Part shown: piece after piece, positions 1 through 64,000 of the stretch | Position numbering within the stretch: the first letter of the stretch is position 1 | How the letters are laid out: each line of letters opens with the position of its first letter | Assembly: GCF_004402215.1 (NCBI RefSeq) | Contig: NZ_SOEZ01000061.1 | Span: 1-64,000 of the forward strand | DNA length: 64,000 nucleotides | Reading direction: 5' to 3' | Source of the DNA: Cryobacterium tagatosivorans | GTDB lineage: Bacteria; Actinomycetota; Actinomycetes; Actinomycetales; Microbacteriaceae | Notes under the pieces: generated by a model | What the model was told of the DNA's origin: nothing | Database searches by the model: none | Seen by the model: only the letters and a program-made list of their open reading frames with translations | Program-made: the position numbers and the translations under genes

Positions 1-2
1 TC

Positions 3-98
3 GCCACCCGCTACGACAAACTTGCCCTGACCTACCGCGGAGGAGTCGTCCTCCGCGCCATCACCATCTGGTTACACGAATTAGGAGACACGCCCTAG
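3..98 (+). mobile_element. C-terminal tail of an IS5-like transposase (cut by window edge)
   Basis: The open frame that enters at the left edge ends at a TAG (96-98) and reads ATRYDKLALTYRGGVVL followed by about 14 more residues. The RYDKLA(L)TYRxxVVLxxIxIWL pattern is the characteristic C-terminus of IS5-family (IS427-group-like) transposases. Only the last 31 residues are present, so neither the DDE residues nor the left inverted repeat can be seen. The stop lies 26 bp before the next gene's GTG, so the right IS end must fall very close to, or within, that gene's leader. The right terminal repeat could not be delimited from one end. Confidence 0.72.
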
Positions 99-124
99 AC
101 AGGAAGCCGAACAAAGGGGTACCC

Positions 125-1267
125 GTGGGTCGACTCACGCTCGGAATCATGTCGCGCTCGCGCAAGCCGGATGAACGCCGGTTGCCGATTCATCCGCTGC
201 ATTTCGACCGGATCGATCCGGAGGTGCGCGAGCGGATCTTCCTCGAAAGCGGGTACGGTGAAGACTTCGGAATCTCCGATGACCAGCTCGCGCCGCTGGT
301 CGCCGGCCTGCGCTCGCGGGACGAACTCATCGCCGAATGCGATGTCATCCTGCTCGCCAAGCCGTTGCTTGCCGACGTCGAGCAGCTGCGCGAGGGACAG
401 ACCCTGTGGGGCTGGCCGCACTGCGTGCAGGATGCCGCGCTCACCCAGCTGGCCATCGACAAGCGGCTGACCCTGATCGCCTTCGAGGCGATGAACCATT
501 GGACGGCCTCCGGCGAGTTCAACTTGCACGTGCTGCACAAGAACAACGAGCTCGCCGGCTACTGCTCGGTGCTGCACTCGCTGCAGCTGATCGGCTCGAC
601 GGGCGACTACGGCCGGAAGTTGCGGGCCGCCGTGATCGGCTTCGGGGCGACCGCGCGGGGCGCGGTGACCGCGCTCAACGCCCATGGGATCTATGACGTG
701 AGCATCCTCACGAACCGGGAGATCTCGGCCGTCAGTTCCCCGATCCACTCCGCGAATATCGTCCAGCTCGACCAGGGCGAAGACGGACCGGGGCACTTCG
801 CCCTCGTCGACGAGGCCCGCGTGCCGGTGCCGGAGTTCCTCGCGGGGCACGACATCATCGTCAACTGCGTGCTCCAGGACACGAATGCGCCGCTCACCTT
901 CCTCTCGGACGCGGACCTGCCGAGGCTCGCGCCCGGGACGCTGGTCGTCGACGTCTCCTGCGACGAGGGCATGGGTTTCAGCTGGGCCAGGCCGACGTCG
1001 TTCCGGGAGCCCACGTTCACGGTCGGCCACCACGTCACGTACTACGCCGTCGACCACAGCCCGTCCTACCTCTGGAACTCGGCGACCTGGGAGATCAGCG
1101 AGGCCCTGCTGCCCTACCTCGAGGACGTGCTCTCCGGCGAGGACGCCTGGGAGGCCAACGAGACACTCCGGCGCGCGATCGAGATCCGCGACGGCGTCAT
1201 CCAGAATCCCAACATCCTCGCCTTCCAGGGGCGCCCCGCGGAGTACCCGCACGCGCGCGGGGAGTAG
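125..1267 (+). CDS. N5-(carboxyethyl)ornithine synthase / alanine dehydrogenase-like NAD(P) oxidoreductase
   Basis: This 380-residue cytosolic protein belongs to the alanine dehydrogenase/saccharopine dehydrogenase-like fold. The N-terminal half carries the family pattern around residues 1-30 (MSRSRKPDERRLPIHP) and a DVILLAKP segment near residue 75. A Rossmann dinucleotide site follows near residue 175 (AVIGFGATARGA). Best match by recollection is N5-(carboxyethyl)ornithine synthase, which reductively condenses an amino group with pyruvate; generic alanine dehydrogenase annotation is the alternative, and substrate is not determinable here. The start is GTG at 125 with AAGGGG a few bases upstream. 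It stands alone, immediately downstream of the IS tail, so its promoter may have been replaced or supplied by the element. Confidence 0.75.
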   Translation: MGRLTLGIMSRSRKPDERRLPIHPLHFDRIDPEVRERIFLESGYGEDFGISDDQLAPLVAGLRSRDELIAECDVILLAKPLLADVEQLREGQTLWGWPHCVQDAALTQLAIDKRLTLIAFEAMNHWTASGEFNLHVLHKNNELAGYCSVLHSLQLIGSTGDYGRKLRAAVIGFGATARGAVTALNAHGIYDVSILTNREISAVSSPIHSANIVQLDQGEDGPGHFALVDEARVPVPEFLAGHDIIVNCVLQDTNAPLTFLSDADLPRLAPGTLVVDVSCDEGMGFSWARPTSFREPTFTVGHHVTYYAVDHSPSYLWNSATWEISEALLPYLEDVLSGEDAWEANETLRRAIEIRDGVIQNPNILAFQGRPAEYPHARGE

Positions 1268-1355
1268 TCACCTCGCACCTGTCCTCCACCGATGGGCGGA
1301 TGCCGGCGGTCGCACCGATGTCCGAAACCCGCGAGCCCGGTTCTGCCCGGCCGAA

Positions 1356-1361
1356 TAAAGT
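1356..1361 (+). promoter_or_regulatory. -10 box of a probable leaderless promoter for ogt
   Basis: TAAAGT ends 6 nt before the ogt ATG and no Shine-Dalgarno sequence is visible. In actinobacteria a TANNNT box 6-7 nt before a start codon usually marks a leaderless transcript. A -35 element is not evident. Confidence 0.5.
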
Positions 1362-1367
1362 AGAGCC

Positions 1368-1868
1368 ATGACCAGCACAGCAACGTCTTTGATCCGGGTT
1401 CAGAGCCCCCTGGGCCGCCTGGAACTCACCGGCGACGGCGAGCAGATCCTGTCGTTGTCGATTGAACGCGGCGGGCATCTGCCGCTCGAGGGGGCACCCG
1501 AGGTGCACTCCCCCGTGCTCGACGAGGCCGCGCGGCAGCTCGGCGAATACTTCGCCGGGACGCGCACCGCCTTCGACCTGCCCGTGCGCCTCAGCGGGGG
1601 CACGGCATTCCAGCAGGCCGTCTGGAACCGGCTCGCCGGGATCGTCTTCGGCGAGTATCTCTCCTACGGCGAACTCGGCCAAGAAATCGGCCGGCCGGGC
1701 TCCGGCCGCGCGATCGGCGGGGCCGTCGGCGCGAACCCGGTTCCGATCATCATCGCCTGCCACCGGGTGCTCGCGTCCAACGGCCGCATCACCGGGTACA
1801 GCGGCGGCAACGGCATCCCGACCAAGGTCTGGCTGCTCGACCACGAGGGAATCGGGCACGCGGCGTGA
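1368..1868 (+). CDS. ogt: Methylated-DNA--protein-cysteine methyltransferase
   Basis: The 166-residue suicide enzyme transfers the alkyl group of O6-alkylguanine in DNA to its own cysteine. An N-terminal ribonuclease-H-like part (1-75) precedes the DNA-binding/active-site domain with FQQAVWNRL, YGELGQEIG, GSGRAIGGAVGANPVPIII and the active-site Cys131. Asn123, the following Pro and the downstream GYSGG loop are all as in the family. The one oddity is ACHRV where nearly all relatives have PCHRV; the proline before the nucleophile is replaced by alanine. The stop codon overlaps the GTG of tag, giving a two-gene alkylation-repair operon. Confidence 0.92.
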   Translation: MTSTATSLIRVQSPLGRLELTGDGEQILSLSIERGGHLPLEGAPEVHSPVLDEAARQLGEYFAGTRTAFDLPVRLSGGTAFQQAVWNRLAGIVFGEYLSYGELGQEIGRPGSGRAIGGAVGANPVPIIIACHRVLASNGRITGYSGGNGIPTKVWLLDHEGIGHAA

Positions 1869-2488
1869 GCGAACTGCCCGAGCGGGCATCCGTCATCGCC
1901 GGGCCGGACGGCCTCACCCGCTGCGCCTGGGTCGGCGTCGATGCCGAATACCAGCGCTACCACGACGAGGAATGGGGCCGCCCCCTGCTCGGCGACCAGC
2001 GCCTGTTCGAGAAGCTCTGCCTCGAGGGGTTCCAGGCCGGTCTGTCCTGGATCACGATCCTGCGCCGCCGCCCCGCGTTCCGGGCCGCCTTCCACGATTT
2101 CGACATTGACCGGGTCGCCGCGATGGACGAGGCGGACGTTGAGCGCCTCGTCGCCGACGCCGGCATCATCCGCCACCGCGGCAAGATCCTGGCGGCCATC
2201 GGCAACGCCCGCGTCACGCGGGACCTGGGCGAGAGCCTCACCGACCTGATCTGGAGCTTCGCGCCGCCGCCCCGGCCGGAGCGCCTGGGTTCGTTGCAGG
2301 ACATCCCGGCGATCACGTCCGAGTCGACCGCGCTGAGCGCCGAGCTGCGCCGCCGCGGCTACCGCTTCGTCGGGCCGACGACGATGTACGCCCTCATGCA
2401 GTCGGCCGGCCTAGTCGACGACCACGTCGAACTCTGCCACCGCAGTACCCGCGAAACCGCAGTTGTGCGCGTTATTCGTCCCGTTTAG
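1865..2488 (+). CDS. tag: DNA-3-methyladenine glycosylase I
   Basis: This 207-residue base-excision enzyme removes 3-methyladenine from DNA. Diagnostic features are RCAWVG near residue 20, YHDEEWGRPL near 33-42, FEKLCLEGFQAGLSWITIL near 49-67 and the FVGPTTMYALMQSAGLVDDHVELCHR block before the C-terminus. Cys and His residues of the HhH-associated zinc snap (C20, H34, H-x-x-x-C at the end) are in place. It starts with GTG at 1865, overlapping the ogt stop (GTGA), so translation is coupled. The final 12 residues (RETAVVRVIRPV) and the stop codon are encoded by the left arm and loop of a palindromic repeat, so the native C-terminus has been replaced or extended by the repeat. Confidence 0.93.
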   Translation: MSELPERASVIAGPDGLTRCAWVGVDAEYQRYHDEEWGRPLLGDQRLFEKLCLEGFQAGLSWITILRRRPAFRAAFHDFDIDRVAAMDEADVERLVADAGIIRHRGKILAAIGNARVTRDLGESLTDLIWSFAPPPRPERLGSLQDIPAITSESTALSAELRRRGYRFVGPTTMYALMQSAGLVDDHVELCHRSTRETAVVRVIRPV

Positions 2489-2512
2489 GGCGCACAACTG
2501 CGGTTTCGCGGG
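2448..2512. repeat. Palindromic intergenic repeat, family A copy 1
   Basis: Two perfect 23-bp arms (2448-2470 and 2490-2512) flank a 19-nt loop. The core of each arm is CGCGAAACCGCAGTTGTGCG or its complement. The left arm and loop lie inside tag. It sits between the convergent ends of tag and yaaA. Other copies are at 12913, 16594 and 61511. Confidence 0.93.
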
Positions 2513-2525
2513 GAGGAAGCGCCGG

Positions 2526-3269
2526 TCAGACGACGAGTTCGAGCTCGCCGGGGGCTCCGCGGTGCAGCCGGAAGCCGGCCGTGGGCGCCCAGTCGAGCAG
2601 TTCCTCGGCGGAGGCGAAGACCCGCCCGTGCTCCAGGATCGCGCGGGTGAACTCACCCTTCGACTTCTTGTTGAAGTGGTTGAGCGCCCGCTTCTGTCCG
2701 CCCGGGGCCTCGGTCACGACCCGGAGGAACAGCGACTCCGACCCGGCCGGGGCCGCGCCGAGTGCCACGTAGGCCTCCGACCTCAGGTCGAGCACGAGCC
2801 CCTCTGCGACGGCGAGGGCCTGGCTGACCGCGCCGCCCCAGTGCTTCTTCAACGGATGCCCCGGCAACCGGGAATCGTGCGAGAACCGGTACGCCGGCAC
2901 CAGGTCGAGGGCGCCGACCGGCCCGAACAGCGCCGAGTGCACGACCACGTGCCGGCCGGCGAAGTCCCGCGCGGCGGCGGACAGGGTCGGCGCATCCAGT
3001 GCGTCGTAGAGCACGCCGGTGTAGCGGTCCAGCGCGGCCATCGTCGGCGAGGTGGTCAGGGCGCGATTGCGCTGCACCTCGGCGGCCTGCGTGCGGCCGA
3101 GCTTGAGGGCGGCCATCATGGCCTCGGGATCCCGAGCCAGGGCGCGCAGCTCACGCACGAGTACCCGCCGCTGAGCATTCAGCGACGGGTACCCGAGTGA
3201 CTTACTGTCGAACGATCCGCCTTCGCCACCGTCACGCTTGGTTTCCGACGGCGGAAGGAGAATCAGCAC
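2526..3269 (-). CDS. yaaA: Peroxide stress protein YaaA (DUF328 family)
   Basis: The 247-residue protein begins MLILLPPSETKRDGG, the family's hallmark N-terminus, and carries HSALFGPVGALDLVPAYR near residues 115-135 and NHFNKKSKGEFTR near residue 205. YaaA in E. coli limits intracellular iron under peroxide stress and binds DNA; the biochemical mechanism is not settled. The start is GTG at 3269, only 6 bp downstream of the atpC stop on the same strand, with GGAG within that spacing region. It is therefore most likely transcribed with the atp operon. Family length is about 250 residues, so the gene is complete. Confidence 0.92.
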   Translation of the reverse strand: MLILLPPSETKRDGGEGGSFDSKSLGYPSLNAQRRVLVRELRALARDPEAMMAALKLGRTQAAEVQRNRALTTSPTMAALDRYTGVLYDALDAPTLSAAARDFAGRHVVVHSALFGPVGALDLVPAYRFSHDSRLPGHPLKKHWGGAVSQALAVAEGLVLDLRSEAYVALGAAPAGSESLFLRVVTEAPGGQKRALNHFNKKSKGEFTRAILEHGRVFASAEELLDWAPTAGFRLHRGAPGELELVV

Positions 3270-3275
3270 GATCGA

Positions 3276-3542
3276 CTAAACGAGCCCTGCCTGGCGGGCA
3301 ACGATCGTGATGGTGTCGTTCTCGACGGAGAGGAAGCCGTCGGCTGCCTCCGCGACGATCTTCGATCCGTCGGCCAGCGTCATGCGAACCTCGCCACTGG
3401 CGAGGATCGCGAGCATCGGCTCGTGGCCGGCGAGAATACCGATCTCGCCTTCCACGGTGCGAGCAACGACCATGGTCGCCTCGCCGGACCAGACCTGCTG
3501 GTCCGCCGAGACAACGCTGACGTTGAGCGGCGCCGAAGCCAT
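3276..3542 (-). CDS. atpC: F1Fo ATP synthase subunit epsilon (short form)
   Basis: Subunit epsilon joins the central stalk of the F1 motor and can inhibit ATP hydrolysis. This copy has 88 residues beginning MASAPLNVSVVSADQQVWSG and consists only of the N-terminal beta-sandwich domain. The C-terminal helical hairpin that performs autoinhibition in longer homologues (about 130 residues) is absent, as is usual in this actinobacterial group. An upstream in-frame GTG/ATG extension exists but lies inside atpD, so ATG 3542, two bases after the atpD stop, is chosen. Last of the eight atp genes. Confidence 0.93.
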   Translation of the reverse strand: MASAPLNVSVVSADQQVWSGEATMVVARTVEGEIGILAGHEPMLAILASGEVRMTLADGSKIVAEAADGFLSVENDTITIVARQAGLV

Positions 3543-3544
3543 GC

Positions 3545-5928
<2,384 letters not shown>

Positions 5929-5988
5929 GTGTCTCCTGTGGTTGCTAGATGTTTAGTACGAAGAAATCGGTGATCGAGCCGGTCGCGA

Positions 5989-7626
5989 TTAGCGCCTGCG
6001 CTTCACGATCTTTTCCTGGTTGACGTCTTCTTCGGCGATGGCTTCGAACTGTTCCTTGCCCACCGAGGCGAGCGGCTTGCCCTCGCCCGTCTGGAATTCG
6101 AGCTTGAACTTGTCGATCTCGCTGGTCAGCGCGGCGACGGTGTCATCGGAGAGGACGTTCGTCTCGCGCAGGGTCGACAACACCGTGGTGTTGCGGGCCA
6201 GGAAGTCGAGCAGCTCGCGCTCAAAACGCAGCACGTCCTCGACCGGGACCTCGTCGAGCTTGCCGTTGATGCCGGCCCAGATCGAGACGACCTGGTCTTC
6301 GACCGGGTAGGGCGAGTACTGCGGCTGGCGCAGCAGTTCGGTGAGGCGGGCGCCACGAGCGAGCTGGCGACGGCTGGCCGCATCCAGGTCGGACGCGAAC
6401 ATCGCGAAGGCTTCGAGCGAGCGGTACTGCGCCAGCTCGAGCTTCAGCGTTCCGGAGACCTTCTTGATCGACTTCACCTGCGCGTCGCCACCGACACGGG
6501 ACACCGAGATGCCCACGTCGACTGCGGGGCGCTGGTTGGCGTTGAAGAGGTCGGACTGCAGGAAGATCTGGCCGTCGGTGATCGAGATCACGTTGGTCGG
6601 GATGTAGGCCGCGACGTCGTTCGCCTTGGTCTCGATGATCGGAAGACCGGTCATCGAACCGGCACCGAGCTCGTCGGAGAGCTTGGCGCAACGCTCGAGC
6701 AGACGGGAGTGCAGGTAGAACACGTCACCCGGGTAGGCTTCGCGTCCCGGCGGGCGACGCAGCAGCAGCGACACGGCGCGGTACGCCTCGGCCTGCTTAG
6801 AGAGGTCGTCGAAGACGATGAGGACGTGCTTGCCGGCGTACATCCAGTGCTGGCCGATGGCCGAGCCGGTGTACGGGGCGAGGTACTTGAAGCCGGCCGG
6901 GTCGGACGCGGGGGCGGCGACGATGGTGGTGTACTCCATCGCTCCGGCGTCTTCCAGGGCACCCTTCACCGAAGCGATGGTGGAGCCCTTCTGGCCGATG
7001 GCGACGTAGATGCAGCGAACCTGCTTGTTCGTGTCGCCGGACTCCCAGTTGGCCTTCTGGTTGATGATCGTGTCGATCGCGATGGCCGTCTTGCCGGTCT
7101 GGCGGTCACCGATGATCAGCTGGCGCTGGCCGCGACCGATCGGGATCATGGCGTCGATGGCCTTGATGCCGGTCTGCATCGGCTCGTGCACGGACTTGCG
7201 CGCCATGACGCCGGGCGCCTGCAGCTCGAGGGCGCGGCGGCCTTCGGTCGCAATGGCACCGAGGCCGTCGATGGGAGCGCCGAGGGGGTCGACGACGCGG
7301 CCGAGGTAGCCGTCGCCGACGGGAACGGAGAGAACCTCGCCGGTGCGGTGCACCTCCATGCCCTCAACGATGCCGCCGAACTCACCGAGCACGACGACGC
7401 CGATCTCATCTTCGTCGAGGTTCTGGGCCAGGCCCAGGGTGCCGTCGGCGAACTTGATGAGCTCGTTGGCCATCACGCCGGGCAGGCCCGAAACGTGGGC
7501 AATTCCGTCGCCGGCGGTGGTGACGTAACCGACCTCGGTCGTTGCGGTCTTGTTCGGCTCGTAGGACTTGACGAAGTCCTGGAGAGCGTCGCGGATCTCA
7601 TCCGGGCTGATCGTTAGTTCTGCCAT
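5989..7626 (-). CDS. atpA: F1Fo ATP synthase subunit alpha
   Basis: The regulatory nucleotide-binding subunit, 545 residues from the second of two adjacent ATGs (7626), which is better spaced from AAAGGGAAG than the first (7629). Walker A GDRQTGKT is at residues 173-180 and the [12 protein letters not shown] Walker B region is near 265. The conserved SVSRVGG segment containing the arginine finger lies near residue 370. The C-terminal helical domain is complete. Confidence 0.97.
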
Positions 7627-7715
7627 CATCTTCCCTTTTCTGTACGGGGTGTACAGGTCTTGTCAGTTTCGAGGCGTTGCCGCACCGAAGTGTCTATGTT
7701 CTGGCTGACCGTGGG

Positions 7716-8513
7716 TCAGCCAGCAAGCTGGAGTCTCAGGTCCTTGAGCCTCGTGGCGATGCTGCCGTCGATCACGTCATCGCCGATCTGAACGCGGACA
7801 CCGCCGACGAGGCCGGGGTCGACGATCTGGTTGATCGTGAGTTCGCGGCCGTAACGCGCCGCAAGGCTCTGGTTCAAGCGTTCGAGCTGAGCCGGAGCGA
7901 GCTCGGCGGCCGAGGTGACCGTCGCGATCGTGGTTCCGGACTGGTCGGCGACCACGGATGCCGCGTGGCGCAGCAACTGGCCGATCCGCCGGCCGCGAGG
8001 CTGGCGCACCAGATGGCGAACGATCGCGAGCGTCTGGGCCGAAACCTTGCCGGCCAGCAGCGCGTCGACCAGGTCGAGCTTGGCGTCGGCACGGCCGAGC
8101 TTGCTCGTGAGGGCAAGTTCGAGTCCGGCGTCGGAGGAGACTGCGGCGGCGAACGCGAACAACTCTGACTCGATCGACACGTTCCGCGGCGCGGAAGCGG
8201 CGGCTGCCCGCAGCCCCAGCTCCTCGATGCCGGCCAGCAGGTCGCCCTGGCTGGACCAGCGCACCGACGCTGCCTTCTTCAGCAGCACCAGGGCGCTCGG
8301 CGTGAGGGCGGACGAGAACACTCGCTCGACGAGAGCGAGGCGGGCCTTCTCGTCCGAGGACGAATCGGCCAGCGCGGAACGCAGCTGGGACGACTCGCCG
8401 ACGACCCGACCGGCCGTGAACAGGCTTTCGCCCGTCGCCAGATCGACCGAGCTGCCGAGGGCAGCCAGTGCGTCCCTCGACGAGGCCAAAGCTTCTCTGG
8501 TGGCGCTTCCCAT
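7716..8513 (-). CDS. atpH: F1Fo ATP synthase subunit delta
   Basis: The 265-residue peripheral-stalk subunit links F1 to the b dimer. The C-terminal part (GGVRVQIGDDVIDGSIATRL near residue 240) is the conserved OSCP/delta signature. It is about 90 residues longer than the E. coli protein because of an extended N-terminal helical region, as in other actinobacteria. Its ATG overlaps the atpF stop by one base (TAATG), so the two are translationally coupled. Confidence 0.95.
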   Translation of the reverse strand: MGSATREALASSRDALAALGSSVDLATGESLFTAGRVVGESSQLRSALADSSSDEKARLALVERVFSSALTPSALVLLKKAASVRWSSQGDLLAGIEELGLRAAAASAPRNVSIESELFAFAAAVSSDAGLELALTSKLGRADAKLDLVDALLAGKVSAQTLAIVRHLVRQPRGRRIGQLLRHAASVVADQSGTTIATVTSAAELAPAQLERLNQSLAARYGRELTINQIVDPGLVGGVRVQIGDDVIDGSIATRLKDLRLQLAG

Positions 8514-9064
8514 TACTTAGCTGCTTTCTCCGAGGCCTCAAGGTCGGCCAGGAAACGGTCGACGATGGCGGCGGCCTTCGCGTCGTCGGTCAGGCTCTCG
8601 CCGATGACGCCGGAAGCGAGGTCGATGGCCAGGGATCCCACCTCGGAGCGGAGCGACACGACTGCTGCCTGGCGCTCTGCTTCGATCTGGGTCTTGGCAG
8701 AGGCCGCGATACGTGCCGCCTCGGCCGATGCCTGATCCTTGTGCTCGGCGACGATCCGCTGGCCGTCTGCACGGGCCTGGTCGCGGATCTGACCGGCCTC
8801 GGCGCGCGCGCCGACCAGCTGTGCCGTGTACTGCTCGAGAGCAGCCTCGGCCTTGCGCTGGGCGTCGTCGGCCTTGGCGATGTTGCCTTCAATGGCCTCG
8901 GCGCGGTCGTCAAGGAGCTTCTGCATCCTCGGAAGCACGAGCTTCCAGAAGAAGAACAAGATCACCACGAACACGACCGTGGACCAGATGATGTCGTAGA
9001 TCTCCGGGATGAGCGGATTCTTCTGCTCAGCCTCCGCGGCAGCTGCAATCACTGCGTGAAACAT
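8513..9064 (-). CDS. atpF: F1Fo ATP synthase subunit b
   Basis: The 183-residue b subunit forms the stator stalk. A single membrane helix is visible near residues 22-45 (IIWSTVVFVVILFFFWKLVL), followed by a long alanine/glutamate-rich helix that dimerises and contacts delta. Two ATGs stand in tandem; the second (9064) is better spaced from AGGAGG and is chosen. The product lies between subunit c and delta in the operon, as expected. Confidence 0.95.
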   Translation of the reverse strand: MFHAVIAAAAEAEQKNPLIPEIYDIIWSTVVFVVILFFFWKLVLPRMQKLLDDRAEAIEGNIAKADDAQRKAEAALEQYTAQLVGARAEAGQIRDQARADGQRIVAEHKDQASAEAARIAASAKTQIEAERQAAVVSLRSEVGSLAIDLASGVIGESLTDDAKAAAIVDRFLADLEASEKAAK

Positions 9065-9092
9065 CATGCCTCCTAACTAGGTGTAAAGAGGA

Positions 9093-10186
<1,094 letters not shown>

Positions 10187-10345
10187 CGCTTTCTCCTGTT
10201 TCGGGGCGGTGAGCTCGGCTCGCGCGACGACGGATAAGTGACAGATTTACGACGCCGTAAGAGCAGCAGCAAACCGGGGTGGGATCGCCTAACTGTAGCA
10301 AGAAACGGGCGTGTAACCCAATCGAGAGGCGCGTCCTGACGCGGT

Positions 10346-10819
10346 TCAACCGTCGCTGGGTGCCTTCGGCAGGGTCACATCGCTCGCGTACGGCATCCGG
10401 CTCTTCATCACGACGACCACGTCGACCACCAGCGAGCCGACCACGCCGGCGATGATGCTGAGCAACAAGACGACGGGCTGGATCCACGGCTGGCCGCGCA
10501 GAAGGAACATCAGGGCCAGGAAGACCACGAATTTCAGGAGCCAGCCGCCCATCACGATTCCGAAGAACGCGCCGATGGCCGCCTCCGTGCCGGCGAAGCG
10601 GTTGGCGAGCAGGATGCTGCCGGCCGTGATCCCCATGAACACCACGGCCATGAGCGTGCCGACCAGGGCACTGACCACCCCGGAGACGCCCGCGACGAGT
10701 CCGCCGACAATGGCCCCGACCACCATGATGCCCAGCGCCAGGAAGGCCCCGTAGACCAGGATCCTGCGCAGGACCGGCACGGAGGTCGGCTGGTTGGGTT
10801 GGGGTGTCGTGCTGGTCAT
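10346..10819 (-). CDS. AtpI-like four-helix membrane protein
   Basis: The 157-residue protein has four strongly hydrophobic segments (roughly residues 18-45, 48-70, 80-105, 110-135) and short hydrophilic ends. Its place directly before atpB matches the position of AtpI, which assists c-ring assembly or cation supply, but sequence similarity to E. coli AtpI is not obvious to me. The ATG (10819) overlaps the stop of the WecA-like gene (ATGA), so the two are translationally coupled. The larger in-frame reading extending to 11617 is only the shadow of the neighbour. Confidence 0.8.
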   Translation of the reverse strand: MTSTTPQPNQPTSVPVLRRILVYGAFLALGIMVVGAIVGGLVAGVSGVVSALVGTLMAVVFMGITAGSILLANRFAGTEAAIGAFFGIVMGGWLLKFVVFLALMFLLRGQPWIQPVVLLLSIIAGVVGSLVVDVVVVMKSRMPYASDVTLPKAPSDG

Positions 10820-12042
10820 ACGGTCTCCTCGGCTTTCTCGGACGCCTCGTCGAGAGGGTCGAGCAGGGCGGTTGTATCGCGGTCGCCGGGGTCGCTGGGA
10901 GCGAGCTGGCTGGCGGCCTCGACGGCCTTGCGCCGGCTGAGCGGCGCGAGCGTGACAATGGTGCAGGCAAGCAGCGTGATCACCAGGAACATCGTGGCAT
11001 ACCAGCTGGGCAGCCCGAAGTAGACCGGCAACACGAAGTACAGCAGGCAGCCCACGGACGCCGCCGCGGTCCAGCCGTAGAAGATGAGCACGGCGTGCAG
11101 GTGCGAGTGCCCCATGTCGAGGAGCCGGTGGTGCAGGTGCTTCCGGTCGGCGCTGAACGGCGACTTGCCGGCGCGCACGCGGCGGAACACCGCCAGCCCG
11201 AAGTCCAGCAGCGGGATGATCAGGATCGCGACGGGCAGGATGATCGGGATGAACGCCGGGAACAGCTGCGAGTTGTTGACCGCGGTCGGGTCGATCTGGC
11301 CGGTGATGGCGATCGCCGAGGTGGCCATCAGCAGGCCGACGAGCAGGGCGCCGGCGTCCCCCATGAACAGCTTGGCCGGGTGCCAGTTGAGCGGCAGGAA
11401 GCCCACGCAGGCCCCGACGAGGACGGCGGCGATCAGCGAGGCGAGGTTGAAGTAGTTGGTGGGCGAGGTGTCCCGGACGAGCAGGTAGCTGTAGAGGAAG
11501 AACACGCCGTTGGCGATCAGGGCGACGCCGGCGACGAGTCCGTCGAGCCCGTCGATGAAGTTGATCATGTTCATCACGATCACGATGGCCAAGACGGTGA
11601 TCACGATCGACATCCACCCCGAGCCGACGGTCAGGCCGCCGATCGGGAGCGAGTAGATCTGCACACCCTGCCAGGCGACGAGTCCGGCGGCGATGAACTG
11701 CCCGGCGAGCTTGGTCATCCAGTCGAGGTCCCAGATGTCGTCGGCGACACCGAGCAGCACGATCAGCAGCGCGGCGCCGAGGATGGCCAGGATCTTGTTC
11801 GGTTCGGCGAAGATCAGCCGGAGGGGCGCGAATTGGGACGCGATCAGGTAGGAGACGCCGAAGGCGACGAGGATGCCGAAGAACATCGCGATCCCGCCGA
11901 GCCGCGGGGTGGGGGTGACGTGCACGTCCCGAGACCGGATCTTCGGGTACAGGCGGTAGCGGTGGCTCAGCTTGAAGACGACGATCGACAGCCCGAAGGT
12001 GACGGCCGCGGAGACCAGGGCGAGCAGCAGGAACAGGGTCAT
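10816..12042 (-). CDS. wecA: Undecaprenyl/decaprenyl-phosphate GlcNAc-1-phosphate transferase (MraY/WecA family)
   Basis: This 408-residue polytopic protein transfers a sugar-1-phosphate from a UDP-sugar to a polyprenyl phosphate, starting cell-wall arabinogalactan or teichoic/teichuronic linkage units. Family motifs are visible: TPRLGGIAMF near residue 47, LGVADDIWDLDW near 97, NMINFIDGLDGL near 160 and FMGDAGALLVG near 227, all with the Mg-binding aspartates, plus the HLHHRLLDMGHSH loop near 310 typical of WecA rather than MraY. About ten hydrophobic helices are present. The C-terminal 35 residues are hydrophilic and acidic. Linked in actinobacteria to sua5 and atp genes. Confidence 0.92.
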   Translation of the reverse strand: MTLFLLLALVSAAVTFGLSIVVFKLSHRYRLYPKIRSRDVHVTPTPRLGGIAMFFGILVAFGVSYLIASQFAPLRLIFAEPNKILAILGAALLIVLLGVADDIWDLDWMTKLAGQFIAAGLVAWQGVQIYSLPIGGLTVGSGWMSIVITVLAIVIVMNMINFIDGLDGLVAGVALIANGVFFLYSYLLVRDTSPTNYFNLASLIAAVLVGACVGFLPLNWHPAKLFMGDAGALLVGLLMATSAIAITGQIDPTAVNNSQLFPAFIPIILPVAILIIPLLDFGLAVFRRVRAGKSPFSADRKHLHHRLLDMGHSHLHAVLIFYGWTAAASVGCLLYFVLPVYFGLPSWYATMFLVITLLACTIVTLAPLSRRKAVEAASQLAPSDPGDRDTTALLDPLDEASEKAEETV

Positions 12043-12045
12043 GGG

Positions 12046-12885
12046 TCAGCCCGCGGAGGTGGTCTCGTCCGCCGGAGCGGACGCGTCGGGACGGGCCGCG
12101 TCGGGCACGGCGGGTTGGGGCTCGGCAGCGTCTGCGTCGGCAGCTTCTACGGCGGCAACGTCTGCGTCGGCAGCTTCTACGGCGGCCGGCGGTGCCGCGG
12201 GGGCCAGGACGTCGCCGATGACAGCCTCGATGGCCTCCCGCGAGATGACGCCGTTGCGCACGATGGTCAGCCTGCCGCCGTTGCTCTCGAAGGCCGTGGC
12301 ATCCACGATCGTCGACGACGTGTCGCCGGCGCGGTCGCCGATGGGCTCGTAGGCCTGGCCGGCCACTCCCCCGTCGAGGTAGACGGACACGCTGTTGCCG
12401 AGCATCTCCTCGGCACCCTGGGCGTCGATGGCCGCCGGCAGCCCGCTGCGGTTTGCCGACGACACCGCGAGCGGCCCGGTCTCGGAGAGCAGCTCGAGCG
12501 CGATCTTGTCCTGCGGCATGCGCAGGGCGACGGTTCCCCGGGTGTCGCCGAGGTCCCAGACCAGCGACGGCTGGGCGTTGAGCACCACGGTCAGTCCGCC
12601 CGGCCAGAACGCGGCGACGAGGTCGCGCACTGGCTGCGGAACCTCCTGCGCGAGCGCATCGAGCGTCGGGATGCCGGGGATGAGCACGGGCGGCGGCGAC
12701 TGGCGGCCGCGACCCTTGGCATCCAGCAGCCGCTGCACGGCCTCGGGGTTGAAGGCGTCCGCGGCGATGCCGTAGACGGTGTCGGTGGGGATGACAACGA
12801 GCGCGCCGCGGCCGATGGCCGAACGTGCGAGTCTCATGCCGGTCAGGAGTTCCGTGTCGACCGAGCAGTCATAGATGCGTGTCAT
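12046..12885 (-). CDS. L-threonylcarbamoyladenylate synthase (Sua5/YciO/YrdC family)
   Basis: The enzyme makes threonylcarbamoyl-AMP from Thr, bicarbonate and ATP for t6A37 modification of ANN-decoding tRNAs. The 279 residues comprise a complete YrdC domain (1-205) with VVIPTDTVYGIAADAF, KGRGRQSPPPVLI (usual form KxRxxxxP), TVALRMPQ and SSANRSGLPA. A low-complexity Ala/Glu/Asp tail of about 70 residues follows, containing a duplicated VEAADADVAA-like unit encoded by a 30-bp tandem repeat. The tail replaces the Sua5 C-terminal domain and has no recognisable fold. Start ATG 12885. It lies downstream of prmC on the same strand, the usual actinobacterial order. Confidence 0.92.
   Translation of the reverse strand: MTRIYDCSVDTELLTGMRLARSAIGRGALVVIPTDTVYGIAADAFNPEAVQRLLDAKGRGRQSPPPVLIPGIPTLDALAQEVPQPVRDLVAAFWPGGLTVVLNAQPSLVWDLGDTRGTVALRMPQDKIALELLSETGPLAVSSANRSGLPAAIDAQGAEEMLGNSVSVYLDGGVAGQAYEPIGDRAGDTSSTIVDATAFESNGGRLTIVRNGVISREAIEAVIGDVLAPAAPPAAVEAADADVAAVEAADADAAEPQPAVPDAARPDASAPADETTSAG
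12130..12186. repeat. 30-bp direct repeat inside the Sua5 3' region
   Basis: A unit beginning GTCTGCGTCGGCAGCTTC occurs at 12130-12159 and again, apart from its last three bases, at 12160-12186. It encodes the duplicated Ala/Asp/Glu tail and keeps the reading frame. Confidence 0.85.
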
Positions 12886-12912
12886 ATGGGCTCGATTCTA
12901 GGCGACCCACCT

Positions 12913-12976
12913 CCGCGAAACTGCAGTTGTGCGCGTCATTCGGGCCGAATAAGGCGCACAACTGCGGTTTCGCGGG
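12913..12976. repeat. Palindromic intergenic repeat, family A copy 2
   Basis: The left arm 12913-12934 differs from the consensus at one base (GAAACTGCAG instead of GAAACCGCAG); the right arm is 12954-12976. It lies between the prmC 3' end and the sua5 start, within the same transcription unit. Confidence 0.9.
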
Positions 12977-13023
12977 AGTGGAGGCGGGGGAAGGGAAGGG
13001 AGGGGACGGGGAAGGGACTGTGC

Positions 13024-13908
13024 CTAGGGTCGGAGCGCGGTGGTCGCCCGGTCGCGGGTCGTGTAGTCGCGGTGGGTGGCGGGGGCGCGCCAGCCGTCCT
13101 GCGCCAGGAGCGCGCGGATCTCCGCGCCCTGCAGCTCGCCGTGCTCGATCACGAGCACCCCGCCGGGGCGCAGCAGGCGCAGCGCGGTCCTGGAGACGTG
13201 CCGCACGACATCCAGCCCGTCCGCACCGCCGTAGAGGGCGTGGGCCGGGTCGAACAAACGCACCTCCGGGTCGCGCGGGATGGCGTCGGCCGGGATGTAG
13301 GGCGGGTTGGAGATGACCACGGCCACGGTACCGTCCAGCTCGGTCAGCGCGTCGGCCAGGTCGCCGAACACGAGCGTGGCGTTCGGTGCGTCAACCTGCT
13401 CGAAGTTGCGGGTGGTCCAGGGGAAGGCCTCCGGCGAGTTCTCCACCGCCCAGATCACCGCGTTGGGCACCTCGACCGCCAGGGCCAGGGCGATCGCGCC
13501 GCTTCCCGTTCCGAGGTCCACGCCGATCGGGGCGGGGTCGGGCAGCGAACGGAGGGCGTCGATGGCGAACTGGGCGACCTGTTCGGTCTCCGGCCTCGGC
13601 ACGAACACGCCGGGGCCGACCAGGAGTTCGAGGGAGCGGAAGGGCGCCCGACCGGTGATGTGCTGGAGCGGCTCGCGCAGGGCCCGGCGCCGGAGCAGCT
13701 CCAGGATCGCGGCGGCATCCGTGGAAGTAAGAGGTGTGCCCATGATCACCGCGGCCTGCACCTGGCCGCGGCTCAGGCCGAGCACATGGCCGGTCAGGAG
13801 GTCGGCGTCCACCTCGGCGTCGGCGATCCCGGCTCGGGAGAGAACGCCGATCGCGTGGCCGCGCATGGCGTCGACGGTCGTGGGAAGCGGGGAATGCTCT
13901 GGTGTCAC
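13024..13908 (-). CDS. prmC: Peptide chain release factor N5-glutamine methyltransferase
   Basis: PrmC methylates the glutamine of the GGQ motif in RF1 and RF2. An N-terminal helical domain precedes an AdoMet Rossmann domain with PRPETEQVA, GVDLGTGSGAIALALA, and the catalytic VVISNPPYIPADAI. GTG at 13908 is taken as the start because GGCGGGG lies 5 nt upstream; GTG 13914 and ATG 13947 are alternatives. Its substrate gene prfA lies upstream, but three plus-strand genes now separate them. Confidence 0.93.
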   Translation of the reverse strand: MTPEHSPLPTTVDAMRGHAIGVLSRAGIADAEVDADLLTGHVLGLSRGQVQAAVIMGTPLTSTDAAAILELLRRRALREPLQHITGRAPFRSLELLVGPGVFVPRPETEQVAQFAIDALRSLPDPAPIGVDLGTGSGAIALALAVEVPNAVIWAVENSPEAFPWTTRNFEQVDAPNATLVFGDLADALTELDGTVAVVISNPPYIPADAIPRDPEVRLFDPAHALYGGADGLDVVRHVSRTALRLLRPGGVLVIEHGELQGAEIRALLAQDGWRAPATHRDYTTRDRATTALRP

Positions 13909-13966
13909 AGTCACCCCGCCAGTGTCACACACGGGAATGCACAGCATTCACGGGTGCAATGAGCCC

Positions 13967-13972
13967 TAGGCT
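13967..13972 (+). promoter_or_regulatory. Putative -10 box for cysK-cysE
   Basis: TAGGCT lies 36 bp upstream of the cysK GTG in the short divergent region shared with prmC. It fits the TANNNT consensus. No convincing -35 element was found, and no CymR- or CysR-type operator was recognised. Confidence 0.35.
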
Positions 13973-14008
13973 GAACGAGATTGTTGATCCCGAGCGAAAG
14001 GTGCCCCC

Positions 14009-14947
14009 GTGGCGGCGAAAATCTACTCAGACATCACCGGAGCCGTCGGCGGCACTCCGCTCGTGCGGCTGAATCGGATCACGGATGGCGCGGCCGCCAC
14101 TGTTCTGGCGAAACTCGAGTTCTACAACCCCTCCGGCAGCGTGAAGGACCGCATCGGCATCGCCATCGTCGACGCCGCGGAGGCGTCCGGTGAACTGGCT
14201 CCCGGCGGCACCATCGTGGAGAGCACCAGCGGCAACACGGGCATCGCCCTGGCCATGGTCGGCGCGGCCCGCGGCTACCGGGTCATCCTCGCGATGCCGG
14301 AGTCGGCGAGCAAAGAACGCCGCGTGCTTCTCCGTGCCTACGGCGCCGAGGTCGTGCTGACCCCGGGCCCCGAGGGCATGCGCGGCGCGGTCGAGAAGGC
14401 GAAGGAAATCGTCGCGAGCACCCCCGGCGCGATCATGGCCCGCCAGTTCGACAACCCCGCCAACCCCGCCATCCACAAGGCCACGACCGGCGTCGAAATC
14501 TGGGACGACACCGACGGGGCCGTCGACATCCTCGTGGCCGGTATCGGCACCGGCGGCACCATCACCGGCACCGGCCAGCTGCTCAAGGAGCGGAAGCCCG
14601 AAGTCGTCGTCGTCGGCGTCGAGCCGCTCGACTCCCCCATCCTCACCGGCGGCACCCCCGGCCCGCACAAGATCCAGGGCATCGGCGCCAACTTCGTCCC
14701 GGCCGTGCTCGACCGCACGGTCTACGACTCGGTCACCGATGTGACCCTGGCCGATTCCCTCGCGACCGCGCGCCGGCTGGCGACGGATGAGGGCATCCTG
14801 GCCGGCATCTCCGGCGGGGCGGCCGTCTGGGCCGCGCTGGAGCAGGCGAAGCTGCCCGAGAACGCCGGCAAGACCATCGTCGTCATCGTGCCCGGCTTCG
14901 GGGAGCGCTACATCTCCACGGTGCTCTACGAGGACCTGCTGGACTAG
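14009..14947 (+). CDS. cysK: Cysteine synthase A (O-acetylserine sulfhydrylase)
   Basis: The 312-residue PLP enzyme makes L-cysteine from O-acetylserine and sulfide. The PLP lysine is Lys46 in [21 protein letters not shown] near residue 71 binds the substrate carboxylate, and [15 protein letters not shown] near 175 binds the PLP phosphate. The C-terminal GERYIST is present. The start is GTG at 14009, preceded by GAAAGG. cysE follows three bases after the stop, so the pair that forms the cysteine synthase complex is co-transcribed. Confidence 0.96.
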
Positions 14948-14950
14948 CGA

Positions 14951-15529
14951 ATGGGAGTCTTCTCGCGCATCCGGGAGGATGTCGCCAACGCACGCGTCCA
15001 TGACCCGGCCGCACGCAGCAACAGCGAGGTGTTCCTCGCCTACAGCGGGCTGCACGCGGTCTGGTCGTACCGCATCGCGCATCGTTGGTGGGTCGGCGGC
15101 CTGCGGCTGCCCGCCCGGATGCTCTCCCAGTTCGCGAGGTTCCTGACCGGCATCGAGATCCACCCCGGCGCCACGATTGGACGCCGGCTGTTCATCGACC
15201 ACGGTATGGGCGTCGTGATCGGCGAGACGGCCGAGCTCGGCGACGACGTGATGCTGTACCACGGGGTCACCCTCGGCGGTAAGAGCCGTCACGGCGTGCA
15301 GCGCGGTGCCAAGCGGCATCCGACCCTCGGAGACGGCGTGACGGTCGGCGCGGGCGCGAAGATCCTCGGCCCGGTGACGATCGGCGCCTGGAGCACGATC
15401 GGCGCCAACGCCGTCGTCACGAAGGACGCACCCGCGAAGTCCCTGCTCCTCGGCATCCCGGCGACGGTGCGACCGGTCTCCGTCGACACCATCGAGGCCG
15501 CCCGGGGACTGCACTACTCCGAAGACTGA
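14951..15529 (+). CDS. cysE: Serine O-acetyltransferase
   Basis: This short CysE (192 residues) acetylates L-serine to O-acetylserine. Hexapeptide repeats of a left-handed beta-helix start near residue 65, with [32 protein letters not shown] and YHGVTLGG containing the catalytic His and Asp. The N-terminal helical domain is reduced compared with E. coli (273 residues), the common form in Gram-positives. Its C-terminus does not end in the Ile of the CysK-binding tail (it ends YSED), so complex formation with CysK by the classical mechanism is not assured. Confidence 0.95.
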
Positions 15530-15567
15530 CCGTCCGGCAGGGCTGGGCGGAGGAGGACAATAGAAGG

Positions 15568-16590
15568 ATGTCCCGCCCAGCGCCGTCGCCCGCTCCACTG
15601 TCCCTGCCGGTCCTCGACCTGTCCCGCCTGGATGCGGGCGAGGCGGAGGCCGCAGCCTTCCGGGCCGAGTTGCGGGAGGCGACCCACGAGTACGGTTTCT
15701 TCTACCTGACCGGCCACGGTGTCCCTGCCGACCTCGTCGACCGTGTCATGGGCACGGCCCGCGCGTTCTTCGACCTGCCCGAGGCCGACAAGATGGCGAT
15801 CGAGAACCTGCAGAGCCCGCATTTCCGCGGGTACACGCGCGTCGGTGGCGAGCTGACCCTGGGCGCCGTCGACTGGCGCGAACAGATCGACATCGGTCCG
15901 GAACGTCCCGCGGTCCCACGCACGCCGGATACCCCCGACTACCTGCGCCTCGAGGGGCCGAACCTGTGGCCCTCTGCCCTCCCCGAACTCCGCGAGGTCA
16001 TCGGCCAGTGGCACGACGAGCTCAGCGCGGTCGCGCTTCGCCTGATGCGGGCCTGGGCGCTGTCGCTCGGCGCCGACGAGCACGTCTTCGACGAGGCCTT
16101 CGCCCGCGAGCCGTTCACCCTGATCAAGATCGTGCGCTACCCAGGCAAGTCGGACCCCACCCCGAGGCAGGGCGTCGGCGCGCACAAGGATTCCGGCGTG
16201 CTGACGCTGCTCTTCGTCGAACCCGGCAAGGGCGGCCTGCAGGTGGAAAAGGACGGCGCGTGGATCGACGCACCGCCGCTGGACGGCGCGTTCGTCGTCA
16301 ACATCGGCGAGCTGCTCGAGGTGGCCACCGACGGCTACCTCAAGGCCACCGTGCACCGCGTGATCTCGCCGCTCCTCGGCGACGACCGCATCTCAATCCC
16401 GTTCTTCTTCGGCCCCGCGCTCGACGCGACGATCCCGCTGCTGACGTTGCCGGAGTCGCTGGAGGCGCCCGGGATCACCCTCGACCCCGCGAATCCGATC
16501 TTCACGACCTACGGCGAGAACGCCCTGAAGAGCCGGCTCCGCGCGCATCCGGATGTCGCCGCCATCCACTACCCCGACCTCACCCGCTAA
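15568..16590 (+). CDS. 2-oxoglutarate/Fe(II)-dependent oxygenase, isopenicillin N synthase-like
   Basis: The 340-residue protein has the N-terminal DIOX_N domain (LPVLDLSRLD, YGFFYLTGHGVP) and the double-stranded beta-helix core. The iron triad is H-x-D in GVGAHKDSGVL near residue 205 and the distal His in KATVHRVI near 260. The RxS motif RISIPFF near 273 points to 2-oxoglutarate as co-substrate. The substrate is unknown; ethylene-forming or gibberellin-type names given by databases should not be trusted. It follows cysE after about 40 bp on the same strand and may share its transcript. It converges on prfA across repeat A3. Confidence 0.88.
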   Translation: MSRPAPSPAPLSLPVLDLSRLDAGEAEAAAFRAELREATHEYGFFYLTGHGVPADLVDRVMGTARAFFDLPEADKMAIENLQSPHFRGYTRVGGELTLGAVDWREQIDIGPERPAVPRTPDTPDYLRLEGPNLWPSALPELREVIGQWHDELSAVALRLMRAWALSLGADEHVFDEAFAREPFTLIKIVRYPGKSDPTPRQGVGAHKDSGVLTLLFVEPGKGGLQVEKDGAWIDAPPLDGAFVVNIGELLEVATDGYLKATVHRVISPLLGDDRISIPFFFGPALDATIPLLTLPESLEAPGITLDPANPIFTTYGENALKSRLRAHPDVAAIHYPDLTR

Positions 16591-16593
16591 AAA

Positions 16594-16662
16594 CCCCCGC
16601 GAAACCGCAGTTGTGCGCGTTATGCGTCCCGCATATCGCGCACAACTGCGGTTTCGCGGGGG
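16594..16662. repeat. Palindromic intergenic repeat, family A copy 3
   Basis: Perfect 25-bp arms (16594-16618, 16638-16662) flank a 19-nt loop. The copy occupies almost the whole gap between the convergent 2OG-oxygenase and prfA stops. Confidence 0.93.
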
Positions 16663-16674
16663 TGGGAGTGCGGG

Positions 16675-17754
16675 TTAGTCGTGGTCGCCGATCTCGGCGA
16701 GGCGGGTCGCCTCGTCGGCGGTGATGCACGACTCGATGACGGCATCCAGGGCGCCGTTCATCACGGTGTCCAGGTTGTACGCCTTGTAGCCGGTGCGGTG
16801 GTCGGCGATGCGGTTCTCCGGGAAGTTGTACGTCCGGATGCGCTCCGACCGGTCCATCGTGCGGATCTGGCCCTTGCGGACCAGCGATGCCGCGGCGTCG
16901 ATCTCCTCCTGCTGCCGGGCAAGCACGCGGGCGCGCAGCACTCGCATGCCGGCTTCCTTGTTCTGCAGCTGGCTCTTCTCGTTCTGCATGGCCACGACGA
17001 TGCCGGTGGGCAAGTGGGTGATCCGCACGGCGGAGTCGGTCGTGTTGACCGACTGGCCGCCGGGCCCGCTCGATCGGTAGACGTCGATCTTGAGGTCGTT
17101 CGGGTGGATCTCGACTTCCTCGGGCTCATCAACCTCGGGGAAGACGAGCACGCCGGCCGCCGAGGTGTGGATGCGTCCCTGCGACTCGGTCGCCGGCACG
17201 CGCTGCACGCGATGCACGCCGCCCTCGTACTTCAGGTGCGCCCAGACGCCCTCTGCAGGGTCGCTGGAATTGCCCTTGATCGCGAGCTGGATGTCCTTGA
17301 TGCCGCCCAGGTCGCTCGTGGTCTGCTCGATGATCTCGGTTTTCCACCGCTTGGACTCCGCATAGTGCAGGTACATGCGCAGGAGGTCGGCGGCGAACAG
17401 CGCCGATTCGGCGCCGCCCTCCCCCATCTTGATCTCCATGATCACGTCGCGTGCGTCCAGCGGGTCCCGCGGGATCAGCAGGCGCCGCAGCTTCTCGGCT
17501 GCGGCCTCCTGCGCCTCAACGAGGTCGGGGATCTCCTCGGCGAAAGACTCGTCTTCGTCCGCGAGTTCGCGGGCGGCATCGAGGTTCTCGCCGATCTCTT
17601 TCCACTCGTACCAGGCCGCGATGATGCGGCTCAGCTCGGCATACCGACGGTTGACCTTCTTCGAGCGGGCCGGATTCGCGTGCAATTCCGGATCCGCCAA
17701 CTGGGCCTGCAGCTCGTCGTGCTCAGCCAGCAGGGTCAGGACAGATTCGAACAT
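16675..17754 (-). CDS. prfA: Peptide chain release factor 1
   Basis: RF1 (359 residues) recognises UAA and UAG. The codon-reading tripeptide PAT is in [16 protein letters not shown] and the catalytic GGQ is in [18 protein letters not shown] near residue 232. Length and domain order are normal. The ATG overlaps the rho stop by one base (TGATG), so rho and prfA are translationally coupled. Confidence 0.97.
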
Positions 17755-20102
17755 CAGTGGTCCTTGTCTGACCCGTTCGGGGTCGGCATCGACTTCTGGA
17801 CCTGCATCAGGAACTCAACGTTGGAGGAGGTCTCCTTGAGACGGCCGAGGATGACCTCGAGCGCCTGCTGCTGCTCGAGCCCGGCGAGGGCGCGGCGCAG
17901 CTTCCAGGTGATCTTGACCTCGTCGGCGCTCATCAGCATCTCCTCGCGGCGGGTGCCGGATGCGTTCACATCGACCGCGGGGAAGATGCGCTTGTCGGCC
18001 AGCTGGCGGGACAGGCGAAGCTCCATGTTGCCGGTGCCCTTGAACTCCTCGAAGATGACGTCGTCCATCTTGGAGCCGGTCTCCACCAGCGCCGAGGCGA
18101 GGATGGTGAGCGAGCCACCGTTCTCGATGTTGCGAGCGGCACCGAAGAAACGCTTCGGCGGGTAGAGCGCGGATGCGTCGACTCCACCGGAGAGGATACG
18201 ACCCGAGGCCGGGGCCGTCAGGTTGTAGGCACGTCCCAGGCGGGTGATCGAGTCGAGGAGCACGACCACGTCGTGGCCCAGCTCGACGAGGCGCTTGGCG
18301 CGCTCGATGGCGAGCTCGGCGACGGTCGTGTGGTCCTCGGCGGGACGGTCGAAGGTCGAGGCGATGACCTCACCCTTGACCGTGCGCTGCATGTCGGTGA
18401 CCTCTTCCGGACGCTCGTCGACCAGGACGACCATGAGGTGGACCTCGGGGTTGTTCGTGGCGATGGCGTTGGCGATCTGCTGCAGGACGATGGTCTTGCC
18501 GGCCTTGGGCGGCGAGACGATCAGGCCGCGCTGGCCCTTGCCGATCGGGGCGACGAGGTCGATGATGCGCTGCGTCAGCTTGCCGGGCTCGGTCTCGAGG
18601 CGCAGGCGCTCCTGCGGGTAGAGAGGAGTGAGCTTCTGGAACTCGACGCGGGTGGCGGCCTCTTCAACGGTGAGCCCGTTGATCGAGTCGACCTTGACGA
18701 TCGCGTTGTACTTCTGGCGACCGCTCTGGTCGCCCTCGTGCGGCTGACGGATCGAGCCGACGACGGCGTCACCCTTGCGCAGGTTGTACTTCTTGACCTG
18801 GCCGAGGGAAACGTACACGTCGCTGGCACCCGGCAGGTAGCCGGAGGTGCGCACGAAGGCGTAGTTGTCGAGGACGTCGAGGATGCCGGCGACCGGGATC
18901 AACACGTCGTCATCGCTGAGCTCGGGCTCGAAGTCGTCTCCCGTGCTCGGGCCGCGACGCTTGCGGTCACGGAAACGGTTGCGGTTGCCGCGGCCGCCGA
19001 GGTCCTCGTCGGGACCATTGCGGTCCTGGCCCTGACGGTCCTGGCCCTGCTGACGGTCCTGCTGACGGTCCTGCGTCTGCTGGCGGTCCTGGCCCTGCTG
19101 GCGGTCCTGGCCCTGCTGGCGGTCCTGACCCTGACGGTCCTGGCCCTGCTGGCGGTCCTGGCGGGTGGTTGCCTGGCGCTGGTTCTGCTGGCGCCCACCG
19201 TCTTCGGTGCGCTCGGCCGTCTGGCTGCGGTCGCCGCCGCGGCTGCGGTTGCGGCTGCGGCCCTGGCGGGGCTGCTCGCCCTGCTCGGACTCGTCGGTCG
19301 ATTCGGCCTGCTCGGCCTGCTCGGCGCGGTCGGTCGGCTCGGTCGGCTCAGCGGGCTGGGCCTCCTGCTCTTCCATGTTCCGGGCGTCGATGCTCTCGCG
19401 GGCATCGATGCTGTTGCGCGCGCCGCCGCGGCCGCGGCGCGCGTTCCGGCCGGAGCCGGCGGCCGCCTCGGGAGCGACCTCGGTCGCTGCCTCGGTTGCT
19501 GCCTCGGCTGCGGGAGCCTCGGTGGGCGCTGCCTCTGCGGCCGCGGACTCCAGGGTGGCGGCGTCGGCGGCGGCTGCCTTGACGGTGGCCGAGCTCGCGC
19601 GCTTGCGGGCCTGGCGAACCGGCTTCTCCGCGGCGACCGGCGACTGCGCGGCATCGGTGTCGGTCGAGCCGGCGTAGGTCGCCGGTGCGGCGGTCTTGCG
19701 GGAGTTGGCGGCGGGCGCCTCGGGGAGAATGATGCCGAAGTCGAGGACACCGTCAGCGCTGACGTGTGCGCCGGCCGGCGCGGCGGTCGCGGTGGTAACG
19801 CGACGTGAGGCTCGCTTGCGCGGCGCCTCAACGACGGTCGGCTCCTCAACGACGGTCTGGGCGACAGCCTGGGCAACGGCCTCGGCGACGTCCGCGTCGA
19901 CGGCGTCGGGGAGGCTCACCGGAGCGGTCGAGCCGGCGTTCCTGGACTGGATCTCGGAAATCGCTTCCACGAGCTCTCCTTTACGAAGTTTGGAGGCACC
20001 CTGGAGGCCGAGCTCGCCGGCAAGAGCCTGCAGTTCGGCGACGCGGAGGGTGTTGAGGTGGGCAGAGCCCGCACCAGAGGTGCGAAGGTTGACATCGGTC
20101 AC
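17754..20102 (-). CDS. rho: Transcription termination factor Rho with long disordered insertion
   Basis: The 782-residue hexameric RNA helicase terminates transcription. The Rho_N helix bundle (residues 15-52) and the RNA-binding cold-shock-like domain (about 400-480; [20 protein letters not shown]) are separated by about 340 residues. That insertion is Ala/Glu-rich first (60-215), then contains a doubled [11 protein letters not shown], and then an array of Gln-Asp-Arg-Gln-Gly units (315-362). The ATPase core has PPKAGKT at 531-537, [16 protein letters not shown] near 640 and a complete C-terminus. The start is GTG or ATG-like at 20102 with GAAAGGA upstream. Long N-terminal insertions are known in actinobacterial Rho; a glutamine-rich array of this type suggests condensate-type or RNA-binding behaviour (inference). 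Confidence 0.96.
19019..19168. repeat. Imperfect tandem repeats coding for the Rho Gln-Asp-Arg array
   Basis: Units of 18-24 bp built from CTGGCGGTCCTGGCCCTG and variants repeat head to tail about eight times. All keep the rho frame, so this is a coding array and not a CRISPR. Confidence 0.85.
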
Positions 20103-20179
20103 GAAGGGGGTTCCTTTCGCCTGGCGCTCGATGAGCTTGACCAGGAGACATGTTGCAGCGACTGACGCGCTGCGGGTGA

Positions 20180-20206
20180 ACCAATCCGAAGATGGAAAGG
20201 ATTGGT
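20180..20206 (-). promoter_or_regulatory. Hairpin in the rho leader
   Basis: An 8-bp perfect stem (ACCAATCC / GGATTGGT) with an 11-nt loop lies about 80 bp upstream of the rho start. It is in the 366-bp region 20103-20468, which holds no gene but contains this hairpin, a GC-rich stem-loop (20356) and repeat B1 (20399). rho leaders are often sites of autoregulation; a role here is only inferred. Confidence 0.4.
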
Positions 20207-20355
20207 GTAAACCACACAGCCACGCACGGAAGACGCGATAGCAGTGAGTTACAGGGAATACACCGGAGAACAGATCCGCACGTTACGCGGTTTCTATCGG
20301 GTGCACGTCGACTCTAACACTCCAGCCTGTCAGTCCGACGCATCCGCGCCCGACA

Positions 20356-20384
20356 CGCGGCCCCCAATCCGAGTGGGGGCCGCG
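20356..20384 (-). terminator. GC-rich stem-loop downstream of thrB
   Basis: A 10-bp perfect stem (CGCGGCCCCC / GGGGGCCGCG) with a 9-nt loop lies about 85 bp past the thrB stop. There is no T-tract, as is common for actinobacterial terminators. Confidence 0.5.
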
Positions 20385-20398
20385 CCCGACAGCGAACC

Positions 20399-20466
20399 CA
20401 ACTGTTGCCCATGCGGACGACTGTTCCCGGTGCGCCGGCAACAATTGTCCGCATGGGCAACAGTTG
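20399..20466. repeat. Palindromic intergenic repeat, family B copy 1
   Basis: Perfect 20-bp arms (20399-20418, 20447-20466; core GTTGCCCATGCGGAC) enclose an inner imperfect palindrome with CCGG/CCGG. It ends 2 bp from the thrB stop codon. A second copy is at 55783. Confidence 0.88.
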
Positions 20467-20468
20467 CC

Positions 20469-21422
20469 CTACGCGTCGGTGCGGGTGACCGTGGCGCCCT
20501 GGGAGTCCACGGCCAGCATGAGCGCCTGCCACGGGGTCTCCGAACGCGCGGCGACGAGGTCCGCGGCGACGAGACGCTGGCCCGGATCGCTGGCAAGCAC
20601 GAGCACGGATGGCCCGGCGCCGGAGACGACCGCTGCGAAGCCCTGGTCGCGCAGCAGCGTGATCAGCCGATCGGTCTCGGGCATGGCTGCGGCCCGGTAG
20701 CGCTGGTGGAGCTTGTCCTCCGTGCCCGCGAGGAGCAGTTCCGGGCTCTGGATCAGCGCGGCGATGAGCAGCGCCGACCGGGACACGTTGAAGACGGCAT
20801 CCTCGTGGGGCACCGACTCGGGCTGGAGGCTGCGGGCGAGCGCGGTGGACATCGCGTGCTCCGGCACGAAGACCAGGGGCTTCACGCCGCGATGCACGAT
20901 GAGTTTCTTGTGCCGCGGGCCCTCCGGCGTCATCCAGGCAATCGTGAGGCCGCCGAACAGGGCAGGGGCCACGTTGTCCGGATGCCCCTCCATTTCGGTC
21001 GCCAGCGACAGGAGCGCCTCGGCGTCGATGTCGACGATTCCCTCGAGCAGCCCCTTCGCGGCGACGATTCCGGACACGATGGCGGCGCCGGACGATCCGA
21101 GGCCGCGCCCGTGCGGGATCGCGTTCTGGGCGACCAGCTTGAGGCCGGGCAGGTCCTGGCCGTACGCGGCGAAGGTGTGCGCGATGGCCCGGACGACGAG
21201 GTTGGTCTCGTCGGTCGGCACCTCTCCCTCACCCACGCCGTGCACCTCGACGAGCACACCCGGAGTGTCCACGACGGTGACGTCGAGGTGGTCGTAGAGA
21301 GCCAGGGCCAGGCCCAGGGTGTCGAAACCCGGGCCCAGGTTGGCGGTGGTCGCCGGCACCTGCACGGTGACCGAACGGCCCGACAGAACCGGCCGGCCGG
21401 CCAGGGCGCTTGTCACGGTCAT
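20469..21422 (-). CDS. thrB: Homoserine kinase
   Basis: The 317-residue GHMP-family kinase phosphorylates homoserine in threonine synthesis. VPATTANLGPGFDTLGLAL near residue 20 is motif 1, and the ATP-binding motif 2 is GRGLGSSGAAIVSG near 100. The GHMP C-terminal VSGAGPSVLVL is present. ATG 21422 is chosen because it overlaps the thrC stop (ATGA); the frame extends further upstream without family similarity. Last gene of the lysA-hom-thrC-thrB string. Confidence 0.95.
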   Translation of the reverse strand: MTVTSALAGRPVLSGRSVTVQVPATTANLGPGFDTLGLALALYDHLDVTVVDTPGVLVEVHGVGEGEVPTDETNLVVRAIAHTFAAYGQDLPGLKLVAQNAIPHGRGLGSSGAAIVSGIVAAKGLLEGIVDIDAEALLSLATEMEGHPDNVAPALFGGLTIAWMTPEGPRHKKLIVHRGVKPLVFVPEHAMSTALARSLQPESVPHEDAVFNVSRSALLIAALIQSPELLLAGTEDKLHQRYRAAAMPETDRLITLLRDQGFAAVVSGAGPSVLVLASDPGQRLVAADLVAARSETPWQALMLAVDSQGATVTRTDA

Positions 21423-22525
21423 GCCTTGACCAGGCCCAGCACGGAAGCGATCTCGGCGGTGTCGACCGGCACGATCGTCGGCTTCACGTCCGACCCGTCC
21501 GCGGTGCGCAGCGCCCACTGGGGGTCCTTCAGGCCGTGCCCGGTGACCGTGAGCACGACGGTCGAGCCGGCGGGGATGTGCCCCGACTCGGCCCGTTCGA
21601 GCAGACCGGCGACGCTGATCGCGGAGGCCGGCTCGACGAAAATGCCAACCTCGGCCGAGAGGATGCGCTGGGCCTCGAGGATCTTCTCATCGGTGATGGC
21701 GCCGAAGTAGCCGTTGCTCTCCTCGCGGGCGTTGATCGCGAGCTCCCACGAGGCCGGGTTGCCGATGCGGATGGCGCTGGCGATGGTCTCGGGGTGGTCG
21801 ACGCGGTGGCCCAGCACGAGCGGGGCGCTGCCGGCGGCCTGGAAGCCGAACATCCGCGGCAGCTTCGTCGTCACGCCGCGCACGAGCTCTTCGCTGTAGC
21901 CGCGGTAGTAGGCGGTGTAGTTGCCGGCGTTGCCGACCGGGACGATGTGGAAGTCGGGGGCGTCGCCGAGCACCTCGACGACCTCGAATGCGGCGGTCTT
22001 CTGGCCCTCGATGCGGTCGGGGTTGACCGAGTTCACCAGGTGCACCGGGTAGTTGGTGGCGAGCTCACGGGCGATGTCGAGGCAGTCGTCGAAGTTGCCC
22101 TGCACCTGGAGCAGCTGGGCGTTGTGGGCGATCGCCTGGCTGAGCTTGCCCATGGCGATCTTGCCCTCGGGCACGAGGACGACCGCGGTCAGCCCGGCGT
22201 GGGTCGCGTAGGCGGCGGCCGAGGCCGAGGTGTTGCCGGTCGAGGCGCAGATGACGGCCTTGGCGCCGGCTTCGACGGCCTTCGAGATGGCCATGGTCAT
22301 TCCGCGGTCCTTGAACGACCCGGTCGGGTTCATGCCCTCGTACTTGACCCAGACCTTCGCGCCCGTGCGGGCGGAGAGCGCCGCGGCCGGGATGAGCGGG
22401 GTGCCGCCTTCGCCGAGGCTGACGATCGGCGTGGCATCCGTGATGTTCAGGCGGTCCGCGTACTCGTGCAGCACGCCGCGCCACTGCCTGGACACGGGCC
22501 GGCGGGACTTGTCTTCGCTGGACAT
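21419..22525 (-). CDS. thrC: Threonine synthase
   Basis: The 368-residue PLP enzyme converts O-phosphohomoserine to threonine. The PLP lysine is in NPTGSFKDRGMTMA near residue 65 and the phosphate-binding loop is PVGNAGNYTAYYRGY near 200. STGNTSASAAAYA near 95 is the substrate loop. The short form is usual for Gram-positives. Its ATG overlaps the hom stop (TGATG) and its stop overlaps the thrB ATG, giving tight coupling. Confidence 0.96.
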   Translation of the reverse strand: MSSEDKSRRPVSRQWRGVLHEYADRLNITDATPIVSLGEGGTPLIPAAALSARTGAKVWVKYEGMNPTGSFKDRGMTMAISKAVEAGAKAVICASTGNTSASAAAYATHAGLTAVVLVPEGKIAMGKLSQAIAHNAQLLQVQGNFDDCLDIARELATNYPVHLVNSVNPDRIEGQKTAAFEVVEVLGDAPDFHIVPVGNAGNYTAYYRGYSEELVRGVTTKLPRMFGFQAAGSAPLVLGHRVDHPETIASAIRIGNPASWELAINAREESNGYFGAITDEKILEAQRILSAEVGIFVEPASAISVAGLLERAESGHIPAGSTVVLTVTGHGLKDPQWALRTADGSDVKPTIVPVDTAEIASVLGLVKA

Positions 22526-23859
22526 CAGACTCCTTCAACTCTCAAAACGGATGCGACCTGGGTGACAACGGGGTTGGCCGCCAGGTCCTTGACGGTCGCG
22601 GCGAGCGCGGCCTCGGTGGCCTCGTGGGTTCCAATCACAAGGGTAGCCGTGGACGAAACGGGCGCATGGCTGGCGGTTCCCGCCTGCGCGGGGGTCATCG
22701 ACTGCTCCACGAGCGCGAGCGAGACGTGGTGGTCGGCGAAGACGCTCGCGATGGTGGCGAGCACGCCGGGCTCGTCGGCGACCTCGAGGGTGACCGCGTA
22801 GCGGGTGGTCACGCTGCCGATGTCGAAGACGGGCAGGTCGGCGTGGCTGGACGCGGCGAACCCGGGCCCGCCGGCAACGTGGCGCCGGGCGAGCGACACG
22901 AGGTCGCCGAGCACGGCGGATGCCGTCTCCACTCCCCCGGCGCCGGCGCCGTAGAACATCAGGCTGCCGGCCGCTTCGGCCTCGACGAAGACGGCATTGT
23001 TGGCGCCGTGCACGGCCGCCAGCGGGTGGCTGCGGGGCACCATGGCCGGGTAGACCCGGGCCGAGACTCCCGCGCGACCCGCTTCGTCGTCCAGGCGCTC
23101 GCAGATCGCGAGGAGCTTGACGACGTAGCCGGCCTTGCGGGCCGATTCGATCTGCTCCGGTGTCACGGAGGTGATGCCTTCGCGGTACACGGATTCGAGG
23201 GGAACGGTGGTGTGGAAGGCGAGGCTGGCGAGAATCGCGGCCTTCTGGGCGGCGTCGTAACCGCCGATGTCGGCGGTCGGGTCGGCCTCGGCGTAACCGA
23301 GCTCGGTGGCCACGGCCAGCGCCTCCTCGAGGGTGTCGCCGGCGACGTCCATCCGGTCGAGGATGAAGTTCGTGGTGCCGTTGACGATGCCGAGGATGCG
23401 GTTGACCTGGTCGCCGGCCAGGCTGTCGCGCAGCGGGCGCACGATCGGGATCGCGCCGGCGACGGCGGCTTCGTAGTTGAGCTGGGCGCCGACGTGGTCG
23501 GCCGCCTCGAACAGCTCCGGACCGTGGGCGGCGAGCAGCGCCTTGTTGGCGGTGACGACATCCGCGCCCGAGTTGATGGCCATCAGGATGTAGCTGCGGG
23601 CGGGCTCCAGGCCGCCGATGAGCTCGATCACCACGTCCGCGCCGAGGATGAGGGCTTCGGCATCCGTCGTGAACAGCTCCTGCGGCAGGTCGACCGTGCG
23701 CTCGGCGTTGACGTCGCGCACCAGGATTCCGACGAGTTCGAGCCCGGCGCCCACCCGGTTGGCGAGCTCCTCCTTTTGCTCGAGCAGCAGTCGCGCCACC
23801 TGGGCGCCGACGGAGCCGCCGCCGAGCAGGGCAACGCGCAGGTTGCGGTATTCGATCAT
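22525..23859 (-). CDS. hom: Homoserine dehydrogenase
   Basis: The 444-residue enzyme reduces aspartate semialdehyde to homoserine. The NAD(P) site is VALLGGGSVGAQVA at the N-terminus; the catalytic region VNGTTNFIL..GYAEADPTADIGGYDAA is near residues 158-205. A C-terminal ACT domain (VTLEVADEPGVLATIASVF) allows feedback control by threonine. The start overlaps the lysA stop (ATGA). Confidence 0.96.
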   Translation of the reverse strand: MIEYRNLRVALLGGGSVGAQVARLLLEQKEELANRVGAGLELVGILVRDVNAERTVDLPQELFTTDAEALILGADVVIELIGGLEPARSYILMAINSGADVVTANKALLAAHGPELFEAADHVGAQLNYEAAVAGAIPIVRPLRDSLAGDQVNRILGIVNGTTNFILDRMDVAGDTLEEALAVATELGYAEADPTADIGGYDAAQKAAILASLAFHTTVPLESVYREGITSVTPEQIESARKAGYVVKLLAICERLDDEAGRAGVSARVYPAMVPRSHPLAAVHGANNAVFVEAEAAGSLMFYGAGAGGVETASAVLGDLVSLARRHVAGGPGFAASSHADLPVFDIGSVTTRYAVTLEVADEPGVLATIASVFADHHVSLALVEQSMTPAQAGTASHAPVSSTATLVIGTHEATEAALAATVKDLAANPVVTQVASVLRVEGV

Positions 23860-25328
23860 CGGAGAATGTCCTTTTGTTCGGTTGTCGAGCCTGTCGAGAC
23901 CCCGTCGGCGGTCGAGCCTGTCGAGACCCCGTCGGCGGTCGAGCCTGTCGAGACCCCGGTGTCGCGCGCCAGCAGGTCCGCGATGCTCTCGCCGCGCACG
24001 AGCACGCGCGCCGCGCCATCCCGCACCGCGACCACGGGAGCCCGGCCCTGGAAGTTGTAGTTGTTCGACAGCGACCAGCAGTAGGCACCGGTCGCCGGCA
24101 CCGCGAGAAGGTCGCCCGGTGCCACATCGGCGGGGAGGTAGTCGGCGTCCACGACGATGTCGCCGCTTTCGCAGTGCTTGCCGGCGACGCGCACGAGCAC
24201 CGGAGCCGCGCGGGAGACGCGATCGGCGATTCGCACCGAGTAGTCGGCTCCGTAGAGCGCCGGGCGGGCGTTGTCACTCATCCCGCCGTCGACGCTCACG
24301 TACAGCCGGGTTGCCCCGCCGACGTCGACCGGCTTGATCGTGCCGACCTCGTACAGGGTCACCCCGGCCGGCCCGATGATGGCTCGCCCTGGTTCGAAGG
24401 CGATCGCAGGAACCGGGATGCCGCGGCGCCGGCACTCGGCGGACACGATGTCGGCCAGCCCCGCCGCGAGTTCGCGGATCGGGGTGGGCGTGTCGGCGGA
24501 CGTGTAGGCGATGCCGAACCCGCCGCCCAGGTTGAGTTCGGGGACGGGGCCGTCGGAGAGGAGGCCGGCATGCACGGCGAGGAGCCGGGCCGCCGACTCG
24601 GCGAACCCGTCCACGCCGAAGATCTGCGAGCCGATGTGGCAGTGCAGCCCGAGGAAGCGCAGGCTCTCCTCGGCGCGGATGGCGGCGACCAGGCGAGGTG
24701 CGTCCTCCAGCACGACACCGAACTTCTGGTCCTCGTGCGCGGTTGCCAGAAACTCGTGGGTGTGGGCGTGCACCCCGCTGTTCACGCGCAGGCGCACGGC
24801 CTGGACCCTGCCGTGGCGCGCGGCGGCGGCGGCGACACGGTCGATTTCGATCGGGCTGTCGATGATGATCGTGCCCACGCCCACCCGGGTGGCCTCGTCG
24901 ATTTCGGCGAGTGACTTGTTGTTGCCGTGGAAGCCGAGCCGGGCCGGGTCGACGCCGGCGGCCAGGGCCACGGCGAGCTCGCCGCCGGTGCAGATGTCGA
25001 TGTTGAGGCCCTCGGCCACCATCCAGCGGGCGACCTCGGTCGAGAGGAAGGCCTTGCCGGCGTAGTACACCCGCGCCGAGGTGCCGATGCGCGCGAACTC
25101 GGCCTCGAAGGCCGTGCGGAGCTCGGCCGCGCGGCCGCGGGCATCCGTTTCGTCGATGACGTAGAGCGGGGTGCCGAACTCGGCCGCGAGCGCGGAAGCG
25201 GTCACACCACCGATCACCAGCTCGCCGTCGGCGTTGCGCGTCGTCGTCGACGGCCAGAGTCCCTCGCCGAGCGCGTTGGCGTCGCCGGGCAGGCTGAGCC
25301 AGTCGGGGGCGAGCGGATTGGTGGCCAC
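23856..25328 (-). CDS. lysA: Diaminopimelate decarboxylase
   Basis: This fold-type III PLP enzyme makes lysine from meso-diaminopimelate. The PLP lysine is in RVYYAGKAFL near residue 75; HCHIGSQI, LNLGGGFGIAY, EPGRAIIGPAG and KHCESGD follow in family order. GTG 25328 is preferred as the start because GAGG lies about 9 nt upstream; ATG 25343 has no visible ribosome site. The C-terminal 30 residues are an insertion of GVSTGSTAD-type repeats coded by a tandem DNA element. The stop overlaps the hom start. Confidence 0.93.
   Translation of the reverse strand: MATNPLAPDWLSLPGDANALGEGLWPSTTTRNADGELVIGGVTASALAAEFGTPLYVIDETDARGRAAELRTAFEAEFARIGTSARVYYAGKAFLSTEVARWMVAEGLNIDICTGGELAVALAAGVDPARLGFHGNNKSLAEIDEATRVGVGTIIIDSPIEIDRVAAAAARHGRVQAVRLRVNSGVHAHTHEFLATAHEDQKFGVVLEDAPRLVAAIRAEESLRFLGLHCHIGSQIFGVDGFAESAARLLAVHAGLLSDGPVPELNLGGGFGIAYTSADTPTPIRELAAGLADIVSAECRRRGIPVPAIAFEPGRAIIGPAGVTLYEVGTIKPVDVGGATRLYVSVDGGMSDNARPALYGADYSVRIADRVSRAAPVLVRVAGKHCESGDIVVDADYLPADVAPGDLLAVPATGAYCWSLSNNYNFQGRAPVVAVRDGAARVLVRGESIADLLARDTGVSTGSTADGVSTGSTADGVSTGSTTEQKDILR
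23884..23957. repeat. Tandem 27-bp repeat carrying the GGTCGAGCCTGTCGAGACC motif
   Basis: Units start at 23884, 23911 and 23938 (the last partial). Each contains GTCGAGCCTGTCGAGACC, a partly palindromic motif that is dispersed between genes in many Microbacteriaceae genomes. Here it is amplified in frame inside the lysA 3' end. Confidence 0.9.
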
Positions 25329-25480
25329 GAGTGAAAACCTCATTGCAAGTCGAGTGTGTGTGTGTCTCACTCGGCGGCGAGCGAACCCGGATTGGTCCCT
25401 GGAGCCAGGGAGGAGAAGTCGCCGTCAACGTTGGGGGCGAGTACCGCAGATTCTAGCGAACGCGTGGTGTGCGTGCCGAA

Positions 25481-26242
25481 TCAGCCGGCCGAGCAGGAGC
25501 CCAGGGTGGTGAGCGACTGCCGGGTGAGCATCAGCGTGCTCGACTCCAGCTTAATGCGTGCGCGCTCGGGTGTTACGTTCACCCCGGTGAGCTCGACGCC
25601 CTGCGGCAGGAACTCGGCCACGCAGATGGCGAGGGGCTTCTGGCCGAGGATGAGCGGGAGGGCGCTGGTCAGGTCGACGGAGCCGGCACCGGTTGTGAGT
25701 TCGGCGTCGGTCGGCGTGAACAGCAGGCTGTCCGCTGAGGTGCTCGGGGTCGCCGTGGCCCGGTAACCGAGCTCGAGTCCGAAGATCGCGAACGTGCCCG
25801 AGTAGCTCACCTCGCCTCCCCCCAGGGCGAGCTCGGCGTCGCCGGTGTTTCCGCCGGACGCGAGGAGGGCATTGAGCGCCTCCTCCCCGAAGTCGATGCT
25901 GCCCGTGACCGCGCCGACAGGCGTGGACTCGTAGTCCACGGGCACAACCTCGGCCACGATGTGCACGGCCGCCGAAACGCCGTCGACGGCGAACCGCGGG
26001 GCATCCAGGACAACCCGGTCGAAGCTCCCGGCGAGGTACTGGGCGATCACCGAGGCGCCGCCAATCGACACGTCGATGTCTCCGCTGGCTCCCTCGGGCA
26101 GGTTGGCCGCGATCTCGGTCGAGACGCGCTCCTCGGCGTAGGCGCGCACTCGCGCGTCGACGATGACGAAGGCGGCGACCAGCCCGAGCAGCACGACGGC
26201 CGTAATGACGAGCTCGCCGATGCCCCGGCGTTTGCCCGCCAT
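25481..26242 (-). CDS. DUF2993 (LmeA-like) membrane-anchored protein
   Basis: The 253-residue protein has one N-terminal membrane segment (about residues 9-28, ELVITAVVLLGLVAAFVIV) and an extracytoplasmic DUF2993 domain. Mycobacterial LmeA of this family binds phosphoinositides and helps lipomannan elongation; the role in this organism is inferred only. The ATG lies two bases after the argS stop, so the two are co-transcribed. A 150-bp gap without features precedes lysA. Confidence 0.82.
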   Translation of the reverse strand: MAGKRRGIGELVITAVVLLGLVAAFVIVDARVRAYAEERVSTEIAANLPEGASGDIDVSIGGASVIAQYLAGSFDRVVLDAPRFAVDGVSAAVHIVAEVVPVDYESTPVGAVTGSIDFGEEALNALLASGGNTGDAELALGGGEVSYSGTFAIFGLELGYRATATPSTSADSLLFTPTDAELTTGAGSVDLTSALPLILGQKPLAICVAEFLPQGVELTGVNVTPERARIKLESSTLMLTRQSLTTLGSCSAG

Positions 26243-26244
26243 CG

Positions 26245-27921
26245 CTACATCCGCTCCGGCGCCGAAACCCCGAGGAGGCCGAGGCCGTTGCGGATGACCT
26301 GGCCGGTGGCATCGTTGAGCCACAGCCGGGTGCGGTGCAGGTCGGTCACGGGCTCGTCGCCGAGCGGGATGACGCGGCAGTTGTCGTACCAGCGGTGGTA
26401 GTAGCCGGCGAGCTCTTCGATGTAGCGGGCGATGCGGTGCGGCTCGCGCAGCTCCGCGGCCAGCGCGACGATGCGGGGGTACTCCTGCAGCACTCCGAGC
26501 AGCGCCGACTCCGAGTCGTGGGTGAGCAGTTCCGGCGCGAACGCCGTGCGCTCCACCCCGGAGGTCGCCGCGTTCCGGGCGACCGAGCGGGTGCGGGCGT
26601 GGGCGTACTGAACGTAGAAGACCGGGTTGTCGTTGGTGCGCTTGCCCCATTGGTCGAGGTCGATGTCGACCTGCGAGTCGCTGCTGGAGCGCACGAGCGC
26701 GTACCGTCCGGCATCCACCCCGACGGCGTCGACGAGGTCGTCGAGGGTCACGATGGTTCCGGCGCGCTTGCTCATCCGCACCGGCTCGCCCTCGCGGACG
26801 AGGTTGACCATCTGCCCGATCAGGATCTCGTGGTGCTGCCCCGGGATGTCGCCGAACGCCTCGGTCATCGCCATCAGCCGGCCGACATAGCCGTGGTGGT
26901 CGGCGCCGAGCATGACCAGGTTCTGGTCGAAGCCGCGCTCGCGCTTGTCGAGGTAGTAGCCGAGGTCGCCGGAGATGTACGCCGGTTCGCCGCTGGAACG
27001 GATGATGACGCGGTCGCGGTCGTCGCCGAACGTGGTGGTGCGCAGCCAGATGGCGCCCTCGGACTCGAAGATGTGGCCCTGCTCGCGCAGGCGTTCGATC
27101 GCGCGCTCGACCGCACCGGACTCGTGCAGGGAGTCCTCGTGGAAGAACACGTCGAAGTCGACGCCGAAGCTGTGCAGCTTCTCCTTGATCTCGGTGAACA
27201 TGAGGTCGACGCCGATCGAGCGGAAGACCTCCTGCTGCTGGTCGCGGGGCAGCGCGGCGAGGTCGCCCTCGTAGAGTTCGACGACCTTGCCGGCGATGTC
27301 GGAGATGTACGCGCCGCCGTAGCCGTCCTCCGGCGTGGGCTCCCCCAGGTAGCTGGCGAGCACGCTGCGGGCGAACCGGTCGATCTGTGAGCCGTGGTCG
27401 TTGAAGTAGTACTCGCGCGTGACATCCGCGCCCTCGGCCTTGAGCACCCGGGCGAGGCTGTCGCCGACGGCGGCCCAGCGGACACCGCCCATGTGAATGG
27501 GCCCGGTGGGGTTGGCCGAGACGAACTCGAGGTTGATCTTGATGCCCGCGTAGGCCGATCCCGTGCCGTAGCTTTCGCCGGCATCGACGATCGCCTTGGC
27601 GAGCGCGCCCGCGGCTGCCGCTTCGAGGCGGATGTTGATGAAGCCGGGGCCGGCGACCTCGACGGACGCCACGCCGGGGACCTGTTCGAGCCCGGCGGCG
27701 AGCTCGCCGGCGATCTCGCGCGGGTTGGAGCCGAGCGCCTTGGCGATCTTCATCGAGATGCTCGACGCCCAGTCTCCGTGGTCGCGGTTCCTGGGCCGTT
27801 CGAGGACGACGTCGGCGACGCTCAGTTCGATCTCGGGGCCGGCGCTGCCGGCCGCGCGTCGACGCTCGATCAAGCGGATGACGAGGTCGAACAGGGATTG
27901 AGAAAGCTCAGCAGGGGTCAC
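26245..27921 (-). CDS. argS: Arginyl-tRNA synthetase
   Basis: The 558-residue class Ia synthetase has an N-terminal Add-1 domain (1-110), a catalytic site with [18 protein letters not shown] near residue 130 and the KMSKS equivalent RMSKRAGT near 385. The C-terminal DALR anticodon domain ends PERM. HMGG in place of HIGH is the usual actinobacterial variant and not a defect. The start is GTG at 27921. It opens the minus-strand group that continues into DUF2993 and, after a gap, lysA-hom-thrCB. Confidence 0.96.
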
Positions 27922-27955
27922 GGCGATCCATCCTACCGGCCACCATCCCTGTTGG

Positions 27956-27961
27956 TAGGGT
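27956..27961 (+). promoter_or_regulatory. -10 box of a probable leaderless promoter for the lipoprotein gene
   Basis: TAGGGT ends 6 nt before the GTG at 27968 and no ribosome site is present. It lies in the 46-bp gap divergent from argS. Confidence 0.5.
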
Positions 27962-27967
27962 CAGCCC

Positions 27968-28600
27968 GTGACCCTCTCGCCTCTGCCTGCATCCATCCGC
28001 GCCCGCCGTGTTCGCTCCGGCTCCGCCCTGGCCACCGGGGCGCTCGCCCTGATCGTTCTCGCCGGCTGCGCACCGGGCGCCGCCCCCACGCCGAGCGCGT
28101 CGTCCACAGCCGCGCCGACCACAACGCCGGCCGCCAGCGCCGAGCCGACGCCCACCGCCACGGAAGACCCGGCCACCGCGGTCACGCTCGGTTGCGACGA
28201 GGTCCTCACCCCCGATGACGTCTACGCCTTCAACCCGAACTTCGGAGCGGCCCCGGGCTACAAGCCGGCGGGCGGCAGCGCCGCCGCGGTCGCGGTCTCC
28301 TACCAGGGAGTCGCCTGCAGCTGGCTCAACCAGACCAGCGGCGACGTGATCGAGATCTCGGTCGCCCAGCCGAGCGCATCCGTGCTGACCGACCTGAAGA
28401 ATCAGGCCGTGTCGGCGAGCACCCCCGTGCCGACGTACGGCACCGGCGTCGACGTCGAGGGGTACTTCACCGCATCCGGCGGAAAGGGCGAAGCCCAGGT
28501 CTTCACCGGCAAGTATTGGGTCGTCGCCAGCTCGGTCGAGTTCGGAGAGCCCGGCGACGCCGAGCCGCTGATCGCCGCCGCGGTCTCCCACCTGCCCTAG
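27968..28600 (+). CDS. Predicted lipoprotein of unknown function
   Basis: The 210-residue protein has a signal peptide with lipobox LAGC (Cys34), followed by about 45 residues rich in Pro, Thr, Ala and Ser as an extracellular linker. The folded part (about 75-210) contains two cysteines (LGCDEVLTPDDVY and GVACSWLNQTSGD) that could form a disulfide. The layout resembles DUF3558-type actinobacterial lipoproteins, but I cannot assign it firmly. Monocistronic between argS and tRNA-Arg. Confidence 0.8.
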   Translation: MTLSPLPASIRARRVRSGSALATGALALIVLAGCAPGAAPTPSASSTAAPTTTPAASAEPTPTATEDPATAVTLGCDEVLTPDDVYAFNPNFGAAPGYKPAGGSAAAVAVSYQGVACSWLNQTSGDVIEISVAQPSASVLTDLKNQAVSASTPVPTYGTGVDVEGYFTASGGKGEAQVFTGKYWVVASSVEFGEPGDAEPLIAAAVSHLP

Positions 28601-28644
28601 GCTCCCGGCGCCTGCGGTGCGGTGGAGCGGCCCTCAGATGCTGG

Positions 28645-28650
28645 TAACGT
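28645..28650 (+). promoter_or_regulatory. Putative -10 box for tRNA-Arg
   Basis: TAACGT lies 13 bp before the mature 5' end of the tRNA, a suitable distance for a short processed leader. Confidence 0.4.
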
Positions 28651-28663
28651 AGTAGCGAACCTG

Positions 28664-28738
28664 GCCCCCATAGCTCAGGGGATAGAGCACTGCCCTCCGG
28701 AGGCAGGGGCGGCAGTTCGAATCTGCCTGGGGGCACCA
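28664..28738 (+). tRNA. tRNA-Arg (anticodon CCG)
   Basis: A complete cloverleaf folds: acceptor GCCCCCA/TGGGGGC, D-arm with AGCTCAGGGGATAGAGC, anticodon stem CTGCC/GGCAG with loop CTCCGGA (anticodon CCG, reading CGG), a five-base variable loop, and T-arm GGCAG-TTCGAAT-CTGCC. Discriminator A and CCA are encoded. Its 3' end borders an accessory region, as tRNA genes often do. Confidence 0.96.
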
Positions 28739-28971
28739 GGTGTCACGTGACACGCTACTTCGGACTTTCGCCACGCTTCTCGGACAAACGATGTTTTGCG
28801 GGCGTTTGTCGTCGTTCTAAGCCATCGGGCTCTCGTGGCAGCGAGACAGTGCGGTTAGTGCGCTCGAGTCCCGCGTGCCGAATTCACGGGCGTTACACGC
28901 TGCCAACTCCGTTGTACGTTCGAGTCCGCCGCTCTGTGCATCGCAGCTGAACTCGACCGGGCAGCTGCGGT

Positions 28972-29643
28972 TCAGTCGCCGTCGAGAAAGTAATCTTCTC
29001 CAGGCTCCCTGTTGTCGGGCTCGTTTCGCATCGTCACAATTCGGCCCAGCTCTTCGGCGATGCGGGCCACTGCCGTCGTGTCAATCACGTCAGTTCGCAC
29101 CTCTGTGAAGTACATCTCTCCTGCCTCGACTTCCGATCGGCGCACCGTAAACGGTGCGTCGCCAACGTCGATCGATAGGGAAAAGGAACTGACGATTCCA
29201 ACGATCACGGTCGGCTGGCCTGCGTGGAGTGGCCACCCAGATTCGGCATCGCGAAAGTAAAGCTCGCCAAACGACTTGACGAGGTCAAGACCGGTAACCG
29301 GCGTGTCACCCTCCGTTAGATGGCGGGGCGCCGTCCAATTCGCGAACGGTTGGGAAGTGTTCAGGTGCGAGACGACCAGACTGCTATCTCCGAGGTCACA
29401 CACCAGCACAGGCCCTGCATCAATCTCGAAGTACGTTCCTCGTTCTCTTCGTTTCTCCGCGGCACGTTCTGCAGCGGCCAGGTCAGTAAACAGGGGTTCT
29501 GTTGAGAAGTACTGGTTGATCGTTGTGCTGTGCCAGGCATTTCGCCTACGCGTAAGCATGTAGCCGACAGATCGTCCCGCAGAGAGAACTGGGCATCCGA
29601 GCAAGTGGTCATCCCGGTGAAGCGACACAGGCGCTATCAGCAT
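28972..29643 (-). CDS. Hypothetical protein
   Basis: An open frame of 223 residues with no family I recognise. Hydrophilic, without signal peptide or membrane helix; contains VTGLDLVKSFGELYFRDAESG near residue 118 and an acidic end. No ribosome site is visible before ATG 29643; ATG 29559 (MLTRRRNAW) is an alternative. Base composition is visibly less GC-rich than the flanking core genes, consistent with acquired DNA next to the tRNA. The 233-bp stretch between the tRNA and this gene contains no gene I can support. Confidence 0.55.
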   Translation of the reverse strand: MLIAPVSLHRDDHLLGCPVLSAGRSVGYMLTRRRNAWHSTTINQYFSTEPLFTDLAAAERAAEKRRERGTYFEIDAGPVLVCDLGDSSLVVSHLNTSQPFANWTAPRHLTEGDTPVTGLDLVKSFGELYFRDAESGWPLHAGQPTVIVGIVSSFSLSIDVGDAPFTVRRSEVEAGEMYFTEVRTDVIDTTAVARIAEELGRIVTMRNEPDNREPGEDYFLDGD

Positions 29644-29778
29644 TGGAACGTGCCGCAGTCAGAACGATGAAGTGGCCACCGGCGAGAACCGATCATGAGT
29701 GCGCCCGCTACAGGCAATGACGACGAGAATGCGCTCGTGGCCTCCGCTGTCCAATGTTTCATCTCGCTGTTTCGCAAC

Positions 29779-30920
29779 CTACGACGCGGCCGCGGTTGCA
29801 GTGACTCGGTGAAGTGCATCGACAAGCTGTGTGACCTGAGCGTCTGTAAACAGCTCATCGGGACCCTTTGGTGCAAAATCGGTGAAGGGCGCCTCGTAAA
29901 GCAGTCGAGTTGGGACGGCACCGCGCTGGGTGAGCTGCTCGATGATTAGGTTCACGAAGGCGAGCTGGTTGCCCGTGAGGGTCGTGTCCCCCACGAAGGC
30001 GCCCAGCGCTTCGACCTCGGCCGCGCGTTCCATCCCCGCGACCGAACGAATCAGCAGACCAAGTCCCTGGGCCTCCGCAGCACCTGCCGCGATCTCGGCG
30101 GCAGTGAACCCGCCGGTTTCGGTGAGAATACGTTCAAGCTCTGCAAGGTCGAGTGCGGTGAGCTGGCGGCCAGTCCGCAGCTTGTGCAGAACGACTTGGT
30201 CTTCGTGTTCACGCAGGAATGCGAACAGCTTCTCTCTAAACCGTTCCCGATCCAGACCTGGAGTGACGATACGAGGTTCGAGTGCCTCAAACTCTCCGAG
30301 GGTGTCTTCGAAATCTGTGTAGACGATGGCCTGCTTTGACTTGTCGACCAGACGCACGAGCCCGCGAAGCCGGAGACGCATTAGCTCGAGCAGGTTGAGT
30401 GTGATGCCGTCCCACCATACGTCGCTCGCGACGGCATCGATGAGTTCGAGATTCTGCATCACGACCGGGATATTGCGTTGGTCTCCCAGCGCACTTGCGA
30501 TCTCCTGAATGCGCTTCCGGGCAGCAGCAAACGCCGCGAGGTTCGCCGGGTCGCTGTCGACGACCCCCAACTGCGCACGCAACGCGAGGAGGTCAAATCG
30601 TTTCGCCTCTTCGTCGGTGTCGTTGGCGTGGACTGCCGAGGGGAGGTCGGACAGGTGATCGGCCGCGTCGTCCAGATCTGTCGGCGACGGATTCAGCCAA
30701 GTCGCGGGTTCCGCGAATCGCTCGACTTCGCGCAGGTGCCTGCGCACGAGGAAGTTTTTTCGGTTCATGCCTGCAACGATGTCGTGGAGCCCGGCCGCGA
30801 GCGATTCACGCAAAGCGACCTCGGTCGTATCCGGCGTACCAGCATTGTCGATGGCGGCGAGCCGCTTGACGCGAGCCTTGAACAGACGCTGCCTCAGGGG
30901 TGCTGTGGCGGGCGTCGGGG
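29779..30920 (-). pseudogene. HsdR (type I restriction enzyme R subunit) C-terminal fragment
   Basis: The frame matches the C-terminal helical domain of type I restriction R subunits (EcoEI_R_C type): LRQRLFKARVKRLAAID, AGMNRKNFLVRRHLREVE, AKRFDLLALRAQL, VYTDFEDTLGE, FREKLFAFLREHEDQ, LDLAELERIL, GLGLLIRSVAG and the ending YEAPFTDFAPKGPDELF. The nuclease and both helicase motor domains, some 600-700 residues in family members, are missing. The 5' part of the open frame beyond about 30920 is merely antisense to a YciI remnant. No hsdM or hsdS is in the window. No start with a ribosome site exists, so this is a remnant. Confidence 0.85.
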
Positions 30921-30924
30921 CAGC

Positions 30925-31055
30925 GCCCTCAAGGGCGGGTTCACCGTGCTGGAGCTGCCGACGCGCGAGGACGCGGTCGAGTGGGCGAGGAAGATCGCGG
31001 TGGCCTGCCGTTGCTCGCATGAACTCTGCGAGTTCATGTACGACCCGGAGAGTCA
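30925..31055 (+). pseudogene. YciI-family (YCII-related) 3' fragment
   Basis: The plus strand reads ALKGGFTVLELPTREDAVEW, then ARKIAVACRCSHELCEFMYD and PES. This matches the C-terminal half of actinobacterial YciI-like proteins (pattern GGFxVLExxxxEEAVEWA..IAxACRCxxEVRxFMxDPE). The N-terminal half is missing because the HsdR fragment starts here on the other strand. Remnant, not functional. Confidence 0.72.
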
Positions 31056-31061
31056 GGGAAG

Positions 31062-31097
31062 AAGGACCGAGATGGTTGAAGAATCATCCCGGTCCTT
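31062..31097. terminator. Stem-loop after the YciI remnant
   Basis: AAGGACCG and CGGTCCTT form an 8-bp stem around a 20-nt loop. It could terminate the original yciI transcript or the minus-strand secreted-protein gene at 31222. Confidence 0.35.
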
Positions 31098-31221
31098 CCC
31101 GGAAGTGGCCGTTCGTGCCCGACGCAAACCCAGTGAACTGACGCTTCGAACAACACAGTGAGCGCCGTGTTCGCTGTCCGGGGCGTTTAGCACAGATGAC
31201 TTGGGCCGTCGGATCGGCGAC

Positions 31222-31530
31222 TTACTCCCCAAACGCCACGTTGCCGCGGCAGGCGTCGCCCGGGCTGGGCACAACATCCTTGAAGCCGTGGCTGACCCAC
31301 CGTCCGTAACTCTGTACGTGCCCGTCCGTGACGAAGTCATCGTTGAACTCGGGCGGCTGGTTCTCCTGAGCGTCGGGGAGGTCCTGACCCGAATAGGCGC
31401 AAATCGAGCTCGCCTTCTCTGCGCCGGGGACCGGGCTACCGTTGCCACTGGTCTCGCCAGCCTGAGCCGCAGTGGCGCCAGCGAAAACGAGTCCGAGTGC
31501 GACGACGCACCCTATTGTCATACGTTTCAT
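31222..31530 (-). CDS. Small secreted protein, unknown function
   Basis: The 102-residue product has a clear signal peptide (MKRMTIGCVVALGLVFAGAT ending AQA, cleavage after residue 24). The mature 78 residues contain two cysteines (SSICAYSGQDL and GDACRGNVAF), suggesting one disulfide, and the phrases FNDDFVTDGHVQSYG and PSPGDACRGN typical of a small actinobacterial secreted family of unknown role. GAAGGGAAG precedes ATG 31530. Monocistronic and divergent from the kinase gene. Confidence 0.8.
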   Translation of the reverse strand: MKRMTIGCVVALGLVFAGATAAQAGETSGNGSPVPGAEKASSICAYSGQDLPDAQENQPPEFNDDFVTDGHVQSYGRWVSHGFKDVVPSPGDACRGNVAFGE

Positions 31531-31782
31531 GAGTCTTCCCTTCAATAAGAGACGGCCCGCCTGGCGTCGGGTGAGCCAGCGTCCCGCCCCGCCTTCCCCC
31601 ACATTCGGGAAAAGTACTCCTCGGGGACTGCCGGGACAAGGGACGAAGGGAAAAGCAGAGAGATTCCGGCTGGCTCCAGCAGTAATTTCGGTGTCGGGCG
31701 TGACACATTCGCCTCGAGCTACGTCCTATTAATGGATACGCCGGACCGCCGTGGTGGAGGCGCCACGAAACAAAGGTTCACT

Positions 31783-33222
31783 ATGGACGCCGTCACCTTG
31801 GCCGGGCGCTCTCCGGAGGTCTCCGAAGCCGGCGCACCGCGCCTCCGCGGACGCTACCGATTGCAGGAAATGATCGGTCGAGGCGGCGCGGGGTCTGTCT
31901 ACCGCGCCCGGGACGAAACACTGGGGCGCGACGTCGCGGTGAAGGTCTTCGAGGCGTCCGCGACAAACGAGAAGGAGATACGTCGCCAAGAAGACGAGGT
32001 GAACCTCCTGGCGAGCCTGAGCCACCACAGCCTCGTTACCCTGCTGGATGCGGGCGTCGACCGCACGGATGCGGCCCGGCCGCGGGTCTACTTCGTCATG
32101 GAGCTCGTCACGGGCGACGATCTCAAGGTCCAGCTCGAGGGGGGCTCCCTCACCGCTCGCCAGATAGCGCACATCGGCTTCGACCTGGCCGAAGGCCTGC
32201 AATACATTCACCATCGGGGTGTTGTGCATCGAGACGTCAAGCCGGCCAACATCATGCTTGTCGACTACGGCCAGGGCGGCGCACGGTACCGCGCGAAACT
32301 GACCGATTTTGGCATTGCCCTGGTCGGCGCCATCGAGCGCCGCGACACGGACACCGTGACGACGGGCACGGCCGCCTACCTGAGCCCCGAACAGGCGCGG
32401 GGACAGATGCTGGGGTCGCCCAGCGACATCTACTCGCTGGGGCTCGTTCTCCTCGAGTGCTTCACCCGCACCGTCGCGTTTCCCGGCGACCCGATCCCGT
32501 CGGCACTGGCCCGGCTCCGCAGCGATCCGCCCATTCCGCCTGGCATCGCCTCGGAATGGAGGGCGCTGCTGGCGGCCATGACTGCTCGCAATCCGGAGGA
32601 CCGTCCCTCCATCCACGATCTGGTCGTGGCGCTTCGCCAGCTGGTTGCTGCCGAGACCGGTCGGCACAGGGATGTGGTTGCCTCTCCCGAGCCGTCGACC
32701 GAGGCGGCCCGCATGCTCGCGGTCGAGCGCTATCGGCTGCCGGAGGCGCCGGCCGACGGTGCTTTCGACCGCGTCACGGCGATCGCCGCCCGCGTGTTCT
32801 CCGTTCCGGTCGCGCTCGTCACGATCGTCGATCACGATCGGATCTGGTTCACGTCGCACCACGGTCTCGAGATCGACCACATTGACAGGCACCCCGGGCT
32901 CTGCGCCTCGGCAATCCTGGATGACGTGCCCTGGGTCGTCGAGGATGCCCGGTTCGACCCCCGGACACTGGCCAACCCCCTCGTCGCCGAGGATTTCGGC
33001 CTGCAGTTCTACGCCGGGGTGCCCTTGCGCACGCGGGACGGACACAACCTCGGCACGCTCTGCGTGCTCGACTTCGAACCGCGTATGGCGACGGAACAGG
33101 AACTCGCCACCCTCGGCGACCTCGCCGCGATTGTCATGAGCGAAATGGAACTGCGCCTCGAGAGCCGGCGGTCCGTGGCGGCGCTGACGAAGACGAACCA
33201 CCCGGGAACTTCCGGTTCGTGA
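31783..33222 (+). CDS. Soluble Ser/Thr protein kinase with C-terminal GAF domain
   Basis: The 479-residue protein has a complete Hanks-type kinase domain (about 22-290): glycine loop GRGGAGSVYRA, VAVKVF with the ATP lysine, HRDVKPANIM, DFGIA, and SPEQARG in the activation segment. A GAF domain follows (about 325-470; FDRVTAIAARVFSVPVALV, GLCASAILDD, FYAGVPLRTRDGHNLGTLCV, LGDLAAIV). There is no membrane segment or PASTA domain, so it is cytosolic and probably modulated by a small ligand or redox signal at the GAF domain. ATG 31783 is chosen because AAAGG precedes it; ATG 31732 has no ribosome site. No phosphatase or FHA partner is adjacent. Confidence 0.9.
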   Translation: MDAVTLAGRSPEVSEAGAPRLRGRYRLQEMIGRGGAGSVYRARDETLGRDVAVKVFEASATNEKEIRRQEDEVNLLASLSHHSLVTLLDAGVDRTDAARPRVYFVMELVTGDDLKVQLEGGSLTARQIAHIGFDLAEGLQYIHHRGVVHRDVKPANIMLVDYGQGGARYRAKLTDFGIALVGAIERRDTDTVTTGTAAYLSPEQARGQMLGSPSDIYSLGLVLLECFTRTVAFPGDPIPSALARLRSDPPIPPGIASEWRALLAAMTARNPEDRPSIHDLVVALRQLVAAETGRHRDVVASPEPSTEAARMLAVERYRLPEAPADGAFDRVTAIAARVFSVPVALVTIVDHDRIWFTSHHGLEIDHIDRHPGLCASAILDDVPWVVEDARFDPRTLANPLVAEDFGLQFYAGVPLRTRDGHNLGTLCVLDFEPRMATEQELATLGDLAAIVMSEMELRLESRRSVAALTKTNHPGTSGS

Positions 33223-33272
33223 CCGACGAGTGATGGGCAGGTCGGTAGGCTCCATCGAACAGGGGGCATCAA

Positions 33273-33494
33273 GTGAGAGCGAAATACGACATAGGCATGC
33301 TGCTGAGAAGAACCACGAGCGTGTTGCGTTCGATGGGTCAGGTTTTCCTCACGGTGGTCCTTGTTTTGGCTGACGTGGTGGGGTCGGGACCCGTTGGCGG
33401 GGCATCGTCGTCCGCGTTTCCGCCCGTGGTGTTGCCGGGACGTGAGACCAAGCCCTATGAGAGTCCGCTTGGCGGAGCGAAGGAGGACAGATGA
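33273..33494 (+). CDS. Small single-pass membrane protein
   Basis: A 73-residue frame with one hydrophobic segment (about residues 20-36, MGQVFLTVVLVLADVVG) and a proline-rich tail. GTG 33273 follows AGGGGG. Its stop overlaps the ATG of the DUF1990 gene (ATGA), which supports it as a real co-translated gene. Family not recognised. Confidence 0.55.
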   Translation: MRAKYDIGMLLRRTTSVLRSMGQVFLTVVLVLADVVGSGPVGGASSSAFPPVVLPGRETKPYESPLGGAKEDR

Positions 33495-33964
33495 CCAGCC
33501 CTGAACTTCGTGGATGGCCCGCGAGCGACCGCAGATTCAGCCGCTCGGAAGTGTCGGCGGTCGTGGGAAGCGGTGACGCGGTGTGGGAGCGCGTCACCAG
33601 GGATGTGCTCCGCTGGCGGGTGAAGACGGAGAGCGGGTTTGCCGTGGACTCAACCCGTCCGGTGTCGCGAGGCGACCGCGTGGTCGTCACGGCACGACTC
33701 TTCAACGTGACCGTGCTCGAGCCGGTGGAGGTCGTGTCCGTCGTTGAGGAGTCAGACCGGGTCGGGTTCGCGTACCGCACCCTGCCAGGGCACCCTGTCA
33801 GCGGCGAGGAGGCGTTTATCGTGCACCGTCACGGCCACGAGGTACGTCTCACAGTGCGCTCGCTCACCCGGGCGGCACCACAGCAGCCTTGGCGAGCCCT
33901 CTACCCACTGCTTCGGATCGCGCAGCGAATCGCGCGCGGGCGCTACCTTCGCTCGCTCAGCTGA
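33491..33964 (+). CDS. DUF1990 family protein
   Basis: The 157-residue protein shows the DUF1990 pattern: an N-terminal WERVTRDVLRW segment, a central barrel (GDRVVVTARLFNVTVLEPVEVV) and VGFAYRTLPGHPVSGEEAFIVHR, ending in a basic helix. Function is unknown; the fold resembles START-like ligand-binding domains. AAGGAGG is ideally spaced before the ATG. Coupled to the upstream small membrane protein. Confidence 0.85.
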   Translation: MTSPELRGWPASDRRFSRSEVSAVVGSGDAVWERVTRDVLRWRVKTESGFAVDSTRPVSRGDRVVVTARLFNVTVLEPVEVVSVVEESDRVGFAYRTLPGHPVSGEEAFIVHRHGHEVRLTVRSLTRAAPQQPWRALYPLLRIAQRIARGRYLRSLS

Positions 33965-34080
33965 TCTGAGGGCGCGATCCGGGAGATCGCGCACCCGAGT
34001 TGCCCTCGCCACCTCGCTCCCGTCAGACTGGAGGTACCGGATCGCAACTGAGTCTTCCGCCTGCGGCTGAGGAGCTCACC

Positions 34081-35106
34081 ATGACTGAACCGAACGATGC
34101 ACGCGTCGGCCTCTATATCGACTTCGACAACATCGTCATCTCGCGCTATCAGCAGCTGCACGGGCGCAATGCCTTCCAGCGCGACGGCATCCGCGATTTC
34201 GACAAGTCGAGCCGGGATGCCGACCCCGAGATCGCCGCGAAGCTCGCCGCCGCGACGGTCGACTTCAACGCCATCATCGACTTTGCCGCATCATTCGGCA
34301 CCCTGGTTGTCAACCGCGCGTACGCCGACTGGTCAGTGCCCGTCAACGCGAGTTACCAGCGGCAGCTCATGTCTCGAGCGGTGGACCTGACCCAGCTGTT
34401 CACCACGACCACCAGGGGGACCAAGAACGGGGCCGACATCCGCCTGGCCGTCGACGTGGTCGAAGACCTCTTCCAACTGCCCGATCTGACCCACGTGATC
34501 ATCATCGCCGGCGACTCCGATTACATCGCCCTCGCCCAGAAGTCGAAGCGGCTGGGTCGCTACGTCGTCGGCATCGGCGTCGCGGGCTCGACGAGCACCT
34601 CGCTTGCGGCCGCGTGCGACGAGTTCGAGGACTACGATTCGCTGCCCGGAATCGACAAGTCCACCGCTACCGCCGCTGCCGCCGGCGCGGAGAGGCCCAA
34701 GGCGAGCAAGAAGGCCGCGGAACCTGCCGACGCGGCACCCGACACGGCACCCGACACGGCCCCCGAGGCCCGCAAGCTCACGACGATTCCCATGTTCTCG
34801 CACACCGAGGACACGCAGTCCGACGAGCCAGAGGCCGACGACAACATCGACCCGCAGACACTGGGCACGGAACTCCTCGTGCGCGCGCTGCAGATCGGTC
34901 ACGCCAAGGGCGACGCCGACGAGTGGCTCAACACGGGCACGATCAAGAACCAGATGCGCCGAATGGACCCCTCCTTCAACGAGAAGCCGCTCGGCTTCCG
35001 TTCCTTCACCGATTTTCTGTCCTCGCGCGGCGACCTGGTCGAGCTGGACGAGGACGGCCCGCAGCGGCTCATCCGGCTGCGCCCCACGGCAGACAGCCGA
35101 CGCTAG
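34081..35106 (+). CDS. NYN-domain (LabA-like PIN) protein with C-terminal OST-HTH-like domain
   Basis: The 341-residue protein begins with a NYN/PIN-fold nuclease-type domain (1-185). Its acidic residues are visible in VGLYIDFDNIVIS near 10, ADIRLAVDVVEDLF near 120 and IIIAGDSDYIALAQKSK near 140. A Pro/Ala/Asp linker (200-255) contains three DxAP units from a 12-bp repeat. The C-terminal 80 residues (LGTELLVRALQIGHAKGDADEW, FNEKPLGFRSFTDFLSSRGDLVEL) match the OST-HTH/LOTUS RNA-binding fold. The combination suggests RNA cleavage or RNA recognition, as proposed for LabA/MARF1-like proteins. Monocistronic. Confidence 0.85.
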   Translation: MTEPNDARVGLYIDFDNIVISRYQQLHGRNAFQRDGIRDFDKSSRDADPEIAAKLAAATVDFNAIIDFAASFGTLVVNRAYADWSVPVNASYQRQLMSRAVDLTQLFTTTTRGTKNGADIRLAVDVVEDLFQLPDLTHVIIIAGDSDYIALAQKSKRLGRYVVGIGVAGSTSTSLAAACDEFEDYDSLPGIDKSTATAAAAGAERPKASKKAAEPADAAPDTAPDTAPEARKLTTIPMFSHTEDTQSDEPEADDNIDPQTLGTELLVRALQIGHAKGDADEWLNTGTIKNQMRRMDPSFNEKPLGFRSFTDFLSSRGDLVELDEDGPQRLIRLRPTADSRR

Positions 35107-35155
35107 GCCACGGGCCACCGGTCGGCTTGGCCAGGTCGGTATTCACCGTTTGACC

Positions 35156-35739
35156 TCAGGTCCCCGGCCTCGACGAGGCCCCGCGAGGGCGCTCGCTGGC
35201 GGAGGTCGTGACCGATGCACCGGCCAATCGCGAGCGGAGGGTGCGGCGTGCCCGGGAGTACCGAGCGCGGGCGGCCTCCGCTCGAATGCCGAGCACGGTG
35301 GCTGCCTGGGTGATGGTCAGTCCCTCCAGACAACGAGACAGACCAGCTCCTGATCGCGCAAGGAGAGCGTGGCGAGCGCGGTGATCGCGTCGTCGTCCGT
35401 GGACTCGGGGGCGATCGGCCGGTGCTGGAGTTCCTCGCGGAGCCGGGTTGCGAGCGAGAGTTGACGCACGCGTCCTCGCCGGTGGGCGGCAAGGACAAGG
35501 TGAGCGATCCCATAGCTCCACGCGCGTCGCTCGCCGTGTTCGCTGGGGAGACGGTCGCGTCGTCGCCAAAGAACCAGGAGGGTCTCGGAGAGGCAGTCGG
35601 CAGCGTCCTCGCTGGGGATCACGCGGCGTGCGAAGTATCCGAGCAGCTCGTGGGCGATCGAACGGATGAAAGCCTCAGTGTCGTCGGCATCGGCGTGCGA
35701 AGGAACCGGCGCAGCTGTCTCCGTGGTCGCAGGAATCAT
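35156..35739 (-). pseudogene. ECF-type RNA polymerase sigma factor, frameshifted in region 4
   Basis: The first 140 residues contain sigma region 2 (AFIRSIAHELLGYFARRVIP, AADCLSETLLVLWRRRDRL, WSYGIAHLVL) and end at a TGA (35317-35319) directly after LVCLVVWRD. The shifted frame continues with GLTITQAATVLGIRAEAARA and YSRARRTLRSRL, a perfect sigma region 4 helix-turn-helix. Adding one G in the run CTGGAGGG (about 35321-35327) restores VVWEGLTITQ. Either a one-base deletion inactivated it or the base is an assembly error. Its ATG overlaps the stop of the upstream membrane-protein gene. Confidence 0.82.
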
Positions 35740-36497
35740 CGCTTCCCTCCCCCCAGGCGCTCTCCACAGGATTGCATATCGAATGCCTGATGGACGGTCT
35801 TGACGTCACCGTCGTGCGCGGCGGCAGCGAAGCTCAGGAGAGCGTCGGTGACGCCCCCGCCGTCGTGGGCGACCATCGAAGGGAAGTTGCCGGTGTCGCC
35901 AAGCCAGGTGGCTGCGCGATCCTCGCGTGCTGCGTCGGAAGCCAGGTGGGCGGTGAGCCAATCACCGGTCCAGGCACAGATCGCAAAGTTCTCGTAGGTC
36001 TGAGTCATCAGACCCTCCTGGGCGAGGCCCTCTCCACCTGCGTCCAGATCGAGCTTCGCGAAGATGCGGGAGACATCCGCGATCGCGGCCTCCCGGGGAA
36101 CTCCCTTCGGCAGAGTCAGGTAGTCAGGGTATGCCTCGATGACGATCTGGGGGGCGTCTGGGGCGCCGAGGTCGATCCACTCGGTGTCGTCTACCTCGGT
36201 ACTCGTCGAGGGGTCGCCGAACTCGCCGGTGCGGGCGAGCCAGGAGGTGAAGGCGGCCGCTGGGACAGCGACGCCCACGCCGGCGAGCGCGATGAGACTG
36301 CCCACCAGAACTCGGTGTGCGCGAGAGAATGCACGAAACCGCCCCCGCCGCCGCGGGTTTCGCTCCATAGCCGAGCGCACCTGCGGATCCTCAAACAGAA
36401 GGGCCAGGGCCACGGTCTCGTCGTGCACCCCGTCGGGGAGCCGCAGCTGTCCCAGCGCGCGGATCCGCGCTTCCGCATTGTCTGTCGAATCGTCCAT
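35736..36497 (-). CDS. Single-pass membrane protein coupled to an ECF sigma gene
   Basis: The 253-residue protein has an N-terminal cytoplasmic part of about 55 residues, a membrane helix (about 60-82, VLVGSLIALAGVGVAVPAAA) and an extracytoplasmic domain of 165 residues. That domain includes YPDYLTLPKGVPREAAIADV and two cysteines (ICAWTG, MQSCGE). The topology suits an anti-sigma or sensor role. The gene precedes rather than follows the sigma gene, to which it is joined by an ATGA overlap. No anti-sigma zinc motif (HxxxCxxC) is present, so the role is inferred from context only. Confidence 0.75.
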   Translation of the reverse strand: MDDSTDNAEARIRALGQLRLPDGVHDETVALALLFEDPQVRSAMERNPRRRGRFRAFSRAHRVLVGSLIALAGVGVAVPAAAFTSWLARTGEFGDPSTSTEVDDTEWIDLGAPDAPQIVIEAYPDYLTLPKGVPREAAIADVSRIFAKLDLDAGGEGLAQEGLMTQTYENFAICAWTGDWLTAHLASDAAREDRAATWLGDTGNFPSMVAHDGGGVTDALLSFAAAAHDGDVKTVHQAFDMQSCGERLGGGKR

Positions 36498-36611
36498 ACC
36501 TCTTCATGTCGCGCGTGGTACGAAACGTGACAGATCTCATGCAACCCAGCGGCGAATGCGGCGGCGGATCGGCACACCGGCGCGGTACGGTCCATCTTCA
36601 TTGCGCGAGAG

Positions 36612-36617
36612 TAGAGT
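36612..36617 (+). promoter_or_regulatory. -10 box of a probable leaderless promoter for the small lipoprotein
   Basis: TAGAGT ends 7 nt before ATG 36625; no ribosome site is present. Confidence 0.45.
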
Positions 36618-36624
36618 CCGCCCC

Positions 36625-37029
36625 ATGCGCACACCGTGGTCACGACTGCTAATTCTTGGATCGGCCGTGGCTCTGGTGTCGGCGGTCAGCGCGTGTGCGT
36701 CCTCCCCTCTCCGACTCGTCACGTCTGATTCATCGACGCTGAGCGGCATGGAAGCGCTGCTCCGGGGCACATTGGCAGTCGACGGAGACGGCTGCGTGCG
36801 GGCGGAGACGGCCGGAGGGCCGGTGAGTCTGGTCTGGCCCAAGGGGTACACCGCCAGAGGCGATTCAACGTCCTTCGAAGTGCTTGACGCCGGCAAGAAC
36901 GTCGTGGCGCGTTCGGGGGCACCCCTTGCCATGGGCGGCGGCGGTATTGACTCCTTCAACGACACGTGGACCGAACGCGACTGCGCCAAGGGCAAACTCT
37001 GGATGGTCGGAACCCTCGGAACAGACTGA
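36625..37029 (+). CDS. Small predicted lipoprotein
   Basis: A 134-residue product with signal peptide MRTPWSRLLILGSAVALVSA and lipobox VSAC. The mature part has two cysteines (DGDGCVRAE and ERDCAKG) and the phrase LVWPKGYTARGD, found in small actinobacterial lipoproteins of unknown function. Longer upstream readings overlap the divergent membrane-protein gene and are rejected. Monocistronic. Confidence 0.72.
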   Translation: MRTPWSRLLILGSAVALVSAVSACASSPLRLVTSDSSTLSGMEALLRGTLAVDGDGCVRAETAGGPVSLVWPKGYTARGDSTSFEVLDAGKNVVARSGAPLAMGGGGIDSFNDTWTERDCAKGKLWMVGTLGTD

Positions 37030-37067
37030 CAGCCGAGGAATCCATCATCTGAGGAAACGCCCTCGGG

Positions 37068-37394
37068 TCAGGAGTGCCTTCCTTCCCTGATGGTGGATTG
37101 GGTGAGTGCGACGCGAAGCTGCTCGGTCGTGGGAAGTCCGGCGAGACCCTGGTCGGTGTAGACCCGGCAGGCCAGATCCGTCGTGCGGTCCCCGCCGGGG
37201 AACGCATCGATCCCGTTGACCAGGATGGTTGGCGAGCCGGCGAAGGGAACCCGCGCAGCGTCCTCCGGAGATGACAGAAGCCGGTATTCGACGGTGGAGT
37301 CGAGCGCGCCGACTGCCGCGAGTGCGATGCGCGCGCGTCGGCTGGCCTCTTCCCAGTTCGCGCATTCGCCGATGCGGAGTATTTCAATCTTCAT
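37068..37394 (-). CDS. Thioredoxin-fold-like small protein lacking a CxxC motif
   Basis: The 108-residue product reads like a thioredoxin-superfamily protein: beta strand MKIEILRIGECANWEEA at the N-terminus and a cis-proline segment FAGSPTILVNGIDAFPGG. The ending LACRVYTDQGLAGLPTTEQL resembles domains seen beside alkylmercury lyase-like proteins. The position normally holding CxxC has a single Cys (GECANWEE), so it cannot act as an ordinary disulfide reductase. GTG 37430 with a nearby purine run is an alternative start. Confidence 0.65.
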   Translation of the reverse strand: MKIEILRIGECANWEEASRRARIALAAVGALDSTVEYRLLSSPEDAARVPFAGSPTILVNGIDAFPGGDRTTDLACRVYTDQGLAGLPTTEQLRVALTQSTIREGRHS

Positions 37395-37762
37395 CGAGGG
37401 ATTCGAGCGGGCGCGCTGGTCGTTGCTCACCTCCACCTCGCTGGGGCAGCCGAACGGCTCCCGGGTCCACGCATCAAAGGATTGGCCTCTCGTACGGTCA
37501 GCATGCATAAGCGAAATGTGACTTCAGCCATAAACCTAAGCGCCGGAAGGCCCCGCGCTCTGCGATCTGGGACGCACAAGACCCAATTCGACGGCCGAGG
37601 GTCTGTGGATTTTCTTCTCTGGCGGAGAAGAATCGCAAAAGTTCTGCCCCGATTCCCGGAGAAGACCCGTACTTCTTGCCGCAGTCTTCATTTAGCGGCC
37701 GATACCGGGCCGCCGATTCAGCCGTCCCGGCACAGCACAACTCCCACGTCGAAGGAAAACAA

Positions 37763-39379
37763 ATGACCATCTATCAGGACGATACCGAGGCCATCGAAGC
37801 TCTGAAGCATGCGTTCGGAAGCAGCTGGGACGCGATCGACCCGGAGTCGGTCGCCCGTATGCGCGCACAGAACCGCTTCAAGACTGGCCTGGAGATCGCC
37901 CAGTACACCGCCGACATCATGCGCAAGGACATGGCGGAGTACGACGCCGATTCCTCCGTCTACACCCAGTCGCTGGGCGTCTGGCACGGCTTCATCGGCC
38001 AGCAGAAGATGATCTCAATCAAGAAGCACCTGAAGACGACGAACAAGCGCTACCTCTACCTGTCCGGCTGGATGGTCGCCGCGCTGCGGAGCGAGTTCGG
38101 TCCGCTCCCCGACCAGTCCATGCATGAGAAGACGGCCGTCCCCGCGCTGGTCGAGGAGCTCTACACCTTCCTCCGCCAGGCCGACGCCCGCGAGCTGGAC
38201 CTGCTCTTCACCGCCCTGGATGATGCCCGCGCCGCCGGCAACGACGCCAGGGCCGCGGCGATCCAGGACCAGATCGACAACTACGAGACCCACGTCGTGC
38301 CGATCATCGCCGACATCGACGCCGGTTTCGGCAACCCCGAGGCGACCTACCTCCTTGCCAAGAAGATGATCGAGGCCGGTGCCTGCGCCATCCAGATCGA
38401 GAACCAGGTCTCGGACGAGAAGCAGTGCGGCCACCAGGACGGCAAGGTCACCGTTCCCCACGAGGACTTCATCGCAAAGATCAACGCCGTGCGTTACGCG
38501 TTCCTCGAGCTCGGCATCGACAACGGCATCATCGTCTCCCGCACCGACTCGCTCGGTGCCGGCCTCACGCAGAAGCTCGCCGTGACCTACCAGCCCGGAG
38601 ACCTGGGCGACCAGTACAACTCCTTCCTCGACGTCGACGAGATCACCGAGGCAGAGCTCGGCAACGGGGATGTCGTGATCAAGCGCGATGGCAAGCTCCT
38701 GCGCCCGAAGCGCCTGGCCAGCAACCTGTTCCAGTTCCGTCAGGGAACCGGCGAGGCCCGCTGCGTGCTCGACAGCATCACCTCGCTGCAGAACGGCGCG
38801 GACCTGCTCTGGATCGAGACCGAGAAGCCGCACGTCGCCCAGATCGCCGGAATGATGAACGAGGTGCGCAAGGTCATCCCGAACGCCAAGCTTGTCTACA
38901 ACAACAGCCCGTCGTTCAACTGGACGCTCAACTTCCGCCAGCAGGCCTATGACAACCTGCTCGCAGAGGGCAAGGACGTATCGGCCTACGACCGCGCCAA
39001 GCTCATGAGCGTCGTCTACGACGAGACCGAGCTCGCCCAGATTGCCGACGAGAGCATCCGCACGTTCCAGCGCGACGGCTCTGCCGAGGCCGGAATCTTC
39101 CACCACCTCATCACCCTGCCGACGTACCACACGGCCGCGCTCTCCACCGACGACCTGGCCAAGGGGTACTTCGCAGACCAGGGCATGCTCGCCTACGTGA
39201 AGGGCGTGCAGCGTCGCGAGATCCGCGAGGGAATCGCCACGGTCAAGCACCAGAACATGTCCGGATCCGACATCGGTGACAACCACAAGGAGTACTTTGC
39301 CGGCGAGGCCGCGCTGAAGGCGGGTGGCAAGAACAACACGATGAACCAGTTCGAGGAGCCGGTTTTGACAAGCCACTAA
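37763..39379 (+). CDS. aceA: Isocitrate lyase (long form)
   Basis: The 538-residue enzyme splits isocitrate into succinate and glyoxylate in the glyoxylate shunt. The catalytic motif appears as SDEKQCGHQDGKVTVPHEDF near residue 225, the form seen in the long isocitrate lyases of pseudomonads, in place of KKCGH of the 430-residue group. DIDAGFGNPEATY holds the metal-binding aspartates, and NNSPSFNW is the substrate loop. ATG 37763 has AAGGAAAA upstream. The 250-bp region before it is AT-richer and gene-free and must hold the promoter. No malate synthase is in the window. A strong terminator follows. Confidence 0.95.
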   Translation: MTIYQDDTEAIEALKHAFGSSWDAIDPESVARMRAQNRFKTGLEIAQYTADIMRKDMAEYDADSSVYTQSLGVWHGFIGQQKMISIKKHLKTTNKRYLYLSGWMVAALRSEFGPLPDQSMHEKTAVPALVEELYTFLRQADARELDLLFTALDDARAAGNDARAAAIQDQIDNYETHVVPIIADIDAGFGNPEATYLLAKKMIEAGACAIQIENQVSDEKQCGHQDGKVTVPHEDFIAKINAVRYAFLELGIDNGIIVSRTDSLGAGLTQKLAVTYQPGDLGDQYNSFLDVDEITEAELGNGDVVIKRDGKLLRPKRLASNLFQFRQGTGEARCVLDSITSLQNGADLLWIETEKPHVAQIAGMMNEVRKVIPNAKLVYNNSPSFNWTLNFRQQAYDNLLAEGKDVSAYDRAKLMSVVYDETELAQIADESIRTFQRDGSAEAGIFHHLITLPTYHTAALSTDDLAKGYFADQGMLAYVKGVQRREIREGIATVKHQNMSGSDIGDNHKEYFAGEAALKAGGKNNTMNQFEEPVLTSH

Positions 39380-39397
39380 CACGACAGGCCCGTCGAC

Positions 39398-39445
39398 GCA
39401 CAACGAGGAAGCCCCAGTCAGCTGACTGGGGCTTCCTCGTTGTGC
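39398..39445. terminator. Perfect 48-bp palindrome, aceA terminator
   Basis: Two perfect 24-bp arms meet without a spacer; the centre is GCCCCAGTCAGCTGACTGGG. It lies 19 bp after the aceA stop and can act in both orientations, also ending the yefM-yoeB transcript. Confidence 0.85.
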
Positions 39446-39526
39446 GGGCATCTGTGCCGGAGCCGGCATCGCCGTGCTAACGGCGCCCAGTACACGTTCG
39501 GCAGCTGGCGTGCGGCTTTCGGACTA

Positions 39527-39787
39527 TCAGTTCCCGTAGTGGTAGCGGCACCCCGCGATGCGGACTTCGTCGCCTTCAACCTTGTAGATGAGACGGTGCT
39601 CCTCGGTGATGCGCCGCGACCAGTAACCCTGGAAGCCATGTTTCAAGGGCTCGGGCTTTCCGATGCCCTCGTTTCCGTTTCTTGCGACATCACGGAGGAG
39701 AGCGTTGATACGTTTGAGGATCTTGCGGTCTTGGGACTGCCACCATTCGTAGTCCTCCCAAGCAGCCTCATCCCAGACGAATTTCAC
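39527..39787 (-). CDS. yoeB: YoeB-family mRNA interferase toxin
   Basis: The 86-residue toxin of the RelE superfamily cleaves mRNA on the ribosome. Family motifs are FVWDEAAWEDYEWWQSQDR, KRINALLRDV, GKPEPLKHGFQGYWSRRI, EEHRLIYKV and the C-terminal CRYHYGN. Residues corresponding to the catalytic Glu46, Arg65 and His83 (KPEPLK, WSRRI, YHYGN) are all present. It overlaps yefM by 4 bp. Confidence 0.95.
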   Translation of the reverse strand: MKFVWDEAAWEDYEWWQSQDRKILKRINALLRDVARNGNEGIGKPEPLKHGFQGYWSRRITEEHRLIYKVEGDEVRIAGCRYHYGN

Positions 39788-40035
39788 TCGGTCAGGTCGT
39801 TCACGGTGCCACGTCCGGACTCTAGCCGTTCGATCGATCCGAGGAGTCGTCGCGCATTGGCCGGATTCCTCAGCAGGTAGGCCGTCTCCTTGAGCGACTC
39901 GTACTCATCGAGAGAGACGATCACAACCGGCTCATGCCCGGCGCGGGTGATGACGACTTCCTCACGATCATCGACCACCCGGGACAGCGTCTCGGCGTAG
40001 CGCGCTCGTGATTCCGAATACGTCATGGTTCTCAT
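39784..40035 (-). CDS. yefM: YefM-family antitoxin
   Basis: The 83-residue Phd/YefM-type antitoxin has the DNA-binding N-terminus MTYSESRARYAETLSRVV, then ITRAGHEPVVIVSLDEYESLKETAYLL, and an acidic C-terminal tail that wraps the toxin. ATG 40035 is chosen because AAGGAGG lies 6 nt upstream. It should repress its own operon through the paired TGTACGT elements directly upstream. Confidence 0.95.
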   Translation of the reverse strand: MRTMTYSESRARYAETLSRVVDDREEVVITRAGHEPVVIVSLDEYESLKETAYLLRNPANARRLLGSIERLESGRGTVNDLTE

Positions 40036-40047
40036 TAGAGGCCTCCT

Positions 40048-40066
40048 TGTACGTAATAGTGTACGT
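40048..40066 (-). promoter_or_regulatory. YefM operator candidate
   Basis: Two TGTACGT heptamers (40048-40054, 40060-40066) are spaced 12 bp centre to centre just upstream of the yefM ribosome site. E. coli YefM-YoeB binds TGTACA-type elements, so this is the probable autoregulatory operator. Confidence 0.65.
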
Positions 40067-40097
40067 CACGGCATGCGGCCCGGTGGCGGGTCGGATG

Positions 40098-40574
40098 TCA
40101 ATTCACCGCACGTTTAACGAGCGCGGCGATCTTTGCCTCGTCGGCCGCGGTGAACTCGGTCAGGGCAAAGGCCGTCGGCCAGAGGGCACCCTCGTCGAGG
40201 TTGGCCTCGTCGCTGAAGCCGAGCGTCGCGTACCTCGTCTTGAATTTCTGCGCGCCCTGGAAGAAGCAGACCACCTTGCCGTCCCTGGCGTACGCAGGCA
40301 TCCCGTACCAGAGCCTGGGCGCGAGTTGCGGGGCGCTCGCGGCGATCACGGCGTGGAGGCGCTCGGCCAGGACGCGGTCCGAATCCGGCATCCCCGCAAT
40401 CGCCGCGAGCACGGCGGTTTCATCCTCCGCCTTCTTGTTCGCGTCTTGGCCGCGCCGCTTCTCCGCTCTCAGCTCGGCAGCGCGCTCCTTGATGGCAGCC
40501 CGTTCCTCCTCCGAGAACCCCTCTGACGGTTGGCCCTTCGCCGTCGTCGTCCTGGCGGATTCCTGCTTCTTCAT
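40098..40574 (-). CDS. DUF1801 family protein
   Basis: The 158-residue protein has a charged Lys/Glu-rich N-terminal extension (1-55) and then the DUF1801/YdhG-like domain: [52 protein letters not shown] and [10 protein letters not shown]. The fold is iron-chaperone (frataxin)-like in Bacillus YdhG; the function is not established. ATG 40574 has AGGAG upstream, whereas the longer reading has no ribosome site. Confidence 0.85.
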
Positions 40575-40774
40575 AGCTGGTCGCTCCTCATCTCGTCGCG
40601 CCCAGCCGGGAGCAACGTTGTCGGCATGCCGAAAGATTAGGCCCAGCACGGCCCTGCCGTAGCGGTAGATCTCGAACTCGCTGGGAATTGTGACAACTCG
40701 ACGGTAACGAGCGTATTTTGGCCGTTAGATCGTGCCGTGATCGGAGCGGTATGCGGAAAGGATCGGTGCCACGC

Positions 40775-41387
40775 GTGACAACACTCACTGGCATCCTGCT
40801 GACACTCGCGATCATCATGCTTGCGGGTGTCCTCACGTTGGCCGTCATCGCTCGGGCACTGTACAAACGCATTCGCCGCAGTCGCGCTCTGACCGGCACA
40901 GTGCTGCGCACTCGCACCCGCTTGAGTTGGGGTCCGCAGCACGAGGTCCTGAAACTCCGGTTGAGGCTGCAGGAAACCCTCGACAGCGGGCAGGCTGCCG
41001 TCGACCTGGCAGTGCTCGGCGCCGGCCCCCGTGGTGAACTTCCGCGACTCTTCCGTCGCATCCAGAGCGAGGGTGTCACGCTGGACTCCCAGTTGCGGCT
41101 GATGGCGAGCGAGAGTGATTCCCTTGTACTCGCCGAGGGGCTACCTGTGGCCCGGCCGCGTCGACCAGGTGGCCGGGTTGGTGCGCCGACTGCGCTCAGC
41201 GGTCGCTGCCGGCCTCGGGGACCTCACCGACGACACGCTTAAGACGCTGCGCTCTGAGGTCGACCGCGAGGTCTCCGCCCTGAATGCCGGAGTCCAGGAG
41301 CTGCGGGTGCTCAACGGACACGACGGAATGCCCGATTCGCGTCGACAGCTATCGATGGATGGCCTCTTGAGGGGGAACGAATCATGA
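40775..41387 (+). pseudogene. Membrane-anchored partner of PspA-like protein, frameshifted
   Basis: The first part (GTG 40775) has a membrane helix (TLTGILLTLAIIMLAGVLTL) and a cytoplasmic helical region down to DSQLRLMASESDSLVLAEGL. The second part, in another frame, continues RVDQVAGLVRRLRSAVAAGL and ends LNGHDGMPDSRR. Removing one base in the GGCCGCGTCGAC run near 41150-41165 joins the two. The stop overlaps the start of the PspA-like gene (ATGA). Function unknown; probably tethers or regulates the PspA-like protein. Confidence 0.7.
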
Positions 41388-42163
41388 GCGTCACTTCACG
41401 GCTGCGAGTCATCTTCCGCAGCAAGACCTCCCGCGCCCTCGACCGGTTGGAAGACCCCGGTGAAGCGCTGGACGACAGCTACGAGCAGCAGGTGAAGATG
41501 CTCCAGCAGGTTCGCCAGGGGTTGGCCGAGGTCGCGACGGCGAAGAAACGGATCGAACTGCAGGGGCAGGAAATGGGTGCCCGCTACCAGCGGCTGGCCG
41601 ACCAGGCCCAGGAGGCGCTCAACCAGGGCCGGGAGGACCTCGCCCGGACCGCCCTGGAGCGCCGCGCCCTCCTCGAGGGCCAGGTCGCAGCGCTCCGCGA
41701 CCAGCACATCGCCTTGCAGCAGCAGCAGGCGCAGCTGCAAGACAATGAGCGGCGTCTGGCCGAACGGGTCGCCGCATTCCGCACCGAAAAGGAGACGATG
41801 AAGGCCACCTATGCCGCCTCCGAAGCGCAGGTCAGGGCAAACGAGGCCGCGGCGGGCATCGGCGCCCAAGTGAGCGACGTCGGCGCCAACCTCGACCGGG
41901 CCAGAAACCGGGTCGCCCAGATGCAGGCCCGCGCGGCCGCCACCGACAAGCTGCTCGCCAGCGGCGCGCTCAACGATCTCACCGCCCCACCCGACGCCGA
42001 CCTCGAACGGCAATTGTCGGCGGGTGCAATGAAAGCGGACGTCGAACGTCAACTTCAGGCCATGAAGAACGGCGGCGCTTCGGACAGGGGCCGCGGCACC
42101 ACTACTCCGGGTGCCGGAACAGACGCGTGGCTGAGCATCGGACAACACCCGAACGCGCCCTGA
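41384..42163 (+). CDS. PspA/IM30 family protein (copy 1)
   Basis: The 259-residue protein is almost entirely alpha-helical coiled coil, as in ESCRT-III-like PspA. It starts with a short amphipathic helix (MSVTSRLRVIFRSKTSRALD), has EDPGEALDDSYEQQVKMLQQ in place of the usual EDPxxxLDQ, and then heptad-rich segments to about residue 190. A disordered Gly/Thr tail follows. It is coupled to the upstream membrane protein. Expected role: binding stressed membrane. A second PspA-like gene is at 60777. Confidence 0.85.
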   Translation: MSVTSRLRVIFRSKTSRALDRLEDPGEALDDSYEQQVKMLQQVRQGLAEVATAKKRIELQGQEMGARYQRLADQAQEALNQGREDLARTALERRALLEGQVAALRDQHIALQQQQAQLQDNERRLAERVAAFRTEKETMKATYAASEAQVRANEAAAGIGAQVSDVGANLDRARNRVAQMQARAAATDKLLASGALNDLTAPPDADLERQLSAGAMKADVERQLQAMKNGGASDRGRGTTTPGAGTDAWLSIGQHPNAP

Positions 42164-42226
42164 GCGAACCGGGCCCCCGCGGCGGCGTTCGCCGCGCTCG
42201 ACCGGCCGATGTGGGAGGATGCGGCC

Positions 42227-43174
42227 GTGACCGATCACCCTGAACGCCGGATGCTCCTCGACACGGCCGCACTGTACTTCCGCGCGTTCTACGCGGTGCC
42301 CGACTCCATGCGCGCGCCGAACGGGATGCCCGTGAACGCCGTACGCGGGCTGCTCGACATCGTCGCTCGGCTCGCCTCCGAGTTCCAGCCGAGCGAAATC
42401 GTGGCCTGCTGGGACGACGCCTGGCGACCGCAGTGGCGCGTGGATCTGATCCCCACCTACAAGACCCACCGGGTGGCCGCGGCGCAACCGGCCGATGCGG
42501 ACCCTCCGCTCGAGGAGGTTCCGGACCTGCTCACACCGCAGGTCGCGGTCATCCGCGAGGTTCTCGGCGCGCTCGGCGTGCCGGTCGTCGGCGCCCCGGA
42601 TCACGAGGCAGACGATGTCATCGGCACGCTGGCATCGCATTCTCCGATCCCCGTGGATGTCGTCACCGGTGACCGTGACCTATTCCAGCTGGTCGACGAC
42701 TCTCGCGAGGTGCGGGTGATCTACACCGGTCGCGGCATGGCACGGCTCGAGATTCTGACGGATGCCGCGCTCGAGGCCAAGTACGGGGTCACTCCGGCGC
42801 AGTACGCGGACTTTGCGGCGCTGCGCGGAGACGCATCGGATGGACTGCCCGGGGTGCCCGGCGTGGGAGAGAAAACGGCAGTCAGGCTGCTGTCGGCCTA
42901 CGGAAACCTCGACGGGATCATCGCCGCAGCGGCCGCCCCGGCATCCGGGATGGCAGCGCCCGTGCGCGCCCGGATCCTCGCCGCCGCCGACTACCTGACG
43001 GTCGCCCCGGCGGTGGTCAAGGTCGTGCGCGACCTCGACCTGCCGGCGTTCGACGCCCGTATCCGGGTCAGCACTCGCGAACAGGCAGCCGAACTGGATC
43101 GACTCGGCGCCCACTGGGGGCTCGGGGCATCGATGACGCGCGCCCGAGACGCCCTGGGCGCATTGAGTTCTTAG
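42227..43174 (+). CDS. Stand-alone 5'-3' exonuclease (FEN/PolA N-domain like)
   Basis: The 315-residue protein matches the 5' nuclease domain of DNA polymerase I without polymerase. Metal ligands are visible in MLLDTAALYFRAF, IVACWDDA, DHEADDVIGTLA and VVTGDRDLFQLV; the helix-hairpin-helix reads LRGDASDGLPGVPGVGEKTA. GTG 42227 has GGGAGGA upstream. It probably processes flaps or RNA primers. Its stop shares bases with the convergent gene's stop (TTAG). Confidence 0.9.
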   Translation: MTDHPERRMLLDTAALYFRAFYAVPDSMRAPNGMPVNAVRGLLDIVARLASEFQPSEIVACWDDAWRPQWRVDLIPTYKTHRVAAAQPADADPPLEEVPDLLTPQVAVIREVLGALGVPVVGAPDHEADDVIGTLASHSPIPVDVVTGDRDLFQLVDDSREVRVIYTGRGMARLEILTDAALEAKYGVTPAQYADFAALRGDASDGLPGVPGVGEKTAVRLLSAYGNLDGIIAAAAAPASGMAAPVRARILAAADYLTVAPAVVKVVRDLDLPAFDARIRVSTREQAAELDRLGAHWGLGASMTRARDALGALSS

Positions 43175-44121
43175 GGCGTGACGACCACCTTGCCGAGCGC
43201 GCGCCCCTCACCGACGCGGGCGAGCGCCAGCGGCACGTCGTCGAGCGGGAAGGTGCGGTCGATGTGGGTGCGAAGATCGCCGGCGACGCAGCGCTCGGCG
43301 ACGGGCTCGAAGTGAGCCGGGCCCTGCCTCACCATGAGGACCCCGAGTCGGCGCCCGGTGAGGAGGCCCAGCGTGGCCCCGATCGTCGCCACCCGCAGCA
43401 GCGTTCGCACGGTTCCGCCGACGCAGAGGTAGCGGCCGCCGGGAGCCAGCGCCCGCCGGTAGGCGAAGACGGATCGGTGCGCGACGAGATCGAGCACGAG
43501 GTCGAACGGTTCGAGCCGGGTGAAGTCCGCGCTGCGATAGTCGACCACTGCGTCGGCCCCGAGTTCTCTCATGAAATCCTGCTTGCCCGCGTTGTCGACG
43601 CCGGTCACGTGCGCCCCGGCGAGCTTGGCGAGCTGGATCGCGAGCGAGCCCGACCCGCCGCCCGCCCCGTTGATCAGCACGCGCTGCCCGCGGCGAACGC
43701 CGGCGGTTCCCTGAAGCGCGATCGAGCCCGCCTGGGGCAGTGTCGAGGCCTCGGCGAACGTCAACTCCCCCGGCTTATGTGCGAGCGCCGCCTCGGGCGC
43801 CACCGCGTAGTCGGCGAAGCCGCCCATGAGACCCAGATTGTCGCCGTACACCTCATCACCCAGGCGGAACCGGGTGACGCCGGAGCCCACAGACGCGACG
43901 CGGCCGGCGATGTCGGATCCGAGCACCCGGCGCGCCGGGGCGCGCAGTCCCCCGATCCGCGCGTACATCGGAGATCCCCGCAGGCATTCCCAGTCCGAGA
44001 GATTGACGGATGTCGCGGCGACCTCGACGAGCACCTGGTTCGCGCCGGGCGACGGCGTCGGAACCTCCTCGACCCGCAGCCGGTCGGGCGTGCCATACCG
44101 GTCGTAGACGACGGCCCTCAT
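43171..44121 (-). CDS. Medium-chain dehydrogenase, NADPH:quinone reductase-like
   Basis: The 316-residue protein has a GroES-like domain (1-120; RVLGSDIAGRVASVGSGVTRF) and a Rossmann domain with VLINGAGGGSGSLAIQLAKL near residue 145. Cysteine and histidine ligands of the catalytic and structural zinc are missing, which places it in the zinc-free quinone reductase group. The ending GEGRALGKVVVTP is typical. ATG 44121 (MRAVVYDRYG) is chosen; the extra upstream codons lack similarity. Confidence 0.88.
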   Translation of the reverse strand: MRAVVYDRYGTPDRLRVEEVPTPSPGANQVLVEVAATSVNLSDWECLRGSPMYARIGGLRAPARRVLGSDIAGRVASVGSGVTRFRLGDEVYGDNLGLMGGFADYAVAPEAALAHKPGELTFAEASTLPQAGSIALQGTAGVRRGQRVLINGAGGGSGSLAIQLAKLAGAHVTGVDNAGKQDFMRELGADAVVDYRSADFTRLEPFDLVLDLVAHRSVFAYRRALAPGGRYLCVGGTVRTLLRVATIGATLGLLTGRRLGVLMVRQGPAHFEPVAERCVAGDLRTHIDRTFPLDDVPLALARVGEGRALGKVVVTP

Positions 44122-44198
44122 GCTGACCGTCCGGAAAGCGCGCGGTGCGGGGAACTGAACATGTGAGTGAGTGTACGGGAGCACAAACCCGATGAGCG

Positions 44199-44204
44199 TA
44201 CGCT
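44199..44204 (+). promoter_or_regulatory. -10 box of a probable leaderless promoter
   Basis: TACGCT ends 6 nt before ATG 44211 and there is no ribosome site. It lies in the divergent gap with the MDR gene. Confidence 0.45.
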
Positions 44205-44210
44205 GGGCGC

Positions 44211-45089
44211 ATGACGGATGCCGCGCTGATCGGCCCGGTGGACGCCCCCGACCTGCACGTGATGAGCTACAACATCCGCCGGCGTTTCCCCCACCTCCGG
44301 CCGGGAAGCCCGGATCGCTGGGCCACCCGCAAGCGACTCGTTCGACGCATCCTCGCGGCCGAGCAGCCGACGCTGCTGGGCGTGCAGGAGGCGTTGGCCG
44401 ACCAGGCCGAGTTCGTTGCGGACGCCCTCGGACCGCACTACCGGTGGGTCGGCCACGGCCGCAAAGCCTCCGGGCAGGACGAACGATGCGCGGTCTTCTA
44501 CGACTCGCGGCGGCTGGAGCTGACCGCTTGGCGGCAACACGCCCTGTCCACGACGCCGGAGCAGCCCGGGTCCAGATCGTGGGGAAACCTGACGCCGCGG
44601 GTGGTCGTGTCAGCCGACTTCACGGACACCGCGACCGGAGCACGGCTGCTCGCCTTCAACACCCACTTGGATCACCTCTCGTGGCGTTCGAGGCTCGAAT
44701 CGGCGACGTTCATCCTGGGTCTCGTGCGGGCCGCTCGCGCGGCGGAGCCGGACGCCGCGATCGTCGTGACCGGCGACTTCAACGCGAACGTGGACTCGGC
44801 CGTCTACCGCCGGCTCACGGCAGACGGGGCGCTCCGGGACGCCTGGGAGGTGGCGGCCGAGCGCCTCACGCCGCAATGGGGCACCTATTCGAACTACCGG
44901 CGCCGGCGCGCGGGCGCCAAACGCATCGACCTCATCCTGGTGGGGCACGGAGTCACCGTGGCGAGCGCGGGGATCAACGCCGTCCGGTTCGACAGCAGTG
45001 CGGCATCCGATCACGAACCGGTTCAGGCGGTGCTGCACTCCGGCGACCGGTCGCCTGGGGCATCGGACCCGTCTAGTGTGATGCCATGA
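44211..45089 (+). CDS. Endonuclease/exonuclease/phosphatase family hydrolase
   Basis: The 292-residue cytosolic protein has the EEP fold: LHVMSYNIRR near residue 15, LLGVQEAL with the metal glutamate near 55, AFNTHLDH near 150, VVTGDFNAN near 185, and KRIDLILV...SDHEPVQA at the end. All metal and catalytic residues (Asn, Glu, His, Asp, Asn, His) are present. The substrate, nucleic acid or phosphoester, is undetermined. It overlaps the next gene by 4 bp. Confidence 0.9.
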   Translation: MTDAALIGPVDAPDLHVMSYNIRRRFPHLRPGSPDRWATRKRLVRRILAAEQPTLLGVQEALADQAEFVADALGPHYRWVGHGRKASGQDERCAVFYDSRRLELTAWRQHALSTTPEQPGSRSWGNLTPRVVVSADFTDTATGARLLAFNTHLDHLSWRSRLESATFILGLVRAARAAEPDAAIVVTGDFNANVDSAVYRRLTADGALRDAWEVAAERLTPQWGTYSNYRRRRAGAKRIDLILVGHGVTVASAGINAVRFDSSAASDHEPVQAVLHSGDRSPGASDPSSVMP

Positions 45090-45691
45090 CCGGGTCATTC
45101 CTGCGGGCGCCTTCGGGAGCCGCCGAGACGGCCGCCGACGCGCTCCGGGTGCTGGCCCTCATCTGCATCGTGGTCGCGGGCGTCGGCTGGGGCCCGATCG
45201 AGGGGGTGAGCCTCGCGTTCGTGGCCGGCGGGATGCTCCTCCCCCGCCCGCTGGGCGTCCGGCCGAGCGTCGACATCGCGTTCGGCATCGTGCTGCTCGT
45301 CGCCGTCTGGAGCAGCGTGCTGCACATCTACATCTCGACGCGCTGGTGGGATCTCCCGATGCACTTCCTCACCAACGGACTCTGCGCCGCGCTGTGCTAC
45401 ATCGGGCTGGTGCGGCTCGGGATCGTGGCCGACGCCGCGACGCTCCCGCGGCCGATGGTGTCGGCCGTCGTGATGACCGCCGCCCTGGGGCTCTCACTCG
45501 GCGTGCTCTGGGAAGTCTTCGAGTGGTTCGGGCATACCTTCATCGACGGGAAGATTTTCGTCGGGTACGTCGATTCGATCGGGGACCTGGCCTGGGGCGC
45601 TGCCGGCGCCGTGGTCGCGGGCTTCAGCATGCCGTTCCTGATGGGCCGCGCTTCCGCTGCGGCCCCCCTGCGCGCCCCTGCCCTCGACTGA
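45086..45691 (+). CDS. Polytopic membrane protein, DUF2238/YjdF-like
   Basis: The 201-residue protein has about six hydrophobic segments. The phrase RWWDLPMHFLTNGL, then WEVFEWFGHTFI and YVDSIGDLAWGAAGAVVAG, match the YjdF-type family of unknown function with conserved His, Asp and Glu residues in membrane-facing loops. The ATG overlaps the EEP gene's stop (ATGA). Confidence 0.78.
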   Translation: MTGSFLRAPSGAAETAADALRVLALICIVVAGVGWGPIEGVSLAFVAGGMLLPRPLGVRPSVDIAFGIVLLVAVWSSVLHIYISTRWWDLPMHFLTNGLCAALCYIGLVRLGIVADAATLPRPMVSAVVMTAALGLSLGVLWEVFEWFGHTFIDGKIFVGYVDSIGDLAWGAAGAVVAGFSMPFLMGRASAAAPLRAPALD

Positions 45692-45847
45692 GCCGGGCAG
45701 CCGCCCTCCAACGTCCGTAGCCAGCGCAAAGAGGAAGGCCTACTATGTGCGCACAACCCCACTCCGGGGACCAGCTCCGGGAGCTCCTCTCATCCGGTCG
45801 GGCACAGTTCGATGCCTGCGTCCCGGACATCACAGGACAGGAAGAAC

Positions 45848-46168
45848 ATGACGAAGTATCTGTTCGAAGCGAACTACGTCGGCGAGGGCATCAAGGGCCT
45901 CATGCGTGAGGGCGGCACGAAGCGCCGGGACGCGCTCGTCGAGGCCGTCAAGTCCGTAGGAGGCTCACTCGAGAGTTTCTACTACGCCTTCGGGGAGACC
46001 GACGTCCTGGGGATCATCGAGGTCCCGGAACCGGCCGCCGCCGCCGCCCTGTCGCTTCTGATCAATTCGACGGGCAGCGTGCAAGTGCGCCTCAAGCCGC
46101 TGATGACACCGGAGGATCTCGACGACGCGGCCAGGAAGACGCCGTCGTACCGGGCCCCCGGGAAATAG
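45848..46168 (+). CDS. GYD domain protein
   Basis: The 106-residue protein starts MTKYLFEANYVGEGIKGLMR, the GYD-domain hallmark (Y...NYTxxGIxGL), and continues GGSLESFYYAFGETDVLGII and VRLKPLMTPEDLD. It has a ferredoxin-like fold of unknown function, near-universal in small stand-alone form. AGGAAG precedes ATG 45848. A short alternative frame upstream (45745) overlaps it and is not supported. Confidence 0.88.
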   Translation: MTKYLFEANYVGEGIKGLMREGGTKRRDALVEAVKSVGGSLESFYYAFGETDVLGIIEVPEPAAAAALSLLINSTGSVQVRLKPLMTPEDLDDAARKTPSYRAPGK

Positions 46169-46329
46169 TAGCCAGGGCGCAACTCACCCGGCAGCCAGAC
46201 TGTCGTTCTGCGGATCACCAAGTAGCGCGGACCGCTTCGAGGGATTGACGGGTCGACAAGGCAGCGCGCCCGGCATGTGCCACAATCACTCCGACGGCGC
46301 TCCCGCGCGCCGAGAAGCGAGGAAAGCAG

Positions 46330-46926
46330 ATGGCCGAAGTGCTGTTGTTCCATCACGCGCACGGACTGACGTCCGGTGTCCTTGACTTCGCCGAGAACCT
46401 CAGGCTCGCCGGTCACACCGTGCATACCCCCGATCTCTACGACGGGCAGGTCTTCGACGACCTGGACGACGGTGTGGCCTACGCCCAGCGAGTGGGATTC
46501 AGCACCATCATCGAGCGTGGACGGGCGGCCGGCGACGGACTGCCCCGCGAGCTCGTCTACGCCGGGTTCTCCGTCGGGGTGTTGCCGGCACAGATGCTGG
46601 CCCAGACCCGGCCCGGGGCGAAGGGCGCGCTCCTGTTCCATTCGTGCGTCCCGACATCCGAGTTCGGCGGCGCGTGGCCCGAGGGAGTGCCCGTCCAGAT
46701 CCACGGCATGGATGCGGACGCGTACTTCGTCGATGAGGGCGACATCGACGCGGCCCGCGCACTCGTCGAGACGACGCCGGATACCGGGCTGTTCCTCTAC
46801 CCCGGCGGTGAGCACCTGTTCGCCGACAACAGCCTGCCTGCCTACGACGGGCCTGCGGCCACCCTCCTCACCGAGCGGGTGCTGCGCTTCCTCGGGGACG
46901 TCAGCCAGGAACCGTCGACGGCCTAG
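46330..46926 (+). CDS. Dienelactone hydrolase family protein with Ser nucleophile
   Basis: The 198-residue alpha/beta hydrolase begins EVLLFHHAHGLTSGV with the oxyanion region, carries the nucleophile elbow YAGFSVGVLPAQ near residue 80, the acid in MDADAYFVDEGD near 127 and the His in YPGGEHLFAD near 157. Classical dienelactone hydrolases use Cys in GxCxG; this one has Ser, so an esterase-type activity is more likely. AGGAAAG is upstream. Its TAG shares bases with the convergent gene (CTAG). Confidence 0.82.
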   Translation: MAEVLLFHHAHGLTSGVLDFAENLRLAGHTVHTPDLYDGQVFDDLDDGVAYAQRVGFSTIIERGRAAGDGLPRELVYAGFSVGVLPAQMLAQTRPGAKGALLFHSCVPTSEFGGAWPEGVPVQIHGMDADAYFVDEGDIDAARALVETTPDTGLFLYPGGEHLFADNSLPAYDGPAATLLTERVLRFLGDVSQEPSTA

Positions 46927-47213
46927 CCCGGAGTGTTCCCAGGCGCCATCGTGGCCATTCCGGGACGAACGGGCACGAACTGGATGTTCTTCGAGGGGTG
47001 CACGGTCTTCGCGGGGAGCCGCGAGAACCCTTTCGCGTCGAGGTGATTCGTCGCTCGGTACACCATCACGGCCTCGTCATAGATGTCGTTCAGGCGCCGG
47101 CCGGAGAACGTCTCCACGGACCCGTCCGTGAAGGTGATCGAAATGAGCGAACCGGCCGGGAAGTGCCGGTTCATCCGGATGAAGCCGTCGGCGTCCTGGG
47201 TGAGATTGATCAT
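46923..47213 (-). CDS. Hypothetical small protein
   Basis: A 96-residue frame with a short beta-rich middle (SLISITFTDGSVETFSG, EAVMVYRATNHLDAKGFSRL) and a Met/Pro-rich end. No signal peptide or membrane helix. A GAGG-containing stretch precedes ATG 47213. Family not recognised; retained because it fills the interval and has consistent high-GC codon use. Confidence 0.6.
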   Translation of the reverse strand: MINLTQDADGFIRMNRHFPAGSLISITFTDGSVETFSGRRLNDIYDEAVMVYRATNHLDAKGFSRLPAKTVHPSKNIQFVPVRPGMATMAPGNTPG

Positions 47214-47271
47214 GTGGTTCCTCTTTCGTGAACGTCAAGTCTCCCGCATCTCGGCGCCGAGCGATGTGCGT

Positions 47272-47748
47272 CTAGGCCGTCTGCGTCAGCGCGTCGCCAT
47301 CGAGCCGGAACGTGCTCCACCCGTCGAGCGGCACGGCGCCGAGCGACTTGTAGAAGCCGATCGCCGGGTCGTTCCAGTCCAGGACAGCCCACTCGAGGCG
47401 GGCATAGCCGCGCTCGACGCAGATCGCCGCGAGCCGCGTCAGCAATGCCTTCCCGTATCCGCTGCCGCGGAAGGCGGGGCGCACGTAGAGGTCCTCGAGG
47501 TGGATGCCGTGCACGCCCTCCCAGGTCGAGAAGGTGAGGTACCACAGGGCCACCCCGGCGAGCGTGCCCTCCTCCGGGCCGTCCACGACCAGCGCAAAGA
47601 CGGCGGGGCTCTCGCCGAACAGGGCCGATCGCAACCCGTCCTCGGTGGCTACGACCGCATCGGGCTCCTTTTCGTAGACGGCGAGCTCCACGATGAGGCG
47701 GAGGATCTCGCGGAGATCGGACGGTTCGGCGGCGCGCAGGAGGCTCAT
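47272..47748 (-). CDS. GNAT N-acetyltransferase (diamine acetyltransferase-like)
   Basis: The 158-residue protein has the GNAT fold: LRAAEPSDLREILRLIVELA, ALWYLTFSTWEGVHGIHLED, the acetyl-CoA loop VRPAFRGSGYGKALL, and the ending WAVLDWNDPAIGFYKSLGA with VPLDGW. The FSTWEGxxGIHLEDLYV and WNxPAIxFYxSLGA segments are those of spermidine/thialysine acetyltransferase (SAT-like), which suggests an amine substrate. Monocistronic. Confidence 0.88.
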   Translation of the reverse strand: MSLLRAAEPSDLREILRLIVELAVYEKEPDAVVATEDGLRSALFGESPAVFALVVDGPEEGTLAGVALWYLTFSTWEGVHGIHLEDLYVRPAFRGSGYGKALLTRLAAICVERGYARLEWAVLDWNDPAIGFYKSLGAVPLDGWSTFRLDGDALTQTA

Positions 47749-47791
47749 CCAGTCAGCGTACTTTCTCGCAAGCCCTCCCCCGGCCCAGGTC

Positions 47792-49177
47792 TCAGCGCAG
47801 GTTGAAGTACTCGCGGTGCACGTTCGCCGCCCGGGCCCCGGCCCGCACCAGTCCCCTCTGGAACGCGCTCACCATCGCTTCGGGTCCGCAGATGAACGCC
47901 GACAGCTCACGGGGCGAGCAGCCGGCCGTGGTGAGAACGTCCTCGACGGTCAGCCGAGGCTCGGTGCTGGTGTCGATCAGGTGCAGATGGATGGCGTCGT
48001 GCCGCGCCGAGAGCGCACGAATCTCATCGCCGTAGGGAGCGGGGCCGCGGGAGCTGAAGTAGAGGTCCACCCGCGCGGGCAAGGTCTCGGAGGTCGCGTC
48101 CCGCAGCCAGCTGAGGATCGGCGCCACACCGATGCCGCCGGCGATCCAGGCCTGGTGGTCGGTGCCCCGACGGTAGTCGAAGTGTCCGTGCGGGCTGTTG
48201 ATCACGGCCGGCATGCCCGGTTCGACCAGGTCGGCGATGTTGGAGGTGAAGTCGCCCAGGGCCCCGACGGCGACGCGCACGTTGGCATCCGCCGGCGCAC
48301 TGGCGATGCTGAACGGATGCCGGTGCCACCCGTCCTTCGCCTCAAGATAGAGGATGGCGAACTGCCCCGCCCGGTACTCGAAGCGCCGTCCCAGCGGCTT
48401 CAGCGAGATCTCGACCAGGTTCGCGCCGATCGGCTGCACGGAGTCGACCTGGTAGTCGTAGGTGCGGGCGAAGCGGCGGGCGAGCAACTCCCGGTAGACG
48501 TAAAAGGCCAGGCCCGTGCCGCCGATGACGAGGTAGGTCCACCTCAGCACCGCCGAGTCGAACATGCTCGCGTCCAGCAGCCCGTGCACGAACCCGGCGG
48601 CCACGAACACGCCCGTGAAGCGATGGAAGAAGCGCCAGACGGCGTAGCTGCGGAAGGGGACACCGGCCAGGCGCACCACTCGTGAACCGGTGACCCTCGG
48701 GACGAGTCCCCGGAAGCGTTGCGGAACGAAGGACAGCCAGCGCGGCGCGATCGCCCAGACGGTGAGCGCCAACAGGCCGAACAGTCCGATCTGGCCGAGC
48801 GTCGGGCCGACCGTGGTTTCCCGGACGTCGCCGGTCACCAGGGCGTGCACGGAGATCGCCAGCATGCCCGCGATATTGACCCGGCGGTGCCACAGCGCGG
48901 CATGGTCGACCCCGTTGAACCACCGTTCCACCCAGCGCAGCGTGCTGATCAGCACCAGGCCGATGGAGAGCAGGAGCACCCCCTCGGCGCCGAGCCACTC
49001 CCCGACGAGCTGCTCGAAACCCTCACCGGATGGCCGCGCCACGACCCACAAGACGGCCAGGGCGCTCACGAGCGCGGCGATGGTGAGCGGGCCGATCAGC
49101 TTGGCGTCGAGGCGGGACCCGCGATAGTGCGGCCGGTGCGGCGCAGGCTCGGTACTCAGTGCCACGAAGTCCTCCAT
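47792..49177 (-). CDS. Ferric reductase-like flavocytochrome (NOX/FRE type)
   Basis: The 461-residue protein has an N-terminal membrane part with about six helices (35-265) and histidines suited to bind haem (DHAALWHRRVNIAGML, RFFHRFTGVFVAAGFVHGLL). The FAD-binding barrel (RFEYRAGQFAILYL, HRHPFSIASAP) and NAD(P)-binding part (IAGGIGVAPILSWL, FICGPEAMVSAF) follow. It moves electrons from NAD(P)H across the membrane, to ferric chelates or oxygen. The start is uncertain: a 15-bp duplication creates two ATGs, and GTG 49165 is also possible. ATG 49177 is used because GGAGG sits 7 nt before it. Confidence 0.87.
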   Translation of the reverse strand: MEDFVALSTEPAPHRPHYRGSRLDAKLIGPLTIAALVSALAVLWVVARPSGEGFEQLVGEWLGAEGVLLLSIGLVLISTLRWVERWFNGVDHAALWHRRVNIAGMLAISVHALVTGDVRETTVGPTLGQIGLFGLLALTVWAIAPRWLSFVPQRFRGLVPRVTGSRVVRLAGVPFRSYAVWRFFHRFTGVFVAAGFVHGLLDASMFDSAVLRWTYLVIGGTGLAFYVYRELLARRFARTYDYQVDSVQPIGANLVEISLKPLGRRFEYRAGQFAILYLEAKDGWHRHPFSIASAPADANVRVAVGALGDFTSNIADLVEPGMPAVINSPHGHFDYRRGTDHQAWIAGGIGVAPILSWLRDATSETLPARVDLYFSSRGPAPYGDEIRALSARHDAIHLHLIDTSTEPRLTVEDVLTTAGCSPRELSAFICGPEAMVSAFQRGLVRAGARAANVHREYFNLR

Positions 49178-49195
49178 GTTGAAGTCCTCCATGTT
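49166..49195. repeat. 15-bp tandem duplication at the reductase start
   Basis: GAAGTCCTCCATGTT occurs twice (49166-49180, 49181-49195). On the minus strand each copy carries an ATG followed by GGAGGACTTC, so the upstream copy gives the downstream ATG a ribosome site. Confidence 0.9.
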
Positions 49196-49484
49196 CTTGA
49201 GCGGCTGCGTGGAGGCAATGTGCTCGGCAGGGTTGCTGGACGTGCTGTCGGCATACGATACCGCGGCCGGAGGCGGGCTCGCCGGATGCCGTGGAACGGC
49301 CGCCGAAGACAAGCGCGCGTGAATAGCAGTAATGGATGCCCAAAGCCGATCTGTGTCGGTTCCCACAACATATTCGTCGGGAACCACAAAAGCGGGTAGA
49401 CAGCCCTGTCCACGCGCCAAGCTCAGCCCCAGACCGTCGGCGATTCCGGCCCGGCGGGTTCCATCGATAACTGGAGTGACGAAA
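49196..49484. other. Divergent intergenic region
   Basis: This stretch separates the reductase and the secreted protease and must contain both promoters. Open frames run through it on both strands, but they have no family similarity and are regarded as fortuitous. No palindromic repeat or clear operator was found. Confidence 0.5.
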
Positions 49485-50453
49485 ATGAAGAGAACCACAT
49501 TCAGGTCCCGTGCCTTTGCAGTATTGGCGGTCGGCGCTTTGCTCGTCACGGGCGGGCTTGCGACGGCCGGCGGGGCCAGTGCGGCCCCCGCGGCGGGATC
49601 GTCGGACGTCGACCGCTGGGTCGTTCCGCAGACCCAGCAGAGCGGCGACTACTGGACCGCGGCGCGCATGAAAGCCGCGAAGCCGGGCGACACCCTCGTC
49701 GCCGACAACGTCGCATCCGCCTCAGCGACGAACTCGGCCCCGGTTGCCGTCGGACCCACGAAGTCGGTCGAAAAGCAGTCACCCACGCTCAAGGCCAGGC
49801 CCGTCCCGGCGCTGGCACCCGTCAGCCACATCGGCAAGGTGTTCTTCACCCTCGGCGGCGCCAACTACGTCTGCTCCGGAAACGCGATTTCCTCGGCCAA
49901 TAAGAACACGGTCGTCACGGCCGGACACTGCGTCAATGAGGGACCGGGCGCCTTCGCATCACGCTTCACCTTCGTTCCCGCCTACAACAATGGAGCAGCA
50001 CCGTACGGCCAGTGGGACGCGACGGAGCTCTACGCTCCCAGCCAGTGGGCATCCGGCGGTGACATCAACTACGACACCGGTTTCGCAATCGTCGCTTCAC
50101 CCACCGGCACGAGCCTGAGCGACACGGTCGGCGCATCCGGTGTGTCGTTCAACAACAGCCGCGGCCTCACCTACTCGGCGTACGGCTACCCGGCGGCAGC
50201 GCCGTTCAACGGAGCGACCCTGCAGTCCTGCTACGGGGCCGCCTCCGACGACCCCTACGGCCAGACGCAGTCGCAGGGCATTCCCTGCAACATGACCGGC
50301 GGATCGTCCGGCGGTCCGTGGTTCATCGGCAGCGGAACCGCCGGCTACCAGAACTCGGTCAACAGTTTCGGCTACAGCGGCGTCAAGAACACGATGTTCG
50401 GGCCGTACTGGGGATCCGTCATCCAGAGTGCCTATGTCGCCGCGGCGGCCTGA
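49485..50453 (+). CDS. Secreted trypsin-like (glutamyl-endopeptidase-type) serine protease
   Basis: The 322-residue product has a Sec signal peptide (KRTTFRSRAFAVLAVGALLV, cleavage near ASA at residue 33) and a propeptide of about 80 residues. The chymotrypsin fold carries His in NTVVTAGHCV, Asp in INYDTGFAIVA and Ser in NMTGGSSGGPWF. Four further cysteines (VCSGN with AGHC; SCYG with IPCN) can form two disulfides. ATG 49485 follows GGAG. It is expected to be exported and self-processed. A small acidic gene follows. Confidence 0.92.
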   Translation: MKRTTFRSRAFAVLAVGALLVTGGLATAGGASAAPAAGSSDVDRWVVPQTQQSGDYWTAARMKAAKPGDTLVADNVASASATNSAPVAVGPTKSVEKQSPTLKARPVPALAPVSHIGKVFFTLGGANYVCSGNAISSANKNTVVTAGHCVNEGPGAFASRFTFVPAYNNGAAPYGQWDATELYAPSQWASGGDINYDTGFAIVASPTGTSLSDTVGASGVSFNNSRGLTYSAYGYPAAAPFNGATLQSCYGAASDDPYGQTQSQGIPCNMTGGSSGGPWFIGSGTAGYQNSVNSFGYSGVKNTMFGPYWGSVIQSAYVAAAA

Positions 50454-50487
50454 GCCGGATCGGGAACACTCCCCCGACACCCCAGGA

Positions 50488-50658
50488 GTGGCCCATGAAC
50501 ACGTGACGCCCGACCCGGCGGACTCCGCCGAATGGGACGAGGAACGGATGCGCGGGGCCAGGCCCCGCGAGATCGTGCTCAACCCGGATGGCACGCGTCA
50601 CGTAGACGACCAGGCGGACGAAACGGATCCGCCGGAGGGAGAACCGGAGGAAGAGTAG
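50488..50658 (+). CDS. Small acidic protein
   Basis: A frame of 56-76 residues depending on the start, ending REIVLNPDGTRHVDDQADET and a Pro/Glu tail. Strongly acidic, with no membrane segment. Possible starts are ATG 50428, GTG 50488 and GTG 50503; AGGAG lies beside 50488. Similar small proteins with a LNPDGTxHVDDQADE phrase occur in related actinobacteria by recollection; the function is unknown. Confidence 0.5.
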   Translation: MAHEHVTPDPADSAEWDEERMRGARPREIVLNPDGTRHVDDQADETDPPEGEPEEE

Positions 50659-50670
50659 ATCAACGCTGTG

Positions 50671-50708
50671 ACGGGACCGTCGGATAGCTGGCTATCCGAC
50701 GGTCCCGT
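50671..50708 (+). terminator. Strong stem-loop terminator
   Basis: Two perfect 18-bp arms (ACGGGACCGTCGGATAGC and its complement) with a 2-nt centre are followed by TGTTT. It closes the protease transcript, 12 bp after the small acidic gene. Confidence 0.8.
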
Positions 50709-50760
50709 TGTTTCCGGCCGGAGCCGGCCTGAGCATCCGTTTCCGGCCAGGTCGATATGC

Positions 50761-51147
50761 CTACTTGGATTTCTTGGTGACCGTGACCGAAATCGAGATG
50801 GGGCCGATCCCGATAGTCACCGTCACCGTGCGGGTCCTGGCGGCCTGAGCCCGAGCGGCGGCTGCGGTCTGCTGCACCGGCGCCGGCTGGGCGGTGTCGG
50901 ACACCTTTCCGGTCTCCGGTCCGTCAACGGTGGCCAGGGTGACCCGGGTGTCGACCCCGGCCTCGGCGAAGATCTCCTCCACCGCAGTGCTACTGCCGCT
51001 GTGCACAGCGTCGATGAGCCGCTGGGTCAGAGCGTCACCCCTGGACAGCGCGTCGGCCGCCCGGGCGACCTGCATGGCATATTTCTGGATGCCCGCGACC
51101 TCGTTCATGGTGTCGTGCGCGGTGCTGTTCTCGTAGTCGTTACTCAT
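50761..51147 (-). CDS. Hypothetical protein
   Basis: A 128-residue soluble protein. The N-terminal half is helical (MNEVAGIQKYAMQVARAADA), with an Ala/Gln linker and a basic beta-rich C-terminus (RTVTVTIGIGPISISVTVTK). No signal peptide. GGAGG precedes ATG 51147. No family recognised. Confidence 0.6.
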   Translation of the reverse strand: MSNDYENSTAHDTMNEVAGIQKYAMQVARAADALSRGDALTQRLIDAVHSGSSTAVEEIFAEAGVDTRVTLATVDGPETGKVSDTAQPAPVQQTAAAARAQAARTRTVTVTIGIGPISISVTVTKKSK

Positions 51148-51238
51148 GGTTGCCTCCTCGACCTGGCTCCGCTGCGCGGTCTGCGCGGCGCGAACGCGGA
51201 CATGCTACCCGGATGGATGGAGGCGGGCTATGGGCCGG

Positions 51239-52414
51239 CTACTTCGCGGAGCGCGAGCTGAGGTCGAGGTTGGCACCGGGGATGTCCGCGGCGGTGAGGT
51301 GCCAGACGTACTCGTTCTTCAGCTTGGCGCCGTCGCCGGCGAACGGCCCGCTGCGCCAGGGGTAGAACGCGATCGTCGGCAGGGTGGCATCGGCCGAGGT
51401 GAGGATGGCGTTGTTGAAGTCCCCGTTGATGCGTCGCAGCGCGGCCACGACGGAGGCCCGCCACGCGGCCAGGTCGTGCCCGCTCCCGTCGCCGGCCCCC
51501 TCGGTGAGCTGCAGCGCGATGTGCAGTTGCTTGTCGCCCAGCTCATCTTCGAAGCTGACCAGCCGGTGGTTGGCCACGGCCCTGAGCAGCACCGGATCGG
51601 TGTAGATCACGTCGCGCAGGGCATCCGGAGCGACGACCGCCCCGTTGTAGTCGACCGACATGTCGCTGCGGCCGTAGTGGAAGAGAAGCGGCAGGTCGAG
51701 GAACTGGAGCCGGTTCAGCCGGCCCAGCCCGTGCTCTTCCAGGATCGGGCGCAGGTCGCGCAGGCGCATCACGTGGCCCCGGTCGTGGATGTTGTAACGC
51801 AACCGCGGGTTGATGTTCTGTTTGCGCACGATGGAGACGATGAGCTCGCCTCCCTCGTTCGTCTCGATCAGGTAGTCGTAGGGGTTGAACTGGAACACCA
51901 TCGGCAGCACGCCGTACTCGCCCTGCTTCGTGATGCGCTTGGCGAGCTTCGGGCTCTGCGCGATCGCCCGGCGAAGTTCGACCGTGTAGTCGGTCTCGAT
52001 CGCCACGTTGATTTCCAGGTCGGACGCGCCATAGGAGCCGAACGCGCTGTGCGCGTAGCGCAGGATGTGGCTGCGCATGTTCTCGCTGATGCCCTCCCCG
52101 CCGAAGGCTGCGACGATGTCGTACTTCTCCCAGTCGAGCCGTTTGTCCATCTCCGGCAGGCGCGCGTAGCTGGCCGCGAGGCCACCCTTGGTCGAGAGCT
52201 TTCCCGACACTCCGCGTTGTGCGAGGAACTCCCGGTAGGCGGGGACCTTCCTGGCCGCCATCTCGAACGTGCGCCAGGCGCGCCAGCGGCCGAGGGTCCA
52301 GCGCAGCGGCTCGATCCCAGGGCCGAGCAGCAGGCTGTGCGTCGTGATGCCGCGGGTGAGTAGCCTGACGACGCCGTCCTGGAGCCAGACAAACAGGAAA
52401 ATGAACGGTTTCAT
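51239..52414 (-). CDS. PaaK-like adenylate-forming protein lacking its catalytic core
   Basis: The 391-residue protein resembles phenylacetate-CoA ligase/coenzyme F390 synthetase-like proteins. The N-terminus (EMAARKVPAYREFLAQRGV, ARLPEMDK) and the second half (YDIVAAFGGEGISENMRSHI, SYGASDLEINVAIETDY, YDYLIETNEGGELIVSIVRK, HDRGHVMRLRDL) both fit. Between LPEMDK and RLDWEKYD, at residues 90-92 (about nt 52140-52150), the roughly 130-150 residues that in relatives contain the SSGSTG-type P-loop are absent, with the frame kept. The protein is unlikely to activate a carboxylate with ATP. The ATG overlaps the Acg-like gene's stop (TGATG). Confidence 0.8.
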   Translation of the reverse strand: MKPFIFLFVWLQDGVVRLLTRGITTHSLLLGPGIEPLRWTLGRWRAWRTFEMAARKVPAYREFLAQRGVSGKLSTKGGLAASYARLPEMDKRLDWEKYDIVAAFGGEGISENMRSHILRYAHSAFGSYGASDLEINVAIETDYTVELRRAIAQSPKLAKRITKQGEYGVLPMVFQFNPYDYLIETNEGGELIVSIVRKQNINPRLRYNIHDRGHVMRLRDLRPILEEHGLGRLNRLQFLDLPLLFHYGRSDMSVDYNGAVVAPDALRDVIYTDPVLLRAVANHRLVSFEDELGDKQLHIALQLTEGAGDGSGHDLAAWRASVVAALRRINGDFNNAILTSADATLPTIAFYPWRSGPFAGDGAKLKNEYVWHLTAADIPGANLDLSSRSAK

Positions 52415-53454
52415 CAGGCGTCCTCCGTGGCGGGCAGCAGCATCCGGGCCGCGGGGCGGCGGTGGGCGAGCGGCGGGGTCTTGCTGTGGCCGAAACGAAA
52501 CAGCATCCAGGCCATGTCGCCGTCGCCCTCGGTGATGCCCAGGGCGCGCACGAACAGGTCGTGCGAGCCCGGGTTCGTGATGACGGTGCCGAACGGATGC
52601 AGGTACACGCCCGCCCGGGTGAAGTGCAGCCAGAGCCGGAGGAAGGTGCGCCCCGCCTCGATGTAGTCGGCCGGGGCGGCGAACGGGCCCTCCAGCCACC
52701 CGAGCTGGCGCACCCCGCGCATGGTGCGCAGGTAGACCCCGCGGATGGCCGGGCCGACGATCGGCAGCTGCCACAGGCCGCGGTGCTTCATGGCGAAGCG
52801 CAGGATGCCGCCCGGCATCAGCATGGTTTCGGCGCTGAGGCCGTCCTGCCGCTCGGCCGCCTCGGACTTCGAGAAGCGCAGCCAGTGCATGATCTCCCCG
52901 TACACGGCGTCGTTCTGCAGGTCGTCGAACAGCGTCTCCTGGTTGATCCGCACGAGATCCTGCACGATCCGGGCGTCGCTCGTGGTGCGGAACCGGAACC
53001 CGGCCGACGCCGCGATGCGGGCCGCCTCCTCGACCGTCGATGGGTCGACGAGGGTGTTGTCGTAGGGGCGGCGCGAGGTACGCCGGGCGAGGAAGTCGGC
53101 GTGGCCGGCGCGAGCCTCGGCATCCTGGTGCTGGGACTCCAGCGTCACCGTGCCAAGGACGTGCAGGCGCTCGGCCGCGTCGAAGTCGAGGTCGGAATGG
53201 TCGAGCGCCTCGATCGTGCGAAAGCCGTGGCCGGCGGCTACCACGGCCAGCGCGTGCAGGAAGACCCCGGCGCAGACGTGCCCGAACGGGATGCCGAAGG
53301 ACTCGGCCGGCAGCCCCAGGTCCAGGTCGTAGTAGACCTCGGCCGTGGTGTCGTTCAGCGCACGGAGCTTGATCGGCTGCGAGTTGTGCGGGGACGGGTA
53401 CAGCCGCACATCCTCGATGATGCCCGGCCAGACATCCCCCATGCTGGTCGTCAT
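52414..53454 (-). CDS. Acg-like nitroreductase-family flavoprotein
   Basis: The 346-residue protein has the double-domain nitroreductase arrangement of mycobacterial Acg (Rv2032): IIEDVRLYPSPHNSQPIKLR near residue 12 (FMN phosphate side), RRTSRRPYDNT near 125, and RTFLRLWLHFTRAGVYLHPF near 270. Acg proteins bind FMN but lack NAD(P)H reductase activity because of a lid, and are thought to store flavin. It is translationally coupled to the PaaK-like gene; the pair forms one transcription unit of unknown purpose. Confidence 0.78.
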   Translation of the reverse strand: MTTSMGDVWPGIIEDVRLYPSPHNSQPIKLRALNDTTAEVYYDLDLGLPAESFGIPFGHVCAGVFLHALAVVAAGHGFRTIEALDHSDLDFDAAERLHVLGTVTLESQHQDAEARAGHADFLARRTSRRPYDNTLVDPSTVEEAARIAASAGFRFRTTSDARIVQDLVRINQETLFDDLQNDAVYGEIMHWLRFSKSEAAERQDGLSAETMLMPGGILRFAMKHRGLWQLPIVGPAIRGVYLRTMRGVRQLGWLEGPFAAPADYIEAGRTFLRLWLHFTRAGVYLHPFGTVITNPGSHDLFVRALGITEGDGDMAWMLFRFGHSKTPPLAHRRPAARMLLPATEDA

Positions 53455-53506
53455 GCCCTCACCCTAGCGGCGGCCGGGCCCGCGGTGGGCGGCAGTTCGG
53501 CCCGCA

Positions 53507-53989
53507 TCAGGGGGTGGGCAGGGAGACCGTGGCGAGCACGGTTCGCCCGCTCGGCCCCGTGCGGGGCGCCATGTCGACGAGGGCGACCTGCGAGAGGGAG
53601 AGCACGTCCCCCTCGCCCGCGCGGGCATTCCGCTTGACCGTGACGTGGGCCCGGAAGTCGGGGCCGGTGAAGGCCGGCTCGTCCGGGGCCGCGGCGAACG
53701 GCCGAACGGCATCGACCAGGATGCGGTGCAGGCGCGCCAGGGTGCCATCGTCCACGACGAGGGTCACCGGGACATCCTTGCGTCGCCCGAACAACTCCTC
53801 CGGGCCCGCCACCGCGGTGAGGGCAGCCTGGCCGGATACCGCCGCCGCGATGGCCGCTGCGATGTCGGCGGGCGCGGCATCCGTGAGGAAGGGGGCCAGC
53901 ACGGTGATGTGCAGCGGCCAGTCCGCCACCGCGAAGTTGTCCCCGGCCTGGAGTGGGTGCAATGGGAGGACGACGACGAGGCGGGACAT
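53507..53989 (-). CDS. 2'-5' RNA ligase / 2H phosphoesterase family protein
   Basis: The 160-residue protein contains the two HxT motifs of the 2H family: WPLHITVLAPF near residue 25 and RAHVTVKRN near 117. It may hydrolyse cyclic phosphodiesters or act on RNA ends. Longer upstream readings lack similarity. Monocistronic, divergent from the ABC-F gene. Confidence 0.85.
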   Translation of the reverse strand: MSRLVVVLPLHPLQAGDNFAVADWPLHITVLAPFLTDAAPADIAAAIAAAVSGQAALTAVAGPEELFGRRKDVPVTLVVDDGTLARLHRILVDAVRPFAAAPDEPAFTGPDFRAHVTVKRNARAGEGDVLSLSQVALVDMAPRTGPSGRTVLATVSLPTP

Positions 53990-54140
53990 GCGCCGATTCT
54001 AGGGCGCGGCGACTGCACGCCGGGTGGCTGCCCAGTGCCTGCCCGGTGCCTCCGCAGCCGATTGTCAACGGGACTTTGTAGACTCAGGGCTGGGGAACCG
54101 TAGGGTGGAACCATGGGAACCACCCCTTGAGAGGACAGTA

Positions 54141-55732
54141 GTGAGCCTGATCCGGCTGCAAGACGTCAGTGTTCGTTTCGAAACCGCGCAGGTCCTGCGA
54201 GAGGCGTTCTTCCGCCTCGAACCAGGCGACAGGGTGGGCCTGATCGGGAAGAACGGATCGGGGAAGACCTCGATCCTCAAGCTGATCCTCGGCCAGGTGA
54301 CCCCGGATACCGGCACCGTCACCCTGGAGCCGGGCGTCAAGGTCGGCTACTTCTCGCAGTTCTCCGAGCTGGACGGCCAGGCGACCATCAGCGAGGTCCT
54401 CGACGACCTGTTCGTGGAGATCAAGGCCGTCGAAGCCGAATTGGCGTCGATTGACGCCGCCATCGCGGAGACCCCCTCTGACGCGGAACTCGACCGGCTC
54501 ATCCACCGCCAGGCGGAGCTGTTCGAGCAGATGGACCGGCTCGACGGCTGGGACTACAAGCGACGGATCGACACCGCGCTGACCACGCTCGGGTTCAACG
54601 AAGCCCACCGCGTCTGCCCTATCGATGAGCTCTCCGGCGGCTGGCGCAACCGCGCGGCACTGGCGAAGATCCTGCTCGAGGGCCCGGACGTGCTGCTGCT
54701 GGACGAGCCCACCAACTACCTGGATGTGGCCGGAGTCGAATGGCTCGAGGCCTGGTTCCGGGATTTCCGCGGCGCGGCGATCATCGTCTCTCACGACCGG
54801 CGGTTCCTGGACGCCGTCGTCAGCCGGATCATCGAGGTCGAGAACTTCCACCTGCACGAGTACCCCGGCAACTTCGGCGAATACGTTGTGCAGAAGCAGT
54901 TCCGGCTCAAGACCCTCGAGCAGCAATTCGTGCACGAGTCGGAGCTGCTGGCGTTCGAGGCGGAGGGGATCTCCGACCGCCGCGAGGCCGCGAAGGCGGC
55001 CAGCAAGAACCTCGGCAGCCAGCTCGCGAAGATCAAGAAGGCCCGCGCCCCCGGCCCGTCGACCAGATCATCACCGAGATCTACGGCCGGCTGCACGTCA
55101 AGGATTCCCTGTGCCGGGTCGAAGGCCTCAGCAAGGCCTACGGCGACAAGGAGCTGTTCACCGACCTGACCTTCGAGATCCGGCGCGGCAACCGGATTGT
55201 CGTGCTCGGCTCCAACGGCAGCGGCAAGACCACCCTGCTCCGGGTCCTGACCGGGGAGGAGCCGGCCGACTTCGGCGAGGTCGCCTGGGCGCATGGGACG
55301 GTCGTGGTCTCCTACAACCAGGTGCTCGCGGAGCTCGACGACGACGACACGGTCAGCCACGCGGTCAACGCGATGCCGGGCAGCCTGGCCTTCACCGCGA
55401 CCCGCAAGTCGGTCAACCGGTTCCTCGCGATGTTCCAGTTCTCCGAGGCCGACCTCAAGCAGAAGATCGGGAACCTGTCCGGCGGGCAGCGCGCGCGCGT
55501 GGCGATGGCGCAGTGCCTGCTGTCCGGCGCCTCGGTTCTGCTGCTGGACGAGCCGACCAACCACCTGGACATGTCCAGCACGCAGGTGATGGAGCGGGCG
55601 CTGCTGCACTTCCCCGGGGCCGTCGTGGTCGTCAGCCACGACCGGTTCTTCACCGACAAGATCGCCAACCGACGCCTCGTGTTCGGCACCGATGCCGAGA
55701 AGCCGGGCGAGGTGGACGTGCGCGCGGCCTAG
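54141..55732 (+). pseudogene. ABC-F ATPase with a single-base frameshift between its two ATPase domains
   Basis: Both ABC domains are intact. The first has GKNGSGKTS, LSGGWRNRAALA and LLLDEPTNYLD; the second has GSNGSGKTT, LSGGQRARVAMA and LLLDEPTNHLD. The reading frame changes in the linker at a C5 run (55048-55052), after SQLAKIKKARAP; adding one C joins it to RPVDQIITEIYGRLHVKD. Without correction, translation stops near 55167. GTG 54141 follows GAGAGGA. ABC-F proteins act on the ribosome (translation factors or antibiotic protection). The loss may be real or an assembly error in the homopolymer. Confidence 0.87.
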
Positions 55733-55782
55733 GAGCCGCTCTCAAAGACCAGCCGGGGTAACGAATTCGAACGCAACTGCGG

Positions 55783-55832
55783 CCCATTCGGACAACTGTT
55801 GCCCGCGTGCCGGCCACTATTGTCCGAATGGG
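55783..55832. repeat. Palindromic intergenic repeat, family B copy 2
   Basis: Perfect 13-bp arms (CCCATTCGGACAA and complement) enclose an inner imperfect palindrome similar to that of copy 1 at 20399. It lies between the convergent ends of the ABC-F gene and the gene at 55877. Confidence 0.85.
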
Positions 55833-55876
55833 AAACACTTGATCCGAGCAGGAGGCTGGATCGGAGCGTGGCCGGC

Positions 55877-56527
55877 CTATTTGCGGGAGAGAGCCGCCTG
55901 CACGACGTCGGGGTGGTCATCGGGCAGGGCATGACGCTGACCGGCCTGCAGGAGCTGAACGTTCTTCGCCTCCCAGTCACGCAGGGCCTGGCGCACCGGC
56001 TCGACGGCCTGCCACTCGGCACAACGGGCCAGCGAGGTGCCGCAGACACAGGTGAGCGGGTCGCGCTCGCCTTCCCGGTGCAGGCGGTCCACCCGCCAGA
56101 TCGCGGCCATCAACCGGTCGTTGCGACGCTGCTCCAGCGCGGCTCGCTTGTCCGCGCGCTTCACGACCTCGTTCTCCAGCAGGCTTCGCACCGGCCCCGT
56201 CGAAACCCGGTCAAACTCGCCGGCGACCACGTTCGTGAGCTCGTCGACCCGGGCAGTGAGCGCGGCGAGCGCCGCGTCCCGCTCGGCGAGGGTCGCGGTC
56301 AGTTTTTCCACGGCGCGTCGGTTCGACTCGCGTTCGTCGACGAGGGTCTCGACCCACATCCTGAGGTGGTCCTTGTCGCGCTTTTCCGCCCGGTCGGCCC
56401 CGAGGTGCCGCACGCAGAACGAGCAGACGACCTGATCCGTGGCCGAGGTGAACTTGAACGGCTGCAGCGCCTGGCAGCACCAGCACTGCGTGAGCAGGTC
56501 GACGTGAAGGGGATTGTCGTGGGTCAA
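55877..56527 (-). CDS. Zinc-ribbon / coiled-coil protein of unknown function
   Basis: The 216-residue protein has an N-terminal zinc-ribbon-like part (CWCCQALQPFKFT...VVCSFC), a long helical region (about 48-125, ESNRRAVEKLTATLAERDAA) and a C-terminal half with TCVCGTSLARC, a second possible metal site. No membrane helix. AAGGGATG-like sequence precedes ATG 56527. Family not recognised; a nucleic-acid or scaffold role is guesswork. Confidence 0.72.
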   Translation of the reverse strand: MTHDNPLHVDLLTQCWCCQALQPFKFTSATDQVVCSFCVRHLGADRAEKRDKDHLRMWVETLVDERESNRRAVEKLTATLAERDAALAALTARVDELTNVVAGEFDRVSTGPVRSLLENEVVKRADKRAALEQRRNDRLMAAIWRVDRLHREGERDPLTCVCGTSLARCAEWQAVEPVRQALRDWEAKNVQLLQAGQRHALPDDHPDVVQAALSRK

Positions 56528-56564
56528 GGGGCATCCCTTCCTGGCGTCGGCGCTGAAACCGAGC

Positions 56565-57106
56565 CTAGTGTTCGGGTCGGGCGAGCAGGTAACGCACGTG
56601 CGGCCGGAGCGGTGAGCCGACGGCGATCCTCGGATGCTCGAACTCGTCGGACAGGGTCATGCCGAGTCGCACCATGACTGCCCGGGACGGCGCGTTCAGC
56701 ACCGCGGTGATCGAGTTCACCTCGGCCTGCCGCAGCTCGTCGACGGCGAAGGCCAGCGCCGCCTTCGCTGCTTCCGTGGCATAGCCCTGCCCCCAGGCTT
56801 CGCGGGCGAGGCGCCAGCCCACCTCGATGCCGCCGGCGCCGGGGACGCCGCCCGGCATCGGCGCCAGGCCGGTGAAGCCGAGGAAGGCGCCCGAGCCGCG
56901 GTGCTCGAGAGCCCAGAGGCCATAGCCGCGGATGTCGAACGAGGCATCCGCTCGGGCGGCGAGCGCGTCGCTGTCGGCGCGGGAGAGAGAAGCGACGGGA
57001 AGTACCGCGTCACCTCGGGGTCGACGCCCATCACCGCGAACGGGGCCCGGTCCGCGCCCTGCCAGCGCCGGAGCAGCAGACGATCGGTGCGAACCTCATG
57101 GGACAT
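56565..57106 (-). pseudogene. GNAT (RimJ-like) acetyltransferase, frameshifted
   Basis: The N-terminal part reads MSHEVRTDRLLLRRWQGADR ending at VTRYFPSLLS. The rest lies in another frame: SRADSDALAARADASFD, LWALEHRGSGAFLGFTGLAP, GWRLAREAWGQGYATEAAKA and LNAPSRAVMVRLGM. The change falls in the CT-rich run at about 56981-56995 and is explained by one extra CT unit (or one missing base). Correcting it gives a normal full-length GNAT of about 180 residues. Confidence 0.82.
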
Positions 57107-57217
57107 CACTCCAGCCTACGACCCGGACCTGGCCCGCCGACTTTGCCGGTTCCGGTCGAGTTTGCCCGGCACACCCTGCAGGCTCGACCGCCACCGTCCA
57201 GGTCGGCGCGCGAGCGG

Positions 57218-57988
57218 TTACGCGGCGGCGAGTTCGCCGGCGAAGCGGACGGAGGCGAGCTGGCCGCCGAGCACAGCGAGGAGCACGCCGAGCTGGTCCG
57301 CGGGAGCGTCGGGGGCCTCCGGATGCCACTGCACCCCGGTGATCGGCTGAGTTACGTGTTCGAGGGCCTCGACGAGACCGTCCGGGGCGAGCGCGGCGGC
57401 CACGAGTCCGTCGCCGAGCCGGCCGACGCTCTGGTGGTGCGCGCTCTGCACCGAGATCTCGGCCCGGCCGAAGCTCTCGGCCAAACCGCTGCCGGCGAGC
57501 AGCGTGACGCCGTGAGCGGTGAGGATCCGGTCGATGGGGACACCGTCGGTGCGGTGGATGCCGTCGTCTTCGATGTGCTGCACGATCGATCCGCCGAGGG
57601 CGACGTTGATGATCTGCAGGCCCCGGCAGATGCCGAGCAGCGGGGTGCCCTGGGCAACGGCACGCTGCACGAGCGCGATCTGGCCGGCGTCAGCGACCTC
57701 GTAGTGGCGGGTTTCACCCTCGTAGCCGGTGGCCCCGCCGTAGAACCGGGGGGCGATGTCCTCGCCGCCGACGATCACGATGGCGTCGGCATCGATGGTG
57801 GCCGCGAGCAGCTCCGGCACCGAGACATCCGCCGCAGCGGTGCGCGTGACCTGCCAGCCGCCCTGCTCACCCTCGCCGGTCACGCGGGAGATCAGCGTCT
57901 GGACCTTGGCGTGGTACTCGCGCTGGTCCGGCCGGGATCCGGTCACCTCGACGACGGCCAGTCGGGGCAGGTCGGCCTGTGTGTTCAT
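57218..57988 (-). CDS. Class I glutamine amidotransferase-like hydrolase (PuuD / gamma-Glu-GABA hydrolase family)
   Basis: The 256-residue protein carries the Peptidase C26 triad: nucleophile Cys in LLGICRGLQIINVALGG near residue 115, His and Glu in GVQWHPEAPD near 222. IVIVGGEDIAPRFYGG near 77 is the oxyanion-side loop and NVALGGSIVQHI is typical of PuuD-type enzymes that cleave gamma-glutamyl amides. No puuA/B/C homologues are adjacent. ATG 57988 has GAGGCGAG upstream; ATG 58009 is the alternative. Confidence 0.87.
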   Translation of the reverse strand: MNTQADLPRLAVVEVTGSRPDQREYHAKVQTLISRVTGEGEQGGWQVTRTAAADVSVPELLAATIDADAIVIVGGEDIAPRFYGGATGYEGETRHYEVADAGQIALVQRAVAQGTPLLGICRGLQIINVALGGSIVQHIEDDGIHRTDGVPIDRILTAHGVTLLAGSGLAESFGRAEISVQSAHHQSVGRLGDGLVAAALAPDGLVEALEHVTQPITGVQWHPEAPDAPADQLGVLLAVLGGQLASVRFAGELAAA

Positions 57989-58158
57989 GCTCGCCTCGCT
58001 CCCGGTCATCCGTCGTTGTTACCAGTGTGGAGAAGACCGGCGGATGCCGCGAGTGCACCCGTAACAGGCCGCAACAGTTCCGGCCGGCCGGGCGCAGGGC
58101 ATCGCCAGGGACGCCGGCCAGGGCGCTGGCCAGGGGCGTCGGCCAGGGCGTCGGCCCG

Positions 58159-58512
58159 TCAGCGGCCCTGCACGACGCAGAACTCGTTGCCGGCGGGATC
58201 CTGCAGCACGCTCCACCGGGTGTTCCACTGGTCGTGGTCGTCGACCAGGGTCGCGCCGAGGCCGACCAGCCGGAGGACCTCCGCCTCCCGATCGTCGGCG
58301 ACGAAGTCGACGTGCATGCGGTTCTTGGCGACCTTCTTCTCCGGCACCTGGAAGAACAGCCAGCCCTGCTCCCCCGGCCCGCCCTCGGGGACGAACGCGG
58401 ACGCGGCATCCGCCCCCTCGTGCACCGGACGCCCGAGGACCTCGGACCAGAACACGGCGAGGCGGCCGGCATCAGCGCAGTCGACAACGATGTGGTGGAG
58501 CGCAAGAGTCAT
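58159..58512 (-). CDS. VOC family protein (glyoxalase-like)
   Basis: The 117-residue protein is a single vicinal-oxygen-chelate module pair: LALHHIVVDCADAGRLAVFW with the first metal His, RMHVDFVADDREAEV with the second, and VLQDPAGNEFCVVQ with the Glu. It belongs to the small glyoxalase_6 type, of unknown substrate. Between it and the next gene (58034-58158) the DNA contains imperfect GGCCAGGGCGT repeats and no gene. Confidence 0.88.
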   Translation of the reverse strand: MTLALHHIVVDCADAGRLAVFWSEVLGRPVHEGADAASAFVPEGGPGEQGWLFFQVPEKKVAKNRMHVDFVADDREAEVLRLVGLGATLVDDHDQWNTRWSVLQDPAGNEFCVVQGR

Positions 58513-58607
58513 GCAACGGATGCTACCGGCGCCGGTTCGCGCCGCGTCCCTAGACTCACCCGCGGCGCCGGCATATGGTGGGCGAGGAACGGCGCGGAGG
58601 TGGGCAC

Positions 58608-60722
58608 ATGCGGGCAGGGTGGACGATCGCGTCCGGACTGCTCCTGTCTGCGCTCGCGCTCTCGGCCCCCGGTGTCGCGCATGGTGTCGCGCACGTCGAA
58701 GACCCGGTCATCTTCGGCGCCAGCCACATCGTCGACCGGGTCGATGCTCTCGGCGATCGCGAAGCCGACGTGCAGGCGGCGCTGGACCGGCTCAACGAGG
58801 ACACCCAGACGGACCTGTTCGTCGTCTACGTGGCGAGCTTCACGGGTGCGGCCGATCGCGAGGCCTGGGCCGATGAAACCGCGGTCAAGAACGGTCTCGG
58901 CACCAATGACGCCCTCCTCGCCGTGGCCACGTCCGACCGTCAGTACCAGTTGTCGGTCGCGGCCGGCTTCCCGCTCACGGACGCGGAGTTGACCGAAATC
59001 CAAACCGTGGCCATCGAACCGGCCCTGCGCGAAAACGACTGGGCCGGCGCCGCCATCGGGGCCGCCGAGGGCCTCAGCGCAAGCATCACCGGCGCCCCCG
59101 TGCCGGCCCCCGTCGTCACCCCGGGCGAGGCGAACCCGGGCGGCGGAGGGTTCACCGGCATCTGGATCGTGCTCGTCATCCTGGTCGTGCTCGCCGCCGT
59201 CGTGCTCGTGCTCGTGCTCGCCCGCCGGCGCCGCGCCGTGCCCGCAGGCCGGGCAGCCCCGGGTGCCCCGCGGGCCGTGACGACCGCGCAACTCAAGCAG
59301 CGGGCCTCGAGCGAGCTGGTGCAAACGGACGACGCGATCAGGACGAGCGAGCAGGAACTCGGATTCGCCATCGCCCAGTACGGCGCCGAGGCGACCGGTG
59401 CGTTCCAGGCAGCGCTCGCCAGCGCCAAGGCGCAGCTGAGCCAGGCCTTCACCCTGCAGCAGCGACTCGACGACGCCGAACCCGACAGCGAGGAAGCGCG
59501 GCGGGCCTGGTATGGCGAGATCATCGCCCTGTGCGACAAGGCCAACGCGGCTCTCGACGACCAGGCCGCCGACTTCGACGAGCTGCGAAAGCTGGAGGAG
59601 CGGGCGCCGGATGCCGCGGCATCCGCCGGCAGGCAAATCGCCGGCGCCGACGCCCGGATCGACCAGGCCGAGGCATCCCTCGCCGCCCTGCGCGAGCGAT
59701 ACACCGACGACGCGATCGCGACCGTGGCCGACAACCCGCGCCAGGCGGACGAGCGGGTCACGTTCGCCACCAACGCGCTCACCGAAGCGAACGCCCGGCT
59801 GGCCGCCGGCGAGCCGAGCGCCGCCGCGGTCGGGATCCGGGCTGCCGAGGAGTCGGTCGACCAGGCCGTCCTGCTGCTCGATGCGGTCGACCGGCTCGGC
59901 GCCGACCTGGCGTCCGCGGCGCAGAGCGTGAACGGGGTGCTCCGGGAGCTCGACACCGACATCGTCCAGGCCCGCGCACTGCCGGCCGGGACCGGGGCTG
60001 CGGCCGACCTGCCCGGGGTCATTGCGAGCACGGAGCAGACGGTGGCCGAGGTGAAGGGGCACCTGGCCGCGGGGAAGATCAACCCGATCGAGCTGGTTCA
60101 ACGCCTGGAAACGGCCAACGAGCGGATGGACGCCGTACTGGCGGGCGTGCGCGACGCCCAGGCGCAGGCACAACGCGCCGAGGCCGCGCTCAGCCAGACC
60201 CTGTTGGCCGCGCGCAGCCAGGTTTCCGCCGCGGAGGACTTCATCACCGCCCGCCGCGGCGCCGTCGGAGCGGAGGCCCGCACCCGGCTCGCCGAGGCCG
60301 GGCGCCTCCTGGTGCACGCGGAATCGTCCCGGGCGGCGGACCCGGCCGGGTCGCTCGCCGCGGCCCAGCGCGCCAACGCCCTCGCCGCGGAGGCCATCTC
60401 GATGGCCAGGAACGACGTCGAGGGCTTCTCGGGCACCGGCGGCATGGGCGACATGTTCGGCGGCGGGCGAAGCGCCCGCGGCGGCGGCGGGCGAAGCGCC
60501 CGCGGCGGCGGCGACGGCAGCCTCGGAGCCGTGCTCGGCGGCATCCTGATCGGCTCGATCCTGAGCGGCGGCAGGGGCGGCGGGGGCGGCTTCGGCCGCT
60601 TCGGTGGCGGCGGCTTCGGCGGTGGCGGCGGCCGGCGCGGCGGTGGCGGCGGCTTCGGCATCCCGGGAGGTTTCGGCGGCAGCGGAACCCGCTCGAGACG
60701 CGGCGGCGGCGGTAGGTTCTAG
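58608..60722 (+). CDS. TPM-domain membrane protein with long coiled coil and Gly-rich tail
   Basis: The 704-residue protein has a signal peptide (RAGWTIASGLLLSALALSAP), an extracytoplasmic TPM domain (about 30-165; QAALDRLNEDTQTDLFVVYV, DALLAVATSDRQYQLSVA), one membrane helix (about 184-206) and a cytoplasmic coiled coil to about residue 590. A Gly/Arg/Phe tail follows, with a hydrophobic LGAVLGGILIGSILSGG. ATG 58608 has GGAGG upstream. Directly followed by a PspA-like gene, as in other actinobacteria, suggesting a membrane-stress module in which this protein senses outside and recruits PspA inside (inference). Confidence 0.87.
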   Translation: MRAGWTIASGLLLSALALSAPGVAHGVAHVEDPVIFGASHIVDRVDALGDREADVQAALDRLNEDTQTDLFVVYVASFTGAADREAWADETAVKNGLGTNDALLAVATSDRQYQLSVAAGFPLTDAELTEIQTVAIEPALRENDWAGAAIGAAEGLSASITGAPVPAPVVTPGEANPGGGGFTGIWIVLVILVVLAAVVLVLVLARRRRAVPAGRAAPGAPRAVTTAQLKQRASSELVQTDDAIRTSEQELGFAIAQYGAEATGAFQAALASAKAQLSQAFTLQQRLDDAEPDSEEARRAWYGEIIALCDKANAALDDQAADFDELRKLEERAPDAAASAGRQIAGADARIDQAEASLAALRERYTDDAIATVADNPRQADERVTFATNALTEANARLAAGEPSAAAVGIRAAEESVDQAVLLLDAVDRLGADLASAAQSVNGVLRELDTDIVQARALPAGTGAAADLPGVIASTEQTVAEVKGHLAAGKINPIELVQRLETANERMDAVLAGVRDAQAQAQRAEAALSQTLLAARSQVSAAEDFITARRGAVGAEARTRLAEAGRLLVHAESSRAADPAGSLAAAQRANALAAEAISMARNDVEGFSGTGGMGDMFGGGRSARGGGGRSARGGGDGSLGAVLGGILIGSILSGGRGGGGGFGRFGGGGFGGGGGRRGGGGGFGIPGGFGGSGTRSRRGGGGRF
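60459..60506. repeat. 24-bp tandem repeat in the Gly-rich tail
   Basis: A unit with core GGCGAAGCGCCCGCGGC occurs twice in a row (60459-60482, 60483-60506). Each encodes GGGRSARG. In frame. Confidence 0.85.
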
Positions 60723-60776
60723 CACCGACACTGGTTTTTGGCCCATAATCGCACCATTCCCCGAAAGGACATCGAC

Positions 60777-61508
60777 ATGACGAAACAGTCCATCTTTGGA
60801 CGCATCGCCCAGCTGGCGAAGGCGAACATCAACGCACTTCTCGACTCCGCGGAAGACCCGCAGCTGATGCTGGACCAGATGGTGCGCGACTACACCAACA
60901 GCATCGCCGACGCCGAGAGCGCCATCGCGGAGACGATCGGCAACCTGCGCCTGCTCGAAGACGACCACCGCGAGGATGTCGCCGCCGCCGGAGAGTGGGG
61001 CCGCAAGGCCCTCGCCGCCAGCCGCAAGGCGGACGAGCTGCGCGCGGCCGGCCAGGCGGCCGATGCCGACCGGTTCGACAACCTCGCCAAGGTCGCGCTC
61101 GGCCGGCAGCTGCAGTCGGAGAAGGAAGCGAAGACTGCCGAGCCGCAGATCGCGTCGCAGTCCCAGGTCGTCGACCAGCTCAAGTCCGGCCTCAACGCGA
61201 TGAAGGAGAAGCTGGGCCAGCTCTCCTCCAAGCGTGACGAACTGATCGCCCGGTCGAAGACCGCCCAGGCGCAGACGCAGGTCATGGATGCCATCAAGAG
61301 CATCGACATCATGGACCCGACCAGCGAGGTCAGCCGCTTCGAAGACAAGATCCGCCGGGAAGAGGCGCGTGTGCGCGGCGCCGGAGAATTGGCCGCGTCG
61401 AGCCTCGACGCCCAATTCGAGAGCCTGGAGGATCTCGGTGAACTGACCGAGGTCGATGCCCGGCTCGCCGAGCTCAAGGCCGGGCGCCCCACCTCGATCG
61501 AGCAGTAG
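60777..61508 (+). CDS. PspA/IM30 family protein (copy 2)
   Basis: The 243-residue protein has the canonical N-terminus MTKQSIFGRIAQLAKANINA, then EDPQLMLDQMVRDYTNSIAD, and heptad-rich helices to about residue 215, ending in an acidic stretch. This copy is closer to standard PspA than the one at 41384. AAAGGA is 8 nt before ATG 60777. It lies 54 bp after the TPM gene on the same strand. Confidence 0.92.
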   Translation: MTKQSIFGRIAQLAKANINALLDSAEDPQLMLDQMVRDYTNSIADAESAIAETIGNLRLLEDDHREDVAAAGEWGRKALAASRKADELRAAGQAADADRFDNLAKVALGRQLQSEKEAKTAEPQIASQSQVVDQLKSGLNAMKEKLGQLSSKRDELIARSKTAQAQTQVMDAIKSIDIMDPTSEVSRFEDKIRREEARVRGAGELAASSLDAQFESLEDLGELTEVDARLAELKAGRPTSIEQ

Positions 61509-61510
61509 CC

Positions 61511-61571
61511 CGCGAAACCGCAGTTGTGCGCGCTAAAACTCCGTTTTGGCGCGCACAACTGCGGTTTCGCG
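61511..61571. repeat. Palindromic intergenic repeat, family A copy 4
   Basis: Perfect 23-bp arms (61511-61533, 61549-61571) with a short centre that is itself palindromic (AAAAC/GTTTT). It starts 2 bp after the PspA-like stop. Confidence 0.93.
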
Positions 61572-61607
61572 TTGAGGGGGTGAGGTGCCGAGGGGCATAC
61601 TGAGGGC

Positions 61608-62441
61608 ATGTCTCCCACCTTCGTTGTCGTGCCCCAGTGGCAGGGTTCCATCTCTTCGCGCGCGATGCGCCTGGCCGACGGGGCGGACGCCATCCGAGGC
61701 GACCTGCCCGAGTCGGCGACGCGGACGGTGGACGTGCCCGTCGAGGCCGGAGACGCCCAGGACACGGGCATCCACCGATTCTCGACGCTCCTGATGGTGC
61801 GCGAACGGATGGATCTCACCCTCCGTTCCGTCTCCGACTGGGCACTCACGGTCGGAGGCGACTGCGGGGTGTCCCTCGCCGCCGTGGCGCATGCCGCCCG
61901 GCAGCACCCGAATGACCTCGCAATCGTCTGGCTCGACGCGCACGCGGCCCTGCACACGCCGGAAACGTCGCCGTCGGGCGCGTTCAACGGCATGGTGCTG
62001 CGGGCGATCGCCGGTGAGGGAACCGACGGGCTGGCCCTGTCCGGGGACAGCCGCGTCCCGCTGGAGCGGGTGGTCATTGCCGGCGCCCGGGACATCGACC
62101 AGGCGGAGGCGGACCTCATTGCCGAACGCGGGATCGTCACGCTTCCGGTGGAGGACCTCGGCTCCCCCGACGCGCTGGTCGCTGCCGTGCGCGCGACGGG
62201 TGCCGGCCACGTTTACCTGCACATCGACCTCGACGTGCTCGACCCGTCCGGGTTCGCCGGGCTCAACGACCTCTACCCGTTCGGGCTGGGCGTGGAGACC
62301 CTGACCGGGCTGATCACCGCGCTCCGCGCCGACTTCGGCCTCGCCGGGGTGACCATCGCGGGCTTCGCGCCGGCCTCGCCGGAGGACGCCACCGACGACC
62401 TGCCGAGCATCCTGCGCATCATCGGCGCCCTCACCCGCTGA
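61608..62441 (+). CDS. Arginase/agmatinase-fold protein with altered metal ligands
   Basis: The 277-residue protein has the ureohydrolase fold. Motif 1 reads VGGDCGVSLA (normally GGDHS), motif 2 reads IVWLDAHAALHTPETSPSGA (normally DAHxDxNTP), and motif 3 IDLDVLDPSGF is intact. Thus two of six expected manganese ligands are replaced: His by Cys in motif 1 and Asp by Ala in motif 2. Cys in motif 1 is known in some family branches; the second change is less usual. Ureohydrolase activity is therefore doubtful. A CATACT box 6 nt before ATG suggests a leaderless transcript. Confidence 0.82.
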   Translation: MSPTFVVVPQWQGSISSRAMRLADGADAIRGDLPESATRTVDVPVEAGDAQDTGIHRFSTLLMVRERMDLTLRSVSDWALTVGGDCGVSLAAVAHAARQHPNDLAIVWLDAHAALHTPETSPSGAFNGMVLRAIAGEGTDGLALSGDSRVPLERVVIAGARDIDQAEADLIAERGIVTLPVEDLGSPDALVAAVRATGAGHVYLHIDLDVLDPSGFAGLNDLYPFGLGVETLTGLITALRADFGLAGVTIAGFAPASPEDATDDLPSILRIIGALTR

Positions 62442-62503
62442 GCCGAGCCGAGCCGTAGCATGGGGACCGGCGCGTCGGCGCCGAGGGGACAGAGGAGGCT
62501 TCC

Positions 62504-63310
62504 GTGAGCGACCAGCAATCCGTGGCAGAGCAGCCGAGGATTATCACCGAGCGGCGCGGGCACGTGTTCCTGATCGGTTTCAACCGGCCGGAGAAGCGCA
62601 ACGCCGCCGACTTCGCGCTGCTGCAGCAGCTCGCCCTCGCCTACGGGGAGCTCGAGCGCGACCCGGAGCTGCGGGTCGGCCTCGTGCACGCGGTCGGCGA
62701 ACACTTCACGGCGGGGCTCGACCTCGCCGACGTCGGGCCACGGCTGGGCCCTGACGGCATCGACATCGTCCCGGAGGGCGGCATCAACCCGTGGCAGGTG
62801 GACGGCCGGTCGCTGTCCAAGCCCGTCGTGATGGCCGTGCAGGGCACCTGCCTCACCCTCGGCATCGAACTGATGCTGGCGAGCGACATCACGGTCGCCG
62901 CCGAATCGACGAGGTTCGGCCAGATCGAGGTGGCGCGGGGCATCCTGCCCTTCGGCGGAGCGACCATCCGGTTCCCGCGGGCTGCCGGCTGGGCCAACGC
63001 GATGCGCTGGATCCTCACCGGCGACATGTTCGACGCGGCGGAAGCCCACCGGATCGGCATCGTGCAGGAGGTCGTGCCGGACGGCACGCAGTTCGACCGC
63101 GCCCTCGAACTCGCCGAGCGCATCGCCGCCCAGGCCCCGCTGGCGGTGCAGGCGACGCTCGCGAACGCGCGCACGGCCGTGCGCGACGGGGATGCCGCGG
63201 CCGAGGCTGAGCTCCAGCCGGCGCTGGCGCGCCTGGCCGCGACCGAGGACGCCCGCATCGGCATCGCCGCGTTCCTCAGCCGCACGCCCGCCGAGTTCAT
63301 CGGCCGTTGA
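62504..63310 (+). CDS. Crotonase / enoyl-CoA hydratase family protein
   Basis: The 268-residue protein has the crotonase fold: IGFNRPEKRNAADF near residue 25, the first oxyanion strand HAVGEHFTAGLDLADV near 65 and the second GTCLTLGIELMLASDITVAA near 110. The hydratase catalytic glutamates are not evident (IEVARGILPFGGATIRFPRA carries one), so hydration versus another CoA reaction is open. The start is GTG 62504 with AGAGGAGG-like sequence upstream. The next gene follows after 13 bp. Confidence 0.88.
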   Translation: MSDQQSVAEQPRIITERRGHVFLIGFNRPEKRNAADFALLQQLALAYGELERDPELRVGLVHAVGEHFTAGLDLADVGPRLGPDGIDIVPEGGINPWQVDGRSLSKPVVMAVQGTCLTLGIELMLASDITVAAESTRFGQIEVARGILPFGGATIRFPRAAGWANAMRWILTGDMFDAAEAHRIGIVQEVVPDGTQFDRALELAERIAAQAPLAVQATLANARTAVRDGDAAAEAELQPALARLAATEDARIGIAAFLSRTPAEFIGR

Positions 63311-63323
63311 TCCGGGAGACTCC

Positions 63324-64000
63324 ATGACCACAGACACCTACGACCTGATCGTGATCGGCGGCGGGGTCGCCGCCGAGAACGTCGCCGACCGGGCCGCCGG
63401 CGCCGGCCTCTCCACGGTCCTGATCGAGAGCGAACTCGTCGGCGGGGAGTGCTCGTACTGGGCCTGCATGCCGTCCAAGGCCCTCATCCGCAGCGGCACG
63501 GCGCTCAGCGCCGCCCGGCGCGTCGGCGGGGCCGCCGAGGCCGTGACCGGAGCCCCGGATGCCCGCGCGGCGCTTCGGCGCCGGGACGCGATCGTGCACG
63601 ACTGGTCCGACGACTCGCAGGTGAAGTGGCTGGAGAGCACGGGCATCCGTCTCGTGCGCGGACACGGTCGCCTGTCCGGGGTGCGCGAGGTCACCGTCAC
63701 CGCCGACGACGGCACGACGAGGGTGCTCACCGCCCGGCACGCCGTGGCCGTGGGCACCGGATCTGCCGCCCTGCTGCCGGACATCCCCGGCCTGGCCGAC
63801 GTCTCCCCGTGGACGAGCCGTGAAGCCACCTCCGCGCGTCAGATCCCGGAGAGCCTGGCGATCCTCGGCGGCGGTGTCGTCGCCGTGGAGATGGCGACGG
63901 CCTATGCCGCGCTCGGGGCCGCGGTGACGGTCATCGCCCGGAGCACGCTCCTGCGCGGGCAGGAGCCGTTCGCCGGCGAGCTGGTGACCGCGGCCCTGCG
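63324..64000 (+). CDS. Pyridine nucleotide-disulfide oxidoreductase (dihydrolipoamide dehydrogenase-like), 3' truncated by window end
   Basis: The frame starts MTTDTYDLIVIGGGVAAENV with the FAD dinucleotide fold and has the redox disulfide GGECSYWACMPSKALIRSG (CxxxxC) near residues 43-48. The second dinucleotide fold, LAILGGGVVAVEMATAYAAL, is near 175. The window ends at about residue 225. Class I flavoprotein disulfide reductase; lipoamide, mercuric and mycothione reductases are all possible, and the C-terminal His-Glu pair cannot be seen. Confidence 0.88.
   Translation, partial: MTTDTYDLIVIGGGVAAENVADRAAGAGLSTVLIESELVGGECSYWACMPSKALIRSGTALSAARRVGGAAEAVTGAPDARAALRRRDAIVHDWSDDSQVKWLESTGIRLVRGHGRLSGVREVTVTADDGTTRVLTARHAVAVGTGSAALLPDIPGLADVSPWTSREATSARQIPESLAILGGGVVAVEMATAYAALGAAVTVIARSTLLRGQEPFAGELVTAAL

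Follow-up and report, generated by a model that had tools for sequence, protein, structure and literature searches.

A conserved gene pair of a PaaK-like protein and an Acg-like flavoprotein, and its copy in Cryobacterium tagatosivorans that lacks the ATP-binding core

Loci for acyl-oxazolone biosynthesis, in which the gene of an ATP-using adenylating enzyme lies beside, or is fused to, that of an FDO-type flavoprotein of the nitroreductase superfamily, have been described as TyzABC, TrzAS (M. tuberculosis) and OxzAB (P. rubra). The pathway reported for TyzABC and TrzAS (PMC10404671, PMC12856293) starts with an acyltransferase, whose N-acyl amino acid product is cyclised by a ThiF protein or domain at the expense of ATP and then desaturated by the FDO with O2; the TyzABC authors state that the three B-type oxidase genes of M. 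tuberculosis all lie apart from genes predicted to make oxazolones (PMC10404671). A second set of related enzymes, XsbC, NatL2, AjiA1 and ClxA, consists of adenylating enzymes of the PaaK family with ring-closing or ester- or amide-forming activity: The benzoxazolinate cyclase XsbC, a member of the phenylacetate-CoA ligase family, is reported to be solely responsible for ring closure, which was proposed to proceed via adenylation, and its proposed cassette includes an FMN-dependent dehydrogenase, i.e. a flavoprotein of a different type from the Acg-like partner treated here (PMC10098953); an ester formed by an adenylating enzyme is an intermediate on the route to a benzoxazole in the biosynthesis of nataxazole (PMC7204872). 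No report of a PaaK-type enzyme combined with an oxidase-like flavoprotein was found in the literature searched, most subscription journals lying outside it, and the main texts of PMC10404671 and PMC12856293 mention neither PaaK, phenylacetate, acyl-AMP, CoA ligase, ANL nor AMP-binding.

The stretch of DNA analysed here (the window) comprises 64,000 nucleotides of the Cryobacterium tagatosivorans contig NZ_SOEZ01000061.1 and carries such a combination, with the following features:

52414-53454, minus strand: Acg-like flavoprotein gene (nitroreductase superfamily, FDO-like), first of the pair, 346 aa
51239-52414, minus strand: PaaK-like gene without ATP-binding core, second of the pair, 391 aa
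52142-52414, minus strand: retained N-terminal part of the PaaK-like protein, residues 1-91, ending LPEMDK
52141-52142, minus strand: deletion junction in the PaaK-like gene, between codons 91 (K) and 92 (R)
51242-52141, minus strand: retained C-terminal part of the PaaK-like protein, residues 92-391
50660-53510, no strand assigned: segment carrying the pair together with one small gene, missing from the corresponding site of the sister species (G024), 2.85 kb

The stop codon of the Acg-like gene and the start codon of the PaaK-like gene overlap as TGATG on the minus strand; the first-pass annotation had described two genes coupled in this way, and both genes as well as their overlap were confirmed at the positions given there. 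The retained N-terminal part of the PaaK-like protein is 73% identical to the N-terminus of a full-length relative (L097), and the best relatives share 65-79% identity with the C-terminal part, which keeps GASDLE, RYNIHD, GRSD and the C-terminal Lys (motifs with putative ANL roles). The window protein gave no ANL or PaaK match against the Pfam and NCBIfam models; its kinship to PaaK was shown via the full-length relatives, by profile and by fold. A profile of 30 of these matches solved PaaK structures (phenylacetate-CoA ligases, best E=1.6e-12), and PaaK1 with ATP ranks first (TM 0.63-0.78) among the fold matches of the AlphaFold model calculated for full-length L097 (mean pLDDT 87.5, pTM 0.85), further matches including 6SIX (PaaK family AMP-ligase) and 6WUQ (AjiA1) at approximately 15-16% identity. 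The fold is common to the full-length relative and the phenylacetate-CoA ligases PaaK1/PaaK2, whereas the sequence kinship is weak and the window copy has no P-loop; four distant members scored 20-40 bits with the NCBIfam PaaK model, the cut-off of which is 646, and the close member L041 gave no match.

The partner had been named an Acg-type FMN-sequestering protein at first pass. Its relationship to Acg stands: The profile of the partner's family matches 2YMV (M. smegmatis Acg) with E=1.6e-22 over the aligned positions 7-339, and Acg (Rv2032; MsAcg 2YMV) and Rv3131 belong to the same superfamily as the window flavoprotein. The designation is, however, too specific, the window protein reaching 108 bits (E=4.6e-31) with NF047509 (Acg family FMN-binding oxidoreductase), for which the cut-off is 199, and falling into a separate clade. 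In the tree calculated from 54 rows (the window plus 53 of the 131 rows extracted, the 131 including three from the window itself), 11 close-type partners formed one clade (100/99), 13 NF047509 members another (98/91) and eight Rv1355c-type ThiF fusions a third (100/100); the window flavoprotein was positioned outside the clade of the NF047509 members and outside that of the ThiF-fused oxidases, to which it is related. Conserved stretches of the Acg-like family are RLYPSPHNSQP and RRTSRRPY. In the short flanks of 45 NF005901/NF047509 loci, a profile search revealed no PaaK-like match. Acg-type proteins have been hard to assign a reaction, and Acg itself has been described as an FMN-binding protein without clear reductase activity.

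The main discovery is the intact pair rather than the broken copy of the window. Among the best 80 of the 243 PaaK-like relatives, the Acg-like gene adjoins the PaaK-like gene on its upstream side at 79 loci (the exception is L153; L125 is cut by a contig end and L157 is broken). The gap between the matched parts of the pair amounts to 214 bp at most, and in 53 of the 55 pairs measured the two genes share 4 or 8 bases, the start codons being script-chosen. In a second set of 17 nearer relatives, at least six of which represent the same genomes as in the 80-locus set, the Acg-like gene is adjacent in 16. The 'two-gene system' suggested by the first-pass annotation is thus a real and conserved coupled pair. 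A third gene conserved beside the pair across genera was not seen at the 80 loci (best of 243 relatives): A neighbour cluster present at 48 loci was considered as a candidate and rejected, most of its ORFs (46 of 63) being alternative frames of the pair and the remainder downstream ORFs, mainly of Curtobacterium.

By record title, the hosts of the pair are Actinomycetota, Saccharibacteria and other Patescibacteria, Obscuribacterales (Melainabacteria) and one Flavobacteriaceae MAG; outside the Actinomycetota, MAGs account for many of the records. The records of Saccharibacteria and other Patescibacteria (L154, L158, L160-L164, L168 and L169) are an unexpected place for it, the small genomes of Patescibacteria keeping few biosynthetic genes.

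A distant subfamily of nine loci (L051-L059) shows a different arrangement. An Acg-like match lies nearby in eight of the nine, some of these matches being weak (E up to 1e-3), and seven (L051-L056 and L058) contain a GNAT-like gene and a small gene between the PaaK-like and the Acg-like genes. The GNAT-like gene passes a Pfam cut-off in L055 only, one of the five scanned members that gave any match, and the small gene matches PF13826 below the cut-off in three scanned loci. No homologue of this GNAT-like gene was found at the 80 loci in a search that covered the GNAT-like type, and the flavoprotein partners from the four-gene loci had no firm placement in the 54-row tree. The distant four-gene loci may possibly represent a complete pathway with its own acyltransferase.

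Compared with the Tyz, Trz and Oxz systems, which have a ThiF-type cyclase and an acyltransferase gene, the pair contains a PaaK-type enzyme and, in its two-gene form, no conserved third gene, a difference that counts against an analogous function; its flavoprotein belongs to a clade separate from the Rv1355c-type fusions (TyzC and OxzB lie outside the sampling of the tree). By analogy with TyzABC, TrzAS and XsbC, the intact pair probably activates a carboxylate and oxidises the product: The PaaK-type enzyme would adenylate a carboxylate that is then cyclised, coupled or released, and the flavoprotein would desaturate the product with O2, as in the ThiF and FDO pairs that make acyl-oxazolones. 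Both steps, carboxylate adenylation and flavoprotein desaturation, are inferred from these described systems. A large flavoprotein clade that is nearly always found beside a carboxylate-adenylating type of enzyme thereby obtains a concrete, testable reaction type. More speculatively, and in its full extent rather doubtful, the intact pair may be a mobile biosynthetic unit of two genes, so far undescribed, in which a PaaK-type enzyme replaces the ThiF cyclase beside a further FDO clade and whose product in Actinomycetota, Patescibacteria, Melainabacteria and Bacteroidota would be oxazolone-like or some other dehydrogenated acyl compound, the distant loci with the GNAT-like gene being the complete three-step version.

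The copy in the window deviates from the intact form by a deletion in the PaaK-like gene. Where six close relatives read PEMDK, 133 residues and R(L/I)DW, the window reads LPEMDK followed directly and in frame by RLDWEKYD, 399 bp (133 codons, residues 92-224 in L097 numbering) being missing; the in-frame join with loss of the P-loop region, as annotated initially, was therefore confirmed by comparison with close relatives. The P-loop DESSGSSG lies in the lost part, as do 29 of the 63 columns that are invariant in alignment A2; in the N-terminal domain of the L097 model, this part makes up five strands and six helices (one helix minus its first residue); the Gly/Ser-rich, ATP-binding P-loop of PaaK-type ANL enzymes is absent from the window protein. 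Since the ATP-binding core of an adenylating enzyme has been removed, the window copy is almost certainly unable to activate its substrate. A full-length relative (522-residue query) matched the window's genome by residues 1-90 and 222-518 only, and the segment between residues 90 and 222 had no match anywhere in the assembly, even at E<=10; in consequence, the missing P-loop segment is absent from the rest of the assembly as well. The AlphaFold model of the short form (mean pLDDT 83.4, pTM 0.65) aligned with the same PaaK structures at a TM of approximately 0.4 over roughly 290-340 columns; given its mean pLDDT of 83, the short form is possibly a folded remnant.

Full length is the rule among the relatives. 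The P-loop segment DESSG(S/T)(S/T)G is present at all of the best 80 of the 243 relatives' loci and stands in one frame with the C-terminal part at 79 of them (L157 is frameshifted); it is likewise present in all 17 nearer relatives, 16 of which show a spacing of 143-154 residues to the GASDLE stretch. The first-pass annotation had raised the question whether the short form is widespread: It was seen in no other genome, neither among these 80 loci (0/80) nor among the 17 nearer relatives (0/17), distant relatives of approximately 30% identity not being among the loci counted one by one. A deletion confined to this strain, with sister strains carrying the full-length gene, had been named as the finding that would speak against a two-gene system built on the short form; of this, it holds that only this genome has the short form and that more distant relatives are full length, whereas the congeners are without the gene altogether and the species is represented by one strain.

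The earlier description of the retained halves as well conserved and free of stops was borne out, 33 of the 34 invariant columns outside the deletion being kept (T327 in L097 numbering is replaced by S); the remaining conserved family residues, including GASD, RYNIHD and GRSD, are thus present in the window protein in 33 of 34 cases. Conservation was assessed with 59 of the 80 loci for the PaaK-like and 55 for the Acg-like protein (L154, L156-L158 and L160-L176 were left out, for Acg also L103, L125, L150 and L153). At columns conserved to at least 90%, the window is changed in none of 27 in the N-terminal part and in four of 131 in the C-terminal part (T194S, I205L, E281A, R295K); relatives without a near neighbour are changed in 0-2 of 27 and 1-8 of approximately 131, and the truncated L153 in 15. 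For C-terminal change, the window ranks 8 of 60 at the 90% threshold and 4 of 60 at the 97% threshold, which is within the range of the relatives but on its changed side, and may be a weak hint of more change than usual.

In a codon branch model (own script, 387 codons, 12 sequences), calculated on a fixed topology with partly weak inner support (32 and 46 at two forks), omega of the window branch was 0.056 compared with 0.048 elsewhere (2dlnL 0.16), so that no relaxed selection on the retained PaaK-like halves was detectable. The profile of 2dlnL rose to 2.4 at an omega of 0.10, 4.9 at 0.13 and 27 at 1.0; this places the upper limit for the window branch at approximately 0.12 (interpolated) and rejects omega=1 (2dlnL 27). 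Under a simple mixture and with synonymous sites saturated, neutral evolution of the remnant would cover at most approximately 7-8% of the window's branch. Normal omega and the 33 of 34 kept invariant residues point either to a young deletion or to continuing constraint on the product; the dN/dS comparison that had been proposed therefore revealed no detectable relaxation, and a young deletion and a constrained product are indistinguishable by these data alone. For the Acg-like gene, the window hit the branch-length limit, which makes the result unusable, and the test was not clean, because a control branch (L109) was significant (2dlnL 14).

With respect to the origin of the pair, the sister species G024 has approximately 83 bp in place of segment 50660-53510, and the flanks 46267-50659 (89%) and 53511-55730 (93%) are adjacent in its locus L093, flanking DNA of the window and the sister species being 88-94% identical. 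Among 57 genomes of the genus, 54 of them complete enough to pass the filter, the PaaK-like gene was matched in the window's own genome only, with no match in the 56 others, and the Acg-like gene in one other genome, weakly (22%, E=2.2e-4). From the empty site in the sister species and the lack of a match in the 56 other genomes, the pair was probably acquired recently; the most parsimonious reading is that the window's lineage gained it, a loss in the sister being the alternative. The nearest relative by C-terminal identity among the best 80 of 243 is Agromyces albus (79%), and the flavoprotein tree groups the window with an Arthrobacter (98/94). A repeat search of the window revealed no repeat pair joining both segment ends as a mobile-element signature.

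The small gene on the inserted segment (50761-51147, minus strand, 128 aa) has no match in the sister stretch nor in 100 pair loci. At the edge of the segment lies a perfect, terminator-like 18-bp inverted repeat (50671-50708); the equivalent position of the sister species is occupied by a different hairpin-like stretch, as judged by eye.

We consider it likely that the window holds a horizontally acquired copy of the conserved two-gene cassette, the PaaK-type adenylating core of which was removed by a single recent in-frame 399-bp deletion. The uniqueness of the short form, the kept residues and the loss of much of the ATP-binding domain favour such a young inactivation, and the window copy would accordingly be in the process of being lost rather than a newly evolved scaffold. 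Against it may be held that an intact frame, the lack of a stop and normal constraint are also expected of a retained useful short protein, although the in-frame state as such says little, a random deletion being in frame one time in three. Between the decaying pair and the scaffold that the first-pass annotation had offered, decay fits best. That the short protein works with the flavoprotein without catalysis of its own, as a scaffold or substrate-holding subunit, would agree with the kept frame and most invariant residues and with the short-form mean pLDDT of 83.4, but is very unlikely, because the short form was found in one genome only and the retained residues, conserved as they are, equal those of the full-length relatives: Those expected to serve adenylation (GASD, RYNIHD, GRSD and the C-terminal Lys) are kept, none of which a long-standing non-catalytic role would need, and the N-terminal domain has lost five strands and six helices, the TM being down to approximately 0.4 and the pTM at 0.65 versus 0.85. 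An ancient decay of the PaaK-like gene was rejected, no relaxation being visible in the branch model. It is unlikely, too, that the strain in fact has a full-length gene and that the deletion arose in sequencing or assembly; a draft assembly of 81 contigs, the restriction to one genome, the exact conservation of the frame and the normal constraint on both sides would all suit an artefact, but the missing segment was found nowhere in the assembly even at E<=10, and a clean loss of 399 bp would be untypical of short-read error. The window copy matters mainly as a probable natural inactivation and as a warning that a single draft genome can make a broken enzyme resemble a new scaffold.

The function of the intact pair could be conceived differently, the PaaK-like enzyme adenylating a flavin or deazaflavin and the Acg-like protein storing the product as a 'flavin store'. 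Such a role would be in line with the FMN binding without clear reductase activity described for Acg and with the PaaK-like F390 synthetase, which adenylates F420. It nevertheless appears highly improbable: The characterised relatives of the flavoprotein are oxidases or desaturases acting on acyl amino acids (PMC10404671, PMC12856293), and a collective survey of the neighbours at the pair loci showed no conserved gene pointing to flavin metabolism.

Damaged copies were encountered outside the window as well. A MAG (G730, locus L050, approximately 3069-3896), one of the 17 nearer relatives, contains a PaaK-like copy with a different internal deletion, located after the P-loop and leaving a GASDLE spacing of 63; an Acg-like partner was not found within its 12-kb stretch, and the copy represents either an independent decay or an assembly fault. 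Among the best 80 of the 243 relatives, four loci have frameshifted or truncated pair members, which is in keeping with an inactivation of the copy in the window. In the chromosome of Arthrobacter sp. OVS8, which carries two copies of the pair, both genes of the second copy (L157, 673-3294) are frameshifted, as is the Acg-like gene of the other copy (L103).
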